Shown here piece by piece: positions 1 through 64,000 of a stretch of 64,000 bases of DNA. Origin of the DNA: Advenella sp. S44 (GTDB lineage Bacteria; Pseudomonadota; Gammaproteobacteria; Burkholderiales; Burkholderiaceae_B). Numbering within the stretch: position 1 is the first letter of the stretch; every line of letters starts with the position of its first letter. The notes beneath the pieces were generated by a model. It saw nothing but the letters and a program-made list of their open reading frames with translations, had not been told where the DNA came from and searched no databases. The stretch lies in assembly GCF_002810445.1 (NCBI RefSeq), contig NZ_NEXS01000003.1, positions 1,240,001 to 1,304,000 of the forward strand, read 5' to 3'. The position numbers and the translations under genes were made by a program.

Positions 1-28
1 CGTGGCAGCCTGCGCATTTATTCCAGGG

Positions 29-1705
29 TCAATCCTGTGGGGATGCCTGCTTGAGTTCACGTTTGAGAATTTTGCCCACCGGCGATTTGGGCAATTCATC
101 ACGAAACTCAACGATCTTGGGCACCTTATAACCGGTCAGTTCGGTCCTGCAAAAATCGATCAATGCGCTTTCCGTCAGCGACGGATCTTTGCGGACCACG
201 ACGATTTTGACTACTTCGCCGGATGCGCCGTTATCAGCGCCGATGGCCGCCACTTCGTTAACACCGGGATGCGAAGCCACAACCTCTTCGATTTCCGATG
301 GGTATACATTGAATCCCGAAACAATGATGAGCTCTTTTTTGCGATCGACAAGGAAAATATATCCGTCCTCGTTGATATATCCCATATCTCCAGTGCGCAG
401 GAAACCGTCAGGTTCGAAAGCCTTTTGGGTGTCGGCCGGCCTGTTCCAGTACTCACGCATGACTTGAGGTCCCTTGATACAAAGTTCGCCGGTTTCATTA
501 ACGGCCAGCTCCGTGCCCTGGTCGTCGCGAATTGAAATATCGGTAGAAGGAACCGGCAGGCCGATTGAGCCATTGAATTGCTTCAGATCCAGTGGATTGA
601 TGGTTGCCGCCGGTGAAGTCTCAGTCAGGCCGTAAGCCTGCGTCAGTGGCTTGCCAGTCAGTTTTTTCCAGCGTTCGGCCACGGTTCGCTGAACTGCCAT
701 GCCGCCGCCGAGCGTGAGCGTCAAATTGTCAAAAGATACCGATTTGAAATCGGGATTGTTCATCAGCGCATTGAACAGTGTGTTAACGCCGGTGAAGGCG
801 GTAAACGGATACTTGCGTAGTTCCTTGATAAAAGCCGGAACGTCGCGCGGATTGAGGATTAGCAGATTGGTGGCCCCAAGTTTGATGAACGTGAGGCAAT
901 TGGCGGTCAGGGCAAAAATATGATAAAGGGGCAGGGCCGTGACAATGAAGTCTTTACCATCCTCTTTTGCATGCGGTTTTACCCAGGCATAGGCCTGGCA
1001 CAGATTGGCCACCATATTACCGTGGGTGAGCACCGCGCCCTTGGCAACGCCTGTAGTGCCGCCGGTATATTGCAGGAATGCCATATCCGAATGATCCAGG
1101 CTGACCACCTTGAAATCTGCTACGTTGGTACGCTTCATGATATCGGCAAAGCGAAGATGTCCGGGCAATGACCAGCCAGGCACCATTTTTTTGACATGCC
1201 GTACGATCAGATTCAAAGCCAGGCCTTTGACCGCGCCCAGCATATCACCCAGCGTGGTAACCACCACATGCTTGAGCTTGGGCAATTCCGGTATGGCCAC
1301 TTCAAGCGTGTGTGCAAAGTTTTCCACCACGACCACGAACTCTGCTTCGGCATCCTTAAGCTGGTGTTGCAGTTCACGGGCCGTATATAGTGGGTTGCAG
1401 TTGACGACCGTGCAGCCGGCAAGCAGGGTGCCAAACAGGGCCACTGGATATTGCAGGACGTTAGGCATCATCAATGCGACCCGTGTTCCCCGTGTTGCGC
1501 CCTGTGCCTGCAGCCAGGCCGCAAAGCGACGGGCAGATTCGTGCAGCTGTGCGTAGCTGAGCGACTGTCCCATGGAAATATAGGCCGTCGAGTCGGCAAA
1601 GCGCTCGCAACTTTCATTGAACAAGTCCGCCAGAGAGGCGTAATCGTCCACATTGATTTCGGCCGGAACCCCTTTTGGATAATTTTTTAGCCAGATTTTT
1701 TCCAT
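29..1705 (-). CDS. fadD: Long-chain fatty-acid--CoA ligase FadD
   Basis: A 558-residue acyl-CoA synthetase that activates fatty acids with ATP and CoA at the inner membrane before beta-oxidation. The AMP-binding P-loop YTGGTTGVAKG is at residues 213-223, the motif YGLTETSP follows in the middle of the protein, and the C-terminal lid ends with the catalytic-lysine region PKSPVGKILKREL. Length matches FadD (about 560). It is the last gene of a minus-strand series that also carries fadL and the beta-oxidation enzymes, which supports a fatty-acid rather than an aromatic substrate. It starts 48 bases after the chalcone-isomerase-like gene, so the two are probably co-transcribed. The exact chain-length preference cannot be read from sequence. 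Confidence 0.93.
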   Translation of the reverse strand: MEKIWLKNYPKGVPAEINVDDYASLADLFNESCERFADSTAYISMGQSLSYAQLHESARRFAAWLQAQGATRGTRVALMMPNVLQYPVALFGTLLAGCTVVNCNPLYTARELQHQLKDAEAEFVVVVENFAHTLEVAIPELPKLKHVVVTTLGDMLGAVKGLALNLIVRHVKKMVPGWSLPGHLRFADIMKRTNVADFKVVSLDHSDMAFLQYTGGTTGVAKGAVLTHGNMVANLCQAYAWVKPHAKEDGKDFIVTALPLYHIFALTANCLTFIKLGATNLLILNPRDVPAFIKELRKYPFTAFTGVNTLFNALMNNPDFKSVSFDNLTLTLGGGMAVQRTVAERWKKLTGKPLTQAYGLTETSPAATINPLDLKQFNGSIGLPVPSTDISIRDDQGTELAVNETGELCIKGPQVMREYWNRPADTQKAFEPDGFLRTGDMGYINEDGYIFLVDRKKELIIVSGFNVYPSEIEEVVASHPGVNEVAAIGADNGASGEVVKIVVVRKDPSLTESALIDFCRTELTGYKVPKIVEFRDELPKSPVGKILKRELKQASPQD

Positions 1706-1753
1706 TTCTTATCCTGCTCGTAAAGGACAATTAGCGGAACGCTGTGAGCAGCG

Positions 1754-2332
1754 TCAATTAGCACCCAGCAGGGCTTGCTTCAATGACGACTGAGCCGGAT
1801 CTTGGCCCAGCCATACGGCAAGCAGCGCCCGCGCAAAAGCCGCGTCGTCAACGGCGCCTTGTTGCGCTCCCTGCGCAGACACGGACACCCGCGATCCTGA
1901 GAATACAATATCGATCACACTGCCTCGCTTAAGACTTTTCTGTTTGAGCAGCAGGCTGGCAAACTGTTTTGCCGAAGGCTGTATGGCCTGCCACTGGCGC
2001 TCATCGGTGTTATCCCGCAAGCCCTCATCCAGTGCGTCTGCCAGTGAAGCGCTGTCAACGTCGCGCAGCAAAACCAGCCGCATGGCACGCGGTGCAGTAC
2101 TATTAATCAGCGCCTGTGCCTGGTCGGTTTTCTCCCCAGTGTACAACGCAGCAAGATATACGTCGAATACAACTTTCTTTCGAATGCCCGCACCGTTGAG
2201 AATCAGCTGCGTGTTGGCAACGTGTAACGTATCGGGCACGGTATGACCGTTTACCGTCCGCGCGCTGGCGTCTATTCCGTGGATCGACCCAATCGCGACT
2301 GCGCCTGCCAGAAAAATTGCGGTCAATTTCAT
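1754..2332 (-). CDS. Chalcone isomerase-like periplasmic protein
   Basis: A 192-residue exported protein with an N-terminal signal peptide (hydrophobic residues about 4-20, cleavage near the ASA region). The body matches the bacterial chalcone-isomerase-like family: an early VFDVYLAALYTGE-type strand, a central basic patch around MRLVLLRDVD, and a closing segment with FARALLAVWLGQDP. Bacterial members are not flavonoid enzymes as far as is known; plant and bacterial relatives of this fold bind fatty acids. Its place between fadL and fadD therefore suggests a fatty-acid-binding or envelope role, but this is inference. The start codon is preceded by a CGGAG ribosome-binding site. Confidence 0.8.
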   Translation of the reverse strand: MKLTAIFLAGAVAIGSIHGIDASARTVNGHTVPDTLHVANTQLILNGAGIRKKVVFDVYLAALYTGEKTDQAQALINSTAPRAMRLVLLRDVDSASLADALDEGLRDNTDERQWQAIQPSAKQFASLLLKQKSLKRGSVIDIVFSGSRVSVSAQGAQQGAVDDAAFARALLAVWLGQDPAQSSLKQALLGAN

Positions 2333-2438
2333 TGTTTGTCTCCGAATAAAATCCTTGTGCTGTGCAGTCCGCGGCGCATGGACCGGAGAGAGTCCGGCCC
2401 ATGCGTCTTGCAGCTACAGCCAACGCAGTTGCGGTCTA

Positions 2439-3908
2439 TCAGAAGCGGTGCGAGACCTGCAGGCCAACGATATGGCCATGGGCCTTGAAGCTGCCGCTCA
2501 GGCGACCGTATTGCGCAAGGTTGCCGTCGTTGGTATTGTCTACCCGTGATTTTTTCAAATACATGTAGCTATAGCCGACGTCGATTGCGGTATTTTCTGA
2601 AGGCTTGTACTGTGCACCGACAGAAAACCAATAGCGGTCGTTATCAGGCAGGGACGCCGGCCGGTGTTCAGCCGAGCGCACCGGAGACTGATCCCAGGCA
2701 ACGCCCGCTTTCAGCTTCCACTGTGGTGCCACTTGATACATGGCGCCCACGGCAAGACGCCAGGAGTCCTTGAATCCCAACTGCAGGCTGGCGCTGGGCA
2801 GGGTATCGCTCTTGATGGTCAACTCCGGCAGGCTGCTCCATCCGGTCCACTGGATGTCTCCCAGCAATTCCCAGCGCGGACTGACGCGCTGATAAATACT
2901 GAGCAGGGCTGTATCAGGCAGCGTCACACTGGCGCTTGATGACGAGGTGAGCGAAGCGGGCACCAGGCCGTAGATTTGCTGTAGCTGCGCAGGCAGCGCG
3001 CCAATCATGGCCGCCGATGGGCGATGGATATCGACATCGGTATCGCCGGTTGCCTTGTATTTGATACGGGAACGATATGACAGGCCGATGCGGGTGTCCT
3101 CACTCGGATGGAACATGACGCCGATATTCCAGCCGAACGCGGTATCGTTCATTTTTACCTTGGCATCACCTTCCAGAATGGGACCATACTGGTCACCCGC
3201 TGCCTTGCCCATGGCGGCGGCCTGCTGTGGCGGAACGCCGGCGGCCAGATATTGTTGTGTGATTGCACCTGTGACCTGGCTGCGCAGATCGACCACGGTG
3301 CTCTTCTCATATTCGGCCTTGATACGCTGAATATTGATGCCCGCGCCGATCGACCAGTCGTTATTGAGCCGGTAGGCCAGCGACGGATTGAAGTTCATGG
3401 TCTTGATTTCAAATCTCTTGGAATGGTAGCGGCCCATGAAACCATCCCCATAGTCGGTCGCCAGGCCAAATGGCGCGCCTATACCCAGACCGGCGAACAG
3501 ACGGTCGGATACCTGCCACGAGACATAAGCATTTGGTACGAATGCACCGCCGCCCGCGTTGTCGCCTTCATCGCCCAGGCGTGCTCCGGAAAGCGCAGCG
3601 TTGGGGGTGCGAAAGGCTGAAGGCAGTGAGCTGCGATCGTTGCTGAATTTGAAGGCGGGAACGATATAGTTGCCCCCTAGCGATACGTTAACACCGGGCA
3701 GATTCGTCATGCCCGCCGGGTTGTAGTAGATGGTAGAGGCGTTATCCGCCACGGCGCCACTGCCCGCATATGCCAGGCCCAGTCCGCTGGCATTCTGTTC
3801 CAGCAAATTGAAACCTGCGGCATGCACCACTGTGACGCCTGATATTCCCATTCCGAGCAGTGCCGCGCTCAGAAGCGTGCGCTGGAGTTTGTGTGTATGT
3901 CTCTTCAT
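2439..3908 (-). CDS. fadL: FadL/OmpP1-family outer-membrane fatty-acid transporter
   Basis: A 489-residue outer-membrane beta-barrel that admits long-chain fatty acids or other hydrophobic substrates. It has a signal peptide (about residues 1-30, ending VVHA), then the N-terminal hatch typical of FadL (AAGFNLLEQNASGLGLAYAG, then the YYNPAGMTNLPG NPA motif near residues 60-73). The chain ends in an aromatic residue (HRF), as expected for barrel assembly. Some family members carry aromatic hydrocarbons, but the surrounding fad genes favour fatty acids. A 122-base gap separates it from the upstream fusion-enzyme gene, so it may have its own promoter. Confidence 0.92.
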   Translation of the reverse strand: MKRHTHKLQRTLLSAALLGMGISGVTVVHAAGFNLLEQNASGLGLAYAGSGAVADNASTIYYNPAGMTNLPGVNVSLGGNYIVPAFKFSNDRSSLPSAFRTPNAALSGARLGDEGDNAGGGAFVPNAYVSWQVSDRLFAGLGIGAPFGLATDYGDGFMGRYHSKRFEIKTMNFNPSLAYRLNNDWSIGAGINIQRIKAEYEKSTVVDLRSQVTGAITQQYLAAGVPPQQAAAMGKAAGDQYGPILEGDAKVKMNDTAFGWNIGVMFHPSEDTRIGLSYRSRIKYKATGDTDVDIHRPSAAMIGALPAQLQQIYGLVPASLTSSSSASVTLPDTALLSIYQRVSPRWELLGDIQWTGWSSLPELTIKSDTLPSASLQLGFKDSWRLAVGAMYQVAPQWKLKAGVAWDQSPVRSAEHRPASLPDNDRYWFSVGAQYKPSENTAIDVGYSYMYLKKSRVDNTNDGNLAQYGRLSGSFKAHGHIVGLQVSHRF

Positions 3909-4030
3909 ACGTCCATCCTAAGTGTAAAACCGGTGATCGCTACAATCACGGCCAAGGTGATATCCGGGTCGTGTTAGTGCTATCACATTTGTAATTGAGG
4001 GGATTCAGTTCTGTTTCCCTGTCTTTATCG

Positions 4031-5956
4031 TCATATGCCTCCTTTACTTTGCTTGTAATGTATGGGTCCTCCCGTAAATGGTGCAAACCCTGTTCCAAAA
4101 ATTACGCCGGCATCGGCAAGATCTGCGTCCTGCACAATGTTCTGCGCGAGCTGCTTTTCAGTCTGTTCGATCAGCGGCTTGATCAGGCGCTGCGCCAGTC
4201 CCTGCGGAATGGTTTTATTGCTGCGCTGATCATGCTTGCGATTTTTCCAGACATAGAAACCTTCACCGGTTTTGACGCCAAGCTTGCCTTGGGCAATTTT
4301 GTTCTGCAGGCAACGTGGCGGCTCCTGTCCTTCTGACAACTGTTTGCCGGCGGCCATGGCAATGTCCAGGCCAACCGTATCGGCCAGCGCGATGGGCCCC
4401 ATGGGCATGCCAAATTCCAGCATTGCCGTGTCAATGACTTCGGGGTCCATTCCCTCGTCGATGCAGCGCATAGCTTGCAGCATGTACGGAGCGAGCACCG
4501 CATTGACTAGAAAGCCCGGGGTATCCTGAACCGGCAGCGGCAGTTTGCCAATTTTGCCGACGAAAGCCGCAGCGGTGTCCAGAGTCTGTTGCGCTACGCC
4601 GTCGGCGTGCACGACTTCAACCAGTGGCATGCGCGAGACCGGGTTGAAAAAGTGGATGCCGACAAAGCGTTCGGGTTGCGCCAGCGCGCTGCGCAGCTCA
4701 GTAATGGACAGGCTTGAGGTATTGGTGGCCAGCACGGCACCTTCTTTCATCTTCGGCTCAATATGTTGGTATAGCGACTGCTTGGCCTGGGAGTTTTCGC
4801 TGATCGCTTCAATCACCAGATCGGCCGTGGCAACGCCATGGCCTTCCAGGTCGGGGATCAGTCGGTCCCGGGCTGCCTGCGCGGTATAGCGATCCTTGCG
4901 GGCGTAGAGCGAAGCAGCGTTCTTGAACGCACCGGCAATGCGCTGGGCGTCGGTATCCTGCAAGGTGGTTTTGATGCCCTGCAAGGCGCACCAGGCAGCA
5001 ATCCCGCCGCCCATGACGCCGGCGCCGATAACGTGCACATGCTTTACAGGCCGGGCATTGTCTTTTTTGCCGAATGCCTTGAGCCGCTCCTGCAAGTGGA
5101 ATACGCGGATCAGGTTGCGTGTTACATCTGATTGCAACAGCCGGGTCAGCGCCTGTGGATCGGCCAGCGGATCGCCGTCATGTTGTTGCCAAATATCCAG
5201 CATGGTCAGCGTGGCAGGGTAGTGACCGTAGGGGTCTTTTTTCCGGACCTGCTTGCGTGCCTGCGACGCTATCAGCGACTTGAACGGAGCGCGGGTGAGC
5301 ATGCCGGCAAGCCCCTTGGCCTGGCGTGCAGGTTTGTCCGAGGTGACCAGATCGACGGCAGATTTTTCAGCAATCCGCGGGGCGACCAGCAGATCCACCA
5401 CACCGGCGGACTTGGCCTTGCGGCCATCCAGTGTGCGGCCGGTCAGCATCATGTTCAGCGCGGTTTGTGGCCCGATCAGGCGCGGCAGTCGCATCAGGCC
5501 GCCCCACGCCGGGAAGATTCCCAGTTTGACTTCCGGCAGTCCAATGACGGGTTTGGGCGAGTCTACCGCGATCCGATAGCGGCACGCCAGGGCCAGTTCC
5601 AGGCCGCCGCCCAGGCAGGGTCCATGTATTAGCGTCAACGTTGGAAAGGGGAGTTTTTCGACGCGGTTAAACAGATGCCAGCCTCGTTCAATCAGCTTGC
5701 GGCCGTTGTCGATGTTGTCCACATTCTGAAACTCCTTGACGTCAGCCCCCGCGATGAATCCATTGGGCTTGCTCGAGCGGATGATCAGAGCTTTGGGCGG
5801 CGTCGCTTCGAGGTGACTGACAATATCGGCCAGTTCTTCCATGACGTCGCTGGCCAGCGCATTCATGCTGCGGTCCGGGCAGTCTATGGTCAGCCATGCA
5901 ATATTCTGCGCATCGTTCTGTATGGTCCAGTTCTGGTATGTTTTCACAGTTGTCAT
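4031..5956 (-). CDS. Fatty-acid oxidation fusion enzyme (enoyl-CoA hydratase / 3-hydroxyacyl-CoA dehydrogenase, FadJ/FadB type)
   Basis: A 641-residue two-domain enzyme that hydrates enoyl-CoA and oxidises the 3-hydroxyacyl-CoA with NAD. Residues 1-200 are a crotonase domain with the two catalytic glutamates visible as E120 (GGGLELALAC) and E142 (LPEVKLGIFP). Residues 305-640 are the dehydrogenase, with the NAD loop GAGVMGGG at 311-318 and catalytic H435 in GIHFFNPV. It is about 70-80 residues shorter than E. coli FadB/FadJ, partly through a compact C-terminal 3HCDH repeat. It lies 12 bases after the thiolase gene, the usual partner subunit of the trifunctional complex. Confidence 0.92.
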   Translation of the reverse strand: MTTVKTYQNWTIQNDAQNIAWLTIDCPDRSMNALASDVMEELADIVSHLEATPPKALIIRSSKPNGFIAGADVKEFQNVDNIDNGRKLIERGWHLFNRVEKLPFPTLTLIHGPCLGGGLELALACRYRIAVDSPKPVIGLPEVKLGIFPAWGGLMRLPRLIGPQTALNMMLTGRTLDGRKAKSAGVVDLLVAPRIAEKSAVDLVTSDKPARQAKGLAGMLTRAPFKSLIASQARKQVRKKDPYGHYPATLTMLDIWQQHDGDPLADPQALTRLLQSDVTRNLIRVFHLQERLKAFGKKDNARPVKHVHVIGAGVMGGGIAAWCALQGIKTTLQDTDAQRIAGAFKNAASLYARKDRYTAQAARDRLIPDLEGHGVATADLVIEAISENSQAKQSLYQHIEPKMKEGAVLATNTSSLSITELRSALAQPERFVGIHFFNPVSRMPLVEVVHADGVAQQTLDTAAAFVGKIGKLPLPVQDTPGFLVNAVLAPYMLQAMRCIDEGMDPEVIDTAMLEFGMPMGPIALADTVGLDIAMAAGKQLSEGQEPPRCLQNKIAQGKLGVKTGEGFYVWKNRKHDQRSNKTIPQGLAQRLIKPLIEQTEKQLAQNIVQDADLADAGVIFGTGFAPFTGGPIHYKQSKGGI

Positions 5957-5968
5957 GATTGGTCCTTA

Positions 5969-7249
5969 CTACAGTGTTTCAACGAGCATGGCGCCACCCT
6001 GGCCGCCGCCGATGCAGATGGCAGCCATGCCGCGTTTCAGATTGCGCGCACGCAGCGCCTGCAGCAGATGCAGCACAATGCGCGCGCCAGAGGCGCCAAC
6101 AGGATGGCCCAGGGCAATGGCGCCGCCATCCACATTCAATTTATCCTGATCCAGCGTACCCAAAGCCGGCATGCCAAAGTGCGTCTGGCAGTACTTCTCG
6201 CTTTCAAAGGCGCGCAGGCAGCCAAGCACCTGTGCGGCAAAGGCTTCATTGATTTCCCACAGGTCAAGATCATTGACGGCAAGCCCGTGGCGCTGCAATA
6301 TGGGCGCACTGGCGTGAACCGGACCCAAGCCCATTTGCGCAGGATCCAGCGCAGCCCATTGGGCGTCGACAATGCGACCGATAGGTTGCAGGTTCCATTT
6401 GCTCACGGCGTCTTCGGAAGCCAGCAGTAGTGCGGCGGCGCCGTCTGTGACCTGGGAGCTGTTGCCTGCCGTTATGTTGCCGCTGGGCTTGTCAAATACC
6501 GGTTTGAGCTTGCCCAGTTTATCCGCCGTGGAGTCGCGGCGGATACCATCGTCTTCAGTATAGGCGTTTCCTTTTGCGTCGATAATCGCGCTGATCTCGT
6601 CGAAGGCCTGGCGATTGATTCCGCAGATGGCACGCTCATGGCTGCGCACACTGAATTGATCCATTTCGCGACGGGTAATGCCAAATTCCCAGGCCAGATT
6701 CTCGGCTGTCTGTCCCATGGAAATGCCGATGACCGGGTCGGTGAGGCCTTTGAGCAGTCCGATGACTGGCGCCAGATAGCCGGGCCTGAACTGGCGCAGC
6801 AGTCCAAGTTTTTGGCCCGTCGATTTTGCACCGTTCCATTTGGCCAGCCATCTGACCATGGCATCGGAAAATAGCAGGGGCGCACGCGAAAGCGCATCGG
6901 TGCCGCAAGCCAGTACCAGGTCCGAGCGGCCGGTTTGAATATTGGCGCATGCCGAGTCCAGTGCTTGCATGCCCGAGGCGCAGTTGCGCATGACGGTCCA
7001 GGCCGGTACGCGATGACCCGTGCCCACGCGCAACCCGACCACGCGTCCGATATTGGTTTCGTCGGGAGTGGGGGCGGCGCAGCCGACAATGACTTCGGAC
7101 AGCGACGTGGCCGGGACAGGCTGGCGCAGCAGCAGTGCGCGACCGGCCTGTACAGCCAGGTCGCCGGCAGAAAACGGCCCTGGGCCGCCACGCACCTTCA
7201 AAAAGGGTGTTCTGGCACCATCAACGACATAAACAGGTTTGAATGTCAT
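5969..7249 (-). CDS. Acetyl-CoA C-acyltransferase (FadI/FadA-type thiolase)
   Basis: A 426-residue thiolase that cleaves 3-ketoacyl-CoA to acetyl-CoA and a shortened acyl-CoA. The nucleophile is C90 in NCASGMQALDSA; the second-half motifs LWEINEAFAAQV, GHPVGASGARIV and CIGGGQGGAMLVE supply the His, the oxyanion hole and the second Cys. The length of about 430 and the long loop domain fit the FadI branch better than the 390-residue FadA. It sits between fadE (2-base gap) and the fusion hydratase/dehydrogenase (12-base gap) and so is co-transcribed with both. Confidence 0.93.
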   Translation of the reverse strand: MTFKPVYVVDGARTPFLKVRGGPGPFSAGDLAVQAGRALLLRQPVPATSLSEVIVGCAAPTPDETNIGRVVGLRVGTGHRVPAWTVMRNCASGMQALDSACANIQTGRSDLVLACGTDALSRAPLLFSDAMVRWLAKWNGAKSTGQKLGLLRQFRPGYLAPVIGLLKGLTDPVIGISMGQTAENLAWEFGITRREMDQFSVRSHERAICGINRQAFDEISAIIDAKGNAYTEDDGIRRDSTADKLGKLKPVFDKPSGNITAGNSSQVTDGAAALLLASEDAVSKWNLQPIGRIVDAQWAALDPAQMGLGPVHASAPILQRHGLAVNDLDLWEINEAFAAQVLGCLRAFESEKYCQTHFGMPALGTLDQDKLNVDGGAIALGHPVGASGARIVLHLLQALRARNLKRGMAAICIGGGQGGAMLVETL

Positions 7250-7251
7250 AG

Positions 7252-9573
7252 TCAGGATTCCTTGGTGGTGTATGTGGTTGAAGAACCGGACGTGGCCTGC
7301 ATTCTGGCCAGGCCAAGGTCAAAAGGAAAATCATCGACATGAATGACCTTGTCGCGCAGTCTGTCGCGCTCACGCAGCAAGGCGTATTCCGGGTCGCTGA
7401 TCTGGTTCATTTGATGCGCCAATTCAGAAATGTCGCGCACATTGCCAGCCGGGTGGCCATCGAACACGCCGCGTTTTTCGGCGTCGCGGATTTTTGCGTC
7501 TACCGGTTCGGCGCGCATTGTCGCCACCAGGGCTTTTTCGATGACGCCAATCGGATCTTCGTCGGTGTCAGGCACGTAGCAATTTGCCGTCAGGCGGTCG
7601 CGTGCCGCACTGGGCTGCATCAGTTGCTCGCAAATGGCGCGATCAAGCCGGTCTTTAGGGCGTCTGAATACACCGCCCCATGGAAAGACAACCAGACGCA
7701 GCATGACGCCGACCCCGCGGTGGGGAAAGTTGCGATACACGTTGAGCAACGCCGCTTGTGCCTTTTCCAGCGCGTCCTGAACCGACCAGTGAACAAAAGC
7801 TGCATCGTCCGCTTGCGCACCCTGGTCTTCAAACTGTTTTAAGGTGGCTGAGGCCAAATACAACTGGGACAGAACGTCGCCCAGACGGGCGGAAATTTTC
7901 TCGCGCTTTTTCAGGCTGCCGCCCAGGACCAGCATGGCTACGTCGGCGCTAAGCGCCAGCGCTGAAGACAGCCTGGTGATTTGTCCATAATAGGGACGCA
8001 TGGCAGAAGAGGTGCCGGCTTTTACACCCAGCACGCCCGCGCCGAACAGACCGCTGAACAATGATCGCAAGCCGTTTTTGAAGGCAAAGCCGATATGACC
8101 GAAGAGAGCATCGTCGAATTTGTCCAGTGCGATCTTGTGATCCGGTTCCTGCACGGCTGCCATTTCTTTGAGAACGTAGGGGTGGCAGCGTATTGCGCCC
8201 TGTCCGAAAATGATCAGGCTGCGCGTCAGAATATTGGCGCCTTCCACGGTAATACCGACTGGGATCTGTTGGTACGCACGGCCAAGGAAATTGGACGGGC
8301 CAAGGCATATGCCTTTTCCGCCGATAATGTCCATGCCGTCATTGACTATCACCCGGGCCCGCTCGGTGACGTGATACTTGGCAATGGAAGAGACGACGGA
8401 CGGTTTTTCGCCCAGATCCACCGCGCCGGCTGTCATGACGCGCACGGCATTGGTCATGTAAGTGTAGGCGCCCATCCGGGCAAGGACTTCCTCGATGCCT
8501 TCGAATTTGCCGATGGACAAATTGAACTGCTTGCGAATTCGCGCATAAGCGCCTACGGCGCGCACGGTCATCTGCGACATACCCACATTGGACGAAGGCA
8601 GCGAGATTGAACGGCCCGCAGCCAGGCATTCCATGAGCATGCGCCAACCCTGGCCCGCCATTTGTGGTCCGCCGATGATAAAATCCAGCGGCATGAAAAC
8701 ATTATTCCCTTCGGTAGGACCATTCATGAACATGGCGTTTAAGGGGAAATGTCGGCGGCCGATCTGTACGCCCGGATGGTCATGCGGGACCAGCGCGCAG
8801 GTAATACCGATATCTTTTTTGTCGCCAAGCAGGCCATCGGGATCGAACAGGCGAAACGCCAACCCCAGCAGTGTGCAAACGGGCGCCAGCGTGATGTAGC
8901 GCTTGTTCCATGATACCGACATCCCAAGCACCTGTTCCCCGTTCCATTCACCCATGCACACGACACCGCTATCGGGAATGGCCGCGGCGTCGGAGCCGGC
9001 CCAGGGGCTGGTCAGCGCGAAAGCAGGGATATCTTCGCCTCGCGCCAGGCGCGGCAAATAGTGATTTTTTTGTTCATCGGTGCCGTAGTGCACCAGAAGC
9101 TCGCCCGGGCCGAGAGAGTTGGGCACCATGACCGATACTGCCAGCGCCGAGTTGCGCGTGGAAAGGCGGGTCATGACTTCCGAGTGGGCGAAGGCCGAAA
9201 AACCAAGGCCGCCATATTGCTCTGGGATGATCATGCCAAGAAATCGTTTGGACTTGATGTAATCCCATGCCTGGACGGGAAGGTCGAAATCTTCTGTTGT
9301 GATTTTCCAGTCATCGACCAAAGAGCAGGCATGCGGCACTTCATTGTCCAGGAAGGATTGCTCAGCTTCAGTGAGAGTGGGCTTGGGGAATTGTTGCCAC
9401 AGTGACCAGTCTGGCTTGCCGCTGAACAACTGCGCATCCCACCATACCGTTCCGGCCTCGATGGCATCCCTTTCGGTGTCCGACATGGCCGGCAATACCT
9501 TCTTGAACTTGCCCAGCAGGGGACGACTGATATGACGTTTGCGAAACGCTTTAATGTGTTGGGAGAGGGGCAC
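7252..9573 (-). CDS. fadE: Acyl-CoA dehydrogenase FadE
   Basis: A 773-residue FAD enzyme that makes the first double bond of beta-oxidation. It is of the long FadE type: an acyl-CoA dehydrogenase core (FLGMIIPEQYGGLGFS near residue 110, LTSPWAGSDA near 190, VEGANILTRSLIIFGQGAIRCHP near 470) followed by the extra C-terminal DUF1974 region of about 280 residues. E. coli FadE is 814. Electrons should go to ETF and then to the ETF-QO encoded at 15039-16685. Its start overlaps the end of the TetR gene by 23 bases, so translation of regulator and enzyme is probably coupled. Confidence 0.93.
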   Translation of the reverse strand: MPLSQHIKAFRKRHISRPLLGKFKKVLPAMSDTERDAIEAGTVWWDAQLFSGKPDWSLWQQFPKPTLTEAEQSFLDNEVPHACSLVDDWKITTEDFDLPVQAWDYIKSKRFLGMIIPEQYGGLGFSAFAHSEVMTRLSTRNSALAVSVMVPNSLGPGELLVHYGTDEQKNHYLPRLARGEDIPAFALTSPWAGSDAAAIPDSGVVCMGEWNGEQVLGMSVSWNKRYITLAPVCTLLGLAFRLFDPDGLLGDKKDIGITCALVPHDHPGVQIGRRHFPLNAMFMNGPTEGNNVFMPLDFIIGGPQMAGQGWRMLMECLAAGRSISLPSSNVGMSQMTVRAVGAYARIRKQFNLSIGKFEGIEEVLARMGAYTYMTNAVRVMTAGAVDLGEKPSVVSSIAKYHVTERARVIVNDGMDIIGGKGICLGPSNFLGRAYQQIPVGITVEGANILTRSLIIFGQGAIRCHPYVLKEMAAVQEPDHKIALDKFDDALFGHIGFAFKNGLRSLFSGLFGAGVLGVKAGTSSAMRPYYGQITRLSSALALSADVAMLVLGGSLKKREKISARLGDVLSQLYLASATLKQFEDQGAQADDAAFVHWSVQDALEKAQAALLNVYRNFPHRGVGVMLRLVVFPWGGVFRRPKDRLDRAICEQLMQPSAARDRLTANCYVPDTDEDPIGVIEKALVATMRAEPVDAKIRDAEKRGVFDGHPAGNVRDISELAHQMNQISDPEYALLRERDRLRDKVIHVDDFPFDLGLARMQATSGSSTTYTTKES

Positions 9574-10216
9574 GCAGTCCTCCTAATAAAAAGCTCATTA
9601 ATCGGGGCAGCAGCAGTTCGTCGTACGCATTTTCATCCACCAGCGGTGAAGTCATGTTGGGCAGCACGCCCTGCAAAATATTGATACCGGCAATCGCGTA
9701 GGATGTTGCGCCAAGCATGAAATGGAAGCGCCAGATAATTTCGGCCTCGGGTACATCGGGCATGGCTCGCACTAATGCGGCTTTGTATCGGGCGACAACT
9801 TCCATGTATTCCTGCGCGAACAGTGTTTTGATGAAACTGGATGGATCGGTCATGGTGCGCTCGAGCAGCCGCATGAAAATGTTCGCGTCGTGTTCGGGAT
9901 CGGATGCATGACGCAGCAGTGTGCCAAAAAACGCATCAACCAGTTGCGAAGGCTTGACTGCATTGGGTGCAGCCGCCAGTTCCAGCTCATCCAGCAACCG
10001 GATGCGTTCGCGATTGATCCATTCCAGACGGCGTTTCAGGACTGCCCGTACCAGTTCTTCTTTACTGCCGAAGTGGTAGTTAATAGAAGCCAGATTGACG
10101 CGGGCTGCCGATGTAATTTGGCGCAATGATGTTGCGTCGTAGCCCGCCTTTACAAACAGGGTTTCGGCGGAATCAAGGATAGCCTTGCGAGTTACTTCAC
10201 TACGATTGGTTGGCAT
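9551..10216 (-). CDS. PsrA-like TetR-family regulator of fatty-acid degradation
   Basis: A 221-residue repressor. The N-terminal TetR helix-turn-helix spans about residues 28-50 (SLRQITSAARVNLASINYHF); the ligand domain has NIFMRLLERTM and IIWRFHFMLGATSYAIAGI, which resemble Pseudomonas PsrA, a repressor released by long-chain acyl ligands. It is the first gene of the fadE-thiolase-fusion operon, and an AAAC-GAGT-GTTT site lies just upstream of its start. I infer autoregulation and control of the whole fad operon. Related names in other genera (FadR of TetR type) cannot be excluded. Confidence 0.85.
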   Translation of the reverse strand: MPTNRSEVTRKAILDSAETLFVKAGYDATSLRQITSAARVNLASINYHFGSKEELVRAVLKRRLEWINRERIRLLDELELAAAPNAVKPSQLVDAFFGTLLRHASDPEHDANIFMRLLERTMTDPSSFIKTLFAQEYMEVVARYKAALVRAMPDVPEAEIIWRFHFMLGATSYAIAGINILQGVLPNMTSPLVDENAYDELLLPRLMSFLLGGLRAPLPTH

Positions 10217-10230
10217 AGTTAAACATGTGA

Positions 10231-10248
10231 TTTAAACGAGTGTTTTAA
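10231..10248. promoter_or_regulatory. PsrA-like operator upstream of the TetR-fadE operon
   Basis: The half sites AAAC (10234-10237) and GTTT (10242-10245) are separated by four bases, inside the AT-rich block TTTAAACGAGTGTTTTAA. This fits the published PsrA operator form (AAAC, 2-4 bases, GTTT). It lies 15-32 bases upstream of the regulator start codon, a position that would block transcription. The call rests on pattern match only. Confidence 0.5.
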
Positions 10249-10412
10249 TTCTATGCCTCTTCCTCACGCTTGACTATCGAGTATTAACCCTAGCTGAATG
10301 CACAAAATAGACGGAACAAGCAGCAAGGGAAGCAGTACGCCCCGTACCGGAGTGACATACACGGGAAACTCCTAATATTGAGCTGGAATAAATTTATGAA
10401 AAATAACATTGC

Positions 10413-10434
10413 TAATAATAATGATTCTCATTTA
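10413..10434 (+). promoter_or_regulatory. Fur-box-like site upstream of the DUF2325 gene
   Basis: The stretch TAATAATAATGATTCTCATT shares the ATGATTCTCATT core seen in many proteobacterial Fur sites and lies 30-51 bases before the DUF2325 start codon. This suggests iron-repressed expression. One site only was seen, and Fur itself is not in the window. Confidence 0.55.
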
Positions 10435-10463
10435 TAATCAATTTCAGTTTTTAGGAGAAGACT

Positions 10464-10805
10464 ATGATTGGAAACATGAGTGCAGTAGTGGTTGGCGCAG
10501 ATCGTCTGGGCAATATCCCGGTGCTTCTAAAAGATCATAATATTGAAATCAAGCAGCACATCAGCGGGCGTGAACCGTCACATCAGAAGAAAACCTATCA
10601 GTTGCCAACCGGAACGCAAATGGTGATTTTGCTGACGGACTTTCTTGGCCATAACGTCATGAAGTCTTTCCGTTCGGCCGCGCAAAAGGCCGGGGTGCCT
10701 GTGGTCGCTTGTCGCCGTTCACTTTGTAGCATGCAGCAGGCGCTCACACAGTCGGGATTTCGTTGCGTCGATTGTCCGCAACGCAAAGCCGGCAAATGTG
10801 ATTAG
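10464..10805 (+). CDS. DUF2325 domain protein, small, cysteine-rich C-terminus
   Basis: A 113-residue protein of unknown function. It matches the DUF2325 family through the strand VILLTDFLGHNVMKSFRSAAQKAG (residues 54-77) and the following VPVVACRRS. Five cysteines lie at 83, 88, 101, 104 and 112, the last three forming CVDC-x7-C, which could bind a metal or an Fe-S cluster. An AGGAG ribosome-binding site is correctly spaced before the ATG. It stands alone on the plus strand, divergent from the fad operon, behind a Fur-like box, so a role in iron or metal stress is a reasonable inference. Confidence 0.8.
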   Translation: MIGNMSAVVVGADRLGNIPVLLKDHNIEIKQHISGREPSHQKKTYQLPTGTQMVILLTDFLGHNVMKSFRSAAQKAGVPVVACRRSLCSMQQALTQSGFRCVDCPQRKAGKCD

Positions 10806-10903
10806 TCATTCCCGAGCGGCCGACCTGTATTATTAAGTGCCGCTTTGCCGGAGCGATATTGACGGCCAGGCCGGGGATATTGGCTATTTCTCATCTGCTC
10901 ACT

Positions 10904-10983
10904 GGCTCATTGGCTCATTGGCTCATTGGCTCATTGGCTCATTGGCTCATTGGCTCATTGGCTCATTGGCTCATTGGCTCATT
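10904..10983. repeat. Octanucleotide tandem repeat (GGCTCATT)10
   Basis: Ten perfect, uninterrupted copies of GGCTCATT, preceded by one degenerate copy (10896-10903). Since 8 is not a multiple of 3, each added or lost copy shifts frame; all three plus frames read the same octapeptide cycle (SLAHWLIG). Such tracts are prone to slipped-strand change. The tract starts about 100 bases after the DUF2325 stop codon. Confidence 0.95.
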
Positions 10984-11212
10984 GCGCAGAAAGCCATGTT
11001 TCCACAAATCGCCGGCTTGTCCGGGAAGCGGCCTCGCTTTTCGACTGCATACCAGATGTCTATTTACTGCACCGGTTTTTTTGTGCCTGTCATGGGCCGT
11101 GCCGATGCGCTCAAATAAAAGTGCGGAAGTAAGCGCGGAGCTGACGAGACAGGCAGAGAATGTCCAACGACGCAAGGCCGGATACGGGCAGGGTGAAGAA
11201 ACAGGAAGAATT

Positions 11213-11285
11213 GATGAAGTAAAGCCGGATGAAGTACGAGCGATGAAGCAGGATCCGATTAAAGCAAGACCGATTAAAGGATGCC
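11213..11285. repeat. Degenerate 14-15-bp tandem array
   Basis: Five related units starting GATGAAG or GATTAAA (11213, 11228, 11242, 11257, 11272), each 14-15 bases and purine-rich. Copies are diverged, so this is an older array than the octanucleotide tract. Confidence 0.6.
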
Positions 11286-11287
11286 AA

Positions 11288-11329
11288 ACAAAAGCCGGCC
11301 ACTCTCAACAGAAAATGGCCGGCTTTTGT
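11288..11329 (-). terminator. Rho-independent terminator after the NlpC/P60 gene
   Basis: A perfect 14-bp inverted repeat (ACAAAAGCCGGCCA at 11288-11301, complement at 11316-11329) with a 14-base loop. Read on the minus strand it ends in a T-rich run, so it suits the NlpC/P60 gene that stops at 11391. Confidence 0.85.
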
Positions 11330-11390
11330 TCGGGTTTCAGTTTACGTCAGGGCTAACCGTGGGCCTGGCTCATGACGCTTGCCAAATCAA

Positions 11391-12083
11391 TCAGCGTGAG
11401 GCAACGCGTTGACCTTCAAGACGACGTGCGCCGTTATAACGCTTGTTCCAGTACACGTTGTCCATCTTGTCTACGCGTACGACAGCGCCGGTGCGCGGAG
11501 AATGAACAAACTTGTTCTCGCCGACATAAATACCGACATGCGAGTAGCGTTTGCCGCGGGTATTGAAAAACACCAGGTCGCCGGGTTGAAGTTCGTCACG
11601 TTTGACTGATTCGCCTACCTGGGCCATAGACGAGGCAACGCGAGGCAGATTTACGCCCATATACTTGCTGGCTGTATAGTAAATAAGCCCGGAGCAATCA
11701 AAGCCACCCTTTGGTGTTGTGCCGCCAAAGCGATAACGTACGCCCAGATAGTTGAGCGCGGCTTCTGCCAGTTCGCTGGAGGCCGATACCGGTGAATCAA
11801 TGGCAGCGTCCATGTTGTTGCGGCGGAGCTTGGCCTGGGCAATCAGATCGCCAATCGGATCTGAAATGCGCGGATCCCATTCCGATACCGGTTTATCAGT
11901 TGTTGCATCAACCACGCCATTTTGCGTGATGACAAGTTTCTGAGCCTGGTCCTGATCAAGATCGTCGGCAGCTGCGACGTGGGAGAAAGAGAATGTACTG
12001 AGGGAAATGCAGAGGAGGGAGAGCAATGACCGTTGGATACGGGTACGGAAATTACCGAAACTGACAGGGTAGTGTGGGGGCAT
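11391..12083 (-). CDS. NlpC/P60-family cell-wall peptidase (C40), exported
   Basis: A 230-residue peptidoglycan endopeptidase that should cut stem peptides in the periplasm. A hydrophobic signal segment covers about residues 18-38. The NlpC/P60 domain fills residues 104-215, with catalytic C130 in FDCSGLIYY, H182 in YSHVGIYVG and H194 in KFVHSPRTG. I chose the ATG at 12083 because it places the signal peptide near the N-terminus; the frame stays open 16 codons upstream. It is close to the Spr/MepS type in layout, but no lipobox is seen. It stands alone, with a strong terminator at 11288-11329. Confidence 0.88.
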   Translation of the reverse strand: MPPHYPVSFGNFRTRIQRSLLSLLCISLSTFSFSHVAAADDLDQDQAQKLVITQNGVVDATTDKPVSEWDPRISDPIGDLIAQAKLRRNNMDAAIDSPVSASSELAEAALNYLGVRYRFGGTTPKGGFDCSGLIYYTASKYMGVNLPRVASSMAQVGESVKRDELQPGDLVFFNTRGKRYSHVGIYVGENKFVHSPRTGAVVRVDKMDNVYWNKRYNGARRLEGQRVASR

Positions 12084-12878
12084 AGTCGTTACATATCGTA
12101 AATTATAGGGTGTCCGAGCTAGCTTTTCCAAAAGCTGAGCAAATTCTACATAAAAATCAACGCAGTCACAACCGATTTCTAAAGATTTTCTAGAACGAAA
12201 TTAAGAAAAATTTACATTGTGAGCTCAGAATTCGCATTTTGCTTTTTACGCTCATTCAGCTTTTGTAGAAGCCAGAAGTTAGCGTATTTTCGCTGCATGT
12301 TGATCGCAACCTGCCGTTATGTTGCATTCAATTGAATGTCAGCGTTGTTTCGCCCTAAATGTAAAAATAAAATTCAATTGTCACGTAATGTGCTATAGCC
12401 TGGGCTGGCCGGCGACATACTTTTGCGCATTTGCCACTCGGATTGCCGGGCAACAAGACATGCGGTCAAAACAAACTTCAATATTATTGCAATCTATTCG
12501 TGCGCGATATGACTTGAATCAAATTACGATCATAGGGTTCATTATATTTTCTTGACACCATATTGTGCATGCCGGATATGGTGAATGCATAATATGGCGA
12601 TTCCGTGATTAGACGCTTGGGAGAATGTCTACGCATGCCAAGTGGATGGTGCCGGAAAAACAAACCGGCAGGCTCGTACGAGTCTGGGGCCGATGGCGGC
12701 GGGCACGGGTTGAATCGGCACACCGGATGCGCAAGATACAGGTTGTTGCTGATGACTATTTCATTTATTCTCGGCTAATATATATGCAATAAGGCGGTCG
12801 CACACACGATGCGACCAGCCCGCAATGCAACTTTCGTTTTAACTATTTCACACTATACGTTTACAGGAGACCGCTTTT
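12084..12878. other. Long AT-rich intergenic region upstream of acsA
   Basis: About 800 bases without a supported gene. The stretch is AT-rich near 12160-12260 and 12500-12550 and carries a TTGACA-like element at 12552-12557 with an inverted repeat at 12558-12597. It serves as the divergent control region for the NlpC/P60 gene and acsA. Confidence 0.6.
12558..12597. promoter_or_regulatory. Inverted repeat overlapping a possible promoter upstream of acsA
   Basis: Arms CCATATTGTGCAT (12558-12570) and ATGCATAATATGG (12585-12597) match with one mismatch across a 14-base spacer. The left arm follows directly on TTGACA (12552-12557); 17 bases on is GATATG, a weak -10. This could be an operator for a dimeric regulator of acsA, 280 bases upstream of its start. 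Confidence 0.4.
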
Positions 12879-14858
12879 ATGTCCACTTCAATTGAGTCCG
12901 TGCTCGTCGAAAACCGCGTATTTCCGCCCAATGACGACTTCGTCCGGAACGCGGTGGTATCGGGTATGGATGCTTATAAAGCACTCTATAAGGAAGCAGA
13001 GGATGACTTCGAGGGTTTCTGGAAGCGTCAGGCAAATGAACATCTTCGCTGGATCCGACCGTTCACCCAGGTGCTGGACACGTCGGGGGCGCCATTTTAT
13101 AAATGGTTCGCAGACGGCGAGCTTAATGTTTCATATAACTGCCTGGATAAACATGTGGTCGAAGGTCGCGGTGACCAGACTGCGGTCATTTTCGAGGCCG
13201 ACGATGGCGCCGTTACGCAGGTGACTTATAAGGAGCTGCTTGCACGTGTCAGTCGTTTTGCCAATGCGCTCAAACAAGGCGGATTCAAAAAGGGCGACAC
13301 TGCGATTATCTATCTGCCCATGTCCATCGAAGCCGTGGTGGCCATGCAGGCTTGTGCACGCCTGGGCATCATTCACTCGGTTGTGTTCGGCGGTTTCTCG
13401 GCCAAGAGTCTGCATGAACGTATTGTCGACCTCGGCGCGTCACTGGTCATTACGGCAGACGGCCAGTATCGCGGCGGCAAGGCGCTGCCCCTGAAGTCCG
13501 CTGTTGACGAAGCGTTGGCGCAGAGCAATACAGAAAAAATACGCAAAGTGGTGGTATATCGTCGCACGGGCGTCGATACCGATTGGACCCCCGACCGTGA
13601 TGTGTGGTGGAATGAATTCGAAGACCAGCAGTCCGATGTTTGCGAGCCGGTCGCGATGAACTCCGAAGACCCGCTATTCATTTTGTATACCTCGGGCTCT
13701 ACTGGCAAGCCCAAAGGTGTGCAGCATTCATCCGCGGGTTATCTGCTGTGGGCGCAAATGACCGTAAAGTGGACATTCGACCAGCAGCCAGGCGATGTTT
13801 TCTGGTGCACGGCGGACGTCGGCTGGATTACTGGCCACACGTATGTTACCTATGGTCCGCTGGCGGCCGGCCTGACACAAGTCGTGTTCGAAGGTGTGCC
13901 AACGTATCCGAATGCCGGTCGCTTCTGGGACATGATCGCTCGTCACAAAGTCACTACATTTTACACAGCGCCCACAGCGATCCGCTCGTTGATCAAAGCA
14001 TCCGAAGCGGACGCCAAGGTCCACCCAAACAGCTTCGATTTGTCCAGCCTGCGCATTATCGGCTCTGTGGGTGAACCCATCAATCCGGAAGCGTGGGTAT
14101 GGTATTACAAGAATGTGGGTAAAGAGCGTTGCCCCATTGTTGATACCTGGTGGCAAACAGAAACCGGCGGGCAAATGATTACGCCATTGCCAGGTGCAAC
14201 GCCGCTCAAGCCCGGATCTTGCACATTGCCACTGCCTGGCATTTTTGCAGCCATTGTGGACGAAACCGGCGAAGACGTGCCCGATGGCAACGGCGGTTTC
14301 CTGGTCATCAAAAAACCGTGGCCGGCCATGATCCGTAACGTATGGGGAGATTCCGAGCGTTACAAGAGCAGCTATTTCCCACCGGAATACCGGGGTTACT
14401 ACCTGGCCGGTGATGGCGCCCAGCGGGATGCGGACGGTTACTTCTGGATCATGGGGCGAATTGACGACGTGCTGAACGTTTCAGGCCACCGCCTGGGAAC
14501 CATGGAAGTGGAGTCGGCGCTGGTATCCCATGAGCTGGTTGCCGAAGCGGCAGTCGTTGGCCGCCCAGATGCGACCACGGGCGAAGCCGTTGTGGCCTTC
14601 GTGGTGCTCAAGCGCGATCGTCCGCACGGTGACGAAGCCAAGGAAATAGCCAAACAGTTGCGCGACTGGGTTGCCAAAGAGATTGGCCCGATTGCCAAGC
14701 CCAAGGATATTCGCTTTGGTGACAATCTGCCGAAGACGCGCTCAGGCAAAATCATGCGTCGACTGCTGCGTGTGGTCGCCAAGGGAGAGCAGGTCACGCA
14801 GGACGTGTCCACACTTGAAAACCCGGCCATACTGGAGCAACTGAACGAGTCTGTCTGA
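12879..14858 (+). CDS. acsA: Acetyl-CoA synthetase AcsA
   Basis: A 659-residue AMP-forming acetate--CoA ligase in the cytoplasm. It has the N-terminal ACAS domain ([15 protein letters not shown] near residue 45), the ATP loop [15 protein letters not shown] near residue 270, and [13 protein letters not shown] near 425. The C-terminal catalytic lysine is K624 in [11 protein letters not shown], the residue that is reversibly acetylated in characterised homologues. An AGGAG ribosome-binding site precedes the ATG. It is followed by a strong terminator, so it is a single-gene unit. Confidence 0.97.
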
Positions 14859-14920
14859 AGCGTTCAGGATAGCCGTCGCAGGGAATCCGGATCCTGGTGT
14901 ATCCGGTAGACGGCGGACGG

Positions 14921-14963
14921 TATAAGGGCTGAAGTTCCTGTTTTGGGGACTTCAGCCCTTATA
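14921..14963 (+). terminator. Rho-independent terminator after acsA
   Basis: A perfect 15-bp inverted repeat (TATAAGGGCTGAAGT at 14921-14935, complement at 14949-14963) with a 13-base loop, then AATTTT. It lies between the convergent acsA and ETF-QO genes and could stop both. Confidence 0.8.
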
Positions 14964-15038
14964 ATTTTAGCTATCTGAGGACTGCGGCCCGGACAGTGGG
15001 GGCTTTGTGCGCAAGGCCCGGCCCAAATCCACAGTAAA

Positions 15039-16685
15039 TCAAAGACCGTTATATACCGGACCTTCGCCACCCTGTGGTGCGACCCACACGATATTCTGCG
15101 TGGGATCCTTGATATCACAGGTCTTGCAGTGAACACAGTTTTGCGCATTGATTTGCAGGCGATCCTGATTCTGCTCATCTTTAACGAACTCGTACACGGC
15201 GGCGGGGCAGTAACGCTGCTCGGGTCCGGCGTACACGCGCAGATTGGTCTGGACCGGAATCGAGGCATCTTTCAGCGTCAGGTGCACCGGTTCGTTTTCT
15301 TCATGGTTGGTATTGGAAACAAACACCGACGACAGTTTGTCGAAGGTCAGCTTTCCATCCGGTTTGGGGTAGTCTATTTTCGTGCACTCTGCCGCCGGCT
15401 TAAGGCATTCGTGATCGGCTTTCGTGCGATGAATAGTCCACGGCATTTTGCCTTTGAAAACCAGCTGCTCGATACCGGTCATCAGGGTTGCAACCAGCCG
15501 TCCTTTCTTAAACCACTGCTTGAAATTGCGCGACTTATTCAGCTCGGCGTGCAGCCAGCTTTGTTCGAAGGCAATAGGGTAGGCCGACAGAACATCCTGG
15601 CTGCGCTCGGCAGTTAATGCGTCAAAAGCGGCTTCGGCTGCCAGCGCGCCGGTCTTGATGGCTGCATGACTGCCTTTGATGCGACTGGCATTAAGAAAGC
15701 CGGCCTCACAGCCGATAAGCGCGCCGCCTGGGAACACCAGCTTGGGCAGAGACAGTAGGCCGCCGGCCGTGATGGCGCGGGCGCCGTAAGCGATGCGCTT
15801 GCCGTTTTCAAAATACGGACGGATGCTCGGATGGGTTTTATAGCGTTGGAATTCTTCAAAGGGCGACAGCCACGGGTTGGTGTAGTCCAGGCCTACAACC
15901 ATGCCGACCATCACAATATTGTCTTCCAGATGGTAAAGGAACGAACCGCCGTAGGTATCGGAATCCAACGGCCAGCCAGCCGTGTGCACCACCAAGCCTT
16001 TTTTGAATTTTGCCGGATCAATTTCCCACATTTCCTTGATGCCGATACCGTAACTTTGTGGGTCGCGACCCTGATCTAGCTTGAACTTCTCAATCAGTTG
16101 GCGTCCCAGTTGGCCACGGGAACCCTCGGCAAACAAAGTATATTTGGCATGCAGTTCCATGCCGGGCTGGTAATGTGCTGTCTGATTGCCGTCGCGATCC
16201 AGCCCCATGTCGCCGGTGGCAACGCCTCGAATTGCGCCGGTATCGTTGTACAGTAATTCCGTGGCCGCAAAACCGGGGAAAACGTCTACGCCCAGCGCCT
16301 CGGCCTGTTCGCCAAGCCAGCGCGTGACATAGCCCAGGCGCACAATGTAGTTGCCTTCATTATGAAAACAGGGTGGCAAAGCCCATTTCGGTGTGGATTT
16401 GTGCCCTGTTTCGTTCAAAAACAGGAACTGGTCCTCGGTCACCTCTACGCCCATTGGCGCGCCTTTGTCTTTCCAGTCGGGAATGAGTTCAGTCAGTGCC
16501 TGAGGATCCATGACCGCGCCGGAAAGAATATGCGCCCCGATTTCGCCGCCTTTTTCCAGCACACAGACTGAATAGTCCTGTCCTTTTTCCTGGCAGAGCT
16601 GTTTGAATTTGATCGCGGCCGCCAGCCCGGCGGGCCCGCCGCCGACGATGACAACGTCATATTCCATTGATTCGCGTTCTGACAT
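15039..16685 (-). CDS. Electron transfer flavoprotein-ubiquinone oxidoreductase
   Basis: A 548-residue membrane-associated flavoprotein that moves electrons from reduced ETF to ubiquinone. The FAD Rossmann motif VVIVGGGPAGLAAA is at residues 10-23. The C-terminal ferredoxin part has the 4Fe-4S cysteines in RYCPAAVYEF and NCVHCKTCDI. Length and ending (QNIVWVAPQGGEGPVYNGL) are typical. It completes the pathway begun by FadE in this window; the ETF subunits themselves are not here. Start chosen at 16685, where the frame opens with MSERESMEYDVVIVGG. Confidence 0.96.
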   Translation of the reverse strand: MSERESMEYDVVIVGGGPAGLAAAIKFKQLCQEKGQDYSVCVLEKGGEIGAHILSGAVMDPQALTELIPDWKDKGAPMGVEVTEDQFLFLNETGHKSTPKWALPPCFHNEGNYIVRLGYVTRWLGEQAEALGVDVFPGFAATELLYNDTGAIRGVATGDMGLDRDGNQTAHYQPGMELHAKYTLFAEGSRGQLGRQLIEKFKLDQGRDPQSYGIGIKEMWEIDPAKFKKGLVVHTAGWPLDSDTYGGSFLYHLEDNIVMVGMVVGLDYTNPWLSPFEEFQRYKTHPSIRPYFENGKRIAYGARAITAGGLLSLPKLVFPGGALIGCEAGFLNASRIKGSHAAIKTGALAAEAAFDALTAERSQDVLSAYPIAFEQSWLHAELNKSRNFKQWFKKGRLVATLMTGIEQLVFKGKMPWTIHRTKADHECLKPAAECTKIDYPKPDGKLTFDKLSSVFVSNTNHEENEPVHLTLKDASIPVQTNLRVYAGPEQRYCPAAVYEFVKDEQNQDRLQINAQNCVHCKTCDIKDPTQNIVWVAPQGGEGPVYNGL

Positions 16686-17183
16686 TCGCGCTAACTCCTG
16701 AGATAATGTAATTCTGTGTTAATGACGATTGTATTGCAATGAGCGCGCAATTGCAGTTCTTTATGGCTGAAGTCGTTGTTAACTGCGCTGAAACTGCCAA
16801 TTGAACTGACAGGCGGAATTGGTCGCGAGCAAGCGTTCTGGTGGTTGGAATCCCAGGCTTGTACTATCCCACGTTTGCCACGAGTTACCGTTAGCAATCC
16901 CGGGGCGTACAACCTCTACATTGGCAACCGATCCCATCCTGCAACACGGACGGTCTGCCACCGCTTAAATCCTAAAGCGTCAGGCAGCCCGCCTCTGTGT
17001 AAAGTAGACCGACAGAGGGGTGTCGCGTAGCGAAAAAAACCGGGTGGTGCCTGCGCCGGTTTCCAATCCGAAGCGCTTACCTAGGACAAGTACCAATAAG
17101 ATAGGCGGGTGTCGGGTAGGTGAAACAGAAATCTGCTACAGTATCTTCAGTTGGAAACAAGGTTTTATCAAAGGAGATCGTTC
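16686..17183. other. Intergenic region with no supported gene
   Basis: About 500 bases between ETF-QO and the thioesterase. Short open frames on both strands lack ribosome-binding sites and family resemblance. A small hairpin (CCTCTGT at 16992-16998, ACAGAGG at 17012-17018) is present but has no clear T-run. I see nothing else. Confidence 0.5.
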
Positions 17184-17642
17184 ATGCCCGATAGTTTGTT
17201 GCCGTCCGGGGCGCAAGACGATTCCCGTCCAAGAGAACATCGCCACGTGTTTGCTTTGCGCTGGGCCGATATGGACATGCTGCGGCACGTGAACAATACC
17301 GTCTATTTTCGCGCCATAGAAGAAGCGCGCATGCAGATTTTTGGTCCGCTGCTCCCGCTGTTTGCACCCGGTACCGGGGTTGTGCTGGCGCGTGCCGAAT
17401 GCGACTTTCTCAAGCCCATGAGCTGGCCCGGCAATATTGAAATTGTACACCGACTCGCAAGAATCGGTCGCTCCAGTCTGGACTGCAATATTCTTATACG
17501 CAGGGAAGGCGAGCCCGATACCGTTTATGCCCGTTCTCGGGCGATTGTGGTCCTGAGCGATCTGGCGTCGGGAAAGTCAAGCCCATGGTCAGCTGCGCTG
17601 CTGGAGCAATTGCAAAAGCAGTTTGCGGCAACCCCCTCATAA
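17184..17642 (+). CDS. Acyl-CoA thioesterase, hot-dog (4HBT) family
   Basis: A 152-residue thioesterase that should hydrolyse acyl-CoA in the cytoplasm. The signature RWADMDMLRHVNNTVYFR at residues 26-43 carries the expected catalytic Asp and the HVNN motif, followed by a long hot-dog helix. The start at 17184 was chosen for its AAGGAG site 8 bases upstream; the frame is open a further 11 codons back. It lies 70 bases before the CoA-transferase pair and may recycle CoA in the same pathway, though a separate transcript is possible. Confidence 0.85.
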   Translation: MPDSLLPSGAQDDSRPREHRHVFALRWADMDMLRHVNNTVYFRAIEEARMQIFGPLLPLFAPGTGVVLARAECDFLKPMSWPGNIEIVHRLARIGRSSLDCNILIRREGEPDTVYARSRAIVVLSDLASGKSSPWSAALLEQLQKQFAATPS

Positions 17643-17712
17643 TCCGGCGCCTCACTGTGAAAGGCGCAGGCCACTTGTCGTTAATGTTTCATAGTTAGTA
17701 AAGGAAGAGTAA

Positions 17713-18420
17713 ATGGATAAGGTATTTACAAATGCCAATCAGGCGCTCGACGGCATCGTAGCCGACGGGCAGATGATCGGCGTTGGCGGCTTCGGTCTTT
17801 GTGGTATTCCCGAAGCGCTCATTGCGGCCCTGCGGGATTCTGGCGTGAAAAAACTCACTTGCGTGAGTAACAACGCCGGTGTAGACGGATTCGGTCTGGG
17901 GCAGTTGCTCGCGACACGGCAGATCAGCAAAATGATTGCATCCTATGTCGGTGAGAACAAGGAGTTCGAGCGTCAGTATCTGAATGGAGAACTCGAGCTG
18001 GAATTTACGCCTCAGGGAACGCTGGCTGAAAAACTGCGCGCCGGGGGTGCGGGAATCCCTGCTTTCTTTACGCGCACGGGGGTGGGCACCATTGTTGCTG
18101 ATGGCAAGGAAATCCGCGAGTTCGACGGGCATCAGTATGTGATGGAACGTTCGCTCGCACCTGATGTGTCCCTGGTCAAAGCCTATATCGCCGATCGCAG
18201 CGGTAATCTGATTTTCCGCAAGACAGCGCGCAACTTCAATCCCAACGTGGCAATGGCCGGCAAAATCACCGTGGCCGAAGTGGAAAAAATCGTTGAGGTG
18301 GGCGAACTGGATCCCGATCAAATTCATCTTCCCGGCATTTACGTGCAGCGCATCGTACTGAACGAGAATCCTGAGAAACGGATTGAACAACGCACGACAC
18401 GTCCGTCCAAAGGAGAATAA
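17713..18420 (+). CDS. 3-oxoacid CoA-transferase subunit A
   Basis: A 235-residue subunit of a two-part CoA-transferase (ScoA/AtoD/PcaI family) that moves CoA from succinyl-CoA to a 3-ketoacid such as acetoacetate. Typical features are [20 protein letters not shown] near residue 18, [15 protein letters not shown] near 52, and [16 protein letters not shown] near 112. The residues after GVGT and the [16 protein letters not shown] segment favour the succinyl-CoA:3-ketoacid (Scot) type over beta-ketoadipate transferases, but this is a judgement by eye. Two bases separate it from subunit B. Confidence 0.93.
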
Positions 18421-18422
18421 AC

Positions 18423-19076
18423 ATGGCTTGGAATCGCGATCAAATGGCTGCGCGTGCAGCAAAAGAACTGCAGGACGGATTCTATGTGAATCTGGGTATC
18501 GGTCTTCCAACGCTGGTGGCCAACCATGTGCCAGCGGGTGTGGAAGTGTGGCTGCAATCAGAAAATGGCCTGCTCGGCATTGGCCCTTTTCCTACAGACG
18601 AGGAAATTGATCCGGACATGATCAATGCCGGCAAGCAGACTGTCACAACACTGCCCGGCTCATCCATTTTTTCATCGGCCGATTCATTTGCCATGATTCG
18701 TGGTGGCAAAATCAATCTGGCTATTCTGGGCGCCATGCAGGTCTCGGAAAAAGGGGATTTGGCCAACTGGATGATTCCGGGCAAGATGGTCAAGGGCATG
18801 GGCGGCGCAATGGACCTGGTGGCCGGCGTCGGTCGTGTGATTGTCCTGATGGAGCATATCGCGCGTAAAAAAGACGGTACGACCGACATCAAATTGCTGC
18901 CCGAGTGCACCTTGCCGCTGACCGGCGTGGGCGTTGTTGATATCATCATTACCGACTTATGCGTCATGGAAGTGACGGAAAACGGCTTGAAAGTTATCGA
19001 GCTGGCACCCGATGTCACCGTCGAGGAAGTGCAGGAAAAAACCAAGGCAAAATTGGATATTTCAGCCCTGGCCTGA
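18423..19076 (+). CDS. 3-oxoacid CoA-transferase subunit B
   Basis: The 217-residue partner of the upstream subunit. It carries the catalytic glutamate E47 in [10 protein letters not shown], which forms the acyl-glutamyl thioester, and the family segment [27 protein letters not shown] split over residues 99-125. An AAAGGAG site ends subunit A and serves this ATG, so the two are translationally linked. With AcsA and the thiolase it would let the cell use acetoacetate or 3-ketoacids. Confidence 0.95.
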
Positions 19077-19191
19077 CCGACATCTGTCTGTCCGATAAGC
19101 GCCTTGCGCCGCCTGGCGCATTCACTGAATTTTCGTACGTGGATGTGTCAAGGGTGCCGGGCGCTTTTTCTCCTGCTGCAGGTGTGGGCGG

Positions 19192-19575
19192 CTATTGCCC
19201 GCCTTTACTGCCCGCAGCCAATGCCAGGCATAACCAGCCAGCCAGAAAACATACGCCGCCGATTGGCGTAATGGCGCCAAGCCATTTCACATTGCTCAGT
19301 ACCAGCACGTACAGGCTGCCGCTGAAAATAACAATACCAGCTGCAAAAAGCCGACCGCTCCAGCGCAGCGCTTGCTGGTTCACATGCGCGGCCACACCCA
19401 CTAGCATCAACAGCGCCAGCGTATGAATAAGCTGATAGAGTACGGCGGTATGCCAAATGGGCAGTAGCGCCGGGTCTACATGGTTTTTCAAGCCATGAGC
19501 ACCGAAAGCGCCGGCGGCCACGCCAACAAAGCCGCTAATGGCAGCGCCGCGAATTAAAGCAGAGTGGATAGTCAT
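19192..19575 (-). CDS. DUF423 small integral membrane protein
   Basis: A 127-residue membrane protein of unknown function (YgdD-like). It shows the family signature FVGVAAGAFGAHGLK near residue 12 and about four transmembrane helices, ending GGVCFLAGWLCLAL. The start at 19575 was chosen because it places the first helix correctly and has AAGAGG upstream; the frame extends 27 further codons without support. It converges on the CoA-transferase operon. Confidence 0.85.
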   Translation of the reverse strand: MTIHSALIRGAAISGFVGVAAGAFGAHGLKNHVDPALLPIWHTAVLYQLIHTLALLMLVGVAAHVNQQALRWSGRLFAAGIVIFSGSLYVLVLSNVKWLGAITPIGGVCFLAGWLCLALAAGSKGGQ

Positions 19576-19712
19576 AGAGCAACCTCTTGGAATGTATCTG
19601 GGTCGACCGCATGTTTTTTTTGCGGTGATGGTGTATTGTAAATGTTTGCGCACCACTGCGATGACTGTTGCGGTGATGCATATATGATTGTTTCCCGGAG
19701 TTCCCGCTTACT

Positions 19713-21500
19713 ATGTCAACCGCTTTTGAACGCCTTCAGCAATTGCGTATCGCGATGGCTGCGCAGCATATTGATGCCTATCTGATTCTGTCTGCAGATC
19801 CTCACCAGTCGGAATACCTTCCCGAGTACTGGCAGGGACGACGCTGGCTCAGCGGCTTTACCGGTTCTGTCGGAACCGTGGTCGTGACCAACGATTTTGC
19901 CGGGCTCTGGGTCGACTCGCGCTATTGGGAGCAGGCGGAAAAACAGCTATGCGATAGTGGCATAGCCCTGATGAAACAGGGCCAGGCCGATGTCCCCAGC
20001 GTCAATACGTGGCTGGAGGCGCATCTGGCAAACCGGCAGGTGGTTGGGGTAGACGGTCATGTGCTCAGCCTGAAAGCCGCGCAGGAATTGCGTCAAGCAC
20101 TGACGCGCAGCGACAGCATTTTGAAAACCGATAGCGACCTGCTGGCGGCAATCTGGCCTGATCGACCCGGTTTGCCTGCAGCGCCTGTCATGGAACATAA
20201 CGCTCCTTTTGCCACACGCAGTCGCCAGCAGAATTTGCAGGCGGTGCGCCAGGCTATGACTGAAGCCGGCGCGCAATGGCATTTGATCAGCGCGCTGGAC
20301 GATATTGCCTGGGCATTGAATCTGCGAGGCTCCGACGTTTCCTATAACCCGGTATTTCTGTCGCATTTGCTGATCGGAACCGAGACCGCTGTGCTGTTTG
20401 TCGACAAGACAAAAATGGCTGCCGAACTGATAGCACGACTGGCAGCAGACGGCGTTTCGATCCAGGGATATGATGATATTCAAAATGCATTAACGACGCT
20501 GCCGCATGAGACGTTGCTGGTTGATCCAGCTCGTACAACGGTGGGGCTGCTTGCGCATGCCCAGTCGGTATCATTGATCGAAAAGCTCAATCCCTCGCAG
20601 CGTTGCAAATCCATCAAAAACCAGGCCGAGATTGCGAACGTGCGACAGGCCATGGAACAGGACGGCGCTGCGCTATGTGAGTTTTTCGCCTGGTTCGAGG
20701 CGGCCATGGAAAACGGCGAAACCATAACCGAGCTGACGATTGATGAGCAAATCACCGCAGCCCGCGCCCGTCAGCCCCATTTTGTGTCGCCCAGTTTTTC
20801 TACCATCGCCGGTTTCAATGCCAATGGCGCCATGCCGCACTATATGGCAACACCTGAGTCGTTTTCCGTCATTGAAGGCGATGGCCTGCTATTGATCGAT
20901 TCAGGCGGGCAGTATCTGAACGGCACGACCGATATCACCCGGGTGGTGCCCGTTGGCAATATCGATGCCCAGCATCGTCGCGATTTTACGCTGGTGCTCA
21001 AGGGCATGATTGCCCTGGCTACTGCCGTTTTTCCGGAAGACTATCCAGGCCCGTTGCTCGATACGCTTGCGCGCGCACCGTTGTGGTCGCAGTTGCTGGA
21101 TTTCGGACACGGAACCGGGCATGGGGTTGGATATTTTATGAATGTGCACGAAGGCCCGCAAATGATCTCGCATCGCGCTTACCGTTTTCCCAACACCGAG
21201 ATGAAAGCCGGCATGATTACGTCGGATGAGCCTGGCCTGTACCGGCCCGGGCAGTGGGGCATTCGAATTGAAAACCTGATCTGTACGGTGCCAGCGGGCC
21301 AGTCTGAATTCGGTCATTATCTTAAGTTTGAAACGCTGACGCTATGCCCGATCGATACACGCTGCATTGAACGGCAATTGCTCAATGAGCAGGAACTGTC
21401 ATGGGTAAATAGCTATCACGAAGAGGTGTATCGCCGACTCGCGCCGCGGGTTTCCGGCCCTGCATTGGCCTGGCTGCAAGCCAGAACCGCAGCGATTTGA
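19713..21500 (+). CDS. Xaa-Pro aminopeptidase (M24B)
   Basis: A 595-residue metallopeptidase that removes N-terminal residues before proline. It has the long three-domain form: two creatinase-like N-terminal domains (HQSEYLPEYWQGRRWLSGFTGS near residue 30) and a C-terminal M24 catalytic domain. Metal ligands are visible in LLIDSGGQYLNGTTDITR (the two Asp), H466 in FGHGTGHGVGYFMNVHE, the SDEPGLY glutamate and GIRIEN. Length matches the eukaryote-like or Alphaproteobacterial form of about 600 rather than 440-residue E. coli PepP. It stands alone. Confidence 0.93.
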   Translation: MSTAFERLQQLRIAMAAQHIDAYLILSADPHQSEYLPEYWQGRRWLSGFTGSVGTVVVTNDFAGLWVDSRYWEQAEKQLCDSGIALMKQGQADVPSVNTWLEAHLANRQVVGVDGHVLSLKAAQELRQALTRSDSILKTDSDLLAAIWPDRPGLPAAPVMEHNAPFATRSRQQNLQAVRQAMTEAGAQWHLISALDDIAWALNLRGSDVSYNPVFLSHLLIGTETAVLFVDKTKMAAELIARLAADGVSIQGYDDIQNALTTLPHETLLVDPARTTVGLLAHAQSVSLIEKLNPSQRCKSIKNQAEIANVRQAMEQDGAALCEFFAWFEAAMENGETITELTIDEQITAARARQPHFVSPSFSTIAGFNANGAMPHYMATPESFSVIEGDGLLLIDSGGQYLNGTTDITRVVPVGNIDAQHRRDFTLVLKGMIALATAVFPEDYPGPLLDTLARAPLWSQLLDFGHGTGHGVGYFMNVHEGPQMISHRAYRFPNTEMKAGMITSDEPGLYRPGQWGIRIENLICTVPAGQSEFGHYLKFETLTLCPIDTRCIERQLLNEQELSWVNSYHEEVYRRLAPRVSGPALAWLQARTAAI

Positions 21501-21618
21501 TTTGCCCTTAGCGGGTCCGGGTAACATCAAGTTGCCGCTGCGGCCAGACGCGGCATGGGTTTATGCCTTGCGCTTATCCATTGCCAGATTATCCGTTGTC
21601 AATGAGGAATGCAAAAAA

Positions 21619-21645
21619 ACCGCCTTGCGATTAAATCAAGGCGGT
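21619..21645 (-). terminator. Rho-independent terminator after the YeiH-family gene
   Basis: A 9-bp perfect inverted repeat (ACCGCCTTG at 21619-21627, CAAGGCGGT at 21637-21645) followed on the minus strand by seven T residues. It terminates the gene ending at 21677. Confidence 0.85.
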
Positions 21646-21676
21646 CTATTTGCGGGCCAGGCAACTGTCAGCGCTT

Positions 21677-22765
21677 CTACATCTGACCCATGGCATATTG
21701 CACGATCAGGCTGCTCACTGATACGGCCATCCATACCAGAAAACCCAGCAGGATAGGGCGCGGCCCCGTTGCAAAGATTTTGCGCATATCGGCAGACAAG
21801 CCAACTGCAGCCAGTGCGACGACGATCAGGAACTTCGCCGCGACGTTGATCCAGTCGAGCATGATTTCGGGCATAATACCGGTGCTTCGCGTCAGCGAAG
21901 CGAGTAGAAACCAGACGATAAACCATGGAAATATTTTTGCCAGACTGACAGACTGATTACCTTGCCGGCGATTGCGCATACCGACCAGAACAACCAGAAA
22001 CAGGCAGATCGGAATAATGAGTGTGGCGCGTGTCAGCTTGACGATTGTGGCAAAATCCCCGGCCGCATGACTATAGGCGTAACCGGCAGCCACCACAGAA
22101 GACGTATCGTTGATTGCGGTGCCCGCCCACATCCCAAAGCCGTAATCGCTCAGGCCCAGCATATGGCCCATGGCAGGGAAGGCGAGCACAGCCAGAATAT
22201 TGAACAGGAAAATGGTGGAGATGGCAAACGCGGTGTCATGCTCCGACGGCTTCAAAATGGGCGTGACCGCTGCAATAGCCGACCCGCCACAAATGGCCGT
22301 ACCGACCCCGATCAACGTGGTCAGATTGGAAGGCGTGTGCAGCAGGCGTCCTAGCAACCAGGCACTTACGAATGCCACCGTCACGGTCACCAGCGTCACC
22401 GCCAGCGATTCCCCGCCTGTTGCCATAATCTGAGTAAAACTCAGGCCGAAACCAAGCAGGATGATAGAGACCTGCAAGATTTTCTTGGATGAAAAAGTGA
22501 TGCCGGGCTGCAGCGTGGCATGCAGGCCGAAAGCGCTTCGATACACAATGCCCAGCAGTATGGCGAAGACCGGCCCCCCGATAATTGGCATGGCACGTCC
22601 GGCGAATTCGGCCACCAGAGCGATGGCGATGGACAGAAACAACCCCGGCCAGAGCGAATTTTTGCGAGGCTGGGCTGTACTGTTGCCTTTGGCCGAAGAC
22701 CCGATGCCAGCATCAGGTGATACAGTGGCTGACAAAGCCTGAGAGGATGCTACCGTGAGTGTCAT
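21677..22765 (-). CDS. YeiH/UPF0324-family membrane transporter (putative sulfate exporter)
   Basis: A 362-residue inner-membrane protein with about ten transmembrane helices and the UPF0324 signatures GPVFAILLGIVYRS (near residue 62), LLGFGLSFTQIM, GTAICGGSAIAAVTP (near 155) and WAGTAINDTSSVVAAG (near 212). The family is annotated as putative sulfate export, though the substrate is not firmly proven. It is divergent from a LysR regulator, the same arrangement as yeiH-yeiE of enterobacteria, so that regulator probably controls it. A strong terminator follows. Confidence 0.88.
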   Translation of the reverse strand: MTLTVASSQALSATVSPDAGIGSSAKGNSTAQPRKNSLWPGLFLSIAIALVAEFAGRAMPIIGGPVFAILLGIVYRSAFGLHATLQPGITFSSKKILQVSIILLGFGLSFTQIMATGGESLAVTLVTVTVAFVSAWLLGRLLHTPSNLTTLIGVGTAICGGSAIAAVTPILKPSEHDTAFAISTIFLFNILAVLAFPAMGHMLGLSDYGFGMWAGTAINDTSSVVAAGYAYSHAAGDFATIVKLTRATLIIPICLFLVVLVGMRNRRQGNQSVSLAKIFPWFIVWFLLASLTRSTGIMPEIMLDWINVAAKFLIVVALAAVGLSADMRKIFATGPRPILLGFLVWMAVSVSSLIVQYAMGQM

Positions 22766-22870
22766 AATATATTAAATTTCCATTAGCTTATTACTGATTA
22801 ATATCGATCATAGGCGCGAATATGGTATAAGTAAAGTTACAATAATTTATAACTCAAATAAGGAATATTG

Positions 22871-23770
22871 ATGGCTTCGTTCAGTCCGAAACAACTCGAC
22901 GTGTTTATCAGCATCGCGCGCCTGGGTAGCGTCAAGGCTGCGGCTGATTCCTTGCATCTGTCCCAGCCCGCCGCAAGCATGGCGCTGGCCGAATTGGAAA
23001 AGCAACTGAGTGGTCCGTTGTTTGATCGCGACAAGGGCAGGCTGTATTTGAACGAAAAAGGCCGACGCCTATTGCCGCTGGCTCAGGAAATCATCGAAAG
23101 AATGATTGAATTTCGCCAGCGCGCCGATGACCAGGCCGACGTATTAACCGGCGAATTTCGTATTGGCGCGAGCAACACGGTGGGCAATTACCGGGTCGGC
23201 GACCTGCTAAGCGGATTTGTGCTCAATAACGACAGAGTCACCGTTTATCTGAATGTTGCAAACACCGATGAAATTGTCCGGCAAATTGTCGATCACAGCA
23301 TTGATGTGGCGTGCGTCGAAGGTCAGGTTCATCATGAAGTCGTCGAATCCGTGCATTGGATGGACGACTCACTGTGTGTATGTACTCGTCCGGATCATCC
23401 GCTGGCGGCTATCACGCATTTGCAGCCGGCCGATTTTATGGATGCGCGCTGGATCTTGCGTGAGCGCGGATCGGCCACGCGTGCGGTCAGTGATGTCGAG
23501 CTGGATAAACTACCGCAAGCCAAGGTGGTCATGGAACTGGGGCAAATCGAGGCCATCAAGCAGGCAGTGATTGCCGGCCTGGGCATTGCATTTTTACCGC
23601 AAGTGGCAGTGACCCATGCTGTGAGTTCGGGCAGACTGGCATTGCTGCATACACCGTTTTTGAACCTGTCCAGGCAGCTGTCGATAATTTATCATCGGTC
23701 GCGCTACCAGGGCAGATTGATGCGCGCTTTTCTCGATTCTGTTAAGCATCCCGGAACACCGGCGTCTTGA
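22871..23770 (+). CDS. LysR-family regulator, YeiE-like
   Basis: A 299-residue LysR regulator. The winged helix-turn-helix is at residues 15-45 (GSVKAAADSLHLSQPAASMALAELE), the effector domain follows and ends near RAFLDSVKH. I took the ATG at 22871; an in-frame TTG one codon earlier is less likely. The pairing with the divergent UPF0324 transporter and the strong resemblance of its N-terminus to YeiE/CysB-like members support control of that gene. The 105-base shared region is AT-rich and suited to LysR-type T-N11-A binding. Confidence 0.88.
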   Translation: MASFSPKQLDVFISIARLGSVKAAADSLHLSQPAASMALAELEKQLSGPLFDRDKGRLYLNEKGRRLLPLAQEIIERMIEFRQRADDQADVLTGEFRIGASNTVGNYRVGDLLSGFVLNNDRVTVYLNVANTDEIVRQIVDHSIDVACVEGQVHHEVVESVHWMDDSLCVCTRPDHPLAAITHLQPADFMDARWILRERGSATRAVSDVELDKLPQAKVVMELGQIEAIKQAVIAGLGIAFLPQVAVTHAVSSGRLALLHTPFLNLSRQLSIIYHRSRYQGRLMRAFLDSVKHPGTPAS

Positions 23771-23965
23771 AAAACAGCGCGCTGTAGGCGGTCCCGATTC
23801 GACATACAACTCGGCGATCCTCGCCGTAATTTAAGTCGCTTTCAAATTCCCGAGCCTGGCCACATCCCGTACCGACATACGCCTGTTCCAGCCGGGATAC
23901 GACTTTCGCATCCATCGGAGAATGGGGGGAATTTTTTATTTCGATAACGAATGAAAAATAAGGTA

Positions 23966-23978
23966 TGTGTTAAACACA
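23966..23978. promoter_or_regulatory. Perfect palindrome TGTGTT-A-AACACA
   Basis: A 13-base palindrome with 6-base arms and a single central base, upstream of the small ORF series that starts at 24032. It could be an operator for a dimeric regulator, but no family is identified. Confidence 0.3.
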
Positions 23979-24031
23979 CTCGCACTTGTTAGTAAATTCT
24001 GTATCGAAATCAATTTATGCAAGGAAAATAA

Positions 24032-24094
24032 ATGGCTTACGGCTATCGCTCAAGCGTGAACAATGCAACTAGACTTCCTCGGCACTTTATTTAG
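24032..24094 (+). CDS. Possible 20-residue small ORF
   Basis: An ATG with an AAGGA site 9 bases upstream opens a 20-codon frame (MAYGYRSSVNNATRLPRHFI) that ends in TAG. It is followed 8 bases later by the broken zinc-ribbon gene. No family is recognised; its only support is the ribosome-binding site and its place in a small gene series. It may be chance. Confidence 0.25.
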   Translation: MAYGYRSSVNNATRLPRHFI

Positions 24095-24102
24095 GACGAG
24101 GT

Positions 24103-24360
24103 ATGTATTCAGACCAAGAGCGAATTGTTGGGTCCTGCGAGAAGTGTCGAATCTTGACAGAGATATCAGGAGACGATCCGCGGTGAAAATGCCCTGTATG
24201 TAGTGAAACGCTGGTTAGAACACTCTCGGTAGCAAACAAAACCGCGCCCGAAATAGGCTCGCGCACTTTGTCTGACCACGAGGTTGCATTTCAATGCCCC
24301 AGGTGCTTGCAGTTTAGTGCTTGCCCAGAGAATGCATTCCCGGATGTTCTTTGGGATTAA
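24103..24360 (+). pseudogene. Small zinc-ribbon protein gene with one in-frame TGA
   Basis: From the ATG at 24103 the frame reads 27 codons, meets TGA at 24184-24186, then continues open to TAA at 24360. Both sides carry paired cysteines: CEKC (residues 12-15), KCPVC right after the stop, and CPRCLQFSAC near residues 67-76. The reading across the TGA is therefore one zinc-ribbon protein of 85 residues. A single change from TGG (Trp, usual before CPxC in rubredoxin-like knuckles) explains the stop. There is no start codon for the second half. It is most likely a recent pseudogene; recoding is possible but has no support here. Confidence 0.6.
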
Positions 24361-24412
24361 AGTGGATCCTTGCCATTCAGCCTTGTAAGGAACTCATTTA
24401 CGGTAAATAGAA

Positions 24413-24535
24413 ATGAAAACACTAAAGGATAAGGCAGTCGTATATGGAATGATGATCCTCGTATTAATGCCCATCATTCTCATCATTGGTAACGCAATAG
24501 AATTTATATGGCGGCCTGTTACGGGTAAGTTGTGA
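24413..24535 (+). CDS. Possible 40-residue single-pass membrane peptide
   Basis: An ATG opens a 40-codon frame with one strongly hydrophobic helix (MMILVLMPIILIIGNAIEFIW, given here as residues 13-33 in part) flanked by basic residues, ending WRPVTGKL. It lies 53 bases after the zinc-ribbon remnant. Upstream GGTAAAT is a weak ribosome-binding site. Small membrane proteins of this form are common and hard to assign; function unknown. Confidence 0.35.
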   Translation: MKTLKDKAVVYGMMILVLMPIILIIGNAIEFIWRPVTGKL

Positions 24536-24793
24536 AACTACGAGTTATCCAAAAAGCAGTCACCCGTACGCTGTTATTCTCGCAGAGATTTGTATGGAAA
24601 CATAGCCACTGAGTGGCAATAAAAGCCAGGAGGAGGGCAACTACAGGCTAAAATTAAAGGAAAGAAAGTACTTGCATGTCTATCCACTTAGTTATAGTAA
24701 GATCGTGGTTGGTTTGCTCAAATAAATCTACAGTTAGCACATCGATTGCTTTATCGACTAGAGTGCGGACTATTTTCCTACATTGGCCTTTAT

Positions 24794-25699
24794 ATGCCGC
24801 GTCCCCTTTCTTTTCCTCAACTTGAAGCTTTCAAGGCTGTTGTGCTCACTGGCACTACTGTTGCTGCAGCTCGAATGCTGCATACAACACAACCTACAAT
24901 CAGCAGACTCTTAAGTCAGGCACAGTCTGCTACTGGCTTAAAACTATTCGTCAATGATAGAGGCCGCCTCCAGCTCACGAGAGAGGGTCGTCATCTGTTT
25001 GAGATTATTCAGGTAAATTTCCAAGGTTTAGGAAGAATCGAACAGGCGGTCGTTGCACTGCGAGAATCAGGTGCAGGTGTTTTTCGCGTTGCGGCGACGC
25101 CTTCGTTAGGGCAAAGTCTGCTTCCCGCTGCAATGGAACGATTTTCCCATGACTACCCTCAAGTGCGTTTTAATGTTCAAACACTGGGAAGACGACAGAT
25201 TGAAGAAGGATTGCGCTTAGGGCTTTACGATATCGCGTTAACGAATTCCATGCCAGACGGGGCCGAATTTGAGGGTACGGCAGTGCATAATGCGCAGGCA
25301 GTCTGCGTTTCATCTCACGACCATCCTTTTGCGCAACGTGACTATGTCACGATAACAGATCTTAAAGATCAAATACTGATAAGTTTGCCAGGCGACGATG
25401 TCATAGAAATGGAACTACAACAGGCGTTCAAAAAATCGGGGATTAACAATCCGACGAATATCGAAACGATCTATACGTCAACAATCTGTATATATGCTTC
25501 ACGGGGTTTAGGTGTTGGAATAGTAAACCCATATATGGCCTCTGTATTCAGAGACCGTCTATGCATAAGGAATTTTCGCCCGAAAATACCTGTTATGACT
25601 TATGCTGCTTTCGCTCGGTTCACACCGCCGTCTGAGTTGGCTCAGCATTTTTTGCACAATGTGGTAGAGTCATGCCATACCGAGCAGTTCGGTGTGTGA
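24794..25699 (+). CDS. LysR-family transcriptional regulator
   Basis: A 301-residue LysR protein that opens with PRPLSFPQLEAFKAVVLTG and has its helix-turn-helix at about residues 22-46 (TVAAARMLHTTQPTISRLL), then a substrate-binding domain. It resembles the branch that includes OccR and NocR type regulators of amino-acid or opine use. The start at 24794 was preferred over an in-frame ATG 16 codons earlier because it gives the normal distance to the HTH. It is convergent to the HyuAB operon and is the nearest candidate regulator for it. Base composition is AT-rich compared with the core genes. Confidence 0.85.
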   Translation: MPRPLSFPQLEAFKAVVLTGTTVAAARMLHTTQPTISRLLSQAQSATGLKLFVNDRGRLQLTREGRHLFEIIQVNFQGLGRIEQAVVALRESGAGVFRVAATPSLGQSLLPAAMERFSHDYPQVRFNVQTLGRRQIEEGLRLGLYDIALTNSMPDGAEFEGTAVHNAQAVCVSSHDHPFAQRDYVTITDLKDQILISLPGDDVIEMELQQAFKKSGINNPTNIETIYTSTICIYASRGLGVGIVNPYMASVFRDRLCIRNFRPKIPVMTYAAFARFTPPSELAQHFLHNVVESCHTEQFGV

Positions 25700-25721
25700 G
25701 TACGGATTTCTATAGAAAAAT

Positions 25722-25749
25722 ACCGTCCTGCATAAAAAAGCAGGACGGT
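25722..25749 (-). terminator. Terminator between LysR and the Hyu operon
   Basis: A perfect 10-bp inverted repeat (ACCGTCCTGC at 25722-25731, complement at 25740-25749). On the minus strand it is followed by ATTTTTC, so it ends the four-gene operon; it may also stop LysR transcription. Confidence 0.8.
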
Positions 25750-25763
25750 GACGATCAGCTCTC

Positions 25764-27035
25764 TTAGAGCGCAACAACGTCTGCTACATCAATAATATAC
25801 ATGTTGCGATCATGTTCGTGTACAGAATCAATGCAAACCTCCAGGCCATCCGGTCTCCATCGAGGGTGTAGATCACATCGGTTTTCTTTGCTTAATGAAG
25901 GGTCAGCGTAGAACGATCCTAGATCATGGCGCTTACCCGTGTCCATATCATAAAGAAAGAGTACACGCTCATGAGTTGTGCTGTCGGGGTAGGTATCGCT
26001 CAGCAACCAACGCGGATTTACGGGAGAATATGTCATATGGCCATTTTCTATAAGCACGCCGTCTCCAACCACAGCAATGTTACCGCCATCTCGATCTTCG
26101 TAAAGATGATAATGGATATCTCCGTTATGTGGCCCCCAGACGATAATCTCATGATCGGCGCGCCACAGAGGATGAGAAATTTGCCATTCCGATTTCTCGT
26201 AATCAAATGTCCCCACTTTGGCTGGGTCGAAGTCCTCTTTCAATTGTGGTAATGGATGATCTGAGCATTCCAGAAGTCGCAAATCGGACCCATCCGGATT
26301 CATCGTAACCAGGCGATGCAAAAAACATGTCTCATCTTTCACTCGCTCCGTCCAACGATGCAGAAAAAGTACCCGAGTAGCAGAAGGATTAATCTCAATG
26401 TGGCTTACCCAATGAATGGCTTTGCGCATGGACTCACACGGATGAAACGCGGCCAGATCTGTATAGCTGACTGCCAGTTCTATTGCCCCGGTTTCTAGGT
26501 TCATATACATGATACCGTCGTCACTGGGACAGTTTTCCAAATCAGGCCTAAAACGATCGCAGGGATATCCTATGGTCTCGTGCGTCACATATAAGCGGCG
26601 GTAATCTACGCTAAGCGCCCACTGACCATCGGGTGCTGCAACATACACCGGTAATGGTAATCGTCGGCGCTCACCACTATCGAGGTCAACAATCTCAGAA
26701 GCAAAATATGGGTACCGTGACACTGAATCATTGGTTCGGACATTATAGATAGCCCTGGTTTGATTTTGACTACCTATCCATTGAAGCTGACATCCCATTT
26801 GCCAATTCCATGTGGTTGTCTCACCGATTACTTTGAACTCGTTACCTTTTGTTAGATCAAAGTAGCCAACTTTAGCAACCAGATCCGGCGTTAAGTACGC
26901 GTCACGCCATGGGACTTGATTCGCAAGTAATCGACGTCCGTTACTGTTCCAGTTGGACTTGTTGTAGTATCCAAAGAAATAGTGATTTCCGTCCTGACCC
27001 ATACGGCGAATAGGGGAAGTTGAACTGAGCGTCAT
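25764..27035 (-). CDS. Oligogalacturonate-lyase-like (PL22) beta-propeller protein
   Basis: A 423-residue protein, probably cytoplasmic as no signal peptide is seen. It has repeated TolB-like beta-propeller blades, and the last third carries the family-type pattern ENGHMTYSPVNPRWLLSDTYPD and CDLHPRWRPDGLEVCID, with histidines (HWVSHIEINPS, NGHMTY, DLHPRW) placed as the metal-binding histidines of oligogalacturonate lyases. The true substrate is unknown: the neighbours act on cyclic amides or oxoacids rather than pectin. It is last in an operon and overlaps hyuA by 4 bases (ATGA). Alternatives are a non-catalytic sensor or a lactone or sugar-acid lyase. Confidence 0.65.
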   Translation of the reverse strand: MTLSSTSPIRRMGQDGNHYFFGYYNKSNWNSNGRRLLANQVPWRDAYLTPDLVAKVGYFDLTKGNEFKVIGETTTWNWQMGCQLQWIGSQNQTRAIYNVRTNDSVSRYPYFASEIVDLDSGERRRLPLPVYVAAPDGQWALSVDYRRLYVTHETIGYPCDRFRPDLENCPSDDGIMYMNLETGAIELAVSYTDLAAFHPCESMRKAIHWVSHIEINPSATRVLFLHRWTERVKDETCFLHRLVTMNPDGSDLRLLECSDHPLPQLKEDFDPAKVGTFDYEKSEWQISHPLWRADHEIIVWGPHNGDIHYHLYEDRDGGNIAVVGDGVLIENGHMTYSPVNPRWLLSDTYPDSTTHERVLFLYDMDTGKRHDLGSFYADPSLSKENRCDLHPRWRPDGLEVCIDSVHEHDRNMYIIDVADVVAL

Positions 27036-29131
27036 GCCGTCTCCCTTTGATTTGATAGATCAACGATTAGATTCCCGGCCTTGTCGCAAGACGCAGTTGC
27101 ACCCGGTGGAATGATCAGCGTTGACGATGCGTCCTCGATAATTGCGGGACCGGCGATTTTTTTATTCTCTTTCATTGCCTCACGTGCAAGCGTTGGTGCA
27201 GGACGCCTTGCATTTTCTGCACCGATCCAAATCTGACGCACTTGCTTAACATGTTTCCATACTTGTTTTCCGCTGCCCAGGTTCAGAGGACGTTCTTCCC
27301 GCTGCTCAATCGCTGCAACACGCAAGTTAATCAGCTCAACATGCTGTACTGGGGGCACTTGTCCGAATACTCGGCTATACGCTTGCGCGAACGATTTTTT
27401 GATTTTGGCTGGCGTGTCCTCACCGAACGGGCCATCAGGCAACCGGGTCAACAGCTCAAATCCCTGCCCAACAAAACGGAGGTCAGCACTACGCTCATAG
27501 GTAAATTTTGCGTCTGGAATCAAGGTAATTTTCATGACGTCAGCAGCGCTTCGTTCTAGTTTTTGGAACAATGACTCAAGATGCTCGGCAGAGACAGCGT
27601 CCAGCTCACGGGCTACAGTCACTGAGCGATCCACCCGCGCGGGTGCAATGAGCAACCCCAGCGCTGATGCCACACCGGCGCCCGGTGGGCAGATGACTCG
27701 CTTAATCCCTAGTCGACGAGCCACATCACATCCGTGCAAAGGGCCGCCGCCACCCGTAGCCAACAGGGCGAAATTATTAGCGTCAAAGCCGCGTTCTGCC
27801 ACGTGCACGCGTGCCGCCGCTGCCATATTCTCATTGACGATAGCGAGTACACCATCGGACGTTTGTTCTGGGCTGATATCTACCACCTCACCGACCAAAC
27901 GTATGGCGGTTTCGGCTGCTGCTGTGTTGAGCTTCATGGTGCCGCCGGCGAATGTCTCGGGATCCAGATGACCTACCAGGAGGTTGGCATCGGTCACGGT
28001 GGGCTTGGTGCCTCCACGCTGGTAGCAGGCAGGCCCAGGTTTGGAGCTCGCGCTCGTGGGGCCCACTTTAAGCAGATTCAGGGGATCGAGATGCGCGATA
28101 CTGCCGCCGCCGGCACCGATCTCAATCAATTCTACAGTTGCAATATTGATAGGCAGGCCACTACCGGTCGCAAAGCGTTTTTCGCGTCCCGCTTCGAACG
28201 TATGCGCAAGTAAAGGTTGATTGGCCTCCACGATCGCCAGCTTCGCGGTTGTTCCACCCATGTCAAATGCTAATACATCTTTGATGTTTGAGCGTTTGCT
28301 GAAATAAGCCGCTGCAATCGCACCTGCCGCAGGACCGGACTCCAGTAATTGCACTGGAAATCTGCGAGCTTCTCCGACGTGTGTCAAGCCACCGTTGGAC
28401 AACATCATCAACAAAGGGCAATGAATATCCAACGTTTTGAGTCGCTCTTCCATGCTTTCAAGGTACTTGTCCGCAATTGGCCGAACATAGGCATTCGCTG
28501 CGGTAGTGGAAGTCCGCTCATACTCTCGCATTTGAGGCGAGACTTCGCTGGAAATTGAAACATAAACGTTTGGGAAGCGTTTTTCAACAAGAGCACGAGC
28601 ATGACGCTCATGTGAAGAGTTGGCATGTGCGTGTAGAAACACAATAGCGATAGATTCGACGCCTTTATCAATCAGCTCCTGCGCCGCCTGAACGACACTT
28701 TCATCATCCAAAGGCGTATCAACGCTTCCATCAACTCGCACACGTTCACGAGCTTCAAGACGTAGCTCTCGTGAAATAAGTGGACGTGGCATCTCGATAA
28801 ATATATCGTACAAGTCGTATTTGAATTCACGTCGCATTTCCAGAGTATCGCGGAAACCGCAGGTCGTGATCAGGCCAGTCGGAACCCCACGTCGCTCGAT
28901 CAAAGCATTGGTAAATAGTGTTGTCGCATGAATTACACGAGCAATTTGCTTTCCTTTGACGTCCTCGCGCCGTAGAAGGGTTTCAATTCCACGAATCGCA
29001 CCTTCGGTTGGATCGTCAGGAGTTGTGAGTTCCTTATGACTGAACACGCGAGCGTCATCGTGATTGTAGAGAACGACATCGGTGAATGTTCCACCAATAT
29101 CGATACCGAGGGAGTAATTTTCTTTTGTCAT
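27032..29131 (-). CDS. Hydantoinase/oxoprolinase family protein, subunit A (HyuA)
   Basis: A 699-residue ATP-dependent enzyme subunit. The N-terminal Hydant_A_N part starts with GIDIGGTFTDVV (residues 9-20) and has VIHATTLFTNALIERRG; the actin-like ATPase core shows DMGGTTAKLA and ATGGGGPLHGCDVA; the C-terminal part ends with ASSTLIIPPGATA. The family includes ATP-dependent N-methylhydantoinase, 5-oxoprolinase and acetone and acetophenone carboxylases, so the substrate cannot be named. It overlaps the next gene (hyuB) and the beta-propeller gene by 4 bases each, as expected for a complex made in fixed ratio. Confidence 0.9.
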   Translation of the reverse strand: MTKENYSLGIDIGGTFTDVVLYNHDDARVFSHKELTTPDDPTEGAIRGIETLLRREDVKGKQIARVIHATTLFTNALIERRGVPTGLITTCGFRDTLEMRREFKYDLYDIFIEMPRPLISRELRLEARERVRVDGSVDTPLDDESVVQAAQELIDKGVESIAIVFLHAHANSSHERHARALVEKRFPNVYVSISSEVSPQMREYERTSTTAANAYVRPIADKYLESMEERLKTLDIHCPLLMMLSNGGLTHVGEARRFPVQLLESGPAAGAIAAAYFSKRSNIKDVLAFDMGGTTAKLAIVEANQPLLAHTFEAGREKRFATGSGLPINIATVELIEIGAGGGSIAHLDPLNLLKVGPTSASSKPGPACYQRGGTKPTVTDANLLVGHLDPETFAGGTMKLNTAAAETAIRLVGEVVDISPEQTSDGVLAIVNENMAAAARVHVAERGFDANNFALLATGGGGPLHGCDVARRLGIKRVICPPGAGVASALGLLIAPARVDRSVTVARELDAVSAEHLESLFQKLERSAADVMKITLIPDAKFTYERSADLRFVGQGFELLTRLPDGPFGEDTPAKIKKSFAQAYSRVFGQVPPVQHVELINLRVAAIEQREERPLNLGSGKQVWKHVKQVRQIWIGAENARRPAPTLAREAMKENKKIAGPAIIEDASSTLIIPPGATASCDKAGNLIVDLSNQRETA

Positions 29132-30738
29132 TTCGTATATCCGCGAGTGCGGTCCTGAGTCTGCAGTTCGGAAGAGCGTTTCGCCGGATCGCCATAGCCC
29201 CCACCGCCTGGTGTGCGTAGAATCACCTGGGCTCCTTGATTAATGATGTGCTGCGCTTTGGGGTCAACCTTGAGGCCGTCAATAAGAATTTCGCCAGGCG
29301 CGCCAGCACCGCCACCGTTCATTCCCGGTGCGGCCGATTCGGGACGAGTGCGCTCGGCCATAAACGAAATCGTCGCGGGATTTTCAGACAGACTTTCTAG
29401 CACCAGCTCTTGTCCCACACCCCCTCTATACATGCCATTGACTGAGTCATAATCTCGGTACTGGCGACGCACAACTTTCAAGGGGGACACTTGTTCAATA
29501 ACTTCTACCGGTGTAGAAGAAATGTTGCTAGGCCAAGACAGCACATTGACGCCATCAGTATGGGCGCTTGCTCCATATCCGCCGTTGAGGAAAAACAGAT
29601 TAGCAAATCCACGGCCATCGGCGCGCACGCCGGCCATATTCACGCACCATAGTGGTGAACCAACGGTAGCGATCACCTTTTCCGGTACGACTTTGGCCAA
29701 CGCCTGCATGACCATAGCGGGTAGGAAATGGCCGATCAGCGCCCGAGCTCCGCCCGGAGCGGGCGCCACGGAGTTCAAGATGCTGCCTGGCGGCGCAGTC
29801 ACGTTCATAGGCACGAGCGTACCGTCGTTATTCGGCACATCAGGACACAATACCGCTTTTAGTCCATACGAAGTGTAGGCAGTTGTGTAGGCAAGACATA
29901 CGTTGATGGATTTTTGTACTTGCGGATCAGAACCGGCATAGTCAACGGTTACTTCGTCGCCGCAGACTGTCAGCGCCATCTTCAGTCGAATTGGTTTATC
30001 GATGCCATCACTGACCGCTTCGGCGTGGTATGTACCGTCGGCAACCTCGCTGATTGCCTTGCGCATGGCCTGCTCACTGCGGCCTCTCAACTCGCCGGAT
30101 AATTCGTCCAGTGAACCGAGATCGTATTCGTTGATCAATTCACCGACATTACGCTCAATTAACGCCAACCCTGTAAACTGGGCGTACAAGTCGCCCATGA
30201 CTTGATCAGGCACTCGTACATTCTGACGTAGAATCTGCTCCAAGGTCGGATCCATTTTTCCGGCTCTCATTACCTTCATCACTGGAATTTGCAATCCTTC
30301 CTCAAAGACTGAGGTGGCATCCGCAGAGCGTACTCGTCCTCCGATATCCGGCGCATGCGCAACTGAGCCCGCCCACGCAACGATCTTTCCTTTTCGAAAA
30401 ATAGGTTTGCCAACTGTGATGTCAGGCAAATGACCCGTGCCTAGCCAAGGATCATTAGTAATAATGATATCGCCGTCTTCTAGCCGGTTCTCTGGGAATG
30501 TTTCAAGGAAACGCCTGATTGTCCTTGGTGCGGTCCCGATGAAGGAAGGTATTCCATTTGACGCCTGAGCGACGGAATTGCCCTTTGCATCAGTAACTAC
30601 GCAAGCGAAATCGTTGGACTCCCGGACGATGGACGAAAATGATGTCCTGACCAAAGAGGCTGCGGCTTCATCGACCGTTGAAATCAGCCGGCGCCATAAG
30701 AGTTCTAGAGTAATGCTATTGAGCGTTGAGTTTTTCAT
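29128..30738 (-). CDS. Hydantoinase/oxoprolinase family protein, subunit B (HyuB)
   Basis: A 536-residue HyuB-type partner of HyuA. The signatures are SLVRTSFSSIVRESNDFACVV near residue 30, ITNDPWLGTGHLPDITVGKPIF near residue 90, and the closing ILRTPGGGGYGDPAKR glycine-rich motif. HyuA and HyuB together hydrolyse or carboxylate their substrate with ATP. The start codon overlaps the end of the Bug receptor gene by 4 bases. The C-terminus is short after the GGGGYG motif. Confidence 0.9.
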   Translation of the reverse strand: MKNSTLNSITLELLWRRLISTVDEAAASLVRTSFSSIVRESNDFACVVTDAKGNSVAQASNGIPSFIGTAPRTIRRFLETFPENRLEDGDIIITNDPWLGTGHLPDITVGKPIFRKGKIVAWAGSVAHAPDIGGRVRSADATSVFEEGLQIPVMKVMRAGKMDPTLEQILRQNVRVPDQVMGDLYAQFTGLALIERNVGELINEYDLGSLDELSGELRGRSEQAMRKAISEVADGTYHAEAVSDGIDKPIRLKMALTVCGDEVTVDYAGSDPQVQKSINVCLAYTTAYTSYGLKAVLCPDVPNNDGTLVPMNVTAPPGSILNSVAPAPGGARALIGHFLPAMVMQALAKVVPEKVIATVGSPLWCVNMAGVRADGRGFANLFFLNGGYGASAHTDGVNVLSWPSNISSTPVEVIEQVSPLKVVRRQYRDYDSVNGMYRGGVGQELVLESLSENPATISFMAERTRPESAAPGMNGGGAGAPGEILIDGLKVDPKAQHIINQGAQVILRTPGGGGYGDPAKRSSELQTQDRTRGYTK

Positions 30739-31703
30739 TGGGCATGTATACCGGCGATTTCAATCACCTTTTTCCATTTAATAGTTTCATCAGACACAAA
30801 CCTACGTGCGTCAACTTCAGAGCCGCCGATAATGGCAAGCGCTTGTGCTTTCCACGTCTGCTTCATGTCTGCAGCGTGCAAAATTTCATCAATATCTCGA
30901 TTTAATTGTTGGACAAACTTTTCGGAAACTCCTGATCCCGTGGCGATGGTGAACCACCCGGTGCCATCAAACCCAGGGTATCCCAACTCACTCACGGTAG
31001 GCAGATCAGGCAATTGCTGACTTCTTTCCTTGCTTGTCACTGCAAGGGCGCGGATTTTTTTTGACTTAATAATGGATATAGAAGTGGTAGCCAGCTCTGT
31101 CATCAGATCAATTTGCCCACCCATAAGGTCGGTCATGGCCATGGAGCTTCCTTTATATGGCACATGAGTAAACTCCACGCCAGTCGCCTGTTGTAGTAGC
31201 TCACCCACCATGTGCGTAGACGACCCGGTACCGGCTGATCCGAAATTTAGCTTGCGGGGATTTGCGTGTGCAAAGTCAAGTAGCTCTTTTAATGTTGTGA
31301 AAGGTAGGTTCGGATTGACCACGATGGTGCATGGTACCGCTCCAAGAATTGAAATCGGCTGCAAGTCTTTGACCGGGTCATACGGCAGCTTTCCATATAC
31401 TGAGTAGGCCGAATGAATACCAATAGTCCCCAGTAGCAGTGTTTTCCCATCAGGCCTAGCGGTCGCTACTGCGCGCGCTCCGATATTTCCTCCCATGCCA
31501 GGCCTGTTTTCAACCACAAAGGGCTGTCCATATTTTTCCGATAACTTCTTGCCGATTGATCTGGCCAAGACGTCAGCAGTACCCCCCGGAGAAAATGGAG
31601 CGACAATAGTCACTGGACTATCGAATAAATCTGCGGCAGCCGCACGTGCGGCTGGTAGCGCGCTTGCAAGTAGCAAGAGCGCTGAGCGTCGTGTCATTTT
31701 CAA
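30735..31703 (-). CDS. Bug/TctC-family periplasmic solute-binding protein
   Basis: A 322-residue receptor of the tripartite tricarboxylate transporter family. A signal peptide (MKMTRRSALLLLASALPAAR, residues 1-20) precedes the mature protein, which has VTIVAPFSPGGTADVLAR near residue 32, VVENRPGMGGNIGA near 63 and the HVPYKGSSMAMTDLMGGQID motif. No TctA or TctB lies nearby, which is usual for Alcaligenaceae Bug proteins. As first gene of the operon with HyuAB, it probably captures the substrate of that enzyme, most likely a carboxylate or cyclic amide. Confidence 0.9.
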   Translation of the reverse strand: MKMTRRSALLLLASALPAARAAAADLFDSPVTIVAPFSPGGTADVLARSIGKKLSEKYGQPFVVENRPGMGGNIGARAVATARPDGKTLLLGTIGIHSAYSVYGKLPYDPVKDLQPISILGAVPCTIVVNPNLPFTTLKELLDFAHANPRKLNFGSAGTGSSTHMVGELLQQATGVEFTHVPYKGSSMAMTDLMGGQIDLMTELATTSISIIKSKKIRALAVTSKERSQQLPDLPTVSELGYPGFDGTGWFTIATGSGVSEKFVQQLNRDIDEILHAADMKQTWKAQALAIIGGSEVDARRFVSDETIKWKKVIEIAGIHAQ

Positions 31704-31993
31704 GGTTGTCTCCTAAATTTTTTTATCGTTTTTAGAGTGTAGAGTTAACCTACTATATGAACAAATTCTATTTCTATAGTTATCTATACGGTTTTGATAT
31801 AGGCAAACTAACCGGCGGAAAAAATTAGCGCGATGCAGTAAAGACGAAGCTGTTCTAAAGCATTCATGGAACACGTAAACCCCGGCGGCTGTATTTGCCT
31901 TCGCCGATTAAGTTGAGAAAGAAACGCTGATTCAATACAATATTGCCTAAAACGCGGGGGTTGCAGCGCAATCAAGATAGTGTTGGAGAGAAC

Positions 31994-32617
31994 GTGAACA
32001 AGCTATATGAGGGGATGACTCAAGAAGAGTTGACGGTGGTTATTTTTATGCTTCAGAACTCCAAGCGTTCGCAAAAACCTTAGGCGTTTGCGTAAGTAAT
32101 CTGAAAAAGAACGAGTTAGAATTGCATATTAAGGCGCGTTTGTTTGGCTATGCTGACAGGCTTCCCATTGCTATTCTAAATAGAAAAAATAACGATATCC
32201 GTGACGCGCTCACGCTGGATACTCCGATTGTTAACTATGTTAGCGAAAAAAATAAAACGTTTTTGCAGGCGACTCTATTGAGCAACAGCTTGGCACACTC
32301 GCCGACAAATCTGATCAATGGTACTGTTCAATTGCTGGCGTAAGCAGTACATCATTGATGGAAAGACGATTACTTATGGCGATTTGGTCATGCACCTGGC
32401 TGAGCTGAAAAAGACGCCGAAGCGGTTGCCTCAAATTTCTTTTGCCAGAATGAATAGTTTCATCAGTGATTACCTTTCTGACAGCAACAACAGGGGTAGC
32501 GGAAAGAGCGATGCGTTGAAGGCGTGGTTTACATTCAAAGCCACTTCGTTACCCAAAACCTATCAGGCGTATAAAAATTCCACGTCAAGTATACGAAATA
32601 GAGGAGTTGTAAGATGA
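31994..32617 (+). pseudogene. Frameshifted SAP-domain/DUF6434-like gene
   Basis: Coding similarity runs through at least two frames. A GTG at 31994 opens MNKLYEGMTQEEL; after a one-base loss near 32029-32033 the next frame gives YFYASELQAFAKTLG, a SAP-type motif, then DALTLDTPIVNYVSEKNKTF. Another break near 32318 changes to the frame with IIDGKTITYGDLVMHL and ends SLPKTYQAYKNS. The order SAP, then LTLDTPIVNY, then ITYGDL fits SAP-domain proteins with a DUF6434 part. No single frame covers it, so it is decayed. Confidence 0.6.
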
Positions 32618-32627
32618 GAGCTGTCGA

Positions 32628-32882
32628 ATGTTCGGCGGGATATCGATGCTTACGAAAAGTGCTGATGAGATGGATGCGGCAACTGCCACAATTATGCCAC
32701 TTTGGCAGCAGTTCTATCAGGACATCTATCCAAGCAATTGTCAGGTGGCGTTGTCTATGGTGTTTATTCTAATTACGAATCGGACGCAAGTGGGTAGCTT
32801 GACGTCTAATATACCGCCGTCCAGTCGGCATCCAGTCCGGCAACGGCTTTTTACGTCATTTATTTATCTTTACACTTCATAA
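32628..32882 (+). pseudogene. Frameshifted GyrI-like effector-binding domain remnant
   Basis: One frame reads FGGISMLTKSADEMDAATAT then PLWQQFYQDIYP, as in GyrI-like small-molecule-binding proteins. A shift near 32735 moves the match to a second frame that reads QLSGGVVYGVYSNYESDASG, the typical VYGVYSNYESD strand, and then meets TAG and further breaks. Neither frame alone gives the domain. The start of the domain (about 40 residues) is not seen, so it is truncated too. Confidence 0.6.
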
Positions 32883-32884
32883 TG

Positions 32885-32932
32885 AAAAACACCCCAAAGG
32901 TTGGTTCGTCGTCCAACTTTTGGGGTGTTTTT
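32885..32932 (-). terminator. Rho-independent terminator of rpmB-rpmG
   Basis: A 20-base inverted repeat with one G-U-type mismatch (AAAAACACCCCAAAGGTTGG at 32885-32904, partner at 32913-32932) and an 8-base loop. On the minus strand it ends in TTTTT. It lies 63 bases after the rpmG stop. Confidence 0.9.
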
Positions 32933-32994
32933 CAGTTGCCAACCTGCGATAGGGGCAGGCGGCCACAGGGCCGCAATATCGGCTAATGCTTTGA

Positions 32995-33162
32995 TTACTT
33001 CAGTTTTGTTTCTTTGTAATCAACGTGCTTGCGCACAACGGGATCAAATTTTTTGATCAGCATTTTTTCCGGTGTGTTGCGTTTGTTTTTGGTCGTTGTA
33101 TAGAAGTGACCCGTACCAGCTGTGGATTCCAGCTTGATTTTTTCGCGAATGCCTTTTGCCAT
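32995..33162 (-). CDS. rpmG: 50S ribosomal protein L33
   Basis: A 55-residue ribosomal protein: [33 protein letters not shown], then [19 protein letters not shown]. It has no cysteine, so it is the zinc-independent form. It lies 36 bases after rpmB, the usual rpmB-rpmG pair, and ends before a strong terminator. It is a component of the large ribosomal subunit near the tRNA exit site. Confidence 0.97.
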
Positions 33163-33198
33163 GATGGGCTCCTGGAGTTAATCGTTAATAGGAATGAA

Positions 33199-33435
33199 TT
33201 AAACGCTTTGGCCGTTGGCGCGCATTTCAGCCAGAATGACATCAATGCCTTTCTTGTCGATTGTGCGCAGTGCGTTTGTAGAAACGCGCAGACGGACCCA
33301 GCGGTTTTCACTTTCAACCCAGAAACGACGGCTCTGCAGGTTAGGCAGGAAACGGCGTTTTGTTTTATTGTTTGCGTGTGAAACATTATTACCGGACATT
33401 GGGCGTTTGCCGGTGACTTGGCATACTTTTGCCAT
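33199..33435 (-). CDS. rpmB: 50S ribosomal protein L28
   Basis: A 78-residue large-subunit protein: [42 protein letters not shown] and [13 protein letters not shown]. Only one cysteine remains (residue 5), so the zinc-binding CxxC pairs of the C+ form are absent. It is first gene of the rpmB-rpmG unit with a near-consensus promoter upstream (33576-33605). Confidence 0.97.
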
Positions 33436-33575
33436 GATCGTGACCTCGTTAAGTTTGAAGACCTGATTTTTGGCCCAGGCCAGCCTTCTGTAAAGGTTCC
33501 TGTTGCAAATGCATTTGCTGCACCAGGAACTGAAAATATTACCCTAAGGACGTACTTATTCAGGGTTAGCCAAAG

Positions 33576-33605
33576 ATTATAAGACGAAAAACGAAATGAA
33601 TTCAA
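33576..33605 (-). promoter_or_regulatory. Sigma-70-type promoter of rpmB-rpmG
   Basis: On the minus strand TTGAAT (33600-33605) is followed by an 18-base spacer and a perfect TATAAT (33576-33581). It is about 140 bases upstream of rpmB. The leader between them is AT-rich. Confidence 0.65.
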
Positions 33606-33759
33606 GCATTTATTGCGAAATCGTTAGATTTGGCCCACGTCTGAGTCATTAACCAGCCCCATCGCTCTGCATACCCGGCCATTCTCCTGTGCAATCCCAC
33701 AGGAGGTGATATTTGGGCTTTTATTTGTTTAGCCATTTCTTGCTCTGCACTGGGCAATT

Positions 33760-35001
33760 TTATGCGTTGCCGAAATAACGATCGGCAGGCCGGGCCAACA
33801 CCTTGCCGCAAAGCAGGGCGAGCACAGTGCAAACCGAGAGGCCGACATAAAGCGGTACCGCAGAATCAGTCAGGCTGCTGCTGACTGCACTGCTGCTGAG
33901 CGTACCAAACAGAAACTGCAGGCATCCCATCAAGGCGGAGGCCACACCTAACCGATGTCCCTGGTCTCGGAGCGCCAGTGCGGTTGCATTGGGCAGAATG
34001 AATCCCAGGCTTGTGGTAAAACCCAGCAGCGTCAGTGTCAGCAAGGTTAGATTGAGCATCCCGGTCAGAGCAAGCCCCAGGCCGATAAGAATACTGATAC
34101 AACCGCAGGCCAGGGCTGTGCGCAAAATGCCCAATGGTGAGTGAACGCGCAATAGGCGGGCGCCGATCTGGGAGCCCACAATCAGTCCAAATGCGTTCAG
34201 GCCGAAAAACAGGCCGAAATGCTGTTGCTGTACGCCGTACATATTAATGAAAACGGTGGGTGAGACGGATATATAGGCAAACAAACCCGACATGCCGATC
34301 CCGCCAGCCAGCGAAAAGCCCATGTAGTTGCGGCTGCGAAGCAGATTGGCATAATTTGATGCGATCGTGCGCATTTGCAATGGGACTGCCTTCTCCGGCG
34401 GCATGGTTTCTTTCAAGCGGAATATTGCCAGCACGAACATAATGGCGCTATAGGTGAGCATAATGGCAAACAGTCCGCGCCAGCCGGTCACGGGCGACAA
34501 ATAGCCACCCATCAGCGGTGCCAGGATGGGAGCAACGCCCATGATCAGCATCATCATGGACATGGCTACGGCCGAGTCGCGCGTATTGAGCTGGTCCCGG
34601 ATGACCGCGCGCGGGATCACCATGGCTGCAGCAGCGCCACAGGCCTGGATACAGCGGAAAAACAGCAGGGATTCAACACTGGTTGCCATTGCACAGCCGA
34701 TGGTGGACAGCATATAAATCATCAGGCCGCCAAGTAGCGGTTTCTTACGCCCGTAGCGATCGGCTATCGGTCCGTAAAAGAGTTGCGAAATTGCCAGTCC
34801 GAGCAGATAGGTCGATACCGTCAGTTCAACCCGGTTCTGCGGCACTTGCAAATCGGCCGAGATCGCCGGGAAAGAGGGCAGATACATATCGATGGTAAGC
34901 GGACCGATCGCGGTCATCATACCTAGCAGCCATAACCAGAGGGGGACTTTTTTATCGATAGACTTCGATGTTGTGTTTTGCACACTATCGTTTTTGGACA
35001 T
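33760..35001 (-). CDS. Bcr/CflA-family multidrug MFS transporter
   Basis: A 413-residue 12-helix MFS exporter in the inner membrane. The family motif TIDMYLPSFPAISADL is near residue 37, and the loop between helices 2 and 3 reads YGPIADRYGRKKPLLGG. The Bcr/CflA group exports drugs such as bicyclomycin or chloramphenicol, and some members export amino acids or sulfonamides. I started it at 35001 because the upstream 61 codons lie inside the MATE gene in another frame. Its start overlaps the MATE gene end by 17 bases. Confidence 0.9.
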   Translation of the reverse strand: MSKNDSVQNTTSKSIDKKVPLWLWLLGMMTAIGPLTIDMYLPSFPAISADLQVPQNRVELTVSTYLLGLAISQLFYGPIADRYGRKKPLLGGLMIYMLSTIGCAMATSVESLLFFRCIQACGAAAAMVIPRAVIRDQLNTRDSAVAMSMMMLIMGVAPILAPLMGGYLSPVTGWRGLFAIMLTYSAIMFVLAIFRLKETMPPEKAVPLQMRTIASNYANLLRSRNYMGFSLAGGIGMSGLFAYISVSPTVFINMYGVQQQHFGLFFGLNAFGLIVGSQIGARLLRVHSPLGILRTALACGCISILIGLGLALTGMLNLTLLTLTLLGFTTSLGFILPNATALALRDQGHRLGVASALMGCLQFLFGTLSSSAVSSSLTDSAVPLYVGLSVCTVLALLCGKVLARPADRYFGNA

Positions 35002-36382
35002 TGACAGATTTCCAGTACCAGATGGCAAGTGTGATGGCGCAAAGCAGCATGCTAAAACTGCACATGATCCAGAGAGAGGCGACGCCGGGCGGCGCACCCG
35101 GGACGAGGATGGCGGCAAGGCCGTCAAGCATGCGGTAACCAGGACCGAAGCCGAAATACCAGCCGCCCAAAAGGCCAATGCCAAAGAGGGCCCCGGTCTG
35201 GATCACAAATGGCATAGTCGCTATTTTGTGCGCCCGCAAAATATAAGAGAGCATACATTGTAACGCATCACTGGTATGCAGCAGCGGAAGTATCGTTAGC
35301 AAGGCGTAGGCCATGGCGGCGATAGCAGGATCAGAGGTGTAGATCTGGATGATTTGCGGCCTTGCTGCCATGACAACGGTCAGGCTCAGGGCGACGCCGG
35401 CCAGCCCGATGCCGATACCGATACGGGCCAGGCGTTTTGCCTGTTCGGGTTGGAGCGCTCCCAGGGATTGGGCGACCAGCGACGACGTGGCGATACCGAT
35501 GGCCAGGGGAAACATATACAGCAGCGAGACCAGATTGGCCAGAATTTGGTGGCCTCCCGAGACGAAGGTGCCTTCGCGGGCTGCCAGCAGTGCCATAAAA
35601 GTAAAGGAGCTGACTTCAGCCAGGTAAGATCCGCCCATGGGCAGGCCCAGTCGCAGGATTTCTTTCTGCGCCGCCCACGCTGGGCGGCCGAGCCGAAGCA
35701 GAAATTGTGCGTAGAAAGGGTCGCGCAAGACGGCGGCGATGCCTGCTGCCAGCGCAATCCAGGACACGATTGCGGTGGCGGTAGCAGCCCCGGCGCTGCC
35801 CATTGCGGGAAAGCCCCCATGTCCGAAAATAAGCAGCCAATTGAAGAGCAGTTTTATCAAGACCGAAGCCAGACTCACGTACATGACCAGGCGTGGCCGC
35901 TGCACAGCCGTAGCCAAGGCGTGAACGCAGCGGAACATCAGCGCAGCCGGCAATGCGAGGCAACAGATCCGCAGGTAAACGGCCACTTCCTGGCGCACCT
36001 GCACTGGCAGATCACCCGAGAATCTGAGCCATACTTCGGGAAAAAGCAGGAGCGAGCCGCCCGCAGCCGATAAAAACAGCGACAACCAGATGCCCTGACC
36101 AATATAGCCGCCGATTTCTCCATAACGCCTGGCGCCGAACAATTGCGCGCAGATCGGGACCAGTGCATGAACGACACCCATCAATCCGATATGGATCGTC
36201 ATGAAAATCGACACGGACAGCGCCATTGCCTGCAGCGAAATTGGATTGGTATGGCCCAACATGGTGCTGTCCAGTACGGCGAAGGCCATGCCGGCCCACT
36301 GACTGATCAGCATCGGCCACGCCAGGCGCACGATCTTGCGAACGGGCCCGTGCTCGGCAGTTTGAAGGGGACTGCGTGGCAT
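34985..36382 (-). CDS. MATE-family efflux transporter (NorM-type)
   Basis: A 465-residue 12-helix exporter that pumps cationic compounds or drugs against Na+ or H+. The N-terminus reads VRKIVRLAWPMLISQWAGMAFAVLDSTMLGH, characteristic of MatE domains, and the second half repeats this with ILRLGLPMGGSYLAEVSSFTFM. It lies between the glycosyltransferase gene (6-base gap) and the overlapping MFS gene, forming a tight envelope and export operon. Confidence 0.9.
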   Translation of the reverse strand: MPRSPLQTAEHGPVRKIVRLAWPMLISQWAGMAFAVLDSTMLGHTNPISLQAMALSVSIFMTIHIGLMGVVHALVPICAQLFGARRYGEIGGYIGQGIWLSLFLSAAGGSLLLFPEVWLRFSGDLPVQVRQEVAVYLRICCLALPAALMFRCVHALATAVQRPRLVMYVSLASVLIKLLFNWLLIFGHGGFPAMGSAGAATATAIVSWIALAAGIAAVLRDPFYAQFLLRLGRPAWAAQKEILRLGLPMGGSYLAEVSSFTFMALLAAREGTFVSGGHQILANLVSLLYMFPLAIGIATSSLVAQSLGALQPEQAKRLARIGIGIGLAGVALSLTVVMAARPQIIQIYTSDPAIAAMAYALLTILPLLHTSDALQCMLSYILRAHKIATMPFVIQTGALFGIGLLGGWYFGFGPGYRMLDGLAAILVPGAPPGVASLWIMCSFSMLLCAITLAIWYWKSVNVQKR

Positions 36383-36388
36383 GATTAA

Positions 36389-38131
36389 TTATTTGGCAGG
36401 CAGTTGAATCAGGCGAAACACTTCATGCCGGTCTGGCCGGCGCTTTCCCTGCCAGATCAAGACAGCATTGTCCGGATATGGCTCGGCCTCGTCTTCGATT
36501 TTTTCAAATGTCGTTTGGAGCAACACGTAGCGGCATTTGGCATCGAAGGAAAATTGCAGTCCGTCAAATACGTAGAAGGCGGCGCGCTGTCCCAGTCCTA
36601 CGCCGTGCTGACGTATGCAGTCTGTCGGAATATTGCTTTCCTGGATGACCGTGGCCAGCTCCTCGGAGACGGCTTTATAACTGCGGTTGTAGTTGATTGA
36701 CGGCAGCCATAGCAGTGCCAGCAGCATCCAGGTCAGCGTCAGACCGGTGGCCGACAGGACAATACCACGCCAGATGACAGCCGGGTTACTGCGCAGGCGC
36801 CAGGACACGGTCAAAAACCAGGCGACGCACACGCCGATGGACAAAACCAGCGTAATGATAGAGATCTGCGGCTCAAAGCCGGTCAGCAGTCGTGTGATAT
36901 TGTGATGAATCTTCGTTGGCCAGCCAAAATTGAGCGCAATCCATCCCAGCCAGGTGGCCACCATCGCCAGCGACATAATCATGATTGAGAACCAGTCCAG
37001 CGTATTGACGAAGGAACGCCGTAGCGTGGGCAGGGAAAGCGCGGCAAGAATGGCGCACGGCACGGCAAGCATGGCGTACTCGGACTCGAAAGCATTTTTC
37101 TGGAAGACCACGGTGACGATGGCAGCGCCAAGCAATAATGCGGGGATGAAGATATGCGGCGCATCCATCCATTTGCGCCAATTCCACAAGGCGATAATCA
37201 TGAATGGCCAGGTTGGCCACAGAAACCATGACAGGTTGCGCAGTGTAGATAACGTTTCGGTTGGCGATGGCAGGCTGAACAGAGCGCTGTTCCAGAATAC
37301 GTAACTATTGATCCAATAGGTGTTGGCGTTGCTTGCGGCGGCCAGCCAGGGCAGGCAGCATGCCGTGGCCAATGCCAGGCTCCACAGCAGCCAGAGCTTC
37401 TGTTGCCGGCCGAAATGGCGAAAACACACCAGGGCGAGCAATGCAAGCAGTACCGGGACTCCGCCGATTGCCCCCCGCGTCAGACAGGCGGCGCCAAGTC
37501 CGATACCGGCCAGCGTGCTGCCCTGTATCGGATGGTCCAGCATGCGCGCCATGCCGTAAAATGCCACCGCCTGACAGGCCATAATCAACGGAAAATTGGA
37601 CGTTTCGTGCATGCGAATGACAATACCGATCGTCGCAATAATAAACAGCACCGCCGCATCGGCAATCATCCTGCCGTAGTCCTGCGGATTGGGTTCCCCA
37701 CCGAACGGCAGGGCTAGCGGCTGGCACTCCTTGCGTCGCGCCAGTAGATAAGTACCGTACCAGGTGGCCCAAATGATAATGAAAAAATAAATAAAGATCG
37801 GCAGACGAGCGGCGGTGATCTGAGCTTCCAGCGGAGCCTGGAACAGGCCAAAGATCGGACTGAACAACTGGATGAAAAGTGTTCCAATCCAGGTCAGCAG
37901 CGGCCCTTCCTGGGCGTACGCATAATTGCCAATTTGAGGCAGCAGCCAGCCATCCGTCTGCCCGCGGAACGCGGTGAGCATGGTAGCAAGCCCGGTCAGG
38001 TCATCGGTTTTCCACGGATCACGATAGAACAATCCGGCAAAAATATACAGAACGCCGACGACCAGCAGGGCTGTGCGGGAAAGTTTGCGGGTCGCGATTT
38101 CGGTCAGGCGGGAGGGCGTTGTGCGTTGCAT
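36389..38131 (-). CDS. ArnT-like membrane glycosyltransferase (GT-C fold)
   Basis: A 580-residue polytopic protein with about 11-12 transmembrane helices. The first periplasmic loop carries YRDPWKTDDLTGLATMLTAF (residues 36-55), where family members have the catalytic acidic residues, then NYAYAQEGPLLTWIG. It should move a sugar from a polyprenyl-phosphate donor to an envelope target such as lipid A, protein or polysaccharide. It starts the operon with the MATE and MFS genes; the sugar and acceptor cannot be read from the sequence. Confidence 0.75.
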   Translation of the reverse strand: MQRTTPSRLTEIATRKLSRTALLVVGVLYIFAGLFYRDPWKTDDLTGLATMLTAFRGQTDGWLLPQIGNYAYAQEGPLLTWIGTLFIQLFSPIFGLFQAPLEAQITAARLPIFIYFFIIIWATWYGTYLLARRKECQPLALPFGGEPNPQDYGRMIADAAVLFIIATIGIVIRMHETSNFPLIMACQAVAFYGMARMLDHPIQGSTLAGIGLGAACLTRGAIGGVPVLLALLALVCFRHFGRQQKLWLLWSLALATACCLPWLAAASNANTYWINSYVFWNSALFSLPSPTETLSTLRNLSWFLWPTWPFMIIALWNWRKWMDAPHIFIPALLLGAAIVTVVFQKNAFESEYAMLAVPCAILAALSLPTLRRSFVNTLDWFSIMIMSLAMVATWLGWIALNFGWPTKIHHNITRLLTGFEPQISIITLVLSIGVCVAWFLTVSWRLRSNPAVIWRGIVLSATGLTLTWMLLALLWLPSINYNRSYKAVSEELATVIQESNIPTDCIRQHGVGLGQRAAFYVFDGLQFSFDAKCRYVLLQTTFEKIEDEAEPYPDNAVLIWQGKRRPDRHEVFRLIQLPAK

Positions 38132-38460
38132 GTATTGGTGTTGGTGTACAACTAAGGGATTTCACGCATTTTAGCTGAAAAAGCATGGCTAAAAACCCTG
38201 CTGCGTTATTTGTTTCGCTCCGTGACAATAGAATCCGGTCGTGCTGCGTCGATTTGTTGGTCAGGCCCGGGCAACGGGCGACGGTGCGCGGGAGGCGTGC
38301 TTGAATGGTGGCGATAAATCCGGGCAGCAGGCGCATCTGTCAAAGATGGGCGAGCGACGCTCATGGCCAAGTGGAGTTAGGGGGGCGAAAGGGAGTCGGT
38401 AGAGGGAACGGGTACTGAAGGAACGGGGGCAGCCGAAGGAAAGGGGAGCTAAGTGAAAGA

Positions 38461-38505
38461 TGCTAGAGGGAAAGGTGCTAGAGGGAAAGGTGCTAGAGGG
38501 AAAGG
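38461..38505. repeat. 15-bp tandem repeat, three perfect copies
   Basis: Three perfect copies of TGCTAGAGGGAAAGG, embedded in a purine-rich region. A partial fourth copy (TGCGGG) follows. Since 15 is a multiple of 3 the array keeps the frame and would code ARGKG cycles if translated. Confidence 0.9.
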
Positions 38506-38648
38506 TGCGGGTGGAGAGCAGGTAGAGGGGCGGTCAGTAGAAGGAAAACCGTCAAAGTCCGAATGGGTAAAATCTGAGTCGTTGGCCGCAGGTTATTGGC
38601 GAGGTCACTACAGAAGTCCAGAGTACAGAAGCCCGGGGCGCCAAGCAC

Positions 38649-38694
38649 ATTCGGCATAAACTGCGCAATAAATACTGTTCAGTTTATGCCGAAT
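38649..38694. repeat. Perfect 15-bp inverted repeat (hairpin)
   Basis: Arms ATTCGGCATAAACTG (38649-38663) and its exact complement (38680-38694) with a 16-base loop. No T-run follows on either strand, so it is not an obvious terminator, although it lies downstream of rpmE2. Confidence 0.8.
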
Positions 38695-38803
38695 ATGGGC
38701 TGGCTGAGTGCGGTCTGGTTTTATGGCAGTGCAAGTCGGGCAATGATTGATGCGCGGCTTCGGAACACTGACTATGCAGGAACCAATGAAAACCAAATAG
38801 CGA

Positions 38804-39070
38804 TCAGGACGCTTTTTTGCGTGTGCCGGCGGTGCTGGCGAAACGAGCGCGGAATTTTTCAACGCGACCAGTTTCAACAATACGCGTTTGCGCGCCAGTG
38901 TAAAAAGGATGGGACTCTGCGGTCACATCACATTTGAAAAGCGGATAGGTTTTGCCATCCAGTTCGATGGTTTCGCGTGAGTTCAGCGTAGAGCGGCTGA
39001 TGATTTTTGAACCGGTCTGCTGGTCCAGAAACACGACTTCGCGGTATTCTGGGTGAATACTATCTTTCAT
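38804..39070 (-). CDS. rpmE2: 50S ribosomal protein L31 type B
   Basis: An 88-residue large-subunit protein: KDSIHPEYREVVFLDQQTG, then SRSTLNSRETIELDGKTYPLF and CDVTAESHPFYTGAQ. It lacks the CxxC zinc knuckle of type A and so is the zinc-free paralogue. In several bacteria this form is repressed by Zur and used in zinc shortage; I saw no clear Zur box here. It stands alone. Confidence 0.95.
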   Translation of the reverse strand: MKDSIHPEYREVVFLDQQTGSKIISRSTLNSRETIELDGKTYPLFKCDVTAESHPFYTGAQTRIVETGRVEKFRARFASTAGTRKKAS

Positions 39071-39310
39071 GATTAATCCTGAGGGTTTGACGGGTCGCCA
39101 GCCTTTTGCGCTTCAATTTGCATTTCATTCAACTTGCACTTCGGAAATTGAGGAAATGACAGGTGCAAAAAGCAACGTATCCAAAATTTAATCCAGCATT
39201 CTAACACAGAAGTCGTTGAATACATAGCGTATTCGGCGAAAAAACGACAGGAAAACGTCAGCGGCAATTGCCTTCTTTGCCTGCAGTCCCGCTTTGATCA
39301 TCTTGTTCAG

Positions 39311-39628
39311 TCAGGATTTGACGGTCAGCCCCGGTAAATCGACGGTAATGTTGGCCGAGCCCAGAGCTTGGATACAATGTCGGGCCAGCAATTGGCGCTG
39401 GTCCGGGTGGTTCTGTAAAAAATCATGGCCCATGGCGTCGGTAATGCCCAGGATCCGATCAAGGACCAGTACTTTGCCGCTGGGCCGCAGCGGCTCGCAT
39501 TCGAGCGCTTCCCATTTCTCAACCAGCCATTGCTGTGATTGCGCGGCAAGCGCCGGTGCCGGGTCCAGGTTCAATTGAACCTGCAATGTACGGGTCGGAG
39601 TAAAAATGAAATTGACGTCACAGCGCAT
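39311..39628 (-). CDS. Conserved-looking hypothetical protein
   Basis: A 105-residue soluble protein that I do not recognise. It begins MRCDVNFIFTPTRTLQVQLN and has a Trp- and Gln-rich middle (QSQQWLVEKWEAL) and a helical C-terminal half. The start at 39628 was chosen for its CGGAGG site 6 bases upstream; the frame extends 13 more codons. It lies 145 bases downstream of and in the same direction as kynB and so could share its transcript, but nothing shows what it does. Confidence 0.55.
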   Translation of the reverse strand: MRCDVNFIFTPTRTLQVQLNLDPAPALAAQSQQWLVEKWEALECEPLRPSGKVLVLDRILGITDAMGHDFLQNHPDQRQLLARHCIQALGSANITVDLPGLTVKS

Positions 39629-39812
39629 AAGGCCTCCGGTCGGGTAAACAATACTGCCAGACAGCACTGTAGAAAATATCGGAAAAAAACACTGTCACGA
39701 TCATGACAATGTCACGCTGGGACCGGTCATGCCTATTTAACCGCTATTATTCGCCATTGGCCGCAGTCAGCCATTCACAGGCATGGCAAGCACGGAACCT
39801 GACGCTATACCA

Positions 39813-40445
39813 TTATAGCGACCGTAATATGGCTCTTACCGGACTGGCGTCGGCATTGGTCCATTTGAGTGGCAACGCGATCAGTTCATAGTCGCCCTCG
39901 GGCACATCGTCCAGGACCAGATTCTCCAGTACTCGCATATCGTATAGGCGAACACGTTGATGGCTATCGAGTGACTTGCTGTCGGCCGGATCAACGCTGG
40001 GGGTGTCGATGCCAATCAGAATAATCCCATGCTGATGCAGCAAATCCATCGTTTCAGGCGCGAAGCTGGCAAAATCCGGCGACCAGATGCCGGTGCGTGC
40101 CTGCTGGCAGCTGCGCACCAGCAATCGGGGCGGACAGTCTGCCAGCGCACCTGCAATATCGCCAGGATTGATCAGGCCACTGGCGCGCATTACATGTCGT
40201 ACGCGGCACGGGCCGATAAAGGGGGTAAGTGATAAATCGCCTGCGGGACTGCCGTGGCTATCATAATGCAGTGGCGCATCGGCATGAGTGCCTATATGCG
40301 GGCTTAGCGTGACTTCACTGACGTTAACAGGGCACGCGTCCGACAAAGTCGAGCTCCAGGCCTGTCGATAGGGCGTGTCGCCTGGAAACACCGGCGACTG
40401 TGCGTTGACTGGCGCTGAAATGTCCCAAATAGGTTCATGGCTCAT
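39813..40445 (-). CDS. kynB: Kynurenine formamidase KynB
   Basis: A 210-residue cyclase-family metalloenzyme that hydrolyses N-formylkynurenine in tryptophan breakdown. The N-terminus WDISAPVNAQSPVFPGD is typical, and the metal and catalytic residues appear as H50, H54, D56 and H60 in SPHIGTHADAPLHY. Later GIDTPSVDPADSKSLDSH and LPLKWTNADASPVRAIL match KynB. I chose the ATG at 40445 over an in-frame start 12 codons earlier. Kynureninase and tryptophan dioxygenase are not in the window. Confidence 0.9.
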   Translation of the reverse strand: MSHEPIWDISAPVNAQSPVFPGDTPYRQAWSSTLSDACPVNVSEVTLSPHIGTHADAPLHYDSHGSPAGDLSLTPFIGPCRVRHVMRASGLINPGDIAGALADCPPRLLVRSCQQARTGIWSPDFASFAPETMDLLHQHGIILIGIDTPSVDPADSKSLDSHQRVRLYDMRVLENLVLDDVPEGDYELIALPLKWTNADASPVRAILRSL

Positions 40446-40537
40446 GGTGATAGATCCTGCTCGGGTCGACTGGACCGGCAAATTGGGAAACCGTTAAAGT
40501 GTGACTGCGGCATAGGCAGTATAGCAGTTGACATTGA

Positions 40538-41263
40538 TTACAGCTTGCCTAGTTCGGCCAGCGATATCGCCGTTCCCCCGGCCACAATAATATGGTCTAC
40601 CAGCCTGATCTCCAGCAGTGCCAGTCCGCGACGCAGTTGCTGGGTCAATTGGATATCGGCCAGACTGGGTTCGGCCAGACCCGAAGGATGGTTGTGCGCC
40701 AGAATCACGCCCCAGGCGTTGTGTCGAAGCGCCGTGGCGGCAATTTCCCGGGGATATACCGCGGTTTGGTTCAGCGTGCCGCGCGACGCTTCTTCGTAGT
40801 GAATCAGCTGATGCCGCGTATTGACAAGCAGCAGCAGGCATTTTTCCACCACCTCGTGCGATAGCAGGCTAACGCAGAAATCCCGCACAATCGCCGGGCG
40901 GTTAAGTTCCATATGAAATTGCATGGTGTCTTGCATGTGGCGGCGGGCAAACTCGACGGCGGCCAGGAACGAGCAGATTTTGGCGTCTCCCAGGCCTTTT
41001 ATTTGTTTCAGGGAGTGGTAGTTGCCCAGCAGCAGGTTGCGCGGGCCGCCCGCCTGTTCAAGCACATACCGGGAAAACTGCATGATATTCATGTTGACCG
41101 TGCCGGTGCGCAGCAAGATGGCCAGCAGTTCTGTGTTTGAGAGTGCGGCGGCGCCCTGGGTCAATAGTTTTTCCCGAGGCAACAGGCTGCCCTCGGGGGG
41201 ATGGACAAAGCCGGCAGGCGCGTCCTTGACAGAATTGGGGGAATTGGCGTTGTGCATGTTCAA
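40538..41263 (-). CDS. radC: RadC-family JAB-domain protein
   Basis: A 241-residue RadC protein with an N-terminal UPF0758 part, a helix-hairpin-helix (IKGLGDAKICSFLAAVEFARR, residues 88-108) and a C-terminal JAB metal domain with H190, H192 and D203 (AHNHPSGLAEPSLADIQLT). RadC is named for DNA repair, but its role is not settled. It is divergent from the slpA-ispH unit and separated from kynB by 92 bases. Confidence 0.92.
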   Translation of the reverse strand: MNMHNANSPNSVKDAPAGFVHPPEGSLLPREKLLTQGAAALSNTELLAILLRTGTVNMNIMQFSRYVLEQAGGPRNLLLGNYHSLKQIKGLGDAKICSFLAAVEFARRHMQDTMQFHMELNRPAIVRDFCVSLLSHEVVEKCLLLLVNTRHQLIHYEEASRGTLNQTAVYPREIAATALRHNAWGVILAHNHPSGLAEPSLADIQLTQQLRRGLALLEIRLVDHIIVAGGTAISLAELGKL

Positions 41264-41331
41264 TGTCGGCTAAAATAGAGGTTTACTGAAACGCACTACG
41301 GTGACAGATTTTGACCGCGAATTCCCAGCCC

Positions 41332-41787
41332 ATGAATCCAATTGTCCATGCCCAATCCTACCTGACTCTGCACTATCGTATTACGCTGGCGTCAGGACCT
41401 GGGGCCGGTTCGGTTTTTATAGACACCTTTTCCGGAAAACCAGGCACGCTGCAGTTGAGTACGGGACAATGGTCTCCTTCCATGGAAGCGCCGCTGCTGG
41501 GTCATGCCGAAGGGGAATCATTCAGCTACGGTCTGCCGGCAAACCAGGCTTACGGGGACCGTAACCCGGAACTGCTGCAGCGGGTCACCCGCCAGATGCT
41601 GGCCCGCGATGCCGGCGCTGATGCTCAGTTCGAACCGGGCGATATGGTGGAATTTACTGCCCCCAATGGCGGACGCTATTCCGGCATTTTCCGGCAGTGG
41701 GATAACGAGACGGCTCTTTTTGATTTCAATCATCCACTGGCAGGCGTCGATTTGCGGATCGACATCAAACTGCTTGGAGTTCTGTAA
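41332..41787 (+). CDS. slpA: FKBP-type peptidyl-prolyl isomerase SlpA
   Basis: A 151-residue SlyD/SlpA-type prolyl isomerase and chaperone. It has the FKBP core and the inserted flap ([27 protein letters not shown]), and lacks the His-rich tail of SlyD, so it fits SlpA. The ATG at 41332 is preferred; a TTG seven codons earlier is in frame. The stop overlaps the ispH start (TAATG), the usual slpA-ispH pair. Confidence 0.9.
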
Positions 41788-42740
41788 TGGCTCAAAACAG
41801 CGAAGTGATTTTGGCGGAACCCCGCGGCTTTTGCGCCGGGGTGGATCGCGCCATCGATATTGTCGAACGCGCCTTGGAGTTACACGGCGCACCGATCTAT
41901 GTCCGTCATGAAATTGTGCACAACAAGTTTGTGGTCGAAAGTCTGCGAGGCAAAGGCGCCATTTTTATCGATGAGCTGGATCAGGCGCCTGCAGGCGCTA
42001 TCGTGGTGTTTTCTGCCCATGGTGTTTCGCGGGCGGTGCGCGCCGAGGCGCAATTGCGGGATCTGCGAATTTTTGATGCAACCTGTCCGCTGGTGACCAA
42101 GGTGCATATCGAGGTTGCCAAAATGCATGCCGCCGGCCGTGAAATTATCATGATCGGTCACAAGGGTCACCCCGAGGTGGAAGGCACGCTGGGGCAGGCG
42201 GTCGGTCGCATGCATCTGGTGGAAACACCTGAAGATGTGGCGGCATTGCAGGTAGACGATCCGGACAATACTGCTTTTGTGACACAAACGACGCTTTCCC
42301 TAGATGATGCCAAACGCGTTGCCGACGCGCTTAGGAAAAAGTTCCCGGGCATCGTCGAACCCAAGAAAAGCGACATCTGCTACGCTACCCAGAATCGGCA
42401 GGACGCAGTCAAGGTTCTGGCGCCCGATTGCGATCTGTTTTTCGTGGTGGGCAGCGTCAACAGCTCCAATTCGAATCGTTTGCGCGAAGTGGCCGAACGG
42501 CTCGACTGCGCGGCATACCTGATTGACAACGCACAAGCCATCCAGCCCGAATGGGTACAGGGCGCCCGCAAAATCGGTATTACCGCGGGCGCTTCGGCAC
42601 CGGAAGTGCTGGTCCAGGAGGTGGTGGAGCGGTTGAAGGAGCTGGGTGCCATTTCGGTTCGCAGAATGGATGGCGCCAAAGAAAACGTGACGTTCCCATT
42701 GCCAAAGGAACTGTCCCGCAAACAACAGGCAGGGAGATGA
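41787..42740 (+). CDS. ispH: 4-hydroxy-3-methylbut-2-enyl diphosphate reductase IspH
   Basis: A 317-residue Fe-S enzyme that makes IPP and DMAPP in the last step of the MEP isoprenoid pathway. The three cluster cysteines are C16 ([13 protein letters not shown]), C100 ([11 protein letters not shown]) and C198 ([12 protein letters not shown]); the substrate motifs GHPEVEG and [10 protein letters not shown] are present. It overlaps slpA by one base and its stop overlaps the possible maiA start codon. Confidence 0.97.
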
Positions 42741-42745
42741 TGCAG

Positions 42746-43390
42746 ATGAAGTTATACGGGTATTTCAGGAGTTCGGCGGCCTATCGGGTCAGAATTGCAC
42801 TGAATGTCAAGGCGCTGGGGTATGAGTCGGTGCCTGTGCATTTGATTCGTGACGGTGGTCAGCAATTGGCGCAAACCTACCGCGAACTGAACCCGACTGC
42901 ATTGGTGCCAACTTTCATCGATCAGAACGTGAGCATCGGTCAATCGATTGCCATCATGGAATATCTGGAAGAAGCCTATCCGCAGGTGCCCATTCTGCCG
43001 GCTACACAGGCGGGTAGGGCGCGCGTCCGTTCATTGGCGCAATTTATTGCATGTGACATTCATCCGCTGAATAATTTGCGGGTACTCAAATACCTCAAGC
43101 GTGAACTGGGCGTCACTGAAGAAGTCAAAAACGAATGGTATTTGCACTGGATTCGCCAGGGTTTTGATTCGCTGGAAAAAATGCTCGCTTCGTCGACAGA
43201 CACCGGGATTTTCTGCCATGGCGATAGCCCCACAATGGCAGATTTCTGCCTGGTGCCGCAAGTGGCCAATGCGCGGCGCTTTAACCTGGATCTGAACCCA
43301 TATCCGACTATTGCGCGCATCGACGCCGCCTGCAACAAGGAAGAGGCGTTCATCAACGCCGCGCCGGACAATCAGTCCGACGCTGAATAG
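42746..43390 (+). CDS. maiA: Maleylacetoacetate isomerase (zeta-class glutathione S-transferase)
   Basis: A 214-residue glutathione enzyme that isomerises maleylacetoacetate to fumarylacetoacetate in tyrosine or homogentisate breakdown. The N-terminal motif YGYFRSSAAYRVRIALN contains the zeta-class SSxxxxR active site (S9, S10, R14). The second half has HPLNNLRVLKYL and FCHGDSPTMADFCLVPQ. Nearby in-frame ATGs at 42737 and 42740 are possible starts; 42746 is best placed after AGGGAG. Its last 19 bases overlap the convergent maf gene. A maleylpyruvate isomerase role cannot be excluded. Confidence 0.88.
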   Translation: MKLYGYFRSSAAYRVRIALNVKALGYESVPVHLIRDGGQQLAQTYRELNPTALVPTFIDQNVSIGQSIAIMEYLEEAYPQVPILPATQAGRARVRSLAQFIACDIHPLNNLRVLKYLKRELGVTEEVKNEWYLHWIRQGFDSLEKMLASSTDTGIFCHGDSPTMADFCLVPQVANARRFNLDLNPYPTIARIDAACNKEEAFINAAPDNQSDAE

Positions 43391-44043
43391 GCGCGAGCCA
43401 GCAACCGGCAGGTCTCAAATAGCGGCAGTCCCATAACGCCACTGTAACTGCCGCTAATGGATTCCACAAAGGCCGATGCCAGGCCCTGGATACCGTAGGC
43501 GCCCGCTTTTCCGATCCCTTCGCCCGATCGAACATACCATTCGATTTCATCCTGGCTTAGCGGTTTCATTATTACATTTGTGATAGAAACGTCTTCGTAA
43601 AACCTGTTATTCCAGGCCAGTACGATGGCGGTATGCACTTGATGCGCCTGACCGGCCAGGGCGGCAAGTGCCTTGCGTACGTCATCTCCTGTGCTGGCTT
43701 TGCCAAGTATCTGCGAACCCATCATCACCGTCGTATCGGCGGTCAGTATGGGCCGCGGCGGGAGGCTCGATGTGTGCAAGTGCGCGAGCGCCCGCTCGGC
43801 CTTGTCTCTGGCTGTGCGCTTGACATAGCTGGCAGGATGCTCGCCCGGCAACAAGGGTTCATCTTCGCCGGGAGTCGCTGGCACATGCAGTACGTCGTGC
43901 GCAATTGCCATTTGCTTTAGCAGTTCATGCCTGCGCGGACTGGCCGACGCCAAAAAAATCGCCTGTTCCTGGATCCGCGCCGTCAAGGATGGCGTGGTCC
44001 CAGCCAACGGCGTAACGATTGCGGTTTTGCCAAAGATGTTCAT
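43372..44043 (-). CDS. Maf-family nucleotide pyrophosphatase
   Basis: A 223-residue Maf protein (dTTP/UTP pyrophosphatase group, YhdE-like). The family start IFLASASPRRHELLKQM is seen near residue 28 after an unusual N-terminal extension, then TADTTVMMGSQILGKAS and WYVRSGEGIGKAGAYGIQG. Its role is to hydrolyse non-canonical or excess nucleoside triphosphates. Start at 44043 is the first ATG; an upstream GTG overlaps rlmH. It is last in the rlmH-rsfS-nadD-purD-yebC series. Confidence 0.85.
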   Translation of the reverse strand: MNIFGKTAIVTPLAGTTPSLTARIQEQAIFLASASPRRHELLKQMAIAHDVLHVPATPGEDEPLLPGEHPASYVKRTARDKAERALAHLHTSSLPPRPILTADTTVMMGSQILGKASTGDDVRKALAALAGQAHQVHTAIVLAWNNRFYEDVSITNVIMKPLSQDEIEWYVRSGEGIGKAGAYGIQGLASAFVESISGSYSGVMGLPLFETCRLLARAYSASD

Positions 44044-44074
44044 AGTTAAAGATAGCGTGCCTGCGGCTGCCGGC

Positions 44075-44545
44075 TCAGGCACGATGATAGGGATGGTTGG
44101 TCAGGATGGCCCAGGCGCGATACAGTTGCTCGGCCAGTACGATACGAACCATGGGATGCGGCAAGGTCAGCGATGACAGGCGTATCAGGCTGGTGCAGTC
44201 CTTTTTGAGGCCGGCATCCAGTCCGTCCGGCCCACCGATCAAAAAGGTAACATCCTGTCCATTGCTGCGCCAGCCTTCCAGCTTGCCCGACAAGGCCATG
44301 GTGGTCAAATCGCGGCCATGTTCGTCCAGTGCAATAACCAGACTATCTGGGGCCAGTGCCGCCTGAATGCGGCGTGCTTCTGCTTGCATCATTTGTGCCG
44401 GCGTTTTTCCCGAGGTCCTCGGTTCCGGCTTGATTTCGCGCAGCTCAATGGTGCAATCGGCCGGCATTCGCTTGGCATAGTCTTTCCACGCGGTTGTGAC
44501 CCAGTCGGGCATGCGGTTGCCAACGGCAATAACGGTGAGCTTCAT
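44075..44545 (-). CDS. rlmH: 23S rRNA (pseudouridine-1915-N3)-methyltransferase RlmH
   Basis: A 156-residue SPOUT-fold methyltransferase that modifies helix 69 of 23S rRNA. The cofactor knot is seen as [12 protein letters not shown] (near residue 100) and [25 protein letters not shown], with the catalytic tail TNHPYHRA at the C-terminus. It lies 8 bases after rsfS. Confidence 0.95.
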
Positions 44546-44553
44546 AGGACGGC

Positions 44554-44964
44554 TTATTCTTCCATATTCTCGTCGCCATCGGCATCAGAAAATCCCTGCA
44601 TGGCCAGGCCCTTGGACTGGTCCAGCAGCCGGACGCGAACCGGCTTGTCGCCCCACACGGCTTCCAGATCGTAGTACTGACGGATGGCCGGTTGCATGCA
44701 GTGGATGACAATATCGCCAAGATCGACAAGTACCCATTCTCCGGATTCCTGGCCCTCGAGCGCAATGATTTGTATTTTCTGGGCGCGGGCGGCGTTCACG
44801 ACGCTGCTTGCGAGGGCACGTGTCTGCCGGTTGGACGTGCCGCTGGCGATAACGACCCGGTCAAACAGACTGGTCAGATGGCTTGTGTTAAACACCCGGA
44901 TATCCTGGGCTTTGACATCTTCCAGCGCATCAATGACCAGACGTTGCAGTTTTTGTATATTCAT
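44554..44964 (-). CDS. rsfS: Ribosomal silencing factor RsfS
   Basis: A 136-residue protein that binds ribosomal protein L14 and blocks subunit joining when nutrients are short. The family pattern [39 protein letters not shown] covers residues 10-48, followed by [20 protein letters not shown] and the [10 protein letters not shown] motif. It follows nadD by 47 bases, as in most betaproteobacteria. Confidence 0.95.
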
Positions 44965-45011
44965 AGGTGATAAGGTTTTCCGGTTCGGGGTAATCGGCAG
45001 CGTAATAATCG

Positions 45012-45599
45012 CTATCGGTAAAGGCTGTAAGTCTTAATGTAATCCAGAACGGCCGCCGGAACAAACGCAGAAACATCCTGCTCCTGACCAATGCGCGCCC
45101 GAATCTCGGTCGAAGAGATATCCATGGCCTTGAAGGGAAGCGTAATCAGTCCCTTGCCGTCGCGCCGTAACAATGCGTCCAGTTCTTTCGGAATCTGTAA
45201 GGGATGGTCGTTACGCCAGGCAACGGTCAGTGTGACGTAGTCGGTAATTTCCTGCCAGTTTTGCCAGCTGCAGAAATTGTTAAGCTGGTCGGTGCCCAGC
45301 AGCCAATAGTATTTGGCATCGCGCGGCAGGCTGCGCAGGGTATCTATCGTGTAGGTTGCGCCTTCGCGGTCGATTTCGATGTCATTGACAACGATTCCCG
45401 GTTCGCCATCAATGGCCAGGGCCAGCATTTTCAGTCGCTGGGCGCCGCTAACCTGTAGCGGCTCTTTCTGCCACGGGTTGCCGGCCGGAACAAGCTGGAC
45501 CTCATCCAGCGCCAATGCACGCAGCGCCGTTCTGGCCAGGGCCAGATGCGCCAGGTGGACCGGATTGAAACTGCCGCCTAGCAGTCCGATTTTTTTCAT
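45012..45599 (-). CDS. nadD: Nicotinate-nucleotide adenylyltransferase NadD
   Basis: A 195-residue enzyme that makes deamido-NAD from NaMN and ATP. The nucleotidyltransferase signature GLLGGSFNPVHLAHLALA is at residues 5-22, with YWLLGTDQLNNFCSW in the middle and ISSTEIRARI near the end. Its start overlaps the purD stop by 4 bases. Confidence 0.95.
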   Translation of the reverse strand: MKKIGLLGGSFNPVHLAHLALARTALRALALDEVQLVPAGNPWQKEPLQVSGAQRLKMLALAIDGEPGIVVNDIEIDREGATYTIDTLRSLPRDAKYYWLLGTDQLNNFCSWQNWQEITDYVTLTVAWRNDHPLQIPKELDALLRRDGKGLITLPFKAMDISSTEIRARIGQEQDVSAFVPAAVLDYIKTYSLYR

Positions 45600-46891
45600 G
45601 CCGACTTCAGGGCGCGCCAGCCGATGTCCTTGCGGTACTGGCTGCCGTCAAAGCGGATTTTTTCAATGGCGTTGTACGCGGTATCGCGTGCAGCGGCAAG
45701 TGTGTCGCCCAGCGCAGTCACGCACAGGACACGGCCGCCCGAGGTTTGCAATGTCTCTTGCTGCAGGCGGGTGCCGGCGTGAAAGGTAACGCAGTTGGCA
45801 CTGGCATCGGGAATGTGGGTGATGACATCGCCCGTACGCGGCGTGCCGGGATAGTTGTGCGATGCCATGACAACGCCCACGGCGGTGCGCGGATCCCACT
45901 CGATTTGTGCTTGATTCAGCGTGCCAGCTATGGCGTGCTCTACGATCTCGGAAAAGTCGTTGCGGATGCGCATCATGATGGGCTGAGTTTCCGGATCGCC
46001 CATGCGGCAGTTGAATTCCAACACCTTGATCGGGCGCGTCGCGTCCGGACCGTCGCCAATCATTACGCCGGCGTACAGAAAGCCGGTATATTCGATTCCG
46101 TCGCTGGCCATGCCGTGGATAGTCGGCCAGATGACTTCGTTCATAATGCGGTCATGCAGCACCTGGCTGACAACGGGCGCGGGCGAATAGGCACCCATGC
46201 CGCCGGTGTTCGGGCCCTTGTCGCCGTCTAGCTGGCGCTTGTGGTCCTGGCTGCTGGCCATGGGCAGCACGTGCTTGCCGTCGCACATGACGATAAAACT
46301 GGCTTCTTCGCCTTCCAGGCACGCTTCGATCACGACGCGTGCGCCGGCGCTGCCCAGCGAGCCATCGCCCAGCATGCTGTCGATGGCGGCATGGGCTTCT
46401 TCTTCGGTTTGCGCCACAACAACCCCCTTGCCGGCAGCCAGGCCATCGGCCTTGACCACGATAGGCGCGCCCTGTTCGCGAACGTATTGGTGCGCGGCCT
46501 GCGGATCGGTAAAGGTCGCATAGGCAGCCGTGGGTATGCCATGACGCAGCATGAAGGCTTTGGCAAAGTCCTTTGAGCTTTCCAGTTGCGCGGCAGCCTG
46601 GGTGGGGCCAAAAACGGGCAGGCCCTTGCTGCGAAACAAATCAACCGCACCGGCGGCCAGCGGCGCTTCGGGCCCGACGACGGTGAGTGCGATTTGTTCG
46701 TCCTGCGCAAACTGTGCCAGTTGCGCCAGATCGGAGATGGGCAGGTTAGTCAGGGCCGGATCGGTGTCGGTGCCGCCATTGCCAGTCGCGACAAATACTG
46801 TTGAAATACGTGGCGACTGCGCCAGGCGCCAGGCGATAGCATGTTCGCGTCCACCGTTACCAATAACAAGAGCCTTCATGGGGTGTTTCAT
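45596..46891 (-). CDS. purD: Phosphoribosylamine--glycine ligase PurD
   Basis: A 431-residue ATP-grasp enzyme of purine synthesis. It has the N-terminal [17 protein letters not shown], the ATP-grasp part [18 protein letters not shown], and [36 protein letters not shown]. The ATG at 46891 overlaps the yebC stop (ATGA); the in-frame ATG at 46879 begins the conserved part and is also possible. It connects nucleotide synthesis genes with ribosome and NAD genes in one unit. A hemF gene often found here in relatives is absent. Confidence 0.95.
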
Positions 46892-47625
46892 CCTTCTTCC
46901 GTTTCATTGAAGACTGCGGTGGTATACACCTCCTGCACGTCATCGAGACTTTCGAGCTGATCGAGGATTTTCTGCATTTTTTTTGCATCATCGCCGGTCA
47001 ATTCAGTTTCATTTAGCGGCTTCATGATGACGCCTTCCATTTCGGGCGTCAGGCCAGCCTTTTCAAAAGTGGCACGCACGTCGGAATAGAGTGGGGGTTC
47101 ACACAGCACTTCGATCAGCCCTTCGTCATCGGTGACCACATCTTCGGCGCCGGCTTCCAGCGCCACTTCAATGATCTGGTCTTCGGAGTAGTCGGGACTG
47201 AAAATAAACTGGCCACAATGCTTGAACATGAACGCCACTGAACCGTCCTGGCCCAGATTGCCGCCATGCTTGGTGAGCGCATGGCGTACATCGGACACCG
47301 TGCGGGTGCGATTATCTGTCATGCAATCGACGATGACGGCCGCGCCGCTGACGCCATAACCTTCATAGCGTATGGATTCGTAGTTGTCGCCATCAGCCCC
47401 GCCCGCGCCGCGCGTAATGGCGCGCTGGATGTTGTCTTTTGGCATATTGGCAGCGGTGGCTTTGTCCCAGGCCAGGCGCAAGGCCGGGTTGGTATCCGGA
47501 TCGGGGCCACCGGCACGCGCGGCGACCGTGATCTCACGAATGATTTTTGTCCAGATTTTTCCACGCTTGGCATCCTGGCGACCTTTGCGGTGCTGGATAT
47601 TTGCCCATTTACTGTGACCTGCCAT
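46888..47625 (-). CDS. YebC/PmpR-family regulator (TACO1-like)
   Basis: A 245-residue protein that opens [20 protein letters not shown], the invariant family start, and has [27 protein letters not shown] in the middle. Members act as transcription regulators in some species and, more recently, as translation factors that help with stalling at polyproline. I chose the ATG at 47625 since the 18 upstream codons are not conserved. It is first in the purD-nadD-rsfS-rlmH-maf unit. Confidence 0.93.
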
Positions 47626-47873
47626 GGTTTGATCGACTCTTGAAGTAGCAAAATAAAGAATTTTACCCTGAACAGTCACAAATTTTTATAGAATACGGCT
47701 AGTTTACGTCGTTTTACCGACATTTGGCGAGAAAGGCTGTTCCCCGGGAGCAGCATTGCGCCTGTTATAGGTGCCGGCTCAGGACATCGTCAAATTGCAG
47801 TGATCCGCAGTCGGATGGCCTCAAGCGGCCTTAAACAACACACAGCGAAATAAAACGAAATAAAGGAAACTCC

Positions 47874-49370
47874 ATGGCAGATCCTGTACTCATTGCAAAA
47901 AGTGGTCAGACAGATGTCCTCATGCTGCCACAAATGGCTAACCGTCACGGTTGTATCACGGGCGCGACCGGCACCGGGAAAACGGTGACGCTCCAGGTGC
48001 TGGCACAGGCGTTTTCACGCATGGGAACGCCGGTGTTCATGGCCGATGTCAAGGGAGACCTGACCGGCATCTCCCAGGCGGGCACAGACAGCCCGAAATT
48101 GCAGGAACGCTTGCAGAAGTACGGGCTACCGACACCGCAATGGGGCGCGGCCCCGACCGTATTGTGGGATGTGTTTGGTGAGCAGGGACACCCGGTGCGT
48201 GCGACGATTTCTGATATGGGGCCCTTGCTGCTGTCCCGGATGCTGGATCTGAACGACACCCAGACCGGCGTGCTCAACCTGGTATTCAGGGTGGCGGACG
48301 ACGAAGGCCAATTGCTGCTGGACCTTAAGGATTTGCGAGCCATGCTGCAAAACGTGGCGGACCGCGCCTCGGAACTGCGCCAGAACTACGGCAATGTATC
48401 GGCGGCGTCGGTGGGTGCCATTCAGCGTGCATTGCTGCAATTGGAATCGCAGGGAGCCGATCATTTTTTCGGCGAGCCCATGCTTCAGATCCATGATCTG
48501 ATCCGTACCGACGCCAGTGGGCAGGGCGTCGTCAATATTTTGGCAGCCGACCGCTTGATGCAGTCGCCCAAGCTATACGCGGTGTTTCTGCTGTGGCTGC
48601 TGGCGGAAATCTACGAAGCTTTGCCGGAAATCGGCGATCCCGACAAACCTCGTCTGGTGTTTTTCTTCGACGAAGCCCATTTGCTTTTCACCGATGCGCC
48701 TGCCGCGTTGCTACAGAAAATCGAGCAAATTGTCAGGCTGGTGCGCTCAAAAGGGGTTGGCGTATTTTTTGTGACCCAGAATCCATTGGACATTCCCGAC
48801 ACCGTATTGGGTCAATTGGGTAACCGGGTGCAGCATGCCTTGCGTGCTTTTACGCCGCGAGATCAACGCGCCGTAAAAACGGCGGCTGAAACCATGCGCC
48901 CCAATCCGGATCTGGATATCATCCAGGCCATTGCGGAATTGGGTGTGGGTGAAGCCTTGCTATCGTTCCTGGATGCCAAGGGCAGCCCTGGCATTACGCA
49001 GCGCGGCTGGGTCATGCCGCCGGCCAGCCGCATCGGCCCGGCCACCGACGCGGAACGCCAGGCGCTGCGCAATCAATCGCAATTTGGCGGCAAGTATGAC
49101 AAGCCTGTCGATCGGGAATCGGCATTCGAGGTGCTGGCCAAACGGACCGAGGAAAAAAATGCCGGACAGGCCTCGGCCAAGTCGGCAGCCGGCAGCGGCC
49201 AGGACGAAGGTCTGCTGGGAATGGTCAAGGACTTTATGGTCGGCTCTACCGGCCCGCGTGGCGGTAAACGCGACGGGGTGGTGCAGCAGGTGGCCAAAAG
49301 CTACGTGCGCGGCGTGGCAAGACAAATGATTCGCGGCGTGCTTGGCTCGCTGATCGGTAAAAAACGCTAG
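47874..49370 (+). CDS. HerA-like ATPase, DUF853 family (YjgR-like)
   Basis: A 498-residue P-loop ATPase. Walker A is GATGTGKT (residues 30-37), Walker B is [13 protein letters not shown] near residue 260, followed by the sensor region [34 protein letters not shown]. The C-terminus ends in a basic low-complexity stretch after [12 protein letters not shown]. The family is related to HerA/FtsK helicases but its role in most bacteria is not known. It stands alone with AAGGAAA before the ATG. Confidence 0.9.
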
Positions 49371-49573
49371 CTGAACCAGGGACGCTGGTTTGGTCGATTG
49401 CCCGCATCCTGGCGGCCATAATCGATGCCATTTCAACGGCCGGTGACCGATTGTCTGTTTCTCAGAGGGAAGGAGTCCGGTGCCATCCGGCGAGTTATTG
49501 GGCGCTAAGGGGTGCACGGGGCCGCAACGTGTCCTAGCGGGGAGCAAGCGGGTTGCAGATGGCTGAAGCCGCC

Positions 49574-50188
49574 TCAGGCAGAAGGGGGGCTCTTGTTACA
49601 GGAGAGTACGCAGCCGCTATCGTCTTCCAGTTCCTTGAGCAGGCGTTCGTAGGTTTCGGTGTTGCCATTTTGCTGCATTCGTTGCAAAAAGCTGATCAGC
49701 AGCGTGGTTTCTTCGTTGGTAAAGCCCTTCAGGTGCGCATTGAGTGCGCGCGAGACCGCAGGCATCAGTTTTTCGGTAACGGTGTGACCTTTTTCCGTCA
49801 GTTCCAGCTCTACCACGCGACGATCGTGCATTGAGCGCCGCCGTTTCAGGAAGCCCTTTTTTTCCAGACGGTCCAGTGTGCGGGTCATGGCGCCGGTGTC
49901 CACTTCGGCAGTGCGCGCGACACTGGCCGGCGTATTGGCTTTTTCCAGGCCGATGATGGCAATCGGGTGCCATTGCGAGGCGGTCAGGCCCAGCGGTTCC
50001 ATTTCGGCTTCGATCATTTGTGATATCGAATGGAAATTGAGCCGGATCAGGTAACCGATATTCTTGAGCCCCTTGTTGTTTGCCGCATTGGTATAAAAAG
50101 GGCCACAAGCTTCGTTGATCGCGCTCGATTCAACAGCGGTATCCTGTGTGGCGGCTTCAGGAGAAAGGGGGAGCGTGCCTTTGTTCAT
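49574..50188 (-). CDS. MarR-family transcriptional regulator
   Basis: A 204-residue winged-helix regulator, long for the family because of about 40 extra N-terminal residues. The DNA-binding part is TPASVARTAEVDTGAMTRTLDRLEKKGFLKRRRSMHDRRVVELELTEKG (residues 86-134, given in outline). It is divergent from the quinone oxidoreductase with 140 bases between, so that gene and its own are the likely targets. A cysteine pair near the C-terminus (GCVLSC) could sense redox state, but this is speculation. Confidence 0.85.
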   Translation of the reverse strand: MNKGTLPLSPEAATQDTAVESSAINEACGPFYTNAANNKGLKNIGYLIRLNFHSISQMIEAEMEPLGLTASQWHPIAIIGLEKANTPASVARTAEVDTGAMTRTLDRLEKKGFLKRRRSMHDRRVVELELTEKGHTVTEKLMPAVSRALNAHLKGFTNEETTLLISFLQRMQQNGNTETYERLLKELEDDSGCVLSCNKSPPSA

Positions 50189-50328
50189 TTGAATTGCTGC
50201 CTAAGCAGATTTTGACTGTATCATAGTAATTATTTTAACTGACTCCGTTGATTTAATACAGCGTATCGTCTTAAATACACTAATCTGTTTTTATCCATTG
50301 TGGCTTACAGAAAACTCAGGAGGGTAGG

Positions 50329-51315
50329 GTGGCAATGTCTTCACGAAAAGTAGAAATCAGCGAACACGGCGATATCGGTGTCATGAAAGTGATTACCGAA
50401 GACGTCGGCGAGCCGGCCGACAATGAAGTGCAGATAGTGCAAAAGGCAATTGGCCTTAATTTTATCGATATTTATTATCGCACTGGCCTGTATGCGCAGC
50501 CACTGCCGCATGGGCTGGGTTTTGAAGCCTCCGGTATTGTCCAGGCGGTGGGCAGTCGCGTCACCCACGTGAAAAAGGGAGATCGCGTTGCATACGGACA
50601 AAGCCCGATAGGCGCCTATGCCGAGTTGCGCAATGTCCCTGCAGCCAATGTGCTCAAAATCCCTGACTTTTTGTCGTTCGACGAAGCGGCTGCAGTCATG
50701 CTCAAGGGGTTGACCGTGCAGTATCTGTTTCGCCAGACTTATCGCTTGCAGGGCACCGAGACCATTCTGTTTCATGCCGCCGCCGGCGGCGTTGGCCTGA
50801 TTGCCTGCCAATGGGCCAGAGCCCTCGGTGTCAAGCTGATTGGTACGGTTTCCAGCCCCGAAAAGGCAGATCTGGCCCTGTCGCATGGCGCCTGGGCAAC
50901 CATCGACTATAGCAAGGAAGATGTGGTAGAGCGCGTGCTGTCGCTGACCAATGGGAAGAAAGTGCCGGTGGTGTACGACGGTGTCGGCAAAGATACCTGG
51001 GAACGATCCCTGGACTGCCTGCAACCGCGGGGCCTGATGGTCAGTTTTGGTAACGCATCGGGCGCGGTGACCGGCGTTAATCTGGGTATACTGGCCAGTA
51101 AGGGCGCGTTATATGTAACCCGGCCCACGTTGGGTCCGCATGTGGATACCCCTCAGAAACTCAAAGCCGCTTCTGATGAGCTGTTCGATATGATCCGACG
51201 AAAGAAAATCAAGGTGCAGATTGATCAACGCTACAGCCTGGAAGACGTCGGAGAGGCGCATCAGGCGCTGGCGTCGCGTAAAACCACGGGCGCTACGGTA
51301 ATCACGCTGGAGTAG
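50329..51315 (+). CDS. NADPH:quinone oxidoreductase, zeta-crystallin family
   Basis: A 328-residue medium-chain dehydrogenase/reductase without zinc ligands, likely a one- or two-electron quinone reductase (QorA-like). It has NFIDIYYRTGLYAQPLPHGLGFEASGIV near residue 44 and the NADPH motif AAAGGVGLIACQWARALG near 150. The GTG at 50329 lies 5 bases after AGGAGG; an ATG two codons on (50335) is an alternative. Divergent to the MarR gene, a typical quinone-stress pairing. Confidence 0.9.
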   Translation: MAMSSRKVEISEHGDIGVMKVITEDVGEPADNEVQIVQKAIGLNFIDIYYRTGLYAQPLPHGLGFEASGIVQAVGSRVTHVKKGDRVAYGQSPIGAYAELRNVPAANVLKIPDFLSFDEAAAVMLKGLTVQYLFRQTYRLQGTETILFHAAAGGVGLIACQWARALGVKLIGTVSSPEKADLALSHGAWATIDYSKEDVVERVLSLTNGKKVPVVYDGVGKDTWERSLDCLQPRGLMVSFGNASGAVTGVNLGILASKGALYVTRPTLGPHVDTPQKLKAASDELFDMIRRKKIKVQIDQRYSLEDVGEAHQALASRKTTGATVITLE

Positions 51316-51546
51316 GTCTGGCGCGGTTACTGCGCGAAACTGCGCGAAACGGGCATTCCGGATCAGGCTCATGAACTGTTGGGCTTTCGGGATGCCCGGC
51401 CACTGGCCGCGCGGTCCATTGGCGTTACTCACTCAGGCTGCAAGTGGCTGGGCGTCAGTAATGGCCTAAGCCATTGACTGCCACTCACCGACCGCAAGCT
51501 TCGGGCCGCAACATATTGCGTATAAGCCCCATGATCCCGCTATCTG

Positions 51547-52494
51547 TTATTCATCGCCCATCAGCGCCTGGCGTGTTTGCACGCTTTTAAGTTCGTTGAG
51601 CCACCATTGCAGGCCCTTGCCGACGGCGCGACCGTGAGATGGGTTGCGCCAGGCATAGTTACTCTGCACGACACGCGGGCAGGCCGCCACTTTCTTGACA
51701 ATCAGCTCACCGGTTTCCAGATAGGGTTTGGCATGCGAATAGGGCAGGAAACCACAGCCCAGGCCCATGCGATGAGCCAACACCTTAGCATGCAGGTTCG
51801 GTACGGTAAAGACACGTTGCATTGCTTGTATGCCATATGAAATACGGCGCGCATATCTGGCCGAATCGGCGGCGGCAACCGATTGGTATTGAGCGATCAG
51901 TTGCTCTTGCAGCGGTTCAGGTGCCGTGGCCAGTGGATGCTGCGGAGAAACGACAAATACAAATGAAATTTTATTGAGCGGCATCGAAACGATGTCAGCG
52001 CTTTGCAGCGTACTGCTTACGCCTATGGCCAGATCCGAATGACCGGCAACTAGAGTCTCCCAGGTGCCATCCAGGACTTCTTCGCGGATACGCAGTTGCG
52101 TGGGCACATTGAGTGCAAAAAATTTCTCGCACAGCTCAAACAGCACCTTACGTGAGACGATCGTGTCTGCGCTGATGGTCAGCAGCGGTTCCCATCCGGT
52201 CGCAATCCGTTTGACGCGATGGGCGATCTGCTCAACCGTGTTCAGCAGTTGCCGACCCTCGTCAATCAGCTCCCTGCCGGCGGGTGTTAATGCAGCATAT
52301 CGGGACTTGCGATCGAACAGCAGGACATCCAGCGCGTCTTCGACTTGCCGCACGCGATAGGTTAATGCGCTGGGCACCACATTCAGCTCGCGGGCAGCAG
52401 CAGCGAAACTGCCTTTTTCGGCAATGAGCACCAGCATCTGGATCGTTTCGGGCGTCAGTACCTGGTGAATTTCTCGGGTGTGGGGCGTGCTCAT
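51547..52494 (-). CDS. LysR-family regulator, divergent from the aldo/keto reductase
   Basis: A 315-residue LysR protein. The HTH lies at about residues 25-50 (GSFAAAARELNVVPSALTYRVRQVEDAL), with a substrate-binding domain after residue 90. The ATG at 52494 gives the normal N-terminus; an in-frame ATG ten codons earlier is open too. It is divergent from the aldo/keto reductase with 118 bases between, and likely regulates it. Confidence 0.88.
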   Translation of the reverse strand: MSTPHTREIHQVLTPETIQMLVLIAEKGSFAAAARELNVVPSALTYRVRQVEDALDVLLFDRKSRYAALTPAGRELIDEGRQLLNTVEQIAHRVKRIATGWEPLLTISADTIVSRKVLFELCEKFFALNVPTQLRIREEVLDGTWETLVAGHSDLAIGVSSTLQSADIVSMPLNKISFVFVVSPQHPLATAPEPLQEQLIAQYQSVAAADSARYARRISYGIQAMQRVFTVPNLHAKVLAHRMGLGCGFLPYSHAKPYLETGELIVKKVAACPRVVQSNYAWRNPSHGRAVGKGLQWWLNELKSVQTRQALMGDE

Positions 52495-52573
52495 GTCGCA
52501 TTCAATGAACGATAGATACGCCAATTATAAGTTCAAACGATGAGATTGGACCAAGTCGCATTACAATCGAAAA

Positions 52574-52599
52574 AGTTCTCTCAATCAGTTCTCTCAATC
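52574..52599. repeat. Two perfect tandem 13-bp copies in the aldo/keto reductase promoter
   Basis: AGTTCTCTCAATC occurs twice without a gap (52574-52586, 52587-52599), 14 bases before the aldo/keto reductase start and just before its GAAGGA site. It could be a regulator site or a recent duplication. Confidence 0.85.
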
Positions 52600-52612
52600 G
52601 TGAAGGATAGTT

Positions 52613-53677
52613 ATGCAGAAAGTGAAGCTGGGGAAAAGTGATATTGAAGTCACCGATATTTGCCTGGGTACGATGACGTTTGGCGAGCAGGTCAGCGAAT
52701 CAATTGCATTTGAAATATTGGACCTGGCCATTGCTGAAGGCGTCAATTTTCTGGACACGGCAGAAATGTATGCCGTTCCGACACGCGAGCAAACCTTTGG
52801 CGCGACCGAGACAATCATCGGCAACTGGTTCAGCCGCCGGCCCCAGGCGCGCCAATCGGTGGTGCTTGCAAGCAAGGTTGCCGGCCCGTCTCGCGGGACG
52901 CCCTGGGTTCGTAAAGGCGAAGGCCTGACCGCAGCCGATATTATTTGTTCCTGCGAAGGCAGCCTGAAGCGGCTGCAGACCGATTATATCGACCTGTATC
53001 AAATTCACTGGCCGGCCAGGCCCGTGCCGGCTTTTGGCAATCGCTATTTTGATCCGGAAAAAACCAACCCCGACCAAAGCAGTATTGAAGAACAACTGCG
53101 GGCCATGGATCAGCTGGTGCGGGATGGAAAGATTCGCTATGTGGGTTTGTCGAACGAAACGCCTTATGGCGTCGGGGAATTTATTCGCATCGCGCAGGCG
53201 GAGAATCTGCCCAGGGTGGCAAGCATACAGAATCCGTATTGCCTGCTCAATCGCTCCTATGAAAATGCCCTGGACGAAACCTGTCATCATCTTGGTGTAT
53301 CGCTGCTGGCCTATTCTCCGCTGGGGTATGGCTTGCTTACCGGCAAATATGATGAGTCGGGCACGACCGGCGAGCAGGCTCCGAAAGAGGCCAGGATCAC
53401 CCTTTATGAATCGGTCCGCAAGCAGCGCTGGGGCCGCCAGGCGTCGCTCGATGCGGCTCGGGTATATAACGCACTGGCTCGCCGGCATCAGTTGACGCCG
53501 GTGCAACTGGCGCTGGGTTTTTGCAATACCAAATGGCAGGTCGCCAGCACGATTATCGGCGTCAGGACGCCGCAGCAGCTTAAAGAAAATCTGGCTGTCA
53601 GCGGATTTACGCTGGACAGCCAGATTATGCAGGAGATTGATGCGATCCGCTTAGATCATTTTGATCCGGCGCAATAG
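52613..53677 (+). CDS. Aldo/keto reductase, Tas-like
   Basis: A 354-residue NADPH-dependent reductase with the AKR barrel. Visible are [15 protein letters not shown], the active-site region [12 protein letters not shown] (Asp and Tyr), [23 protein letters not shown] and [14 protein letters not shown]. The length and the insert with [15 protein letters not shown] match the Tas/YgdS-like subgroup. It ends by overlapping the convergent fbp gene by 22 bases. Substrate unknown. Confidence 0.9.
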
Positions 53678-54669
53678 TCCTTTACGCGGGCCACTTCGTT
53701 CTTGGAGCCAAGCACCACGCCCACGCGCTGGTGTAATTCGGTGGGCTGGATGTCCATGATCCGGTTGACCGAATCGGTGGCCATGCCGCCAGCCTGCTCA
53801 ATGATAAAGCTCATGGGGTTGGCCTCGTACATCAGGCGCAGCTTGCCGGGTTTTTTGGGATCGCGGGCATCCCACGGATACATGAAAATGCCGCCACGGG
53901 TCATGATGCGATGGACATCGGCCACCATGGACGCAATCCAGCGCATATTGTAGTCTTTGCCCAGCGGCCCCGTCGTGCCGGCCAGGCAGTCTTCAATGTA
54001 CTGGCGCATGGGTGGCGACCAGTGACGCATATTGGACATATTGATGGAGAACTCCTGAGTGTCTTGCGGGACACGCATGTTTTCATGCGTCAACACCCAG
54101 CTACCAAGTTCCCGGTCCAGTGTGAAGCCCATGACGCCGTTGCCGATCGTCAATACCAGCATCGTCTGCGGACCATAAACTGCATAGCCGGCCACAACCT
54201 GCTGGCTGCCCGGTTGCAGGAAATCTTTCTCAGTGACCTCGCGTCCCGAAATATCGGCAGGCGCCTTCAGGACAGAGAAAATCGTACCGATAGATACGTT
54301 GACATCAATATTGGAAGAGCCGTCCAGGGGATCGAACAGCAACAGGTATTCTCCCTTGGGATAGCGGTTCGGAATGTGATGAATCGTCTCCATCTCTTCG
54401 GACGCCATGCCAGCCAAATGGCCGCCCCATTCATTGGCTTCAAGCAGAATTTCATTTGACATGACGTCCAGTTTTTTCTGCACTTCGCCTTGAACATTTT
54501 CGCTTTCCAGGCTTCCCAGTACGCCGCCCAGCGCACCTTTGCTCACTGCATGGCTGATGGCCTTGCACGCGCGAGAGACAATTTCGACCAGCAGGCGCAC
54601 TTCTGCCGGTATGGCATTGTTGTTACGCTGCTGTTCAACCAGATACTGGGTTAGGGTTTTTCGTGACAT
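53656..54669 (-). CDS. fbp: Fructose-1,6-bisphosphatase class I
   Basis: A 337-residue gluconeogenic enzyme that releases phosphate from fructose 1,6-bisphosphate. The metal-binding motif [13 protein letters not shown] is at residues 112-124, with Asp 113, 116 and 122; the closing part has [25 protein letters not shown] and [11 protein letters not shown]. It lies 18 bases downstream of pepN and may be co-transcribed with it. Confidence 0.96.
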
Positions 54670-54687
54670 AAGGTCTCCGGAAAATAA

Positions 54688-57423
54688 TTAAATATTCAAT
54701 GCTTTGGAAACAATCTCGCTCACATTGCTGGACAGATCGCGATGGTCGCGAACCTGTTCAAGCGAAGATTTCATTTGTGATCGCAGTGCTGGAGTATAGC
54801 GCGCCCAGTTGTCCATGACACGCGCCAGGCGCGATGCGACCTCAGGATTGATGCCATCCAGTGCCAGCACTGCTTCGGTCCACAAAGCGTAACCCGAGCC
54901 GTCTTCGCTATGGAAACCCTCGGCGTTGTTCATGCAAAACTGGAAAATCAGAGAGCGGGCGCGGTTGGGATTGCGCAAAGAGAATGCCGGATGCGCCATC
55001 AATCCGCGAATGGTTTCCGTACGGGTGTCTGCGGCCGTTGCCTGCAGGGCGAACCATTTATCGATCACCAGCGGATTGTGCTGCCATTTTTCGTAGAAAT
55101 CCACAATCGCTTCCTGCCGTTTATCACCATGATGATAATTAACGATGGCGCCCAGTGCACCCATGCAGTCGGTCATGTTCTGTGCCGCCTGGTATTGGAC
55201 CAGTGCCTGCTGGCATGCAGCCTCGTCGCCGGCTGCCATCAGGAACGTGAGCGCAAGGTTTTTCAGACTGCGACGCCCCGCACTGATTGGATCCGGGCTG
55301 TATGGTCCAGGTGTGTCGTTTCCTTGCAAAGTTGCGGACCATTGCGCTGCGGCCACCTTGCCCAGATTTTCACGCGCAGCCTGGCGCGCTTTGGCCAGCC
55401 ATACCGGTTCTATCGGATCCATTTGCTCTGCGAGGAATTTTTCCGACGGCAATGCCAGTAGGCGTGCACGGTAACCGGCATCCAAGCCCGCATCCTGCAG
55501 ATTGTTTTTCCACACCTGTACGAAAGTCTCGGACAAGGCGGCCTGCAAGCCCTGTTGTAGTTTGCTGGCCAAGCCAATAATTTCGCGCGTGGCCAGCGCC
55601 TGTCCAGCTTCCCATCGGGCAAACGGATTGGGGTCGGCTTTGGCCAGCACCGCCAACTCCTGATCTGTCCATTCGTATTGCACAGTGACCGGCGCCGAAA
55701 AATCGCGCAGCAGCGAAGGCACGGGCCGCTCGGCAATATCGGTAAAGGTCCAGGACTGGCTTTGTTCTGTCAGCTCCAGCAGGCGCGTGTGGTCGCCGGT
55801 ATCACAAGCGCCATTGGACTTGCTCGTGTCGCCAGTCTCACGTAGCGCCAGCGCTTGTCCGTCGGCCGAGAGCAGACCGATGGCAAAGGGAATATGGAAG
55901 GGCTTTTTGTTAAAGTCCTTGCGGATTTTTTCCACACCGACCAGCGGTGTGTGCTGCGTCAGCGTCAGTGTTACGGTCTGTTGCTGCTTATCATGGCTCA
56001 TCTGTACCCGAACCCGCGGCGTGCCTGCCTGGGAATACCAGCGTCGGAAAATAGACAAATCGCGTTGCGGGTGCGATTTGGCATAGACGTATTCCATGGC
56101 GTTGACAAAATCGTCGCAGGTGACAGCCTGTCCGTCGTGGCGGCGGAAGTATTCGTCCATCCCATCGCGAAAACCTGCTGCGCCCAGCAAGGTGTGTTGC
56201 ATGCGGATGACTTCGGCCCCTTTTTCGTATACTGTTGCGGTGTAGAAATTGCCGATAGATTCGTAACTGTCCGGGCGTATTGGATGCGCCATGGGACCGG
56301 CATCTTCCGGAAACTGGCCAGCGCGCAGTATACTAACGTCGTCAATGCGTTTGACGGCGCGGGCACTGGCTGCGGCCTGTTCGTCCAGACCCGCGGCCAT
56401 CATGTCGGCAGTAAATTCCTGATCCCGGAAAACTGTCAGGCCTTCCTTGAGGCTCAGCTGGAACCAGTCGCGACAAGTGACGCGGTTGCCGGTCCAATTG
56501 TGGAAGTATTCGTGGCCGATCACGGCCTCCACGGCAGAAAAATTGGCGTCGGTCGCGGTATCGGGATCGGCCAGCACATAGCCGGAATTGAAAATATTCA
56601 GTCCCTTGTTTTCCATGGCGCCCATATTGAAGTCGCGCACTGCGACGATCATAAAGCGGTCCAGATCCAGCTCCAGGCCGAACCGTTTTTCGTCCCACAC
56701 CAGGGAACGCTCCAGCGAGCTCAGCGCCCATTCGGTTTTATCGCGGCTGCCTTTGTCGCTGTATACCTGCAGCAGCACGTCGCGGCCATTGTGGGTCTGA
56801 ACCGTTTTTTCACGCACGTCGAAATCGCCTGCAACCAGAGCAAACAGATAACTGGGCTTGTGAAACGGGTCGTGCCACACTGCCTGATGGCGGCCATCGG
56901 GCAGGTCGGTGGACGACACCAGATTGCCGTTGGACAACAAATACGGATACTTCTGCTTGTCGCCCGAAAGCGTAACGGTATAAACGCTCATGACATCCGG
57001 GCGATCGGGGAAGTAGGTAATGCGACGAAAGCCTTCGGCTTCGCATTGGGTGAAAAAACCGCTACCCGACTTATACAGGCCCATGAAGAGGGAATTGGCA
57101 GCCGGATCCAGCGTCGTGCTGATGCGCAGTTCGAAGGAACCGGACAGTTGTGCAATGACCAGCGCCTGCTCACTCAGTTCGTAGGCGTCTTGTGCCATAG
57201 GCTGGCCATTCAGGTAAATGGCGTCCAGGCTAATATCTTCGGCGTTGAGTACGAGATCGGCAGGACCATCATTTTTGGCAGTAAATTTCAACGTCGATGT
57301 CACGACGCTGCGGCTTTCATCCAGTTGGAAATCGAGCGCTACTGCATCTAGGGTAAACGGATAGGGCTGGTAGTCTTTGCGATAGACGGTGGGGCTGGTT
57401 TCTTGGATCAATTCTGTAGGCAT
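54688..57423 (-). CDS. pepN: Aminopeptidase N (M1)
   Basis: A 911-residue zinc aminopeptidase of the E. coli PepN type. The recognition motif GAMENKGLNIFN is near residue 270, the zinc site HEYFHNWTGNRVTCRDWFQLSLKEGL (HExxH plus the downstream Glu) near 305, and DUF3458 parts follow to the end. Start at 57423 was chosen since the conserved region begins directly after it; 20 upstream codons are open without support. It is divergent from the DUF4136 lipoprotein gene. Confidence 0.95.
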   Translation of the reverse strand: MPTELIQETSPTVYRKDYQPYPFTLDAVALDFQLDESRSVVTSTLKFTAKNDGPADLVLNAEDISLDAIYLNGQPMAQDAYELSEQALVIAQLSGSFELRISTTLDPAANSLFMGLYKSGSGFFTQCEAEGFRRITYFPDRPDVMSVYTVTLSGDKQKYPYLLSNGNLVSSTDLPDGRHQAVWHDPFHKPSYLFALVAGDFDVREKTVQTHNGRDVLLQVYSDKGSRDKTEWALSSLERSLVWDEKRFGLELDLDRFMIVAVRDFNMGAMENKGLNIFNSGYVLADPDTATDANFSAVEAVIGHEYFHNWTGNRVTCRDWFQLSLKEGLTVFRDQEFTADMMAAGLDEQAAASARAVKRIDDVSILRAGQFPEDAGPMAHPIRPDSYESIGNFYTATVYEKGAEVIRMQHTLLGAAGFRDGMDEYFRRHDGQAVTCDDFVNAMEYVYAKSHPQRDLSIFRRWYSQAGTPRVRVQMSHDKQQQTVTLTLTQHTPLVGVEKIRKDFNKKPFHIPFAIGLLSADGQALALRETGDTSKSNGACDTGDHTRLLELTEQSQSWTFTDIAERPVPSLLRDFSAPVTVQYEWTDQELAVLAKADPNPFARWEAGQALATREIIGLASKLQQGLQAALSETFVQVWKNNLQDAGLDAGYRARLLALPSEKFLAEQMDPIEPVWLAKARQAARENLGKVAAAQWSATLQGNDTPGPYSPDPISAGRRSLKNLALTFLMAAGDEAACQQALVQYQAAQNMTDCMGALGAIVNYHHGDKRQEAIVDFYEKWQHNPLVIDKWFALQATAADTRTETIRGLMAHPAFSLRNPNRARSLIFQFCMNNAEGFHSEDGSGYALWTEAVLALDGINPEVASRLARVMDNWARYTPALRSQMKSSLEQVRDHRDLSSNVSEIVSKALNI

Positions 57424-57646
57424 GGTGGTCACTGGTGGAACTGGTGAGCGGGAAAGGAACGCGCTTGAATCGGCGCCGTCCACTTGAAAAAAAGCGATTC
57501 GTATCTATATGTCTTAATTATAGGGGCTTGCCCCGAATTGGAACCTTAAAAGACGTTTTGTGTCAAAATTGGAGTACAGTTCGCGGCGCGCCTTGGGCGG
57601 GTCGGCGGGCAACGGAATTGGCGTGTAAATGGCAGGAGAAAGAAGC

Positions 57647-58339
57647 ATGCGACGTCTGCAAGTGCCCCGTATCCCTAAAGTCGTTCTGGCTGGTTTGTTT
57701 TTGACGGGTTTAGCCGCCTGCTCGGCAACCAGCGAATTCAGAACACAGGTTACTTCGTTTCAGCAATGGCCCGCAGGCGTGGCAGGGCAGCATTATCGGT
57801 TTGTCAATAGCAAGCAGCAGGATCTGGAGCAGGCCGCCTATACCGGTTATATTCGCAGCAATATGTTTCGCACCGGCCTGAACGAGGCGCTGGGTCGCCA
57901 GCCAGCACGCTTTGACGTTGGCTTTACCATCGATACCCAGGTGCGACAGCAGATGGTGCAGCGGGAAACCGGCAATTATGATTTGTATCCGACTTTGGGA
58001 ATGGGCATGGGCTTTCCCTATGGTTATTATGGCAACCCGTTCTACAGCAGCTTCGGCTTTGCCATGACGCCGCGTTACCAGCTGGTTCCGGTTCCGTATC
58101 GCCGTTATTCGCTTACCGTCTACATTCGGGACCGTCAGCAAAATGGCAATGAGGTGTTCCGCGCCAGCGCCGTTGCCGATTCGCGTGAGCGCAGCCTGCC
58201 ACAAGTGATGCCGTACCTGGCCGCATCGGTGTTTGACCAGTTTCCCGGCAATAACGGGCAGGTGCGCACCGTAGAGTTCGAACGCAGCAAGACGGGCGCT
58301 GGTGGTACCGCGTCTCCCATTACAGTAAAGAAACCGTAG
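57647..58339 (+). CDS. DUF4136-family lipoprotein
   Basis: A 230-residue protein anchored in the envelope. The signal peptide VVLAGLFLTGLAACSATS has the lipobox LAAC with C25 as the lipidated residue; the aspartate-free +2 residue (Ser) fits outer-membrane sorting. DUF4136 features include FRTQVTSFQQWPAG and the Gly/Tyr-rich MGFPYGYYGNPF stretch. The role is unknown. The ATG at 57647 has AGGAG 10 bases upstream. It is 37 bases before tldD. Confidence 0.85.
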   Translation: MRRLQVPRIPKVVLAGLFLTGLAACSATSEFRTQVTSFQQWPAGVAGQHYRFVNSKQQDLEQAAYTGYIRSNMFRTGLNEALGRQPARFDVGFTIDTQVRQQMVQRETGNYDLYPTLGMGMGFPYGYYGNPFYSSFGFAMTPRYQLVPVPYRRYSLTVYIRDRQQNGNEVFRASAVADSRERSLPQVMPYLAASVFDQFPGNNGQVRTVEFERSKTGAGGTASPITVKKP

Positions 58340-58376
58340 AACATTAAAGTAAAGAAACCTGAGAAGATACCCCTAC

Positions 58377-59834
58377 ATGAAACCTATTGAATCTGATCTT
58401 CAGGCAGTCGCAACCGCAAAATCCTTGCTGCTGGACCCCTGGGACCTGAACGAAAACCATATGGCCGCCGCGCTGGCCGAGATTTTTACCCATAAAGTCG
58501 ATTACGCCGATCTGTACTTCCAGTACACGCGCAGCGAAAGCTGGAGTCTGGAAGAGGGAATCGTCAAGACCGGCAGCTTCTCCATCTCCCAGGGCGTCGG
58601 TGTTCGCGCGCTGGCTGGCGAGAAAACGGCTTTTGCCTATTCGGACAAACTTTCGCCTGCGGCCCTGATGGAATCGGCGGCAACAGTCAAGGCAATTGCC
58701 CGACAGGGCGAAGGGCGTATGAAGGTCGTGGGCAATGGCAAGAACAAATCACACGCGCTTTACGGGCAGGACGATCCCATTGCCGCCATGCCTGCCACTG
58801 AAAAGGTGGCTTTGCTCGGACGAGTCGAAACGATTGCCCGCGCCAAGGATCCTCACGTGATTCAGGTCATGGCGGGGCTGGGTTCGGAATATGACGTTGT
58901 GATGATCGTCGGCAGCGACGGCCGGCTGGCTGCCGATATCCGGCCGCTGGTACGCCTGTCTGTCACCGTGATTGTCGAGCGCAATGGTCGACGCGAGATG
59001 GGACATGGCGGTGGGGGTGGCCGCCTGGGACTGAACTATTTCTCTGACGCGCTGTTGCACGAGTATGTGGACAAGGCAGTGCACGAGGCGCTTACGAACC
59101 TGGAAGCCAGAGACGCACCGGCTGGTGAAATGACGGTTGTACTGGGTGCCGGCTGGCCCGGCATCCTGTTGCACGAAGCCGTGGGCCATGGTCTGGAAGG
59201 TGACTTCAACCGCAAGGGTTCCAGTATCTTTTCCGACCGCATCGGTGAGCGCGTCGCCTCCAAGGGTGTGACGGTCATTGACGACGGTACGATAAAAGAT
59301 CGTCGCGGTTCGCTCAATGTAGACGATGAAGGCAACGCGACACAGCGCAATGTACTTATCGAGGATGGTATTTTGCGTGGCTACATGCAGGATTCGCTCA
59401 ATGCCCGTCTGATGAAGACCAAAGTGACCGGCAACGGTCGTCGTGAATCCTATGCGCATCTGCCCATGCCTCGCATGACCAATACCTTTATGCTGGGTGG
59501 CGATCACAATCCGCAGGATATTGTCGCATCCGTCAAAAAAGGGCTGTATGCTGTCAATTTTGGCGGCGGCCAGGTCGATATCACCAGTGGCAAGTTCGTG
59601 TTTTCGGCCAGCGAAGCCTATATGATCGAGAACGGTCGTATTACTTATCCGGTAAAAGGAGCCACGCTGATCGGCAATGGCCCGGACGCCATGAATCGGG
59701 TTTCCATGATTGGGGACGATCTGGCGCTGGATTCGGGTGTGGGCACTTGTGGCAAGGAAGGTCAAAGTGTACCGGTAGGGGTCGGAATGCCGACCATTCG
59801 CATGGAAGGCCTGACCGTTGGCGGCACCGCCTGA
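58377..59834 (+). CDS. tldD: Metalloprotease TldD
   Basis: A 485-residue subunit of the TldD/TldE protease, which matures peptide antibiotics such as microcins and degrades unfolded or modified peptides. The zinc motif HEAVGHGLEGD is at residues 266-276 (H266, E267, H271). Also seen are GVGVRALAGEKTAFAYSD near residue 75 and the C-terminal GTCGKEGQSVPVGVGMPTIRMEG. The partner TldE (PmbA) is not in the window. Confidence 0.95.
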   Translation: MKPIESDLQAVATAKSLLLDPWDLNENHMAAALAEIFTHKVDYADLYFQYTRSESWSLEEGIVKTGSFSISQGVGVRALAGEKTAFAYSDKLSPAALMESAATVKAIARQGEGRMKVVGNGKNKSHALYGQDDPIAAMPATEKVALLGRVETIARAKDPHVIQVMAGLGSEYDVVMIVGSDGRLAADIRPLVRLSVTVIVERNGRREMGHGGGGGRLGLNYFSDALLHEYVDKAVHEALTNLEARDAPAGEMTVVLGAGWPGILLHEAVGHGLEGDFNRKGSSIFSDRIGERVASKGVTVIDDGTIKDRRGSLNVDDEGNATQRNVLIEDGILRGYMQDSLNARLMKTKVTGNGRRESYAHLPMPRMTNTFMLGGDHNPQDIVASVKKGLYAVNFGGGQVDITSGKFVFSASEAYMIENGRITYPVKGATLIGNGPDAMNRVSMIGDDLALDSGVGTCGKEGQSVPVGVGMPTIRMEGLTVGGTA

Positions 59835-59951
59835 CGTTATTAGCACGCCTGTCGCCGCCAATGTGGCCCGATAGGCACAGTTTGCCAAAATTTTTTGTTT
59901 TGCGGCCGATTGACACGCCGCAGCCTAAAAAGCTGTGCTAGGATTGCTGTT

Positions 59952-60008
59952 ATGAAACAAGTGAGCAACGTTTTTTTCTTCTTTTATTTTACATTTTCGA
60001 CGCGATAG
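59952..60008 (+). CDS. Phe-rich leader peptide of the aroG attenuator
   Basis: An 18-residue frame MKQVSNVFFFFYFTFSTR with an AGGA site 8 bases upstream. Residues 8-15 hold six phenylalanines and one tyrosine, as in the pheL and pheST leaders of enterobacteria. It is followed by a rho-independent hairpin (60064-60095) and then by aroG (DAHP synthase). When Phe-tRNA is scarce, a ribosome would stall here and prevent the terminator. Not part of a longer gene. Confidence 0.8.
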   Translation: MKQVSNVFFFFYFTFSTR

Positions 60009-60063
60009 GCGGAGAAAAGGACGTTGCGTACTTAGCGAAAGCAGCAAGAAGCTACAAGACACC

Positions 60064-60095
60064 AAAAGGCCGCCAGAATTTCTGGTGGCCTTTTT
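60064..60095 (+). terminator. Rho-independent attenuator upstream of aroG
   Basis: Arms AAAAGGCCGCCAG (60064-60076) and CTGGTGGCCTTTT (60082-60094) pair with one G-U, loop of 5 bases, then T-run and CG. GGCGG at 60008-60012, which overlaps the leader stop codon, is complementary to CCGCC in the left arm (60070-60074). It could therefore form an antiterminator when the ribosome stalls at the Phe codons. This last part is inference. Confidence 0.8.
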
Positions 60096-60176
60096 CGTTT
60101 TATGCGATGCACTGCCGGGCTGAGCAAGCTTATAACCGATTCGACCCATTGTTTAATGATCTATCTGGAGTTTTCT

Positions 60177-61250
60177 GTGTCCCACAATACTGACGATTTA
60201 CGTATTCGAGAAATTAAAGAGCTTAGCCCGCCATCGCATCTGATGCGCGAGTTCACCTGCTCTACTCAGGTGTCCGGCCTAGTGCATGATACGCGTGAGG
60301 CGATCCATCGGATCCTGCACGCCAAGGACGATCGGCTTGTCGTCATTATCGGCCCGTGTTCGATCCACGACCCGTCCGCTGCGCGCGAATACGTGAAACG
60401 ACTCAAGGAGCAGCGTGACCGCTTCAGTGAGGACCTGGAGATCGTGATGCGGGTTTATTTCGAAAAACCGCGCACAACGGTTGGCTGGAAGGGGCTGATC
60501 AACGATCCGGATCTTGATGGCAGCTTCAATATCAACAAAGGCGTGCGGCTGGCCCGGGAGCTGCTGCTTGAGGTCAATGAAAGCGGCGTACCGGCAGGCT
60601 GCGAATTTCTGGATATGATCACGCCGCAGTATATTGCCGATCTGGTTTCCTGGGGCGCCATTGGCGCGCGTACCACCGAGAGCCAGGTGCATCGTGAACT
60701 GGCATCTGGCCTGTCATGTCCGGTGGGTTTCAAGAACGGGACCGACGGCAATATCAAGATCGCCATTGACGCGATCAATGCCGCTTCCCAGCCGCATCAT
60801 TTTCTATCGGTGACAAAGGGCGGACATTCGGCCATTGTGTCCACGGTCGGTAATGACGATTGTCATGTCATTCTGCGCGGGGGCAAGGCGCCCAATTATG
60901 ATGTGCAAAGCATCAATCTGATGTCCGAGCAGTTGTCCAAGGCAGGTCTGCCCAGCCGAATTATGATTGATGCCAGTCATGCCAACAGTAACAAGAAATA
61001 TGAGAACCAGCCGCAGGTCATCGAAGACGTCGCGGGACAGATGGAGTCTGGCGACCACCGTATTTGTGGCGTGATGGTAGAGAGTCATCTGGTGGCCGGC
61101 CGTCAGGACCTGAAAGAAGGGGTCGAGCTGACTTACGGACAAAGCATAACGGATGGCTGTATCGGATGGGACACGTCGGTGCAGGTACTGGAGCGCCTGG
61201 CCCAGGCAGTACGTTCGCGTCGCGAGCAGAAAGCCGACATCAATACCTGA
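60177..61250 (+). CDS. aroG: 3-deoxy-7-phosphoheptulonate synthase (class I DAHP synthase, AroG-like)
   Basis: A 357-residue first enzyme of the shikimate pathway, joining PEP and erythrose-4-phosphate. Seen are VVIIGPCSIHDPSAAREY, YFEKPRTTVGWKGLINDP, CPVGFKNGTDG (near residue 192), the SVTKGGHSAIVST region and IMIDASHANSNKK. I chose GTG at 60177: a GGAG site lies 6 bases upstream and the resulting length is that of AroG/AroF/AroH. The upstream Phe-rich leader suggests control by Phe, so this may be the Phe-sensitive isozyme. Confidence 0.93.
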   Translation: MSHNTDDLRIREIKELSPPSHLMREFTCSTQVSGLVHDTREAIHRILHAKDDRLVVIIGPCSIHDPSAAREYVKRLKEQRDRFSEDLEIVMRVYFEKPRTTVGWKGLINDPDLDGSFNINKGVRLARELLLEVNESGVPAGCEFLDMITPQYIADLVSWGAIGARTTESQVHRELASGLSCPVGFKNGTDGNIKIAIDAINAASQPHHFLSVTKGGHSAIVSTVGNDDCHVILRGGKAPNYDVQSINLMSEQLSKAGLPSRIMIDASHANSNKKYENQPQVIEDVAGQMESGDHRICGVMVESHLVAGRQDLKEGVELTYGQSITDGCIGWDTSVQVLERLAQAVRSRREQKADINT

Positions 61251-61449
61251 GCGCAAAGCGCATGCATGCGGCGTGCCGTTGCAATCGGGCGGGCCGTGTG
61301 AACGGCCTGCTGCAGCGCGCATTATATGCCCCGAAGTCATTTTGCTTTGCCGCAAGAGTGAATAATCATTAGGGTTAATCACGTTTTGGTTGGTGGCCCG
61401 GCGGGGTATACTTTGACGTTTACACCAGTTGTTTTAAAAAAGGGTTGTC

Positions 61450-62955
61450 ATGGATGTGAGTGTCGAGCTGCGACATGCACCGCAGGCCGCAGAAAACGAG
61501 CCGGATTTTTCCAAGTTGATCGCCGAATTGCATCGCGGTCTTCCCGCGCATTGCGTGCTGTCCCGCCTTGAGGAAAAGAAACCATTTGAGTGCGACGGCC
61601 TGACGCTGTTCAAGGAAATACCGGGTGTGGTTGTGCTTCCCGAAAACGAGGCGCAGATCGTTCATGTTTTGAAAACCTGTAAAAAATTCAGCGTACCCGT
61701 GGTGCCCCGCGGCGCCGGCACGGGGCTGTCGGGGGGCGCCACGCCGCATTCGCAGGGCGTGTTGCTGGGTGTTTCCAAACTTAATCGCATTCGGCATATT
61801 GATCCGCAGGCGGCAACGGCCATTGTTGAGCCTGGCGTGCGCAACCTTGCCGTATCAGAGGCTGCAGCCGCTTACGGGCTGTATTACGCACCGGATCCTT
61901 CCAGCCAGATTGCCTGTTCCATCGGCGGCAATATTGCCGAGAATGCCGGCGGCGTCCATTGCCTGAAGTACGGCCTGACCGTTCACAATGTGATTCGCGT
62001 GCGTATTGTGACGATTGATGGCGACATTCTGGAACTGGGTACCGATGCCCCCGATGCACCGGGCTTAAATCTTCTGCCGGCCTTTATCGGCTCTGAAGGC
62101 ATGCTGGGCATTGTCACCGAAGTCAAGGTCAAGCTTATTCCAAAACCGCAGGTCGCGCGCGTCATTATGGCAAGCTTTGCCTCGGTAGAGGCGGCGGGCG
62201 AGGCAGTACAAAACATTATCGGATCGGGGATCATTCCAGCCGGACTGGAAATGATGGACAAACGCGCAACCCATATGGTTGAGCCTTTTGTGAATGCCGG
62301 CTATGACCTGCAGGCCGAAGCCATTTTGCTATGTGAGTCCGATGGCACCGAGGCTGAAGTGCAGGATGAAATCGCTCGCATGGAAAAAGTATTTTCCGAC
62401 TGCGGTGCGACGCGTTTGCAAACGTCCCAGTCCGAGCAGGAGCGATTGCGTTTCTGGGCCGGTCGGAAAAATGCGTTTCCCGCGGCCGGGCGTATCTCGC
62501 CTGACTACTATTGCATGGATGGAACGATTCCAAAAAACCAGCTGGCCCACGTGCTTAGCGAAATGGTGAAAATGGAAGAGAAGTATCAGTTGGGTTGCGC
62601 CAATGTGTTCCATGCTGGCGATGGCAATTTACATCCCCTTATTTTGTTTGATGCAAACGATCCGGATTCGGTTCGGCGGGCGGAAGATTTTGGTGCGGAC
62701 ATTCTTGAATTGTGCATTAAGGTGGGTGGCACCGTTACCGGAGAGCATGGCGTAGGCCTGGAGAAAATCAACCAGATGTGTTCGCAGTTCACCCGTGAAG
62801 AACTGGATGCCTTTACTGCCCTGAAAAGAGCCTTTGATCCGGAGATGCTGCTCAACCCAACCAAGCAGATTCCAACACTGAACCGCTGCGCCGAATATGG
62901 TCGCATGCACGTGCATGGCGGCCAGATCGCTTTTCCCGATATCGAACGTTTCTAA
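61450..62955 (+). CDS. glcD: Glycolate oxidase subunit GlcD
   Basis: A 501-residue FAD-linked oxidase subunit that converts glycolate to glyoxylate. The PCMH FAD-binding domain has VVPRGAGTGLSGGATPHSQGV near residue 95 and IACSIGGNIAENAGGVHCLKYG near 158; the C-terminal domain has VFHAGDGNLHPLILFD, TGEHGVGLEKI and FDPEMLLNPTKQIP. It lies 7 bases before glcE, in the expected order. D-lactate dehydrogenase-type activity is the main alternative. Confidence 0.93.
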   Translation: MDVSVELRHAPQAAENEPDFSKLIAELHRGLPAHCVLSRLEEKKPFECDGLTLFKEIPGVVVLPENEAQIVHVLKTCKKFSVPVVPRGAGTGLSGGATPHSQGVLLGVSKLNRIRHIDPQAATAIVEPGVRNLAVSEAAAAYGLYYAPDPSSQIACSIGGNIAENAGGVHCLKYGLTVHNVIRVRIVTIDGDILELGTDAPDAPGLNLLPAFIGSEGMLGIVTEVKVKLIPKPQVARVIMASFASVEAAGEAVQNIIGSGIIPAGLEMMDKRATHMVEPFVNAGYDLQAEAILLCESDGTEAEVQDEIARMEKVFSDCGATRLQTSQSEQERLRFWAGRKNAFPAAGRISPDYYCMDGTIPKNQLAHVLSEMVKMEEKYQLGCANVFHAGDGNLHPLILFDANDPDSVRRAEDFGADILELCIKVGGTVTGEHGVGLEKINQMCSQFTREELDAFTALKRAFDPEMLLNPTKQIPTLNRCAEYGRMHVHGGQIAFPDIERF

Positions 62956-62962
62956 GTATCCT

Positions 62963-64000
62963 ATGAATTTCATCAAAGAAGATCTGGCAGAACAGGTTGT
63001 GGCAGCGGTGGCAGGTCGCAAGCAAATTGTCATTCGCGCAGGGGGCACGAAAGCATTTTACGGCAATGCCATGGTTCACAATGAACAACTGGTCGAGCTG
63101 GATGTGGCGCCTTACAACGGAATCAGCAGTTATGAACCGACAGAGCTGGTCATGACTGCCCGCTGTGGGACCTTGTTGCGCGACATCGAAGCGGTACTGG
63201 ACGAAAACAATCAGCGGCTGGCCTGGGAGCCCCCGCATTTTGGTGAACAGGCGACGATTGGCGGTGCGATTGCAACCGGCCTGGCGGGCCCGGGCCGCAT
63301 GGCGGTAGGCAGCGCCAGCGACTTCGTTCTGGGAACACAACTGCTCAACGCCGAAGGGCAGATTTTGCGATTTGGCGGCACAGTCATGAAAAATGTGGCC
63401 GGCTATGACATGTCACGTCTGCTTACCGGGTCGATGGGCGTGTTTGGTCCGATTCTTGAAGTGTCATTCAAGGTACTGCCGAAACCCATTGCCGAGGTGA
63501 CGTTGCAGCGTCACTGCAGTCTTAACGAAGCCTTCGATTGTTTTGGTCAGTGGCAGGCCAAATCATTGGGCATAAGCGCCTCGGCCTGGATTCCCCACGA
63601 CGATTCGCAGGACGGTGTTTTGTACGTTCGCATTTCGGGCGCTGAGCCGGCCGTCAAACAAGCATGCGCCGTCGTGGGGGGCGAGCGTATGGATACGCAA
63701 TTGGCAAATCAATTGTGGCTCTCGCTCAGGGAGCAGACTCACCCGTTTTTTGGCGATACCGTCTGGCGTGTGTCTGTGCCGCCGCTAGCCGAGACGGTGA
63801 ACGAATCGGTTCCGTTGCTGGAGTGGGGGGGCGCGCAGCGGTGGCTGCGGCAGGTGGGCGATGTCACCAATATTCGCCATGCTGCCGCCCAACGCGGCGG
63901 TCACGCTACGCTGTTCCGTGCAGGCGCGGGCACCAGTCAGCCGGCCGATGGCGTATTTCATCCTGTCAGCGCCGGCATTGCCGCCATTACGCGGCGGCTT
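62963..64000 (+). CDS. glcE: Glycolate oxidase subunit GlcE (cut by the window end)
   Basis: At least 346 codons open to the window end, with no stop. The second FAD-binding subunit has VIRAGGTKAFYGNAM near residue 22, WEPPHFGEQATIGGAIATGLAGPGR near 93 and LRFGGTVMKNVAGYDMSRLL near 139, which matches GlcE. The ATG at 62963 follows the glcD stop by 7 bases. GlcF (iron-sulfur subunit) would be expected just past the window. About 10-20 residues should remain. Confidence 0.9.
   Translation, partial: MNFIKEDLAEQVVAAVAGRKQIVIRAGGTKAFYGNAMVHNEQLVELDVAPYNGISSYEPTELVMTARCGTLLRDIEAVLDENNQRLAWEPPHFGEQATIGGAIATGLAGPGRMAVGSASDFVLGTQLLNAEGQILRFGGTVMKNVAGYDMSRLLTGSMGVFGPILEVSFKVLPKPIAEVTLQRHCSLNEAFDCFGQWQAKSLGISASAWIPHDDSQDGVLYVRISGAEPAVKQACAVVGGERMDTQLANQLWLSLREQTHPFFGDTVWRVSVPPLAETVNESVPLLEWGGAQRWLRQVGDVTNIRHAAAQRGGHATLFRAGAGTSQPADGVFHPVSAGIAAITRRL

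Follow-up and report, generated by a model that had tools for sequence, protein, structure and literature searches.

The region upstream of aroG in Advenella sp. S44 is best explained as a ribosome-mediated transcription attenuator that senses charged aromatic tRNAs, a reading to which we give a probability of about 0.92. Leader-peptide attenuation is a classical mechanism. We analysed a stretch of 64,000 nucleotides, referred to as the window, and all features of the element are on its forward strand. The case is made by the parts visible in the sequence, their conservation before aroG, the covariation of both alternative helices, and the position of a -10-like element. As in an attenuator, a short leader ORF includes a run of codons for the end product of the pathway, and an intrinsic terminator is found between the leader and the structural gene. 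The third part, an antiterminator excluding the terminator under a translating ribosome, is argued for by sequence, covariation and modelled folds, with a helix of 5 pairs in the window. A leader-peptide attenuator on aroG is what the preliminary description of this DNA had proposed, and the conservation of leader and terminator before aroG together with the covariation of both helices support it.

The leader ORF (MKQVSNVFFFFYFTFSTR, 59952-60008) has 18 codons, starts with an ATG at 59952, ends with a TAG stop at 60006-60008, and is kept in relatives. The sensor codons FFFFYFTF (59973-59996) include six Phe and one Tyr, and a comparable run is present in the relatives' leaders, which were themselves selected on F/Y/W content. 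Length and composition are as described before, but the aromatic residues, previously placed in the last third of the peptide, are residues 8-15 and occupy its last 60%. The downstream gene (60177-61250, GTG start, Shine-Dalgarno GGAG at 60167-60170) had been called a DAHP synthase, and it is AroG by NCBIfam NF006723 (588.6 bits, cut-off 568), with TIGR00034 also matching. The upstream neighbour at 58377-59834, which from its sequence we take to be tldD, ends 230 nt upstream of the terminator hairpin. A genome-wide AroG search of the own genome finds one match, PF01474 finds none, and the second PF00793 match, a protein of 299 aa, is probably KdsA, so that aroG seems to be the sole DAHP synthase gene of the genome. 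The four leader peptides searched against NCBIfam and Pfam match no family. Among the ATG ORFs of 10-45 codons on either strand of the window, a single other one reaches 6 aromatic codons in 9. This further short ORF, MNKFYFYSYLYGFDIGKLTGGKN at 31757-31828, has CCTACTAT immediately 5' of its ATG and GGCGG motifs within and downstream of it; a T-run terminator is not seen there by eye.

The intrinsic terminator (60064-60095), identified by hairpin search, folding and covariation, has arms at 60064-60077 and 60081-60094, a CCGCC core at 60070-60074, and the T run TTTTT at 60091-60095. The hairpin (60064-60094) has 14 pairs, 7 of them G-C, and it starts 56 nt past the leader stop, exactly where a rho-independent hairpin with a T-run had been reported. 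The antiterminator strand (segment 2) is GGCGG at 60008-60012, its first G being the last G of the leader stop. The suggestion that GGCGG at the leader stop pairs with CCGCC as an antiterminator agrees with the complementarity of 60008-60012 and 60070-60074 and with covariation in relatives. In the window this duplex is short (5 pairs, -11.1 kcal/mol). A 1:2 (pause or protector) hairpin is predicted at 59959-60033 by the MFE and centroid folds, in which the Phe codons pair with GGAGAAAAGGACG; its strength varies among relatives. The fold of 59940-60103 has -63 kcal/mol compared to -36.4 (sd 3.5) for shuffled sequences (z -7.6, none of 200 shuffles as low). A terminator-like hairpin by itself is not rare, one being found where 1.2 are expected in shuffles, and for that reason it is conservation that makes the case for the element, the hairpin alone being unremarkable.

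AroG is found in 56 of the 61 genomes searched, including the own genome. For 28 of the 30 loci fetched (the window is L001), leader and terminator are present before aroG by eye; the two without are L011 and L028. Conservation of the leader among relatives, its Phe codons included, had been named as a way to check the proposal, and it is borne out by these loci and by model matches across the order (Burkholderiales). In the genus of the window the leader has two forms, MKQVSNVFFFFYFTFSTR with the stop just 5' of GGCGG, and MKNLSVSFYFFYFSFSKPWAERRTQLTQ in which the ORF continues through GGCGG. In many further relatives the leader contains ...FYFYFYGFPMPLAEEG... or ...FFYFFAFPKPLVEEG..., and the antiterminator strand (CCGCTGGCGGAGGAAGG) is itself the coding sequence for PLAEEG. 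The xanthomonad leaders (L141, L153, L163 and others) have P(K/M)PLAEEG, or PKPTAEEG in L153, a motif in common with leaders of the window's family, and in L141 this stretch encodes the antiterminator strand.

We built one covariance model from 28 sequences (R1) and another from 66 diverse sequences (R2). R1 matches 69 of the 399 genomes of the order at E 0.01. The leaders at these loci include MSAKFYFYFFWHLKPLADREG, MQSRNFFAFYFWFSVPGGREARL and MLRTAPYFFWFWYPTLLAAGRK before aroG, and six of the 69 loci (L067, L089, L093, L097, L098, L099) are without an AroG motif downstream. R2 matches 239 of the 399 genomes at E 0.01, with many among the matches listed covering the terminator part only. The R2 count is limited to the 107 matches spanning positions 1-135, down to E 1.8e-6, and leaves out five further full-length ones below E 1.8e-6 (G224, G314, G241, G213, G154). 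These 107 strong full-length matches are in 106 of the 399 genomes, and aroG directly follows in 103 of them: 69 by coordinates among the AroG matches listed (79-196 nt away), 19 by motif, G054 by construction, and 14 of 17 fetched. The coordinate check used the 107 R2 matches and 70 AroG matches among those listed for genomes in the R2 list. The four not before aroG are G151, G284 (other gene, FYWY leader), G339 and G367 (Leu-rich leaders, followed by ORFs that resemble acetyltransferases by eye). Absence of the element is common in the order, as AroG is found in 294 of the 399 genomes (E 1e-80) and a strong element before aroG in 102. Twenty further aroG upstream regions were read by eye, one copy being read for genomes with two, and 16 are without the element while four have it (L106, L111, L118, and doubtfully L119). 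Within the window's own family, L011, L028, L116 and L117 have no leader before aroG, one of them in a 0.8 Mb genome; these are probable losses of the attenuator.

Of 369 genomes of the class, seven have a match at E 1e-6; four of the seven lie outside the order, and aroG follows in the three that were fetched. Among the best 80 of 587 AroG loci, 44 carry the element as found by script, two of them doubtful (L162, L174). These include Burkholderia, Caballeronia, Paraburkholderia, Cupriavidus, Massilia, Rugamonas, Janthinobacterium and Oxalobacter, and also Xanthomonas, Stenotrophomonas, Pseudoxanthomonas, Dyella, Devosia, Mesorhizobium and Bradyrhizobium. The 36 of the best 80 in which the script does not find it include Citrobacter, Serratia, Erwinia, Pantoea, Pectobacterium, Dickeya, Shewanella and Enterovibrio, as well as Undibacterium, Thauera, Azoarcus, Rhodocyclus, Methylotenera and Chitinimonas. 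On a quick AroG tree with many weak forks, built from the window and the best 80 of 587 loci (81 rows), presence and absence require 6 label changes compared to 26.8 when shuffled (0 of 500 as low). The tree fits joint inheritance and transfer of leader and gene, and does not prove a single origin. The script that finds leaders reports one in 133 of 195 regions and misses L012, L014, L025, L064, L071, L087, L093 and L111, where a leader is seen by eye. It prefers ATG, so both the ATG fraction among starts and the distances measured to the start partly reflect its design. The set of 120 leaders used for statistics is without nine identical copies and without L067, L119, L162 and L174, which are doubtful or not before aroG.

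By eye, a second aromatic-leader attenuator, with an FYW-rich leader such as MKTLNIRPFAYFYWYHTNVRYSFALV, is upstream of an uncharacterised protein of about 168-209 aa (L120:1954-2651, L121:1856-2674, the upstream regions of L205 and L206, and L221). Four genomes with this protein were found among 120 searched, all with an FYW-rich leader, and G284 seems to be a fifth case; the two members scanned score above cut-off for no Pfam or NCBIfam family. In G164, a TTGACA-17-TCTAAT ends 8 nt before the leader ATG of this second attenuator. Leu-rich leaders (MFSIRQSVLLLLANDPTG... and MELFIAALLSLLLLSRL...) with a terminator are present in two genomes of one family of the order (L222, L224), and the ORFs after them look by eye like GNAT acetyltransferases.

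In our alignments, terminator and antiterminator both covary. For the 28 sequences, the terminator is paired in 98.7% of the cells and the antiterminator in 86.8%, the latter with 7 both-sided cells compared to 2.8 (sd 1.4) when shuffled. In the terminator of the 66 diverse sequences, both-sided changes affect 5 pairs and 41 cells, compared to 11.9 (sd 2.4) cells when shuffled, counts that are in part due to selection because the script that picked the sequences required a terminator hairpin. The antiterminator was no selection criterion, although its columns were chosen by hand; it is paired in 90.5% of the cells, with 17 both-sided cells compared to 6.1 (sd 2.0). Three of its pairs have both-sided changes, which is not striking given that 181 of 500 shuffles reach three. 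The base after CCGCC (column 166) matches both of its partners, as U-A-U in 25 of the 66 sequences and as C-G-C in 9 (other combinations or gaps in 32), as would be expected for mutually exclusive helices. In an alignment-free test, the sequences' own antiterminator duplexes have a mean of -16.43 kcal/mol and swapped ones -15.81 (sd 0.18), and 3 of 5000 permutations reach a mean this low. As the GGCGG/CCGCC core shows so little variation, the effect is a modest one.

Instead, the hairpin could simply terminate tldD, and the Phe-rich ORF could have arisen by chance in a spacer rich in T, since tldD ends at 59834, 230 nt upstream, and such hairpins are expected about once here by chance. We regard this as extremely improbable. 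When the tldD-aroG spacer is shuffled by dinucleotides, 2 of 3000 sequences give an ORF with 7 aromatic codons in 9, and in 49 of the 96 loci tested leader and terminator are kept before aroG with no tldD match within the locus, results on which we reject both the chance ORF and the tldD terminator. The element is missing from L011 and L028, two loci at which the end of tldD, judged by eye, lies immediately upstream of aroG. The element goes with aroG rather than with tldD. Terminators can also be controlled in several other ways, and an RNA bound by a protein or a ligand (TyrR-like, riboswitch, T-box) could take the place of the translated leader. Against that, which we hold to be highly improbable, what has been conserved is a series of aromatic codons, in frame, within short ORFs. 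No Rfam 15 family is at threshold for the window or at gathering for 13 relatives, and the window's best match, to RF01859 Phe_leader, has 24.9 bits (E 0.25) for a gathering score of 55. The T-box and riboswitch models in particular have no match in 59000-61000 of the window (E up to 1) or in the 13 loci (gathering), and the TyrR-type HTH PF18024 has its best match in the own genome at 22.9 bits, under the 27-bit cut-off.

At the start of the leader we depart from the preliminary description, which saw a good ribosome-binding site. We propose a putative extended -10 promoter element, TGTGC-TAGGAT at 59934-59944, read from the sequence and from a spacing peak in relatives. Its hexamer (59939-59944) is 7 nt before the leader ATG, and transcription would start at about 59951-59952. 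A two-hexamer promoter scan of 59500-60400 finds none, the putative -10 included. Among 96 non-redundant leaders, -10-like hexamers (at least 4/6 to TATAAT, with A at position 2) occur 48 times at 6-9 nt before the start codon versus 34 times over the other 22 spacings (0-25), and TGnTA 37 times at 6-9 nt versus 6 at other spacings. The Shine-Dalgarno cores GGAG, GAGG and AAGG are present in 3 of the 96. With Shine-Dalgarno rare and the hexamers peaking 6-9 nt before the ATG, the leader ORF is probably leaderless. Starts are ATG in 117 of the 120 leaders, as given by a script that prefers ATG. The Burkholderia-type and Massilia-type leaders show by eye no clear -10 at 6-9 nt, and the claim is therefore not universal in the family. 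An ordinary Shine-Dalgarno (AGGA, 59940-59943) with a promoter further upstream is an unlikely alternative: AGGA is 8 nt before the ATG and is in range in 11 of the 96 leaders, and TTGACA at 59910-59915 could be part of such a promoter. However, at the first loci the cores are found in 0 of 25 leaders and in 30 of 30 aroG starts, other clades have TA-rich hexamers with no AGGA at equal spacing (TATCAA, TATATG, TACCAT), and a pyrimidine is at -1 in 82 of 96 leaders. AGGA(T) is more likely part of an extended -10. There is precedent for a leaderless attenuator ORF in Sinorhizobium meliloti trpL (PMC10117765), and leaderless mRNAs are reported in Burkholderia cenocepacia (PMC4603805) and Cupriavidus metallidurans (PMC7563307).

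We infer the start site, the stalling, the direction of the response and the amino acid sensed as follows. RNA polymerase would start at the leader ATG or a few bases off, and a ribosome would initiate on the nearly leaderless 5' end and follow the polymerase. When Phe-tRNA, and probably Tyr-tRNA too, is scarce, the ribosome would stall in FFFFYFTF, leaving GGCGG free to pair with CCGCC before the second arm of the terminator is made, and transcription would go on into aroG. With charged tRNAs, the ribosome at the stop would cover GGCGG, the hairpin 60064-60094 would form, and transcription would end. In the window, the strong 1:2 hairpin should also favour termination if the leader is untranslated.

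To model this, we placed a ribosome at chosen positions on nine leaders and predicted how the uncovered RNA folds. The nine are L001 (window), L007, L010, L017, L020, L024, L043, L141 and L170. In the nascent RNA of all nine, the terminator 5' arm is predicted to pair upstream while the ribosome occupies the first or the middle aromatic codon. The expected upstream pairs of a stalled complex are 6.7-8.0 in the relatives; in the window they are 3.1-3.3 at the first or middle codon, rising to 5.0 when the last Phe is reached. L007, whose Trp codon sits at the antiterminator, is the exception at the last aromatic codon. Once the stop occupies the A site, the upstream pairs fall to at most 0.2 in L007, L010, L017 and L020 and to 1.5-2.8 in L001, L024, L043, L141 and L170, the window having 2.6 versus 3.1-5.0 when stalled. 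In the full-length RNA, the arm is paired within the terminator at every ribosome position in eight of the nine, the window included; L170 has much less terminator pairing of the arm when the ribosome stalls. The choice between the helices would therefore be made kinetically, as it is in attenuators of the classical type. The short antiterminator duplex of the window, the preference of its full-length fold for the terminator and its 2.6 upstream pairs at the stop count against the attenuator reading. With no ribosome, the 1:2 hairpin hides segment 2 in the window (1.8 pairs), L024 (0.6) and L010 (2.4), and the antiterminator forms in L007, L017, L020, L043 and L141 (6.0-8.0), L170 being intermediate (3.8). 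Because these folds vary, the outcome for an untranslated leader may differ between relatives, even inside the genus.

The element had been named a phenylalanine attenuator, which suits the mostly-Phe leader of the window but is too narrow for the family. The sensor stretch of 120 distinct leaders includes Phe in 120, Tyr in 116, Trp in 56, and all three in 54; because F/Y/W content was the selection criterion for these leaders, information comes solely from their mixture. Among the leaders found, Tyr codons come close to Phe codons in frequency, in F/Y/W runs of 4-8 in 9 codons. Trp is common outside the window's own family, in which L024 is the only one of 30 with Trp in the sensor stretch. 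By its codons the family goes beyond Phe, even if Phe predominates in the copy of the window. It is nonetheless possible, at a little under even odds, that Tyr and Trp codons stand in for Phe without effect and that the charging of Phe-tRNA alone counts. The window leader, with six Phe to one Tyr, is in line with this; the Tyr and Trp counts above are against it, as are rhizobial and xanthomonad leaders (SYFWYFSY, SFYFWYYGF) with Tyr/Trp codons at least as many as Phe codons. The F-Y-F leader of C. glutamicum is reported to respond to Phe and not to Tyr (PMC11802643). It is a warning against taking codons as signals.

In E. coli, aroG is under TyrR control, and for E. coli the earlier remark that an attenuator on a DAHP synthase gene is not the textbook case is right. 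In C. glutamicum, however, attenuation of a DAHP synthase gene is already described for aroR-aroF (Neshat et al. 2014, cited in PMC11802643), where it had been predicted (PMC4046766) and where Phe limitation is reported to raise transcription (PMC11802643). Compared by description, the two share attenuation (proposed in the present case) ahead of a DAHP synthase gene and a leader peptide in which Phe and Tyr codons occur, but C. glutamicum is an actinobacterium and its leader has Phe-Tyr-Phe as printed (PMC11802643). In the present, proteobacterial element the F/Y/W runs are longer (4-8 in 9 codons), and its core is GGCGG/CCGCC. The element is like E. coli pheL-pheA (Rfam RF01859 Phe_leader) and pheM-pheST in the leader-peptide attenuation of Phe-related genes (PMC11802643). 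It differs from them in its target, aroG, and in the mixed F/Y/W codons of the family. Like S. meliloti trpL (rnTrpL/peTrpL), it would have a leader ORF beginning at the transcript AUG, although in PMC10117765 that start is reported, for a Trp leader before trpE, and here it is inferred. The Vibrio aroA considered next is a DAHP synthase gene. Putative attenuators are listed for aroA-tyrA in Vibrio and for the Bordetella gyrA-serC-pheA-tyrA-aroF cluster (PMC1173090 Table 7), and these too are predicted attenuators on aromatic pathway genes; they do not concern the present aroG, and the main text of PMC1173090 does not include the term 'leader peptide'. Among the papers listed in searches of a literature collection with few subscription journals, we found no report of a proteobacterial aroG leader, and aroG has no occurrence in the main texts of PMC2965389, PMC4603805, PMC7563307, PMC3616915 and PMC10117765.

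The mechanism is known; what sets this case apart is a wide distribution for which we found no description, mixed aromatic codons and a probable leaderless start. The mixture of Phe, Tyr and Trp codons raises the question of whether several amino acid signals are integrated by one leader peptide, and the apparent leaderless start beside a gene with a proper Shine-Dalgarno is a second point of interest. The covariance models and the list of leaders are sufficient for proposing an RNA family. We suggest tentatively, at somewhat less than even odds, that this widespread leaderless attenuator may be a general aromatic sensor, with one leader jointly monitoring whether Phe-, Tyr- and often Trp-tRNA are charged, that it gates the entry to the shikimate pathway via the main DAHP synthase gene, and that it has travelled with aroG among beta-, gamma- and alphaproteobacteria. 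If true, one RNA would do the job of E. coli's three isozymes and TyrR/TrpR. In a large bacterial group, to which relatives of Burkholderia, Cupriavidus, Xanthomonas and Bradyrhizobium belong, the attenuator would be a defined point at which the flow of carbon into aromatic amino acids is controlled.
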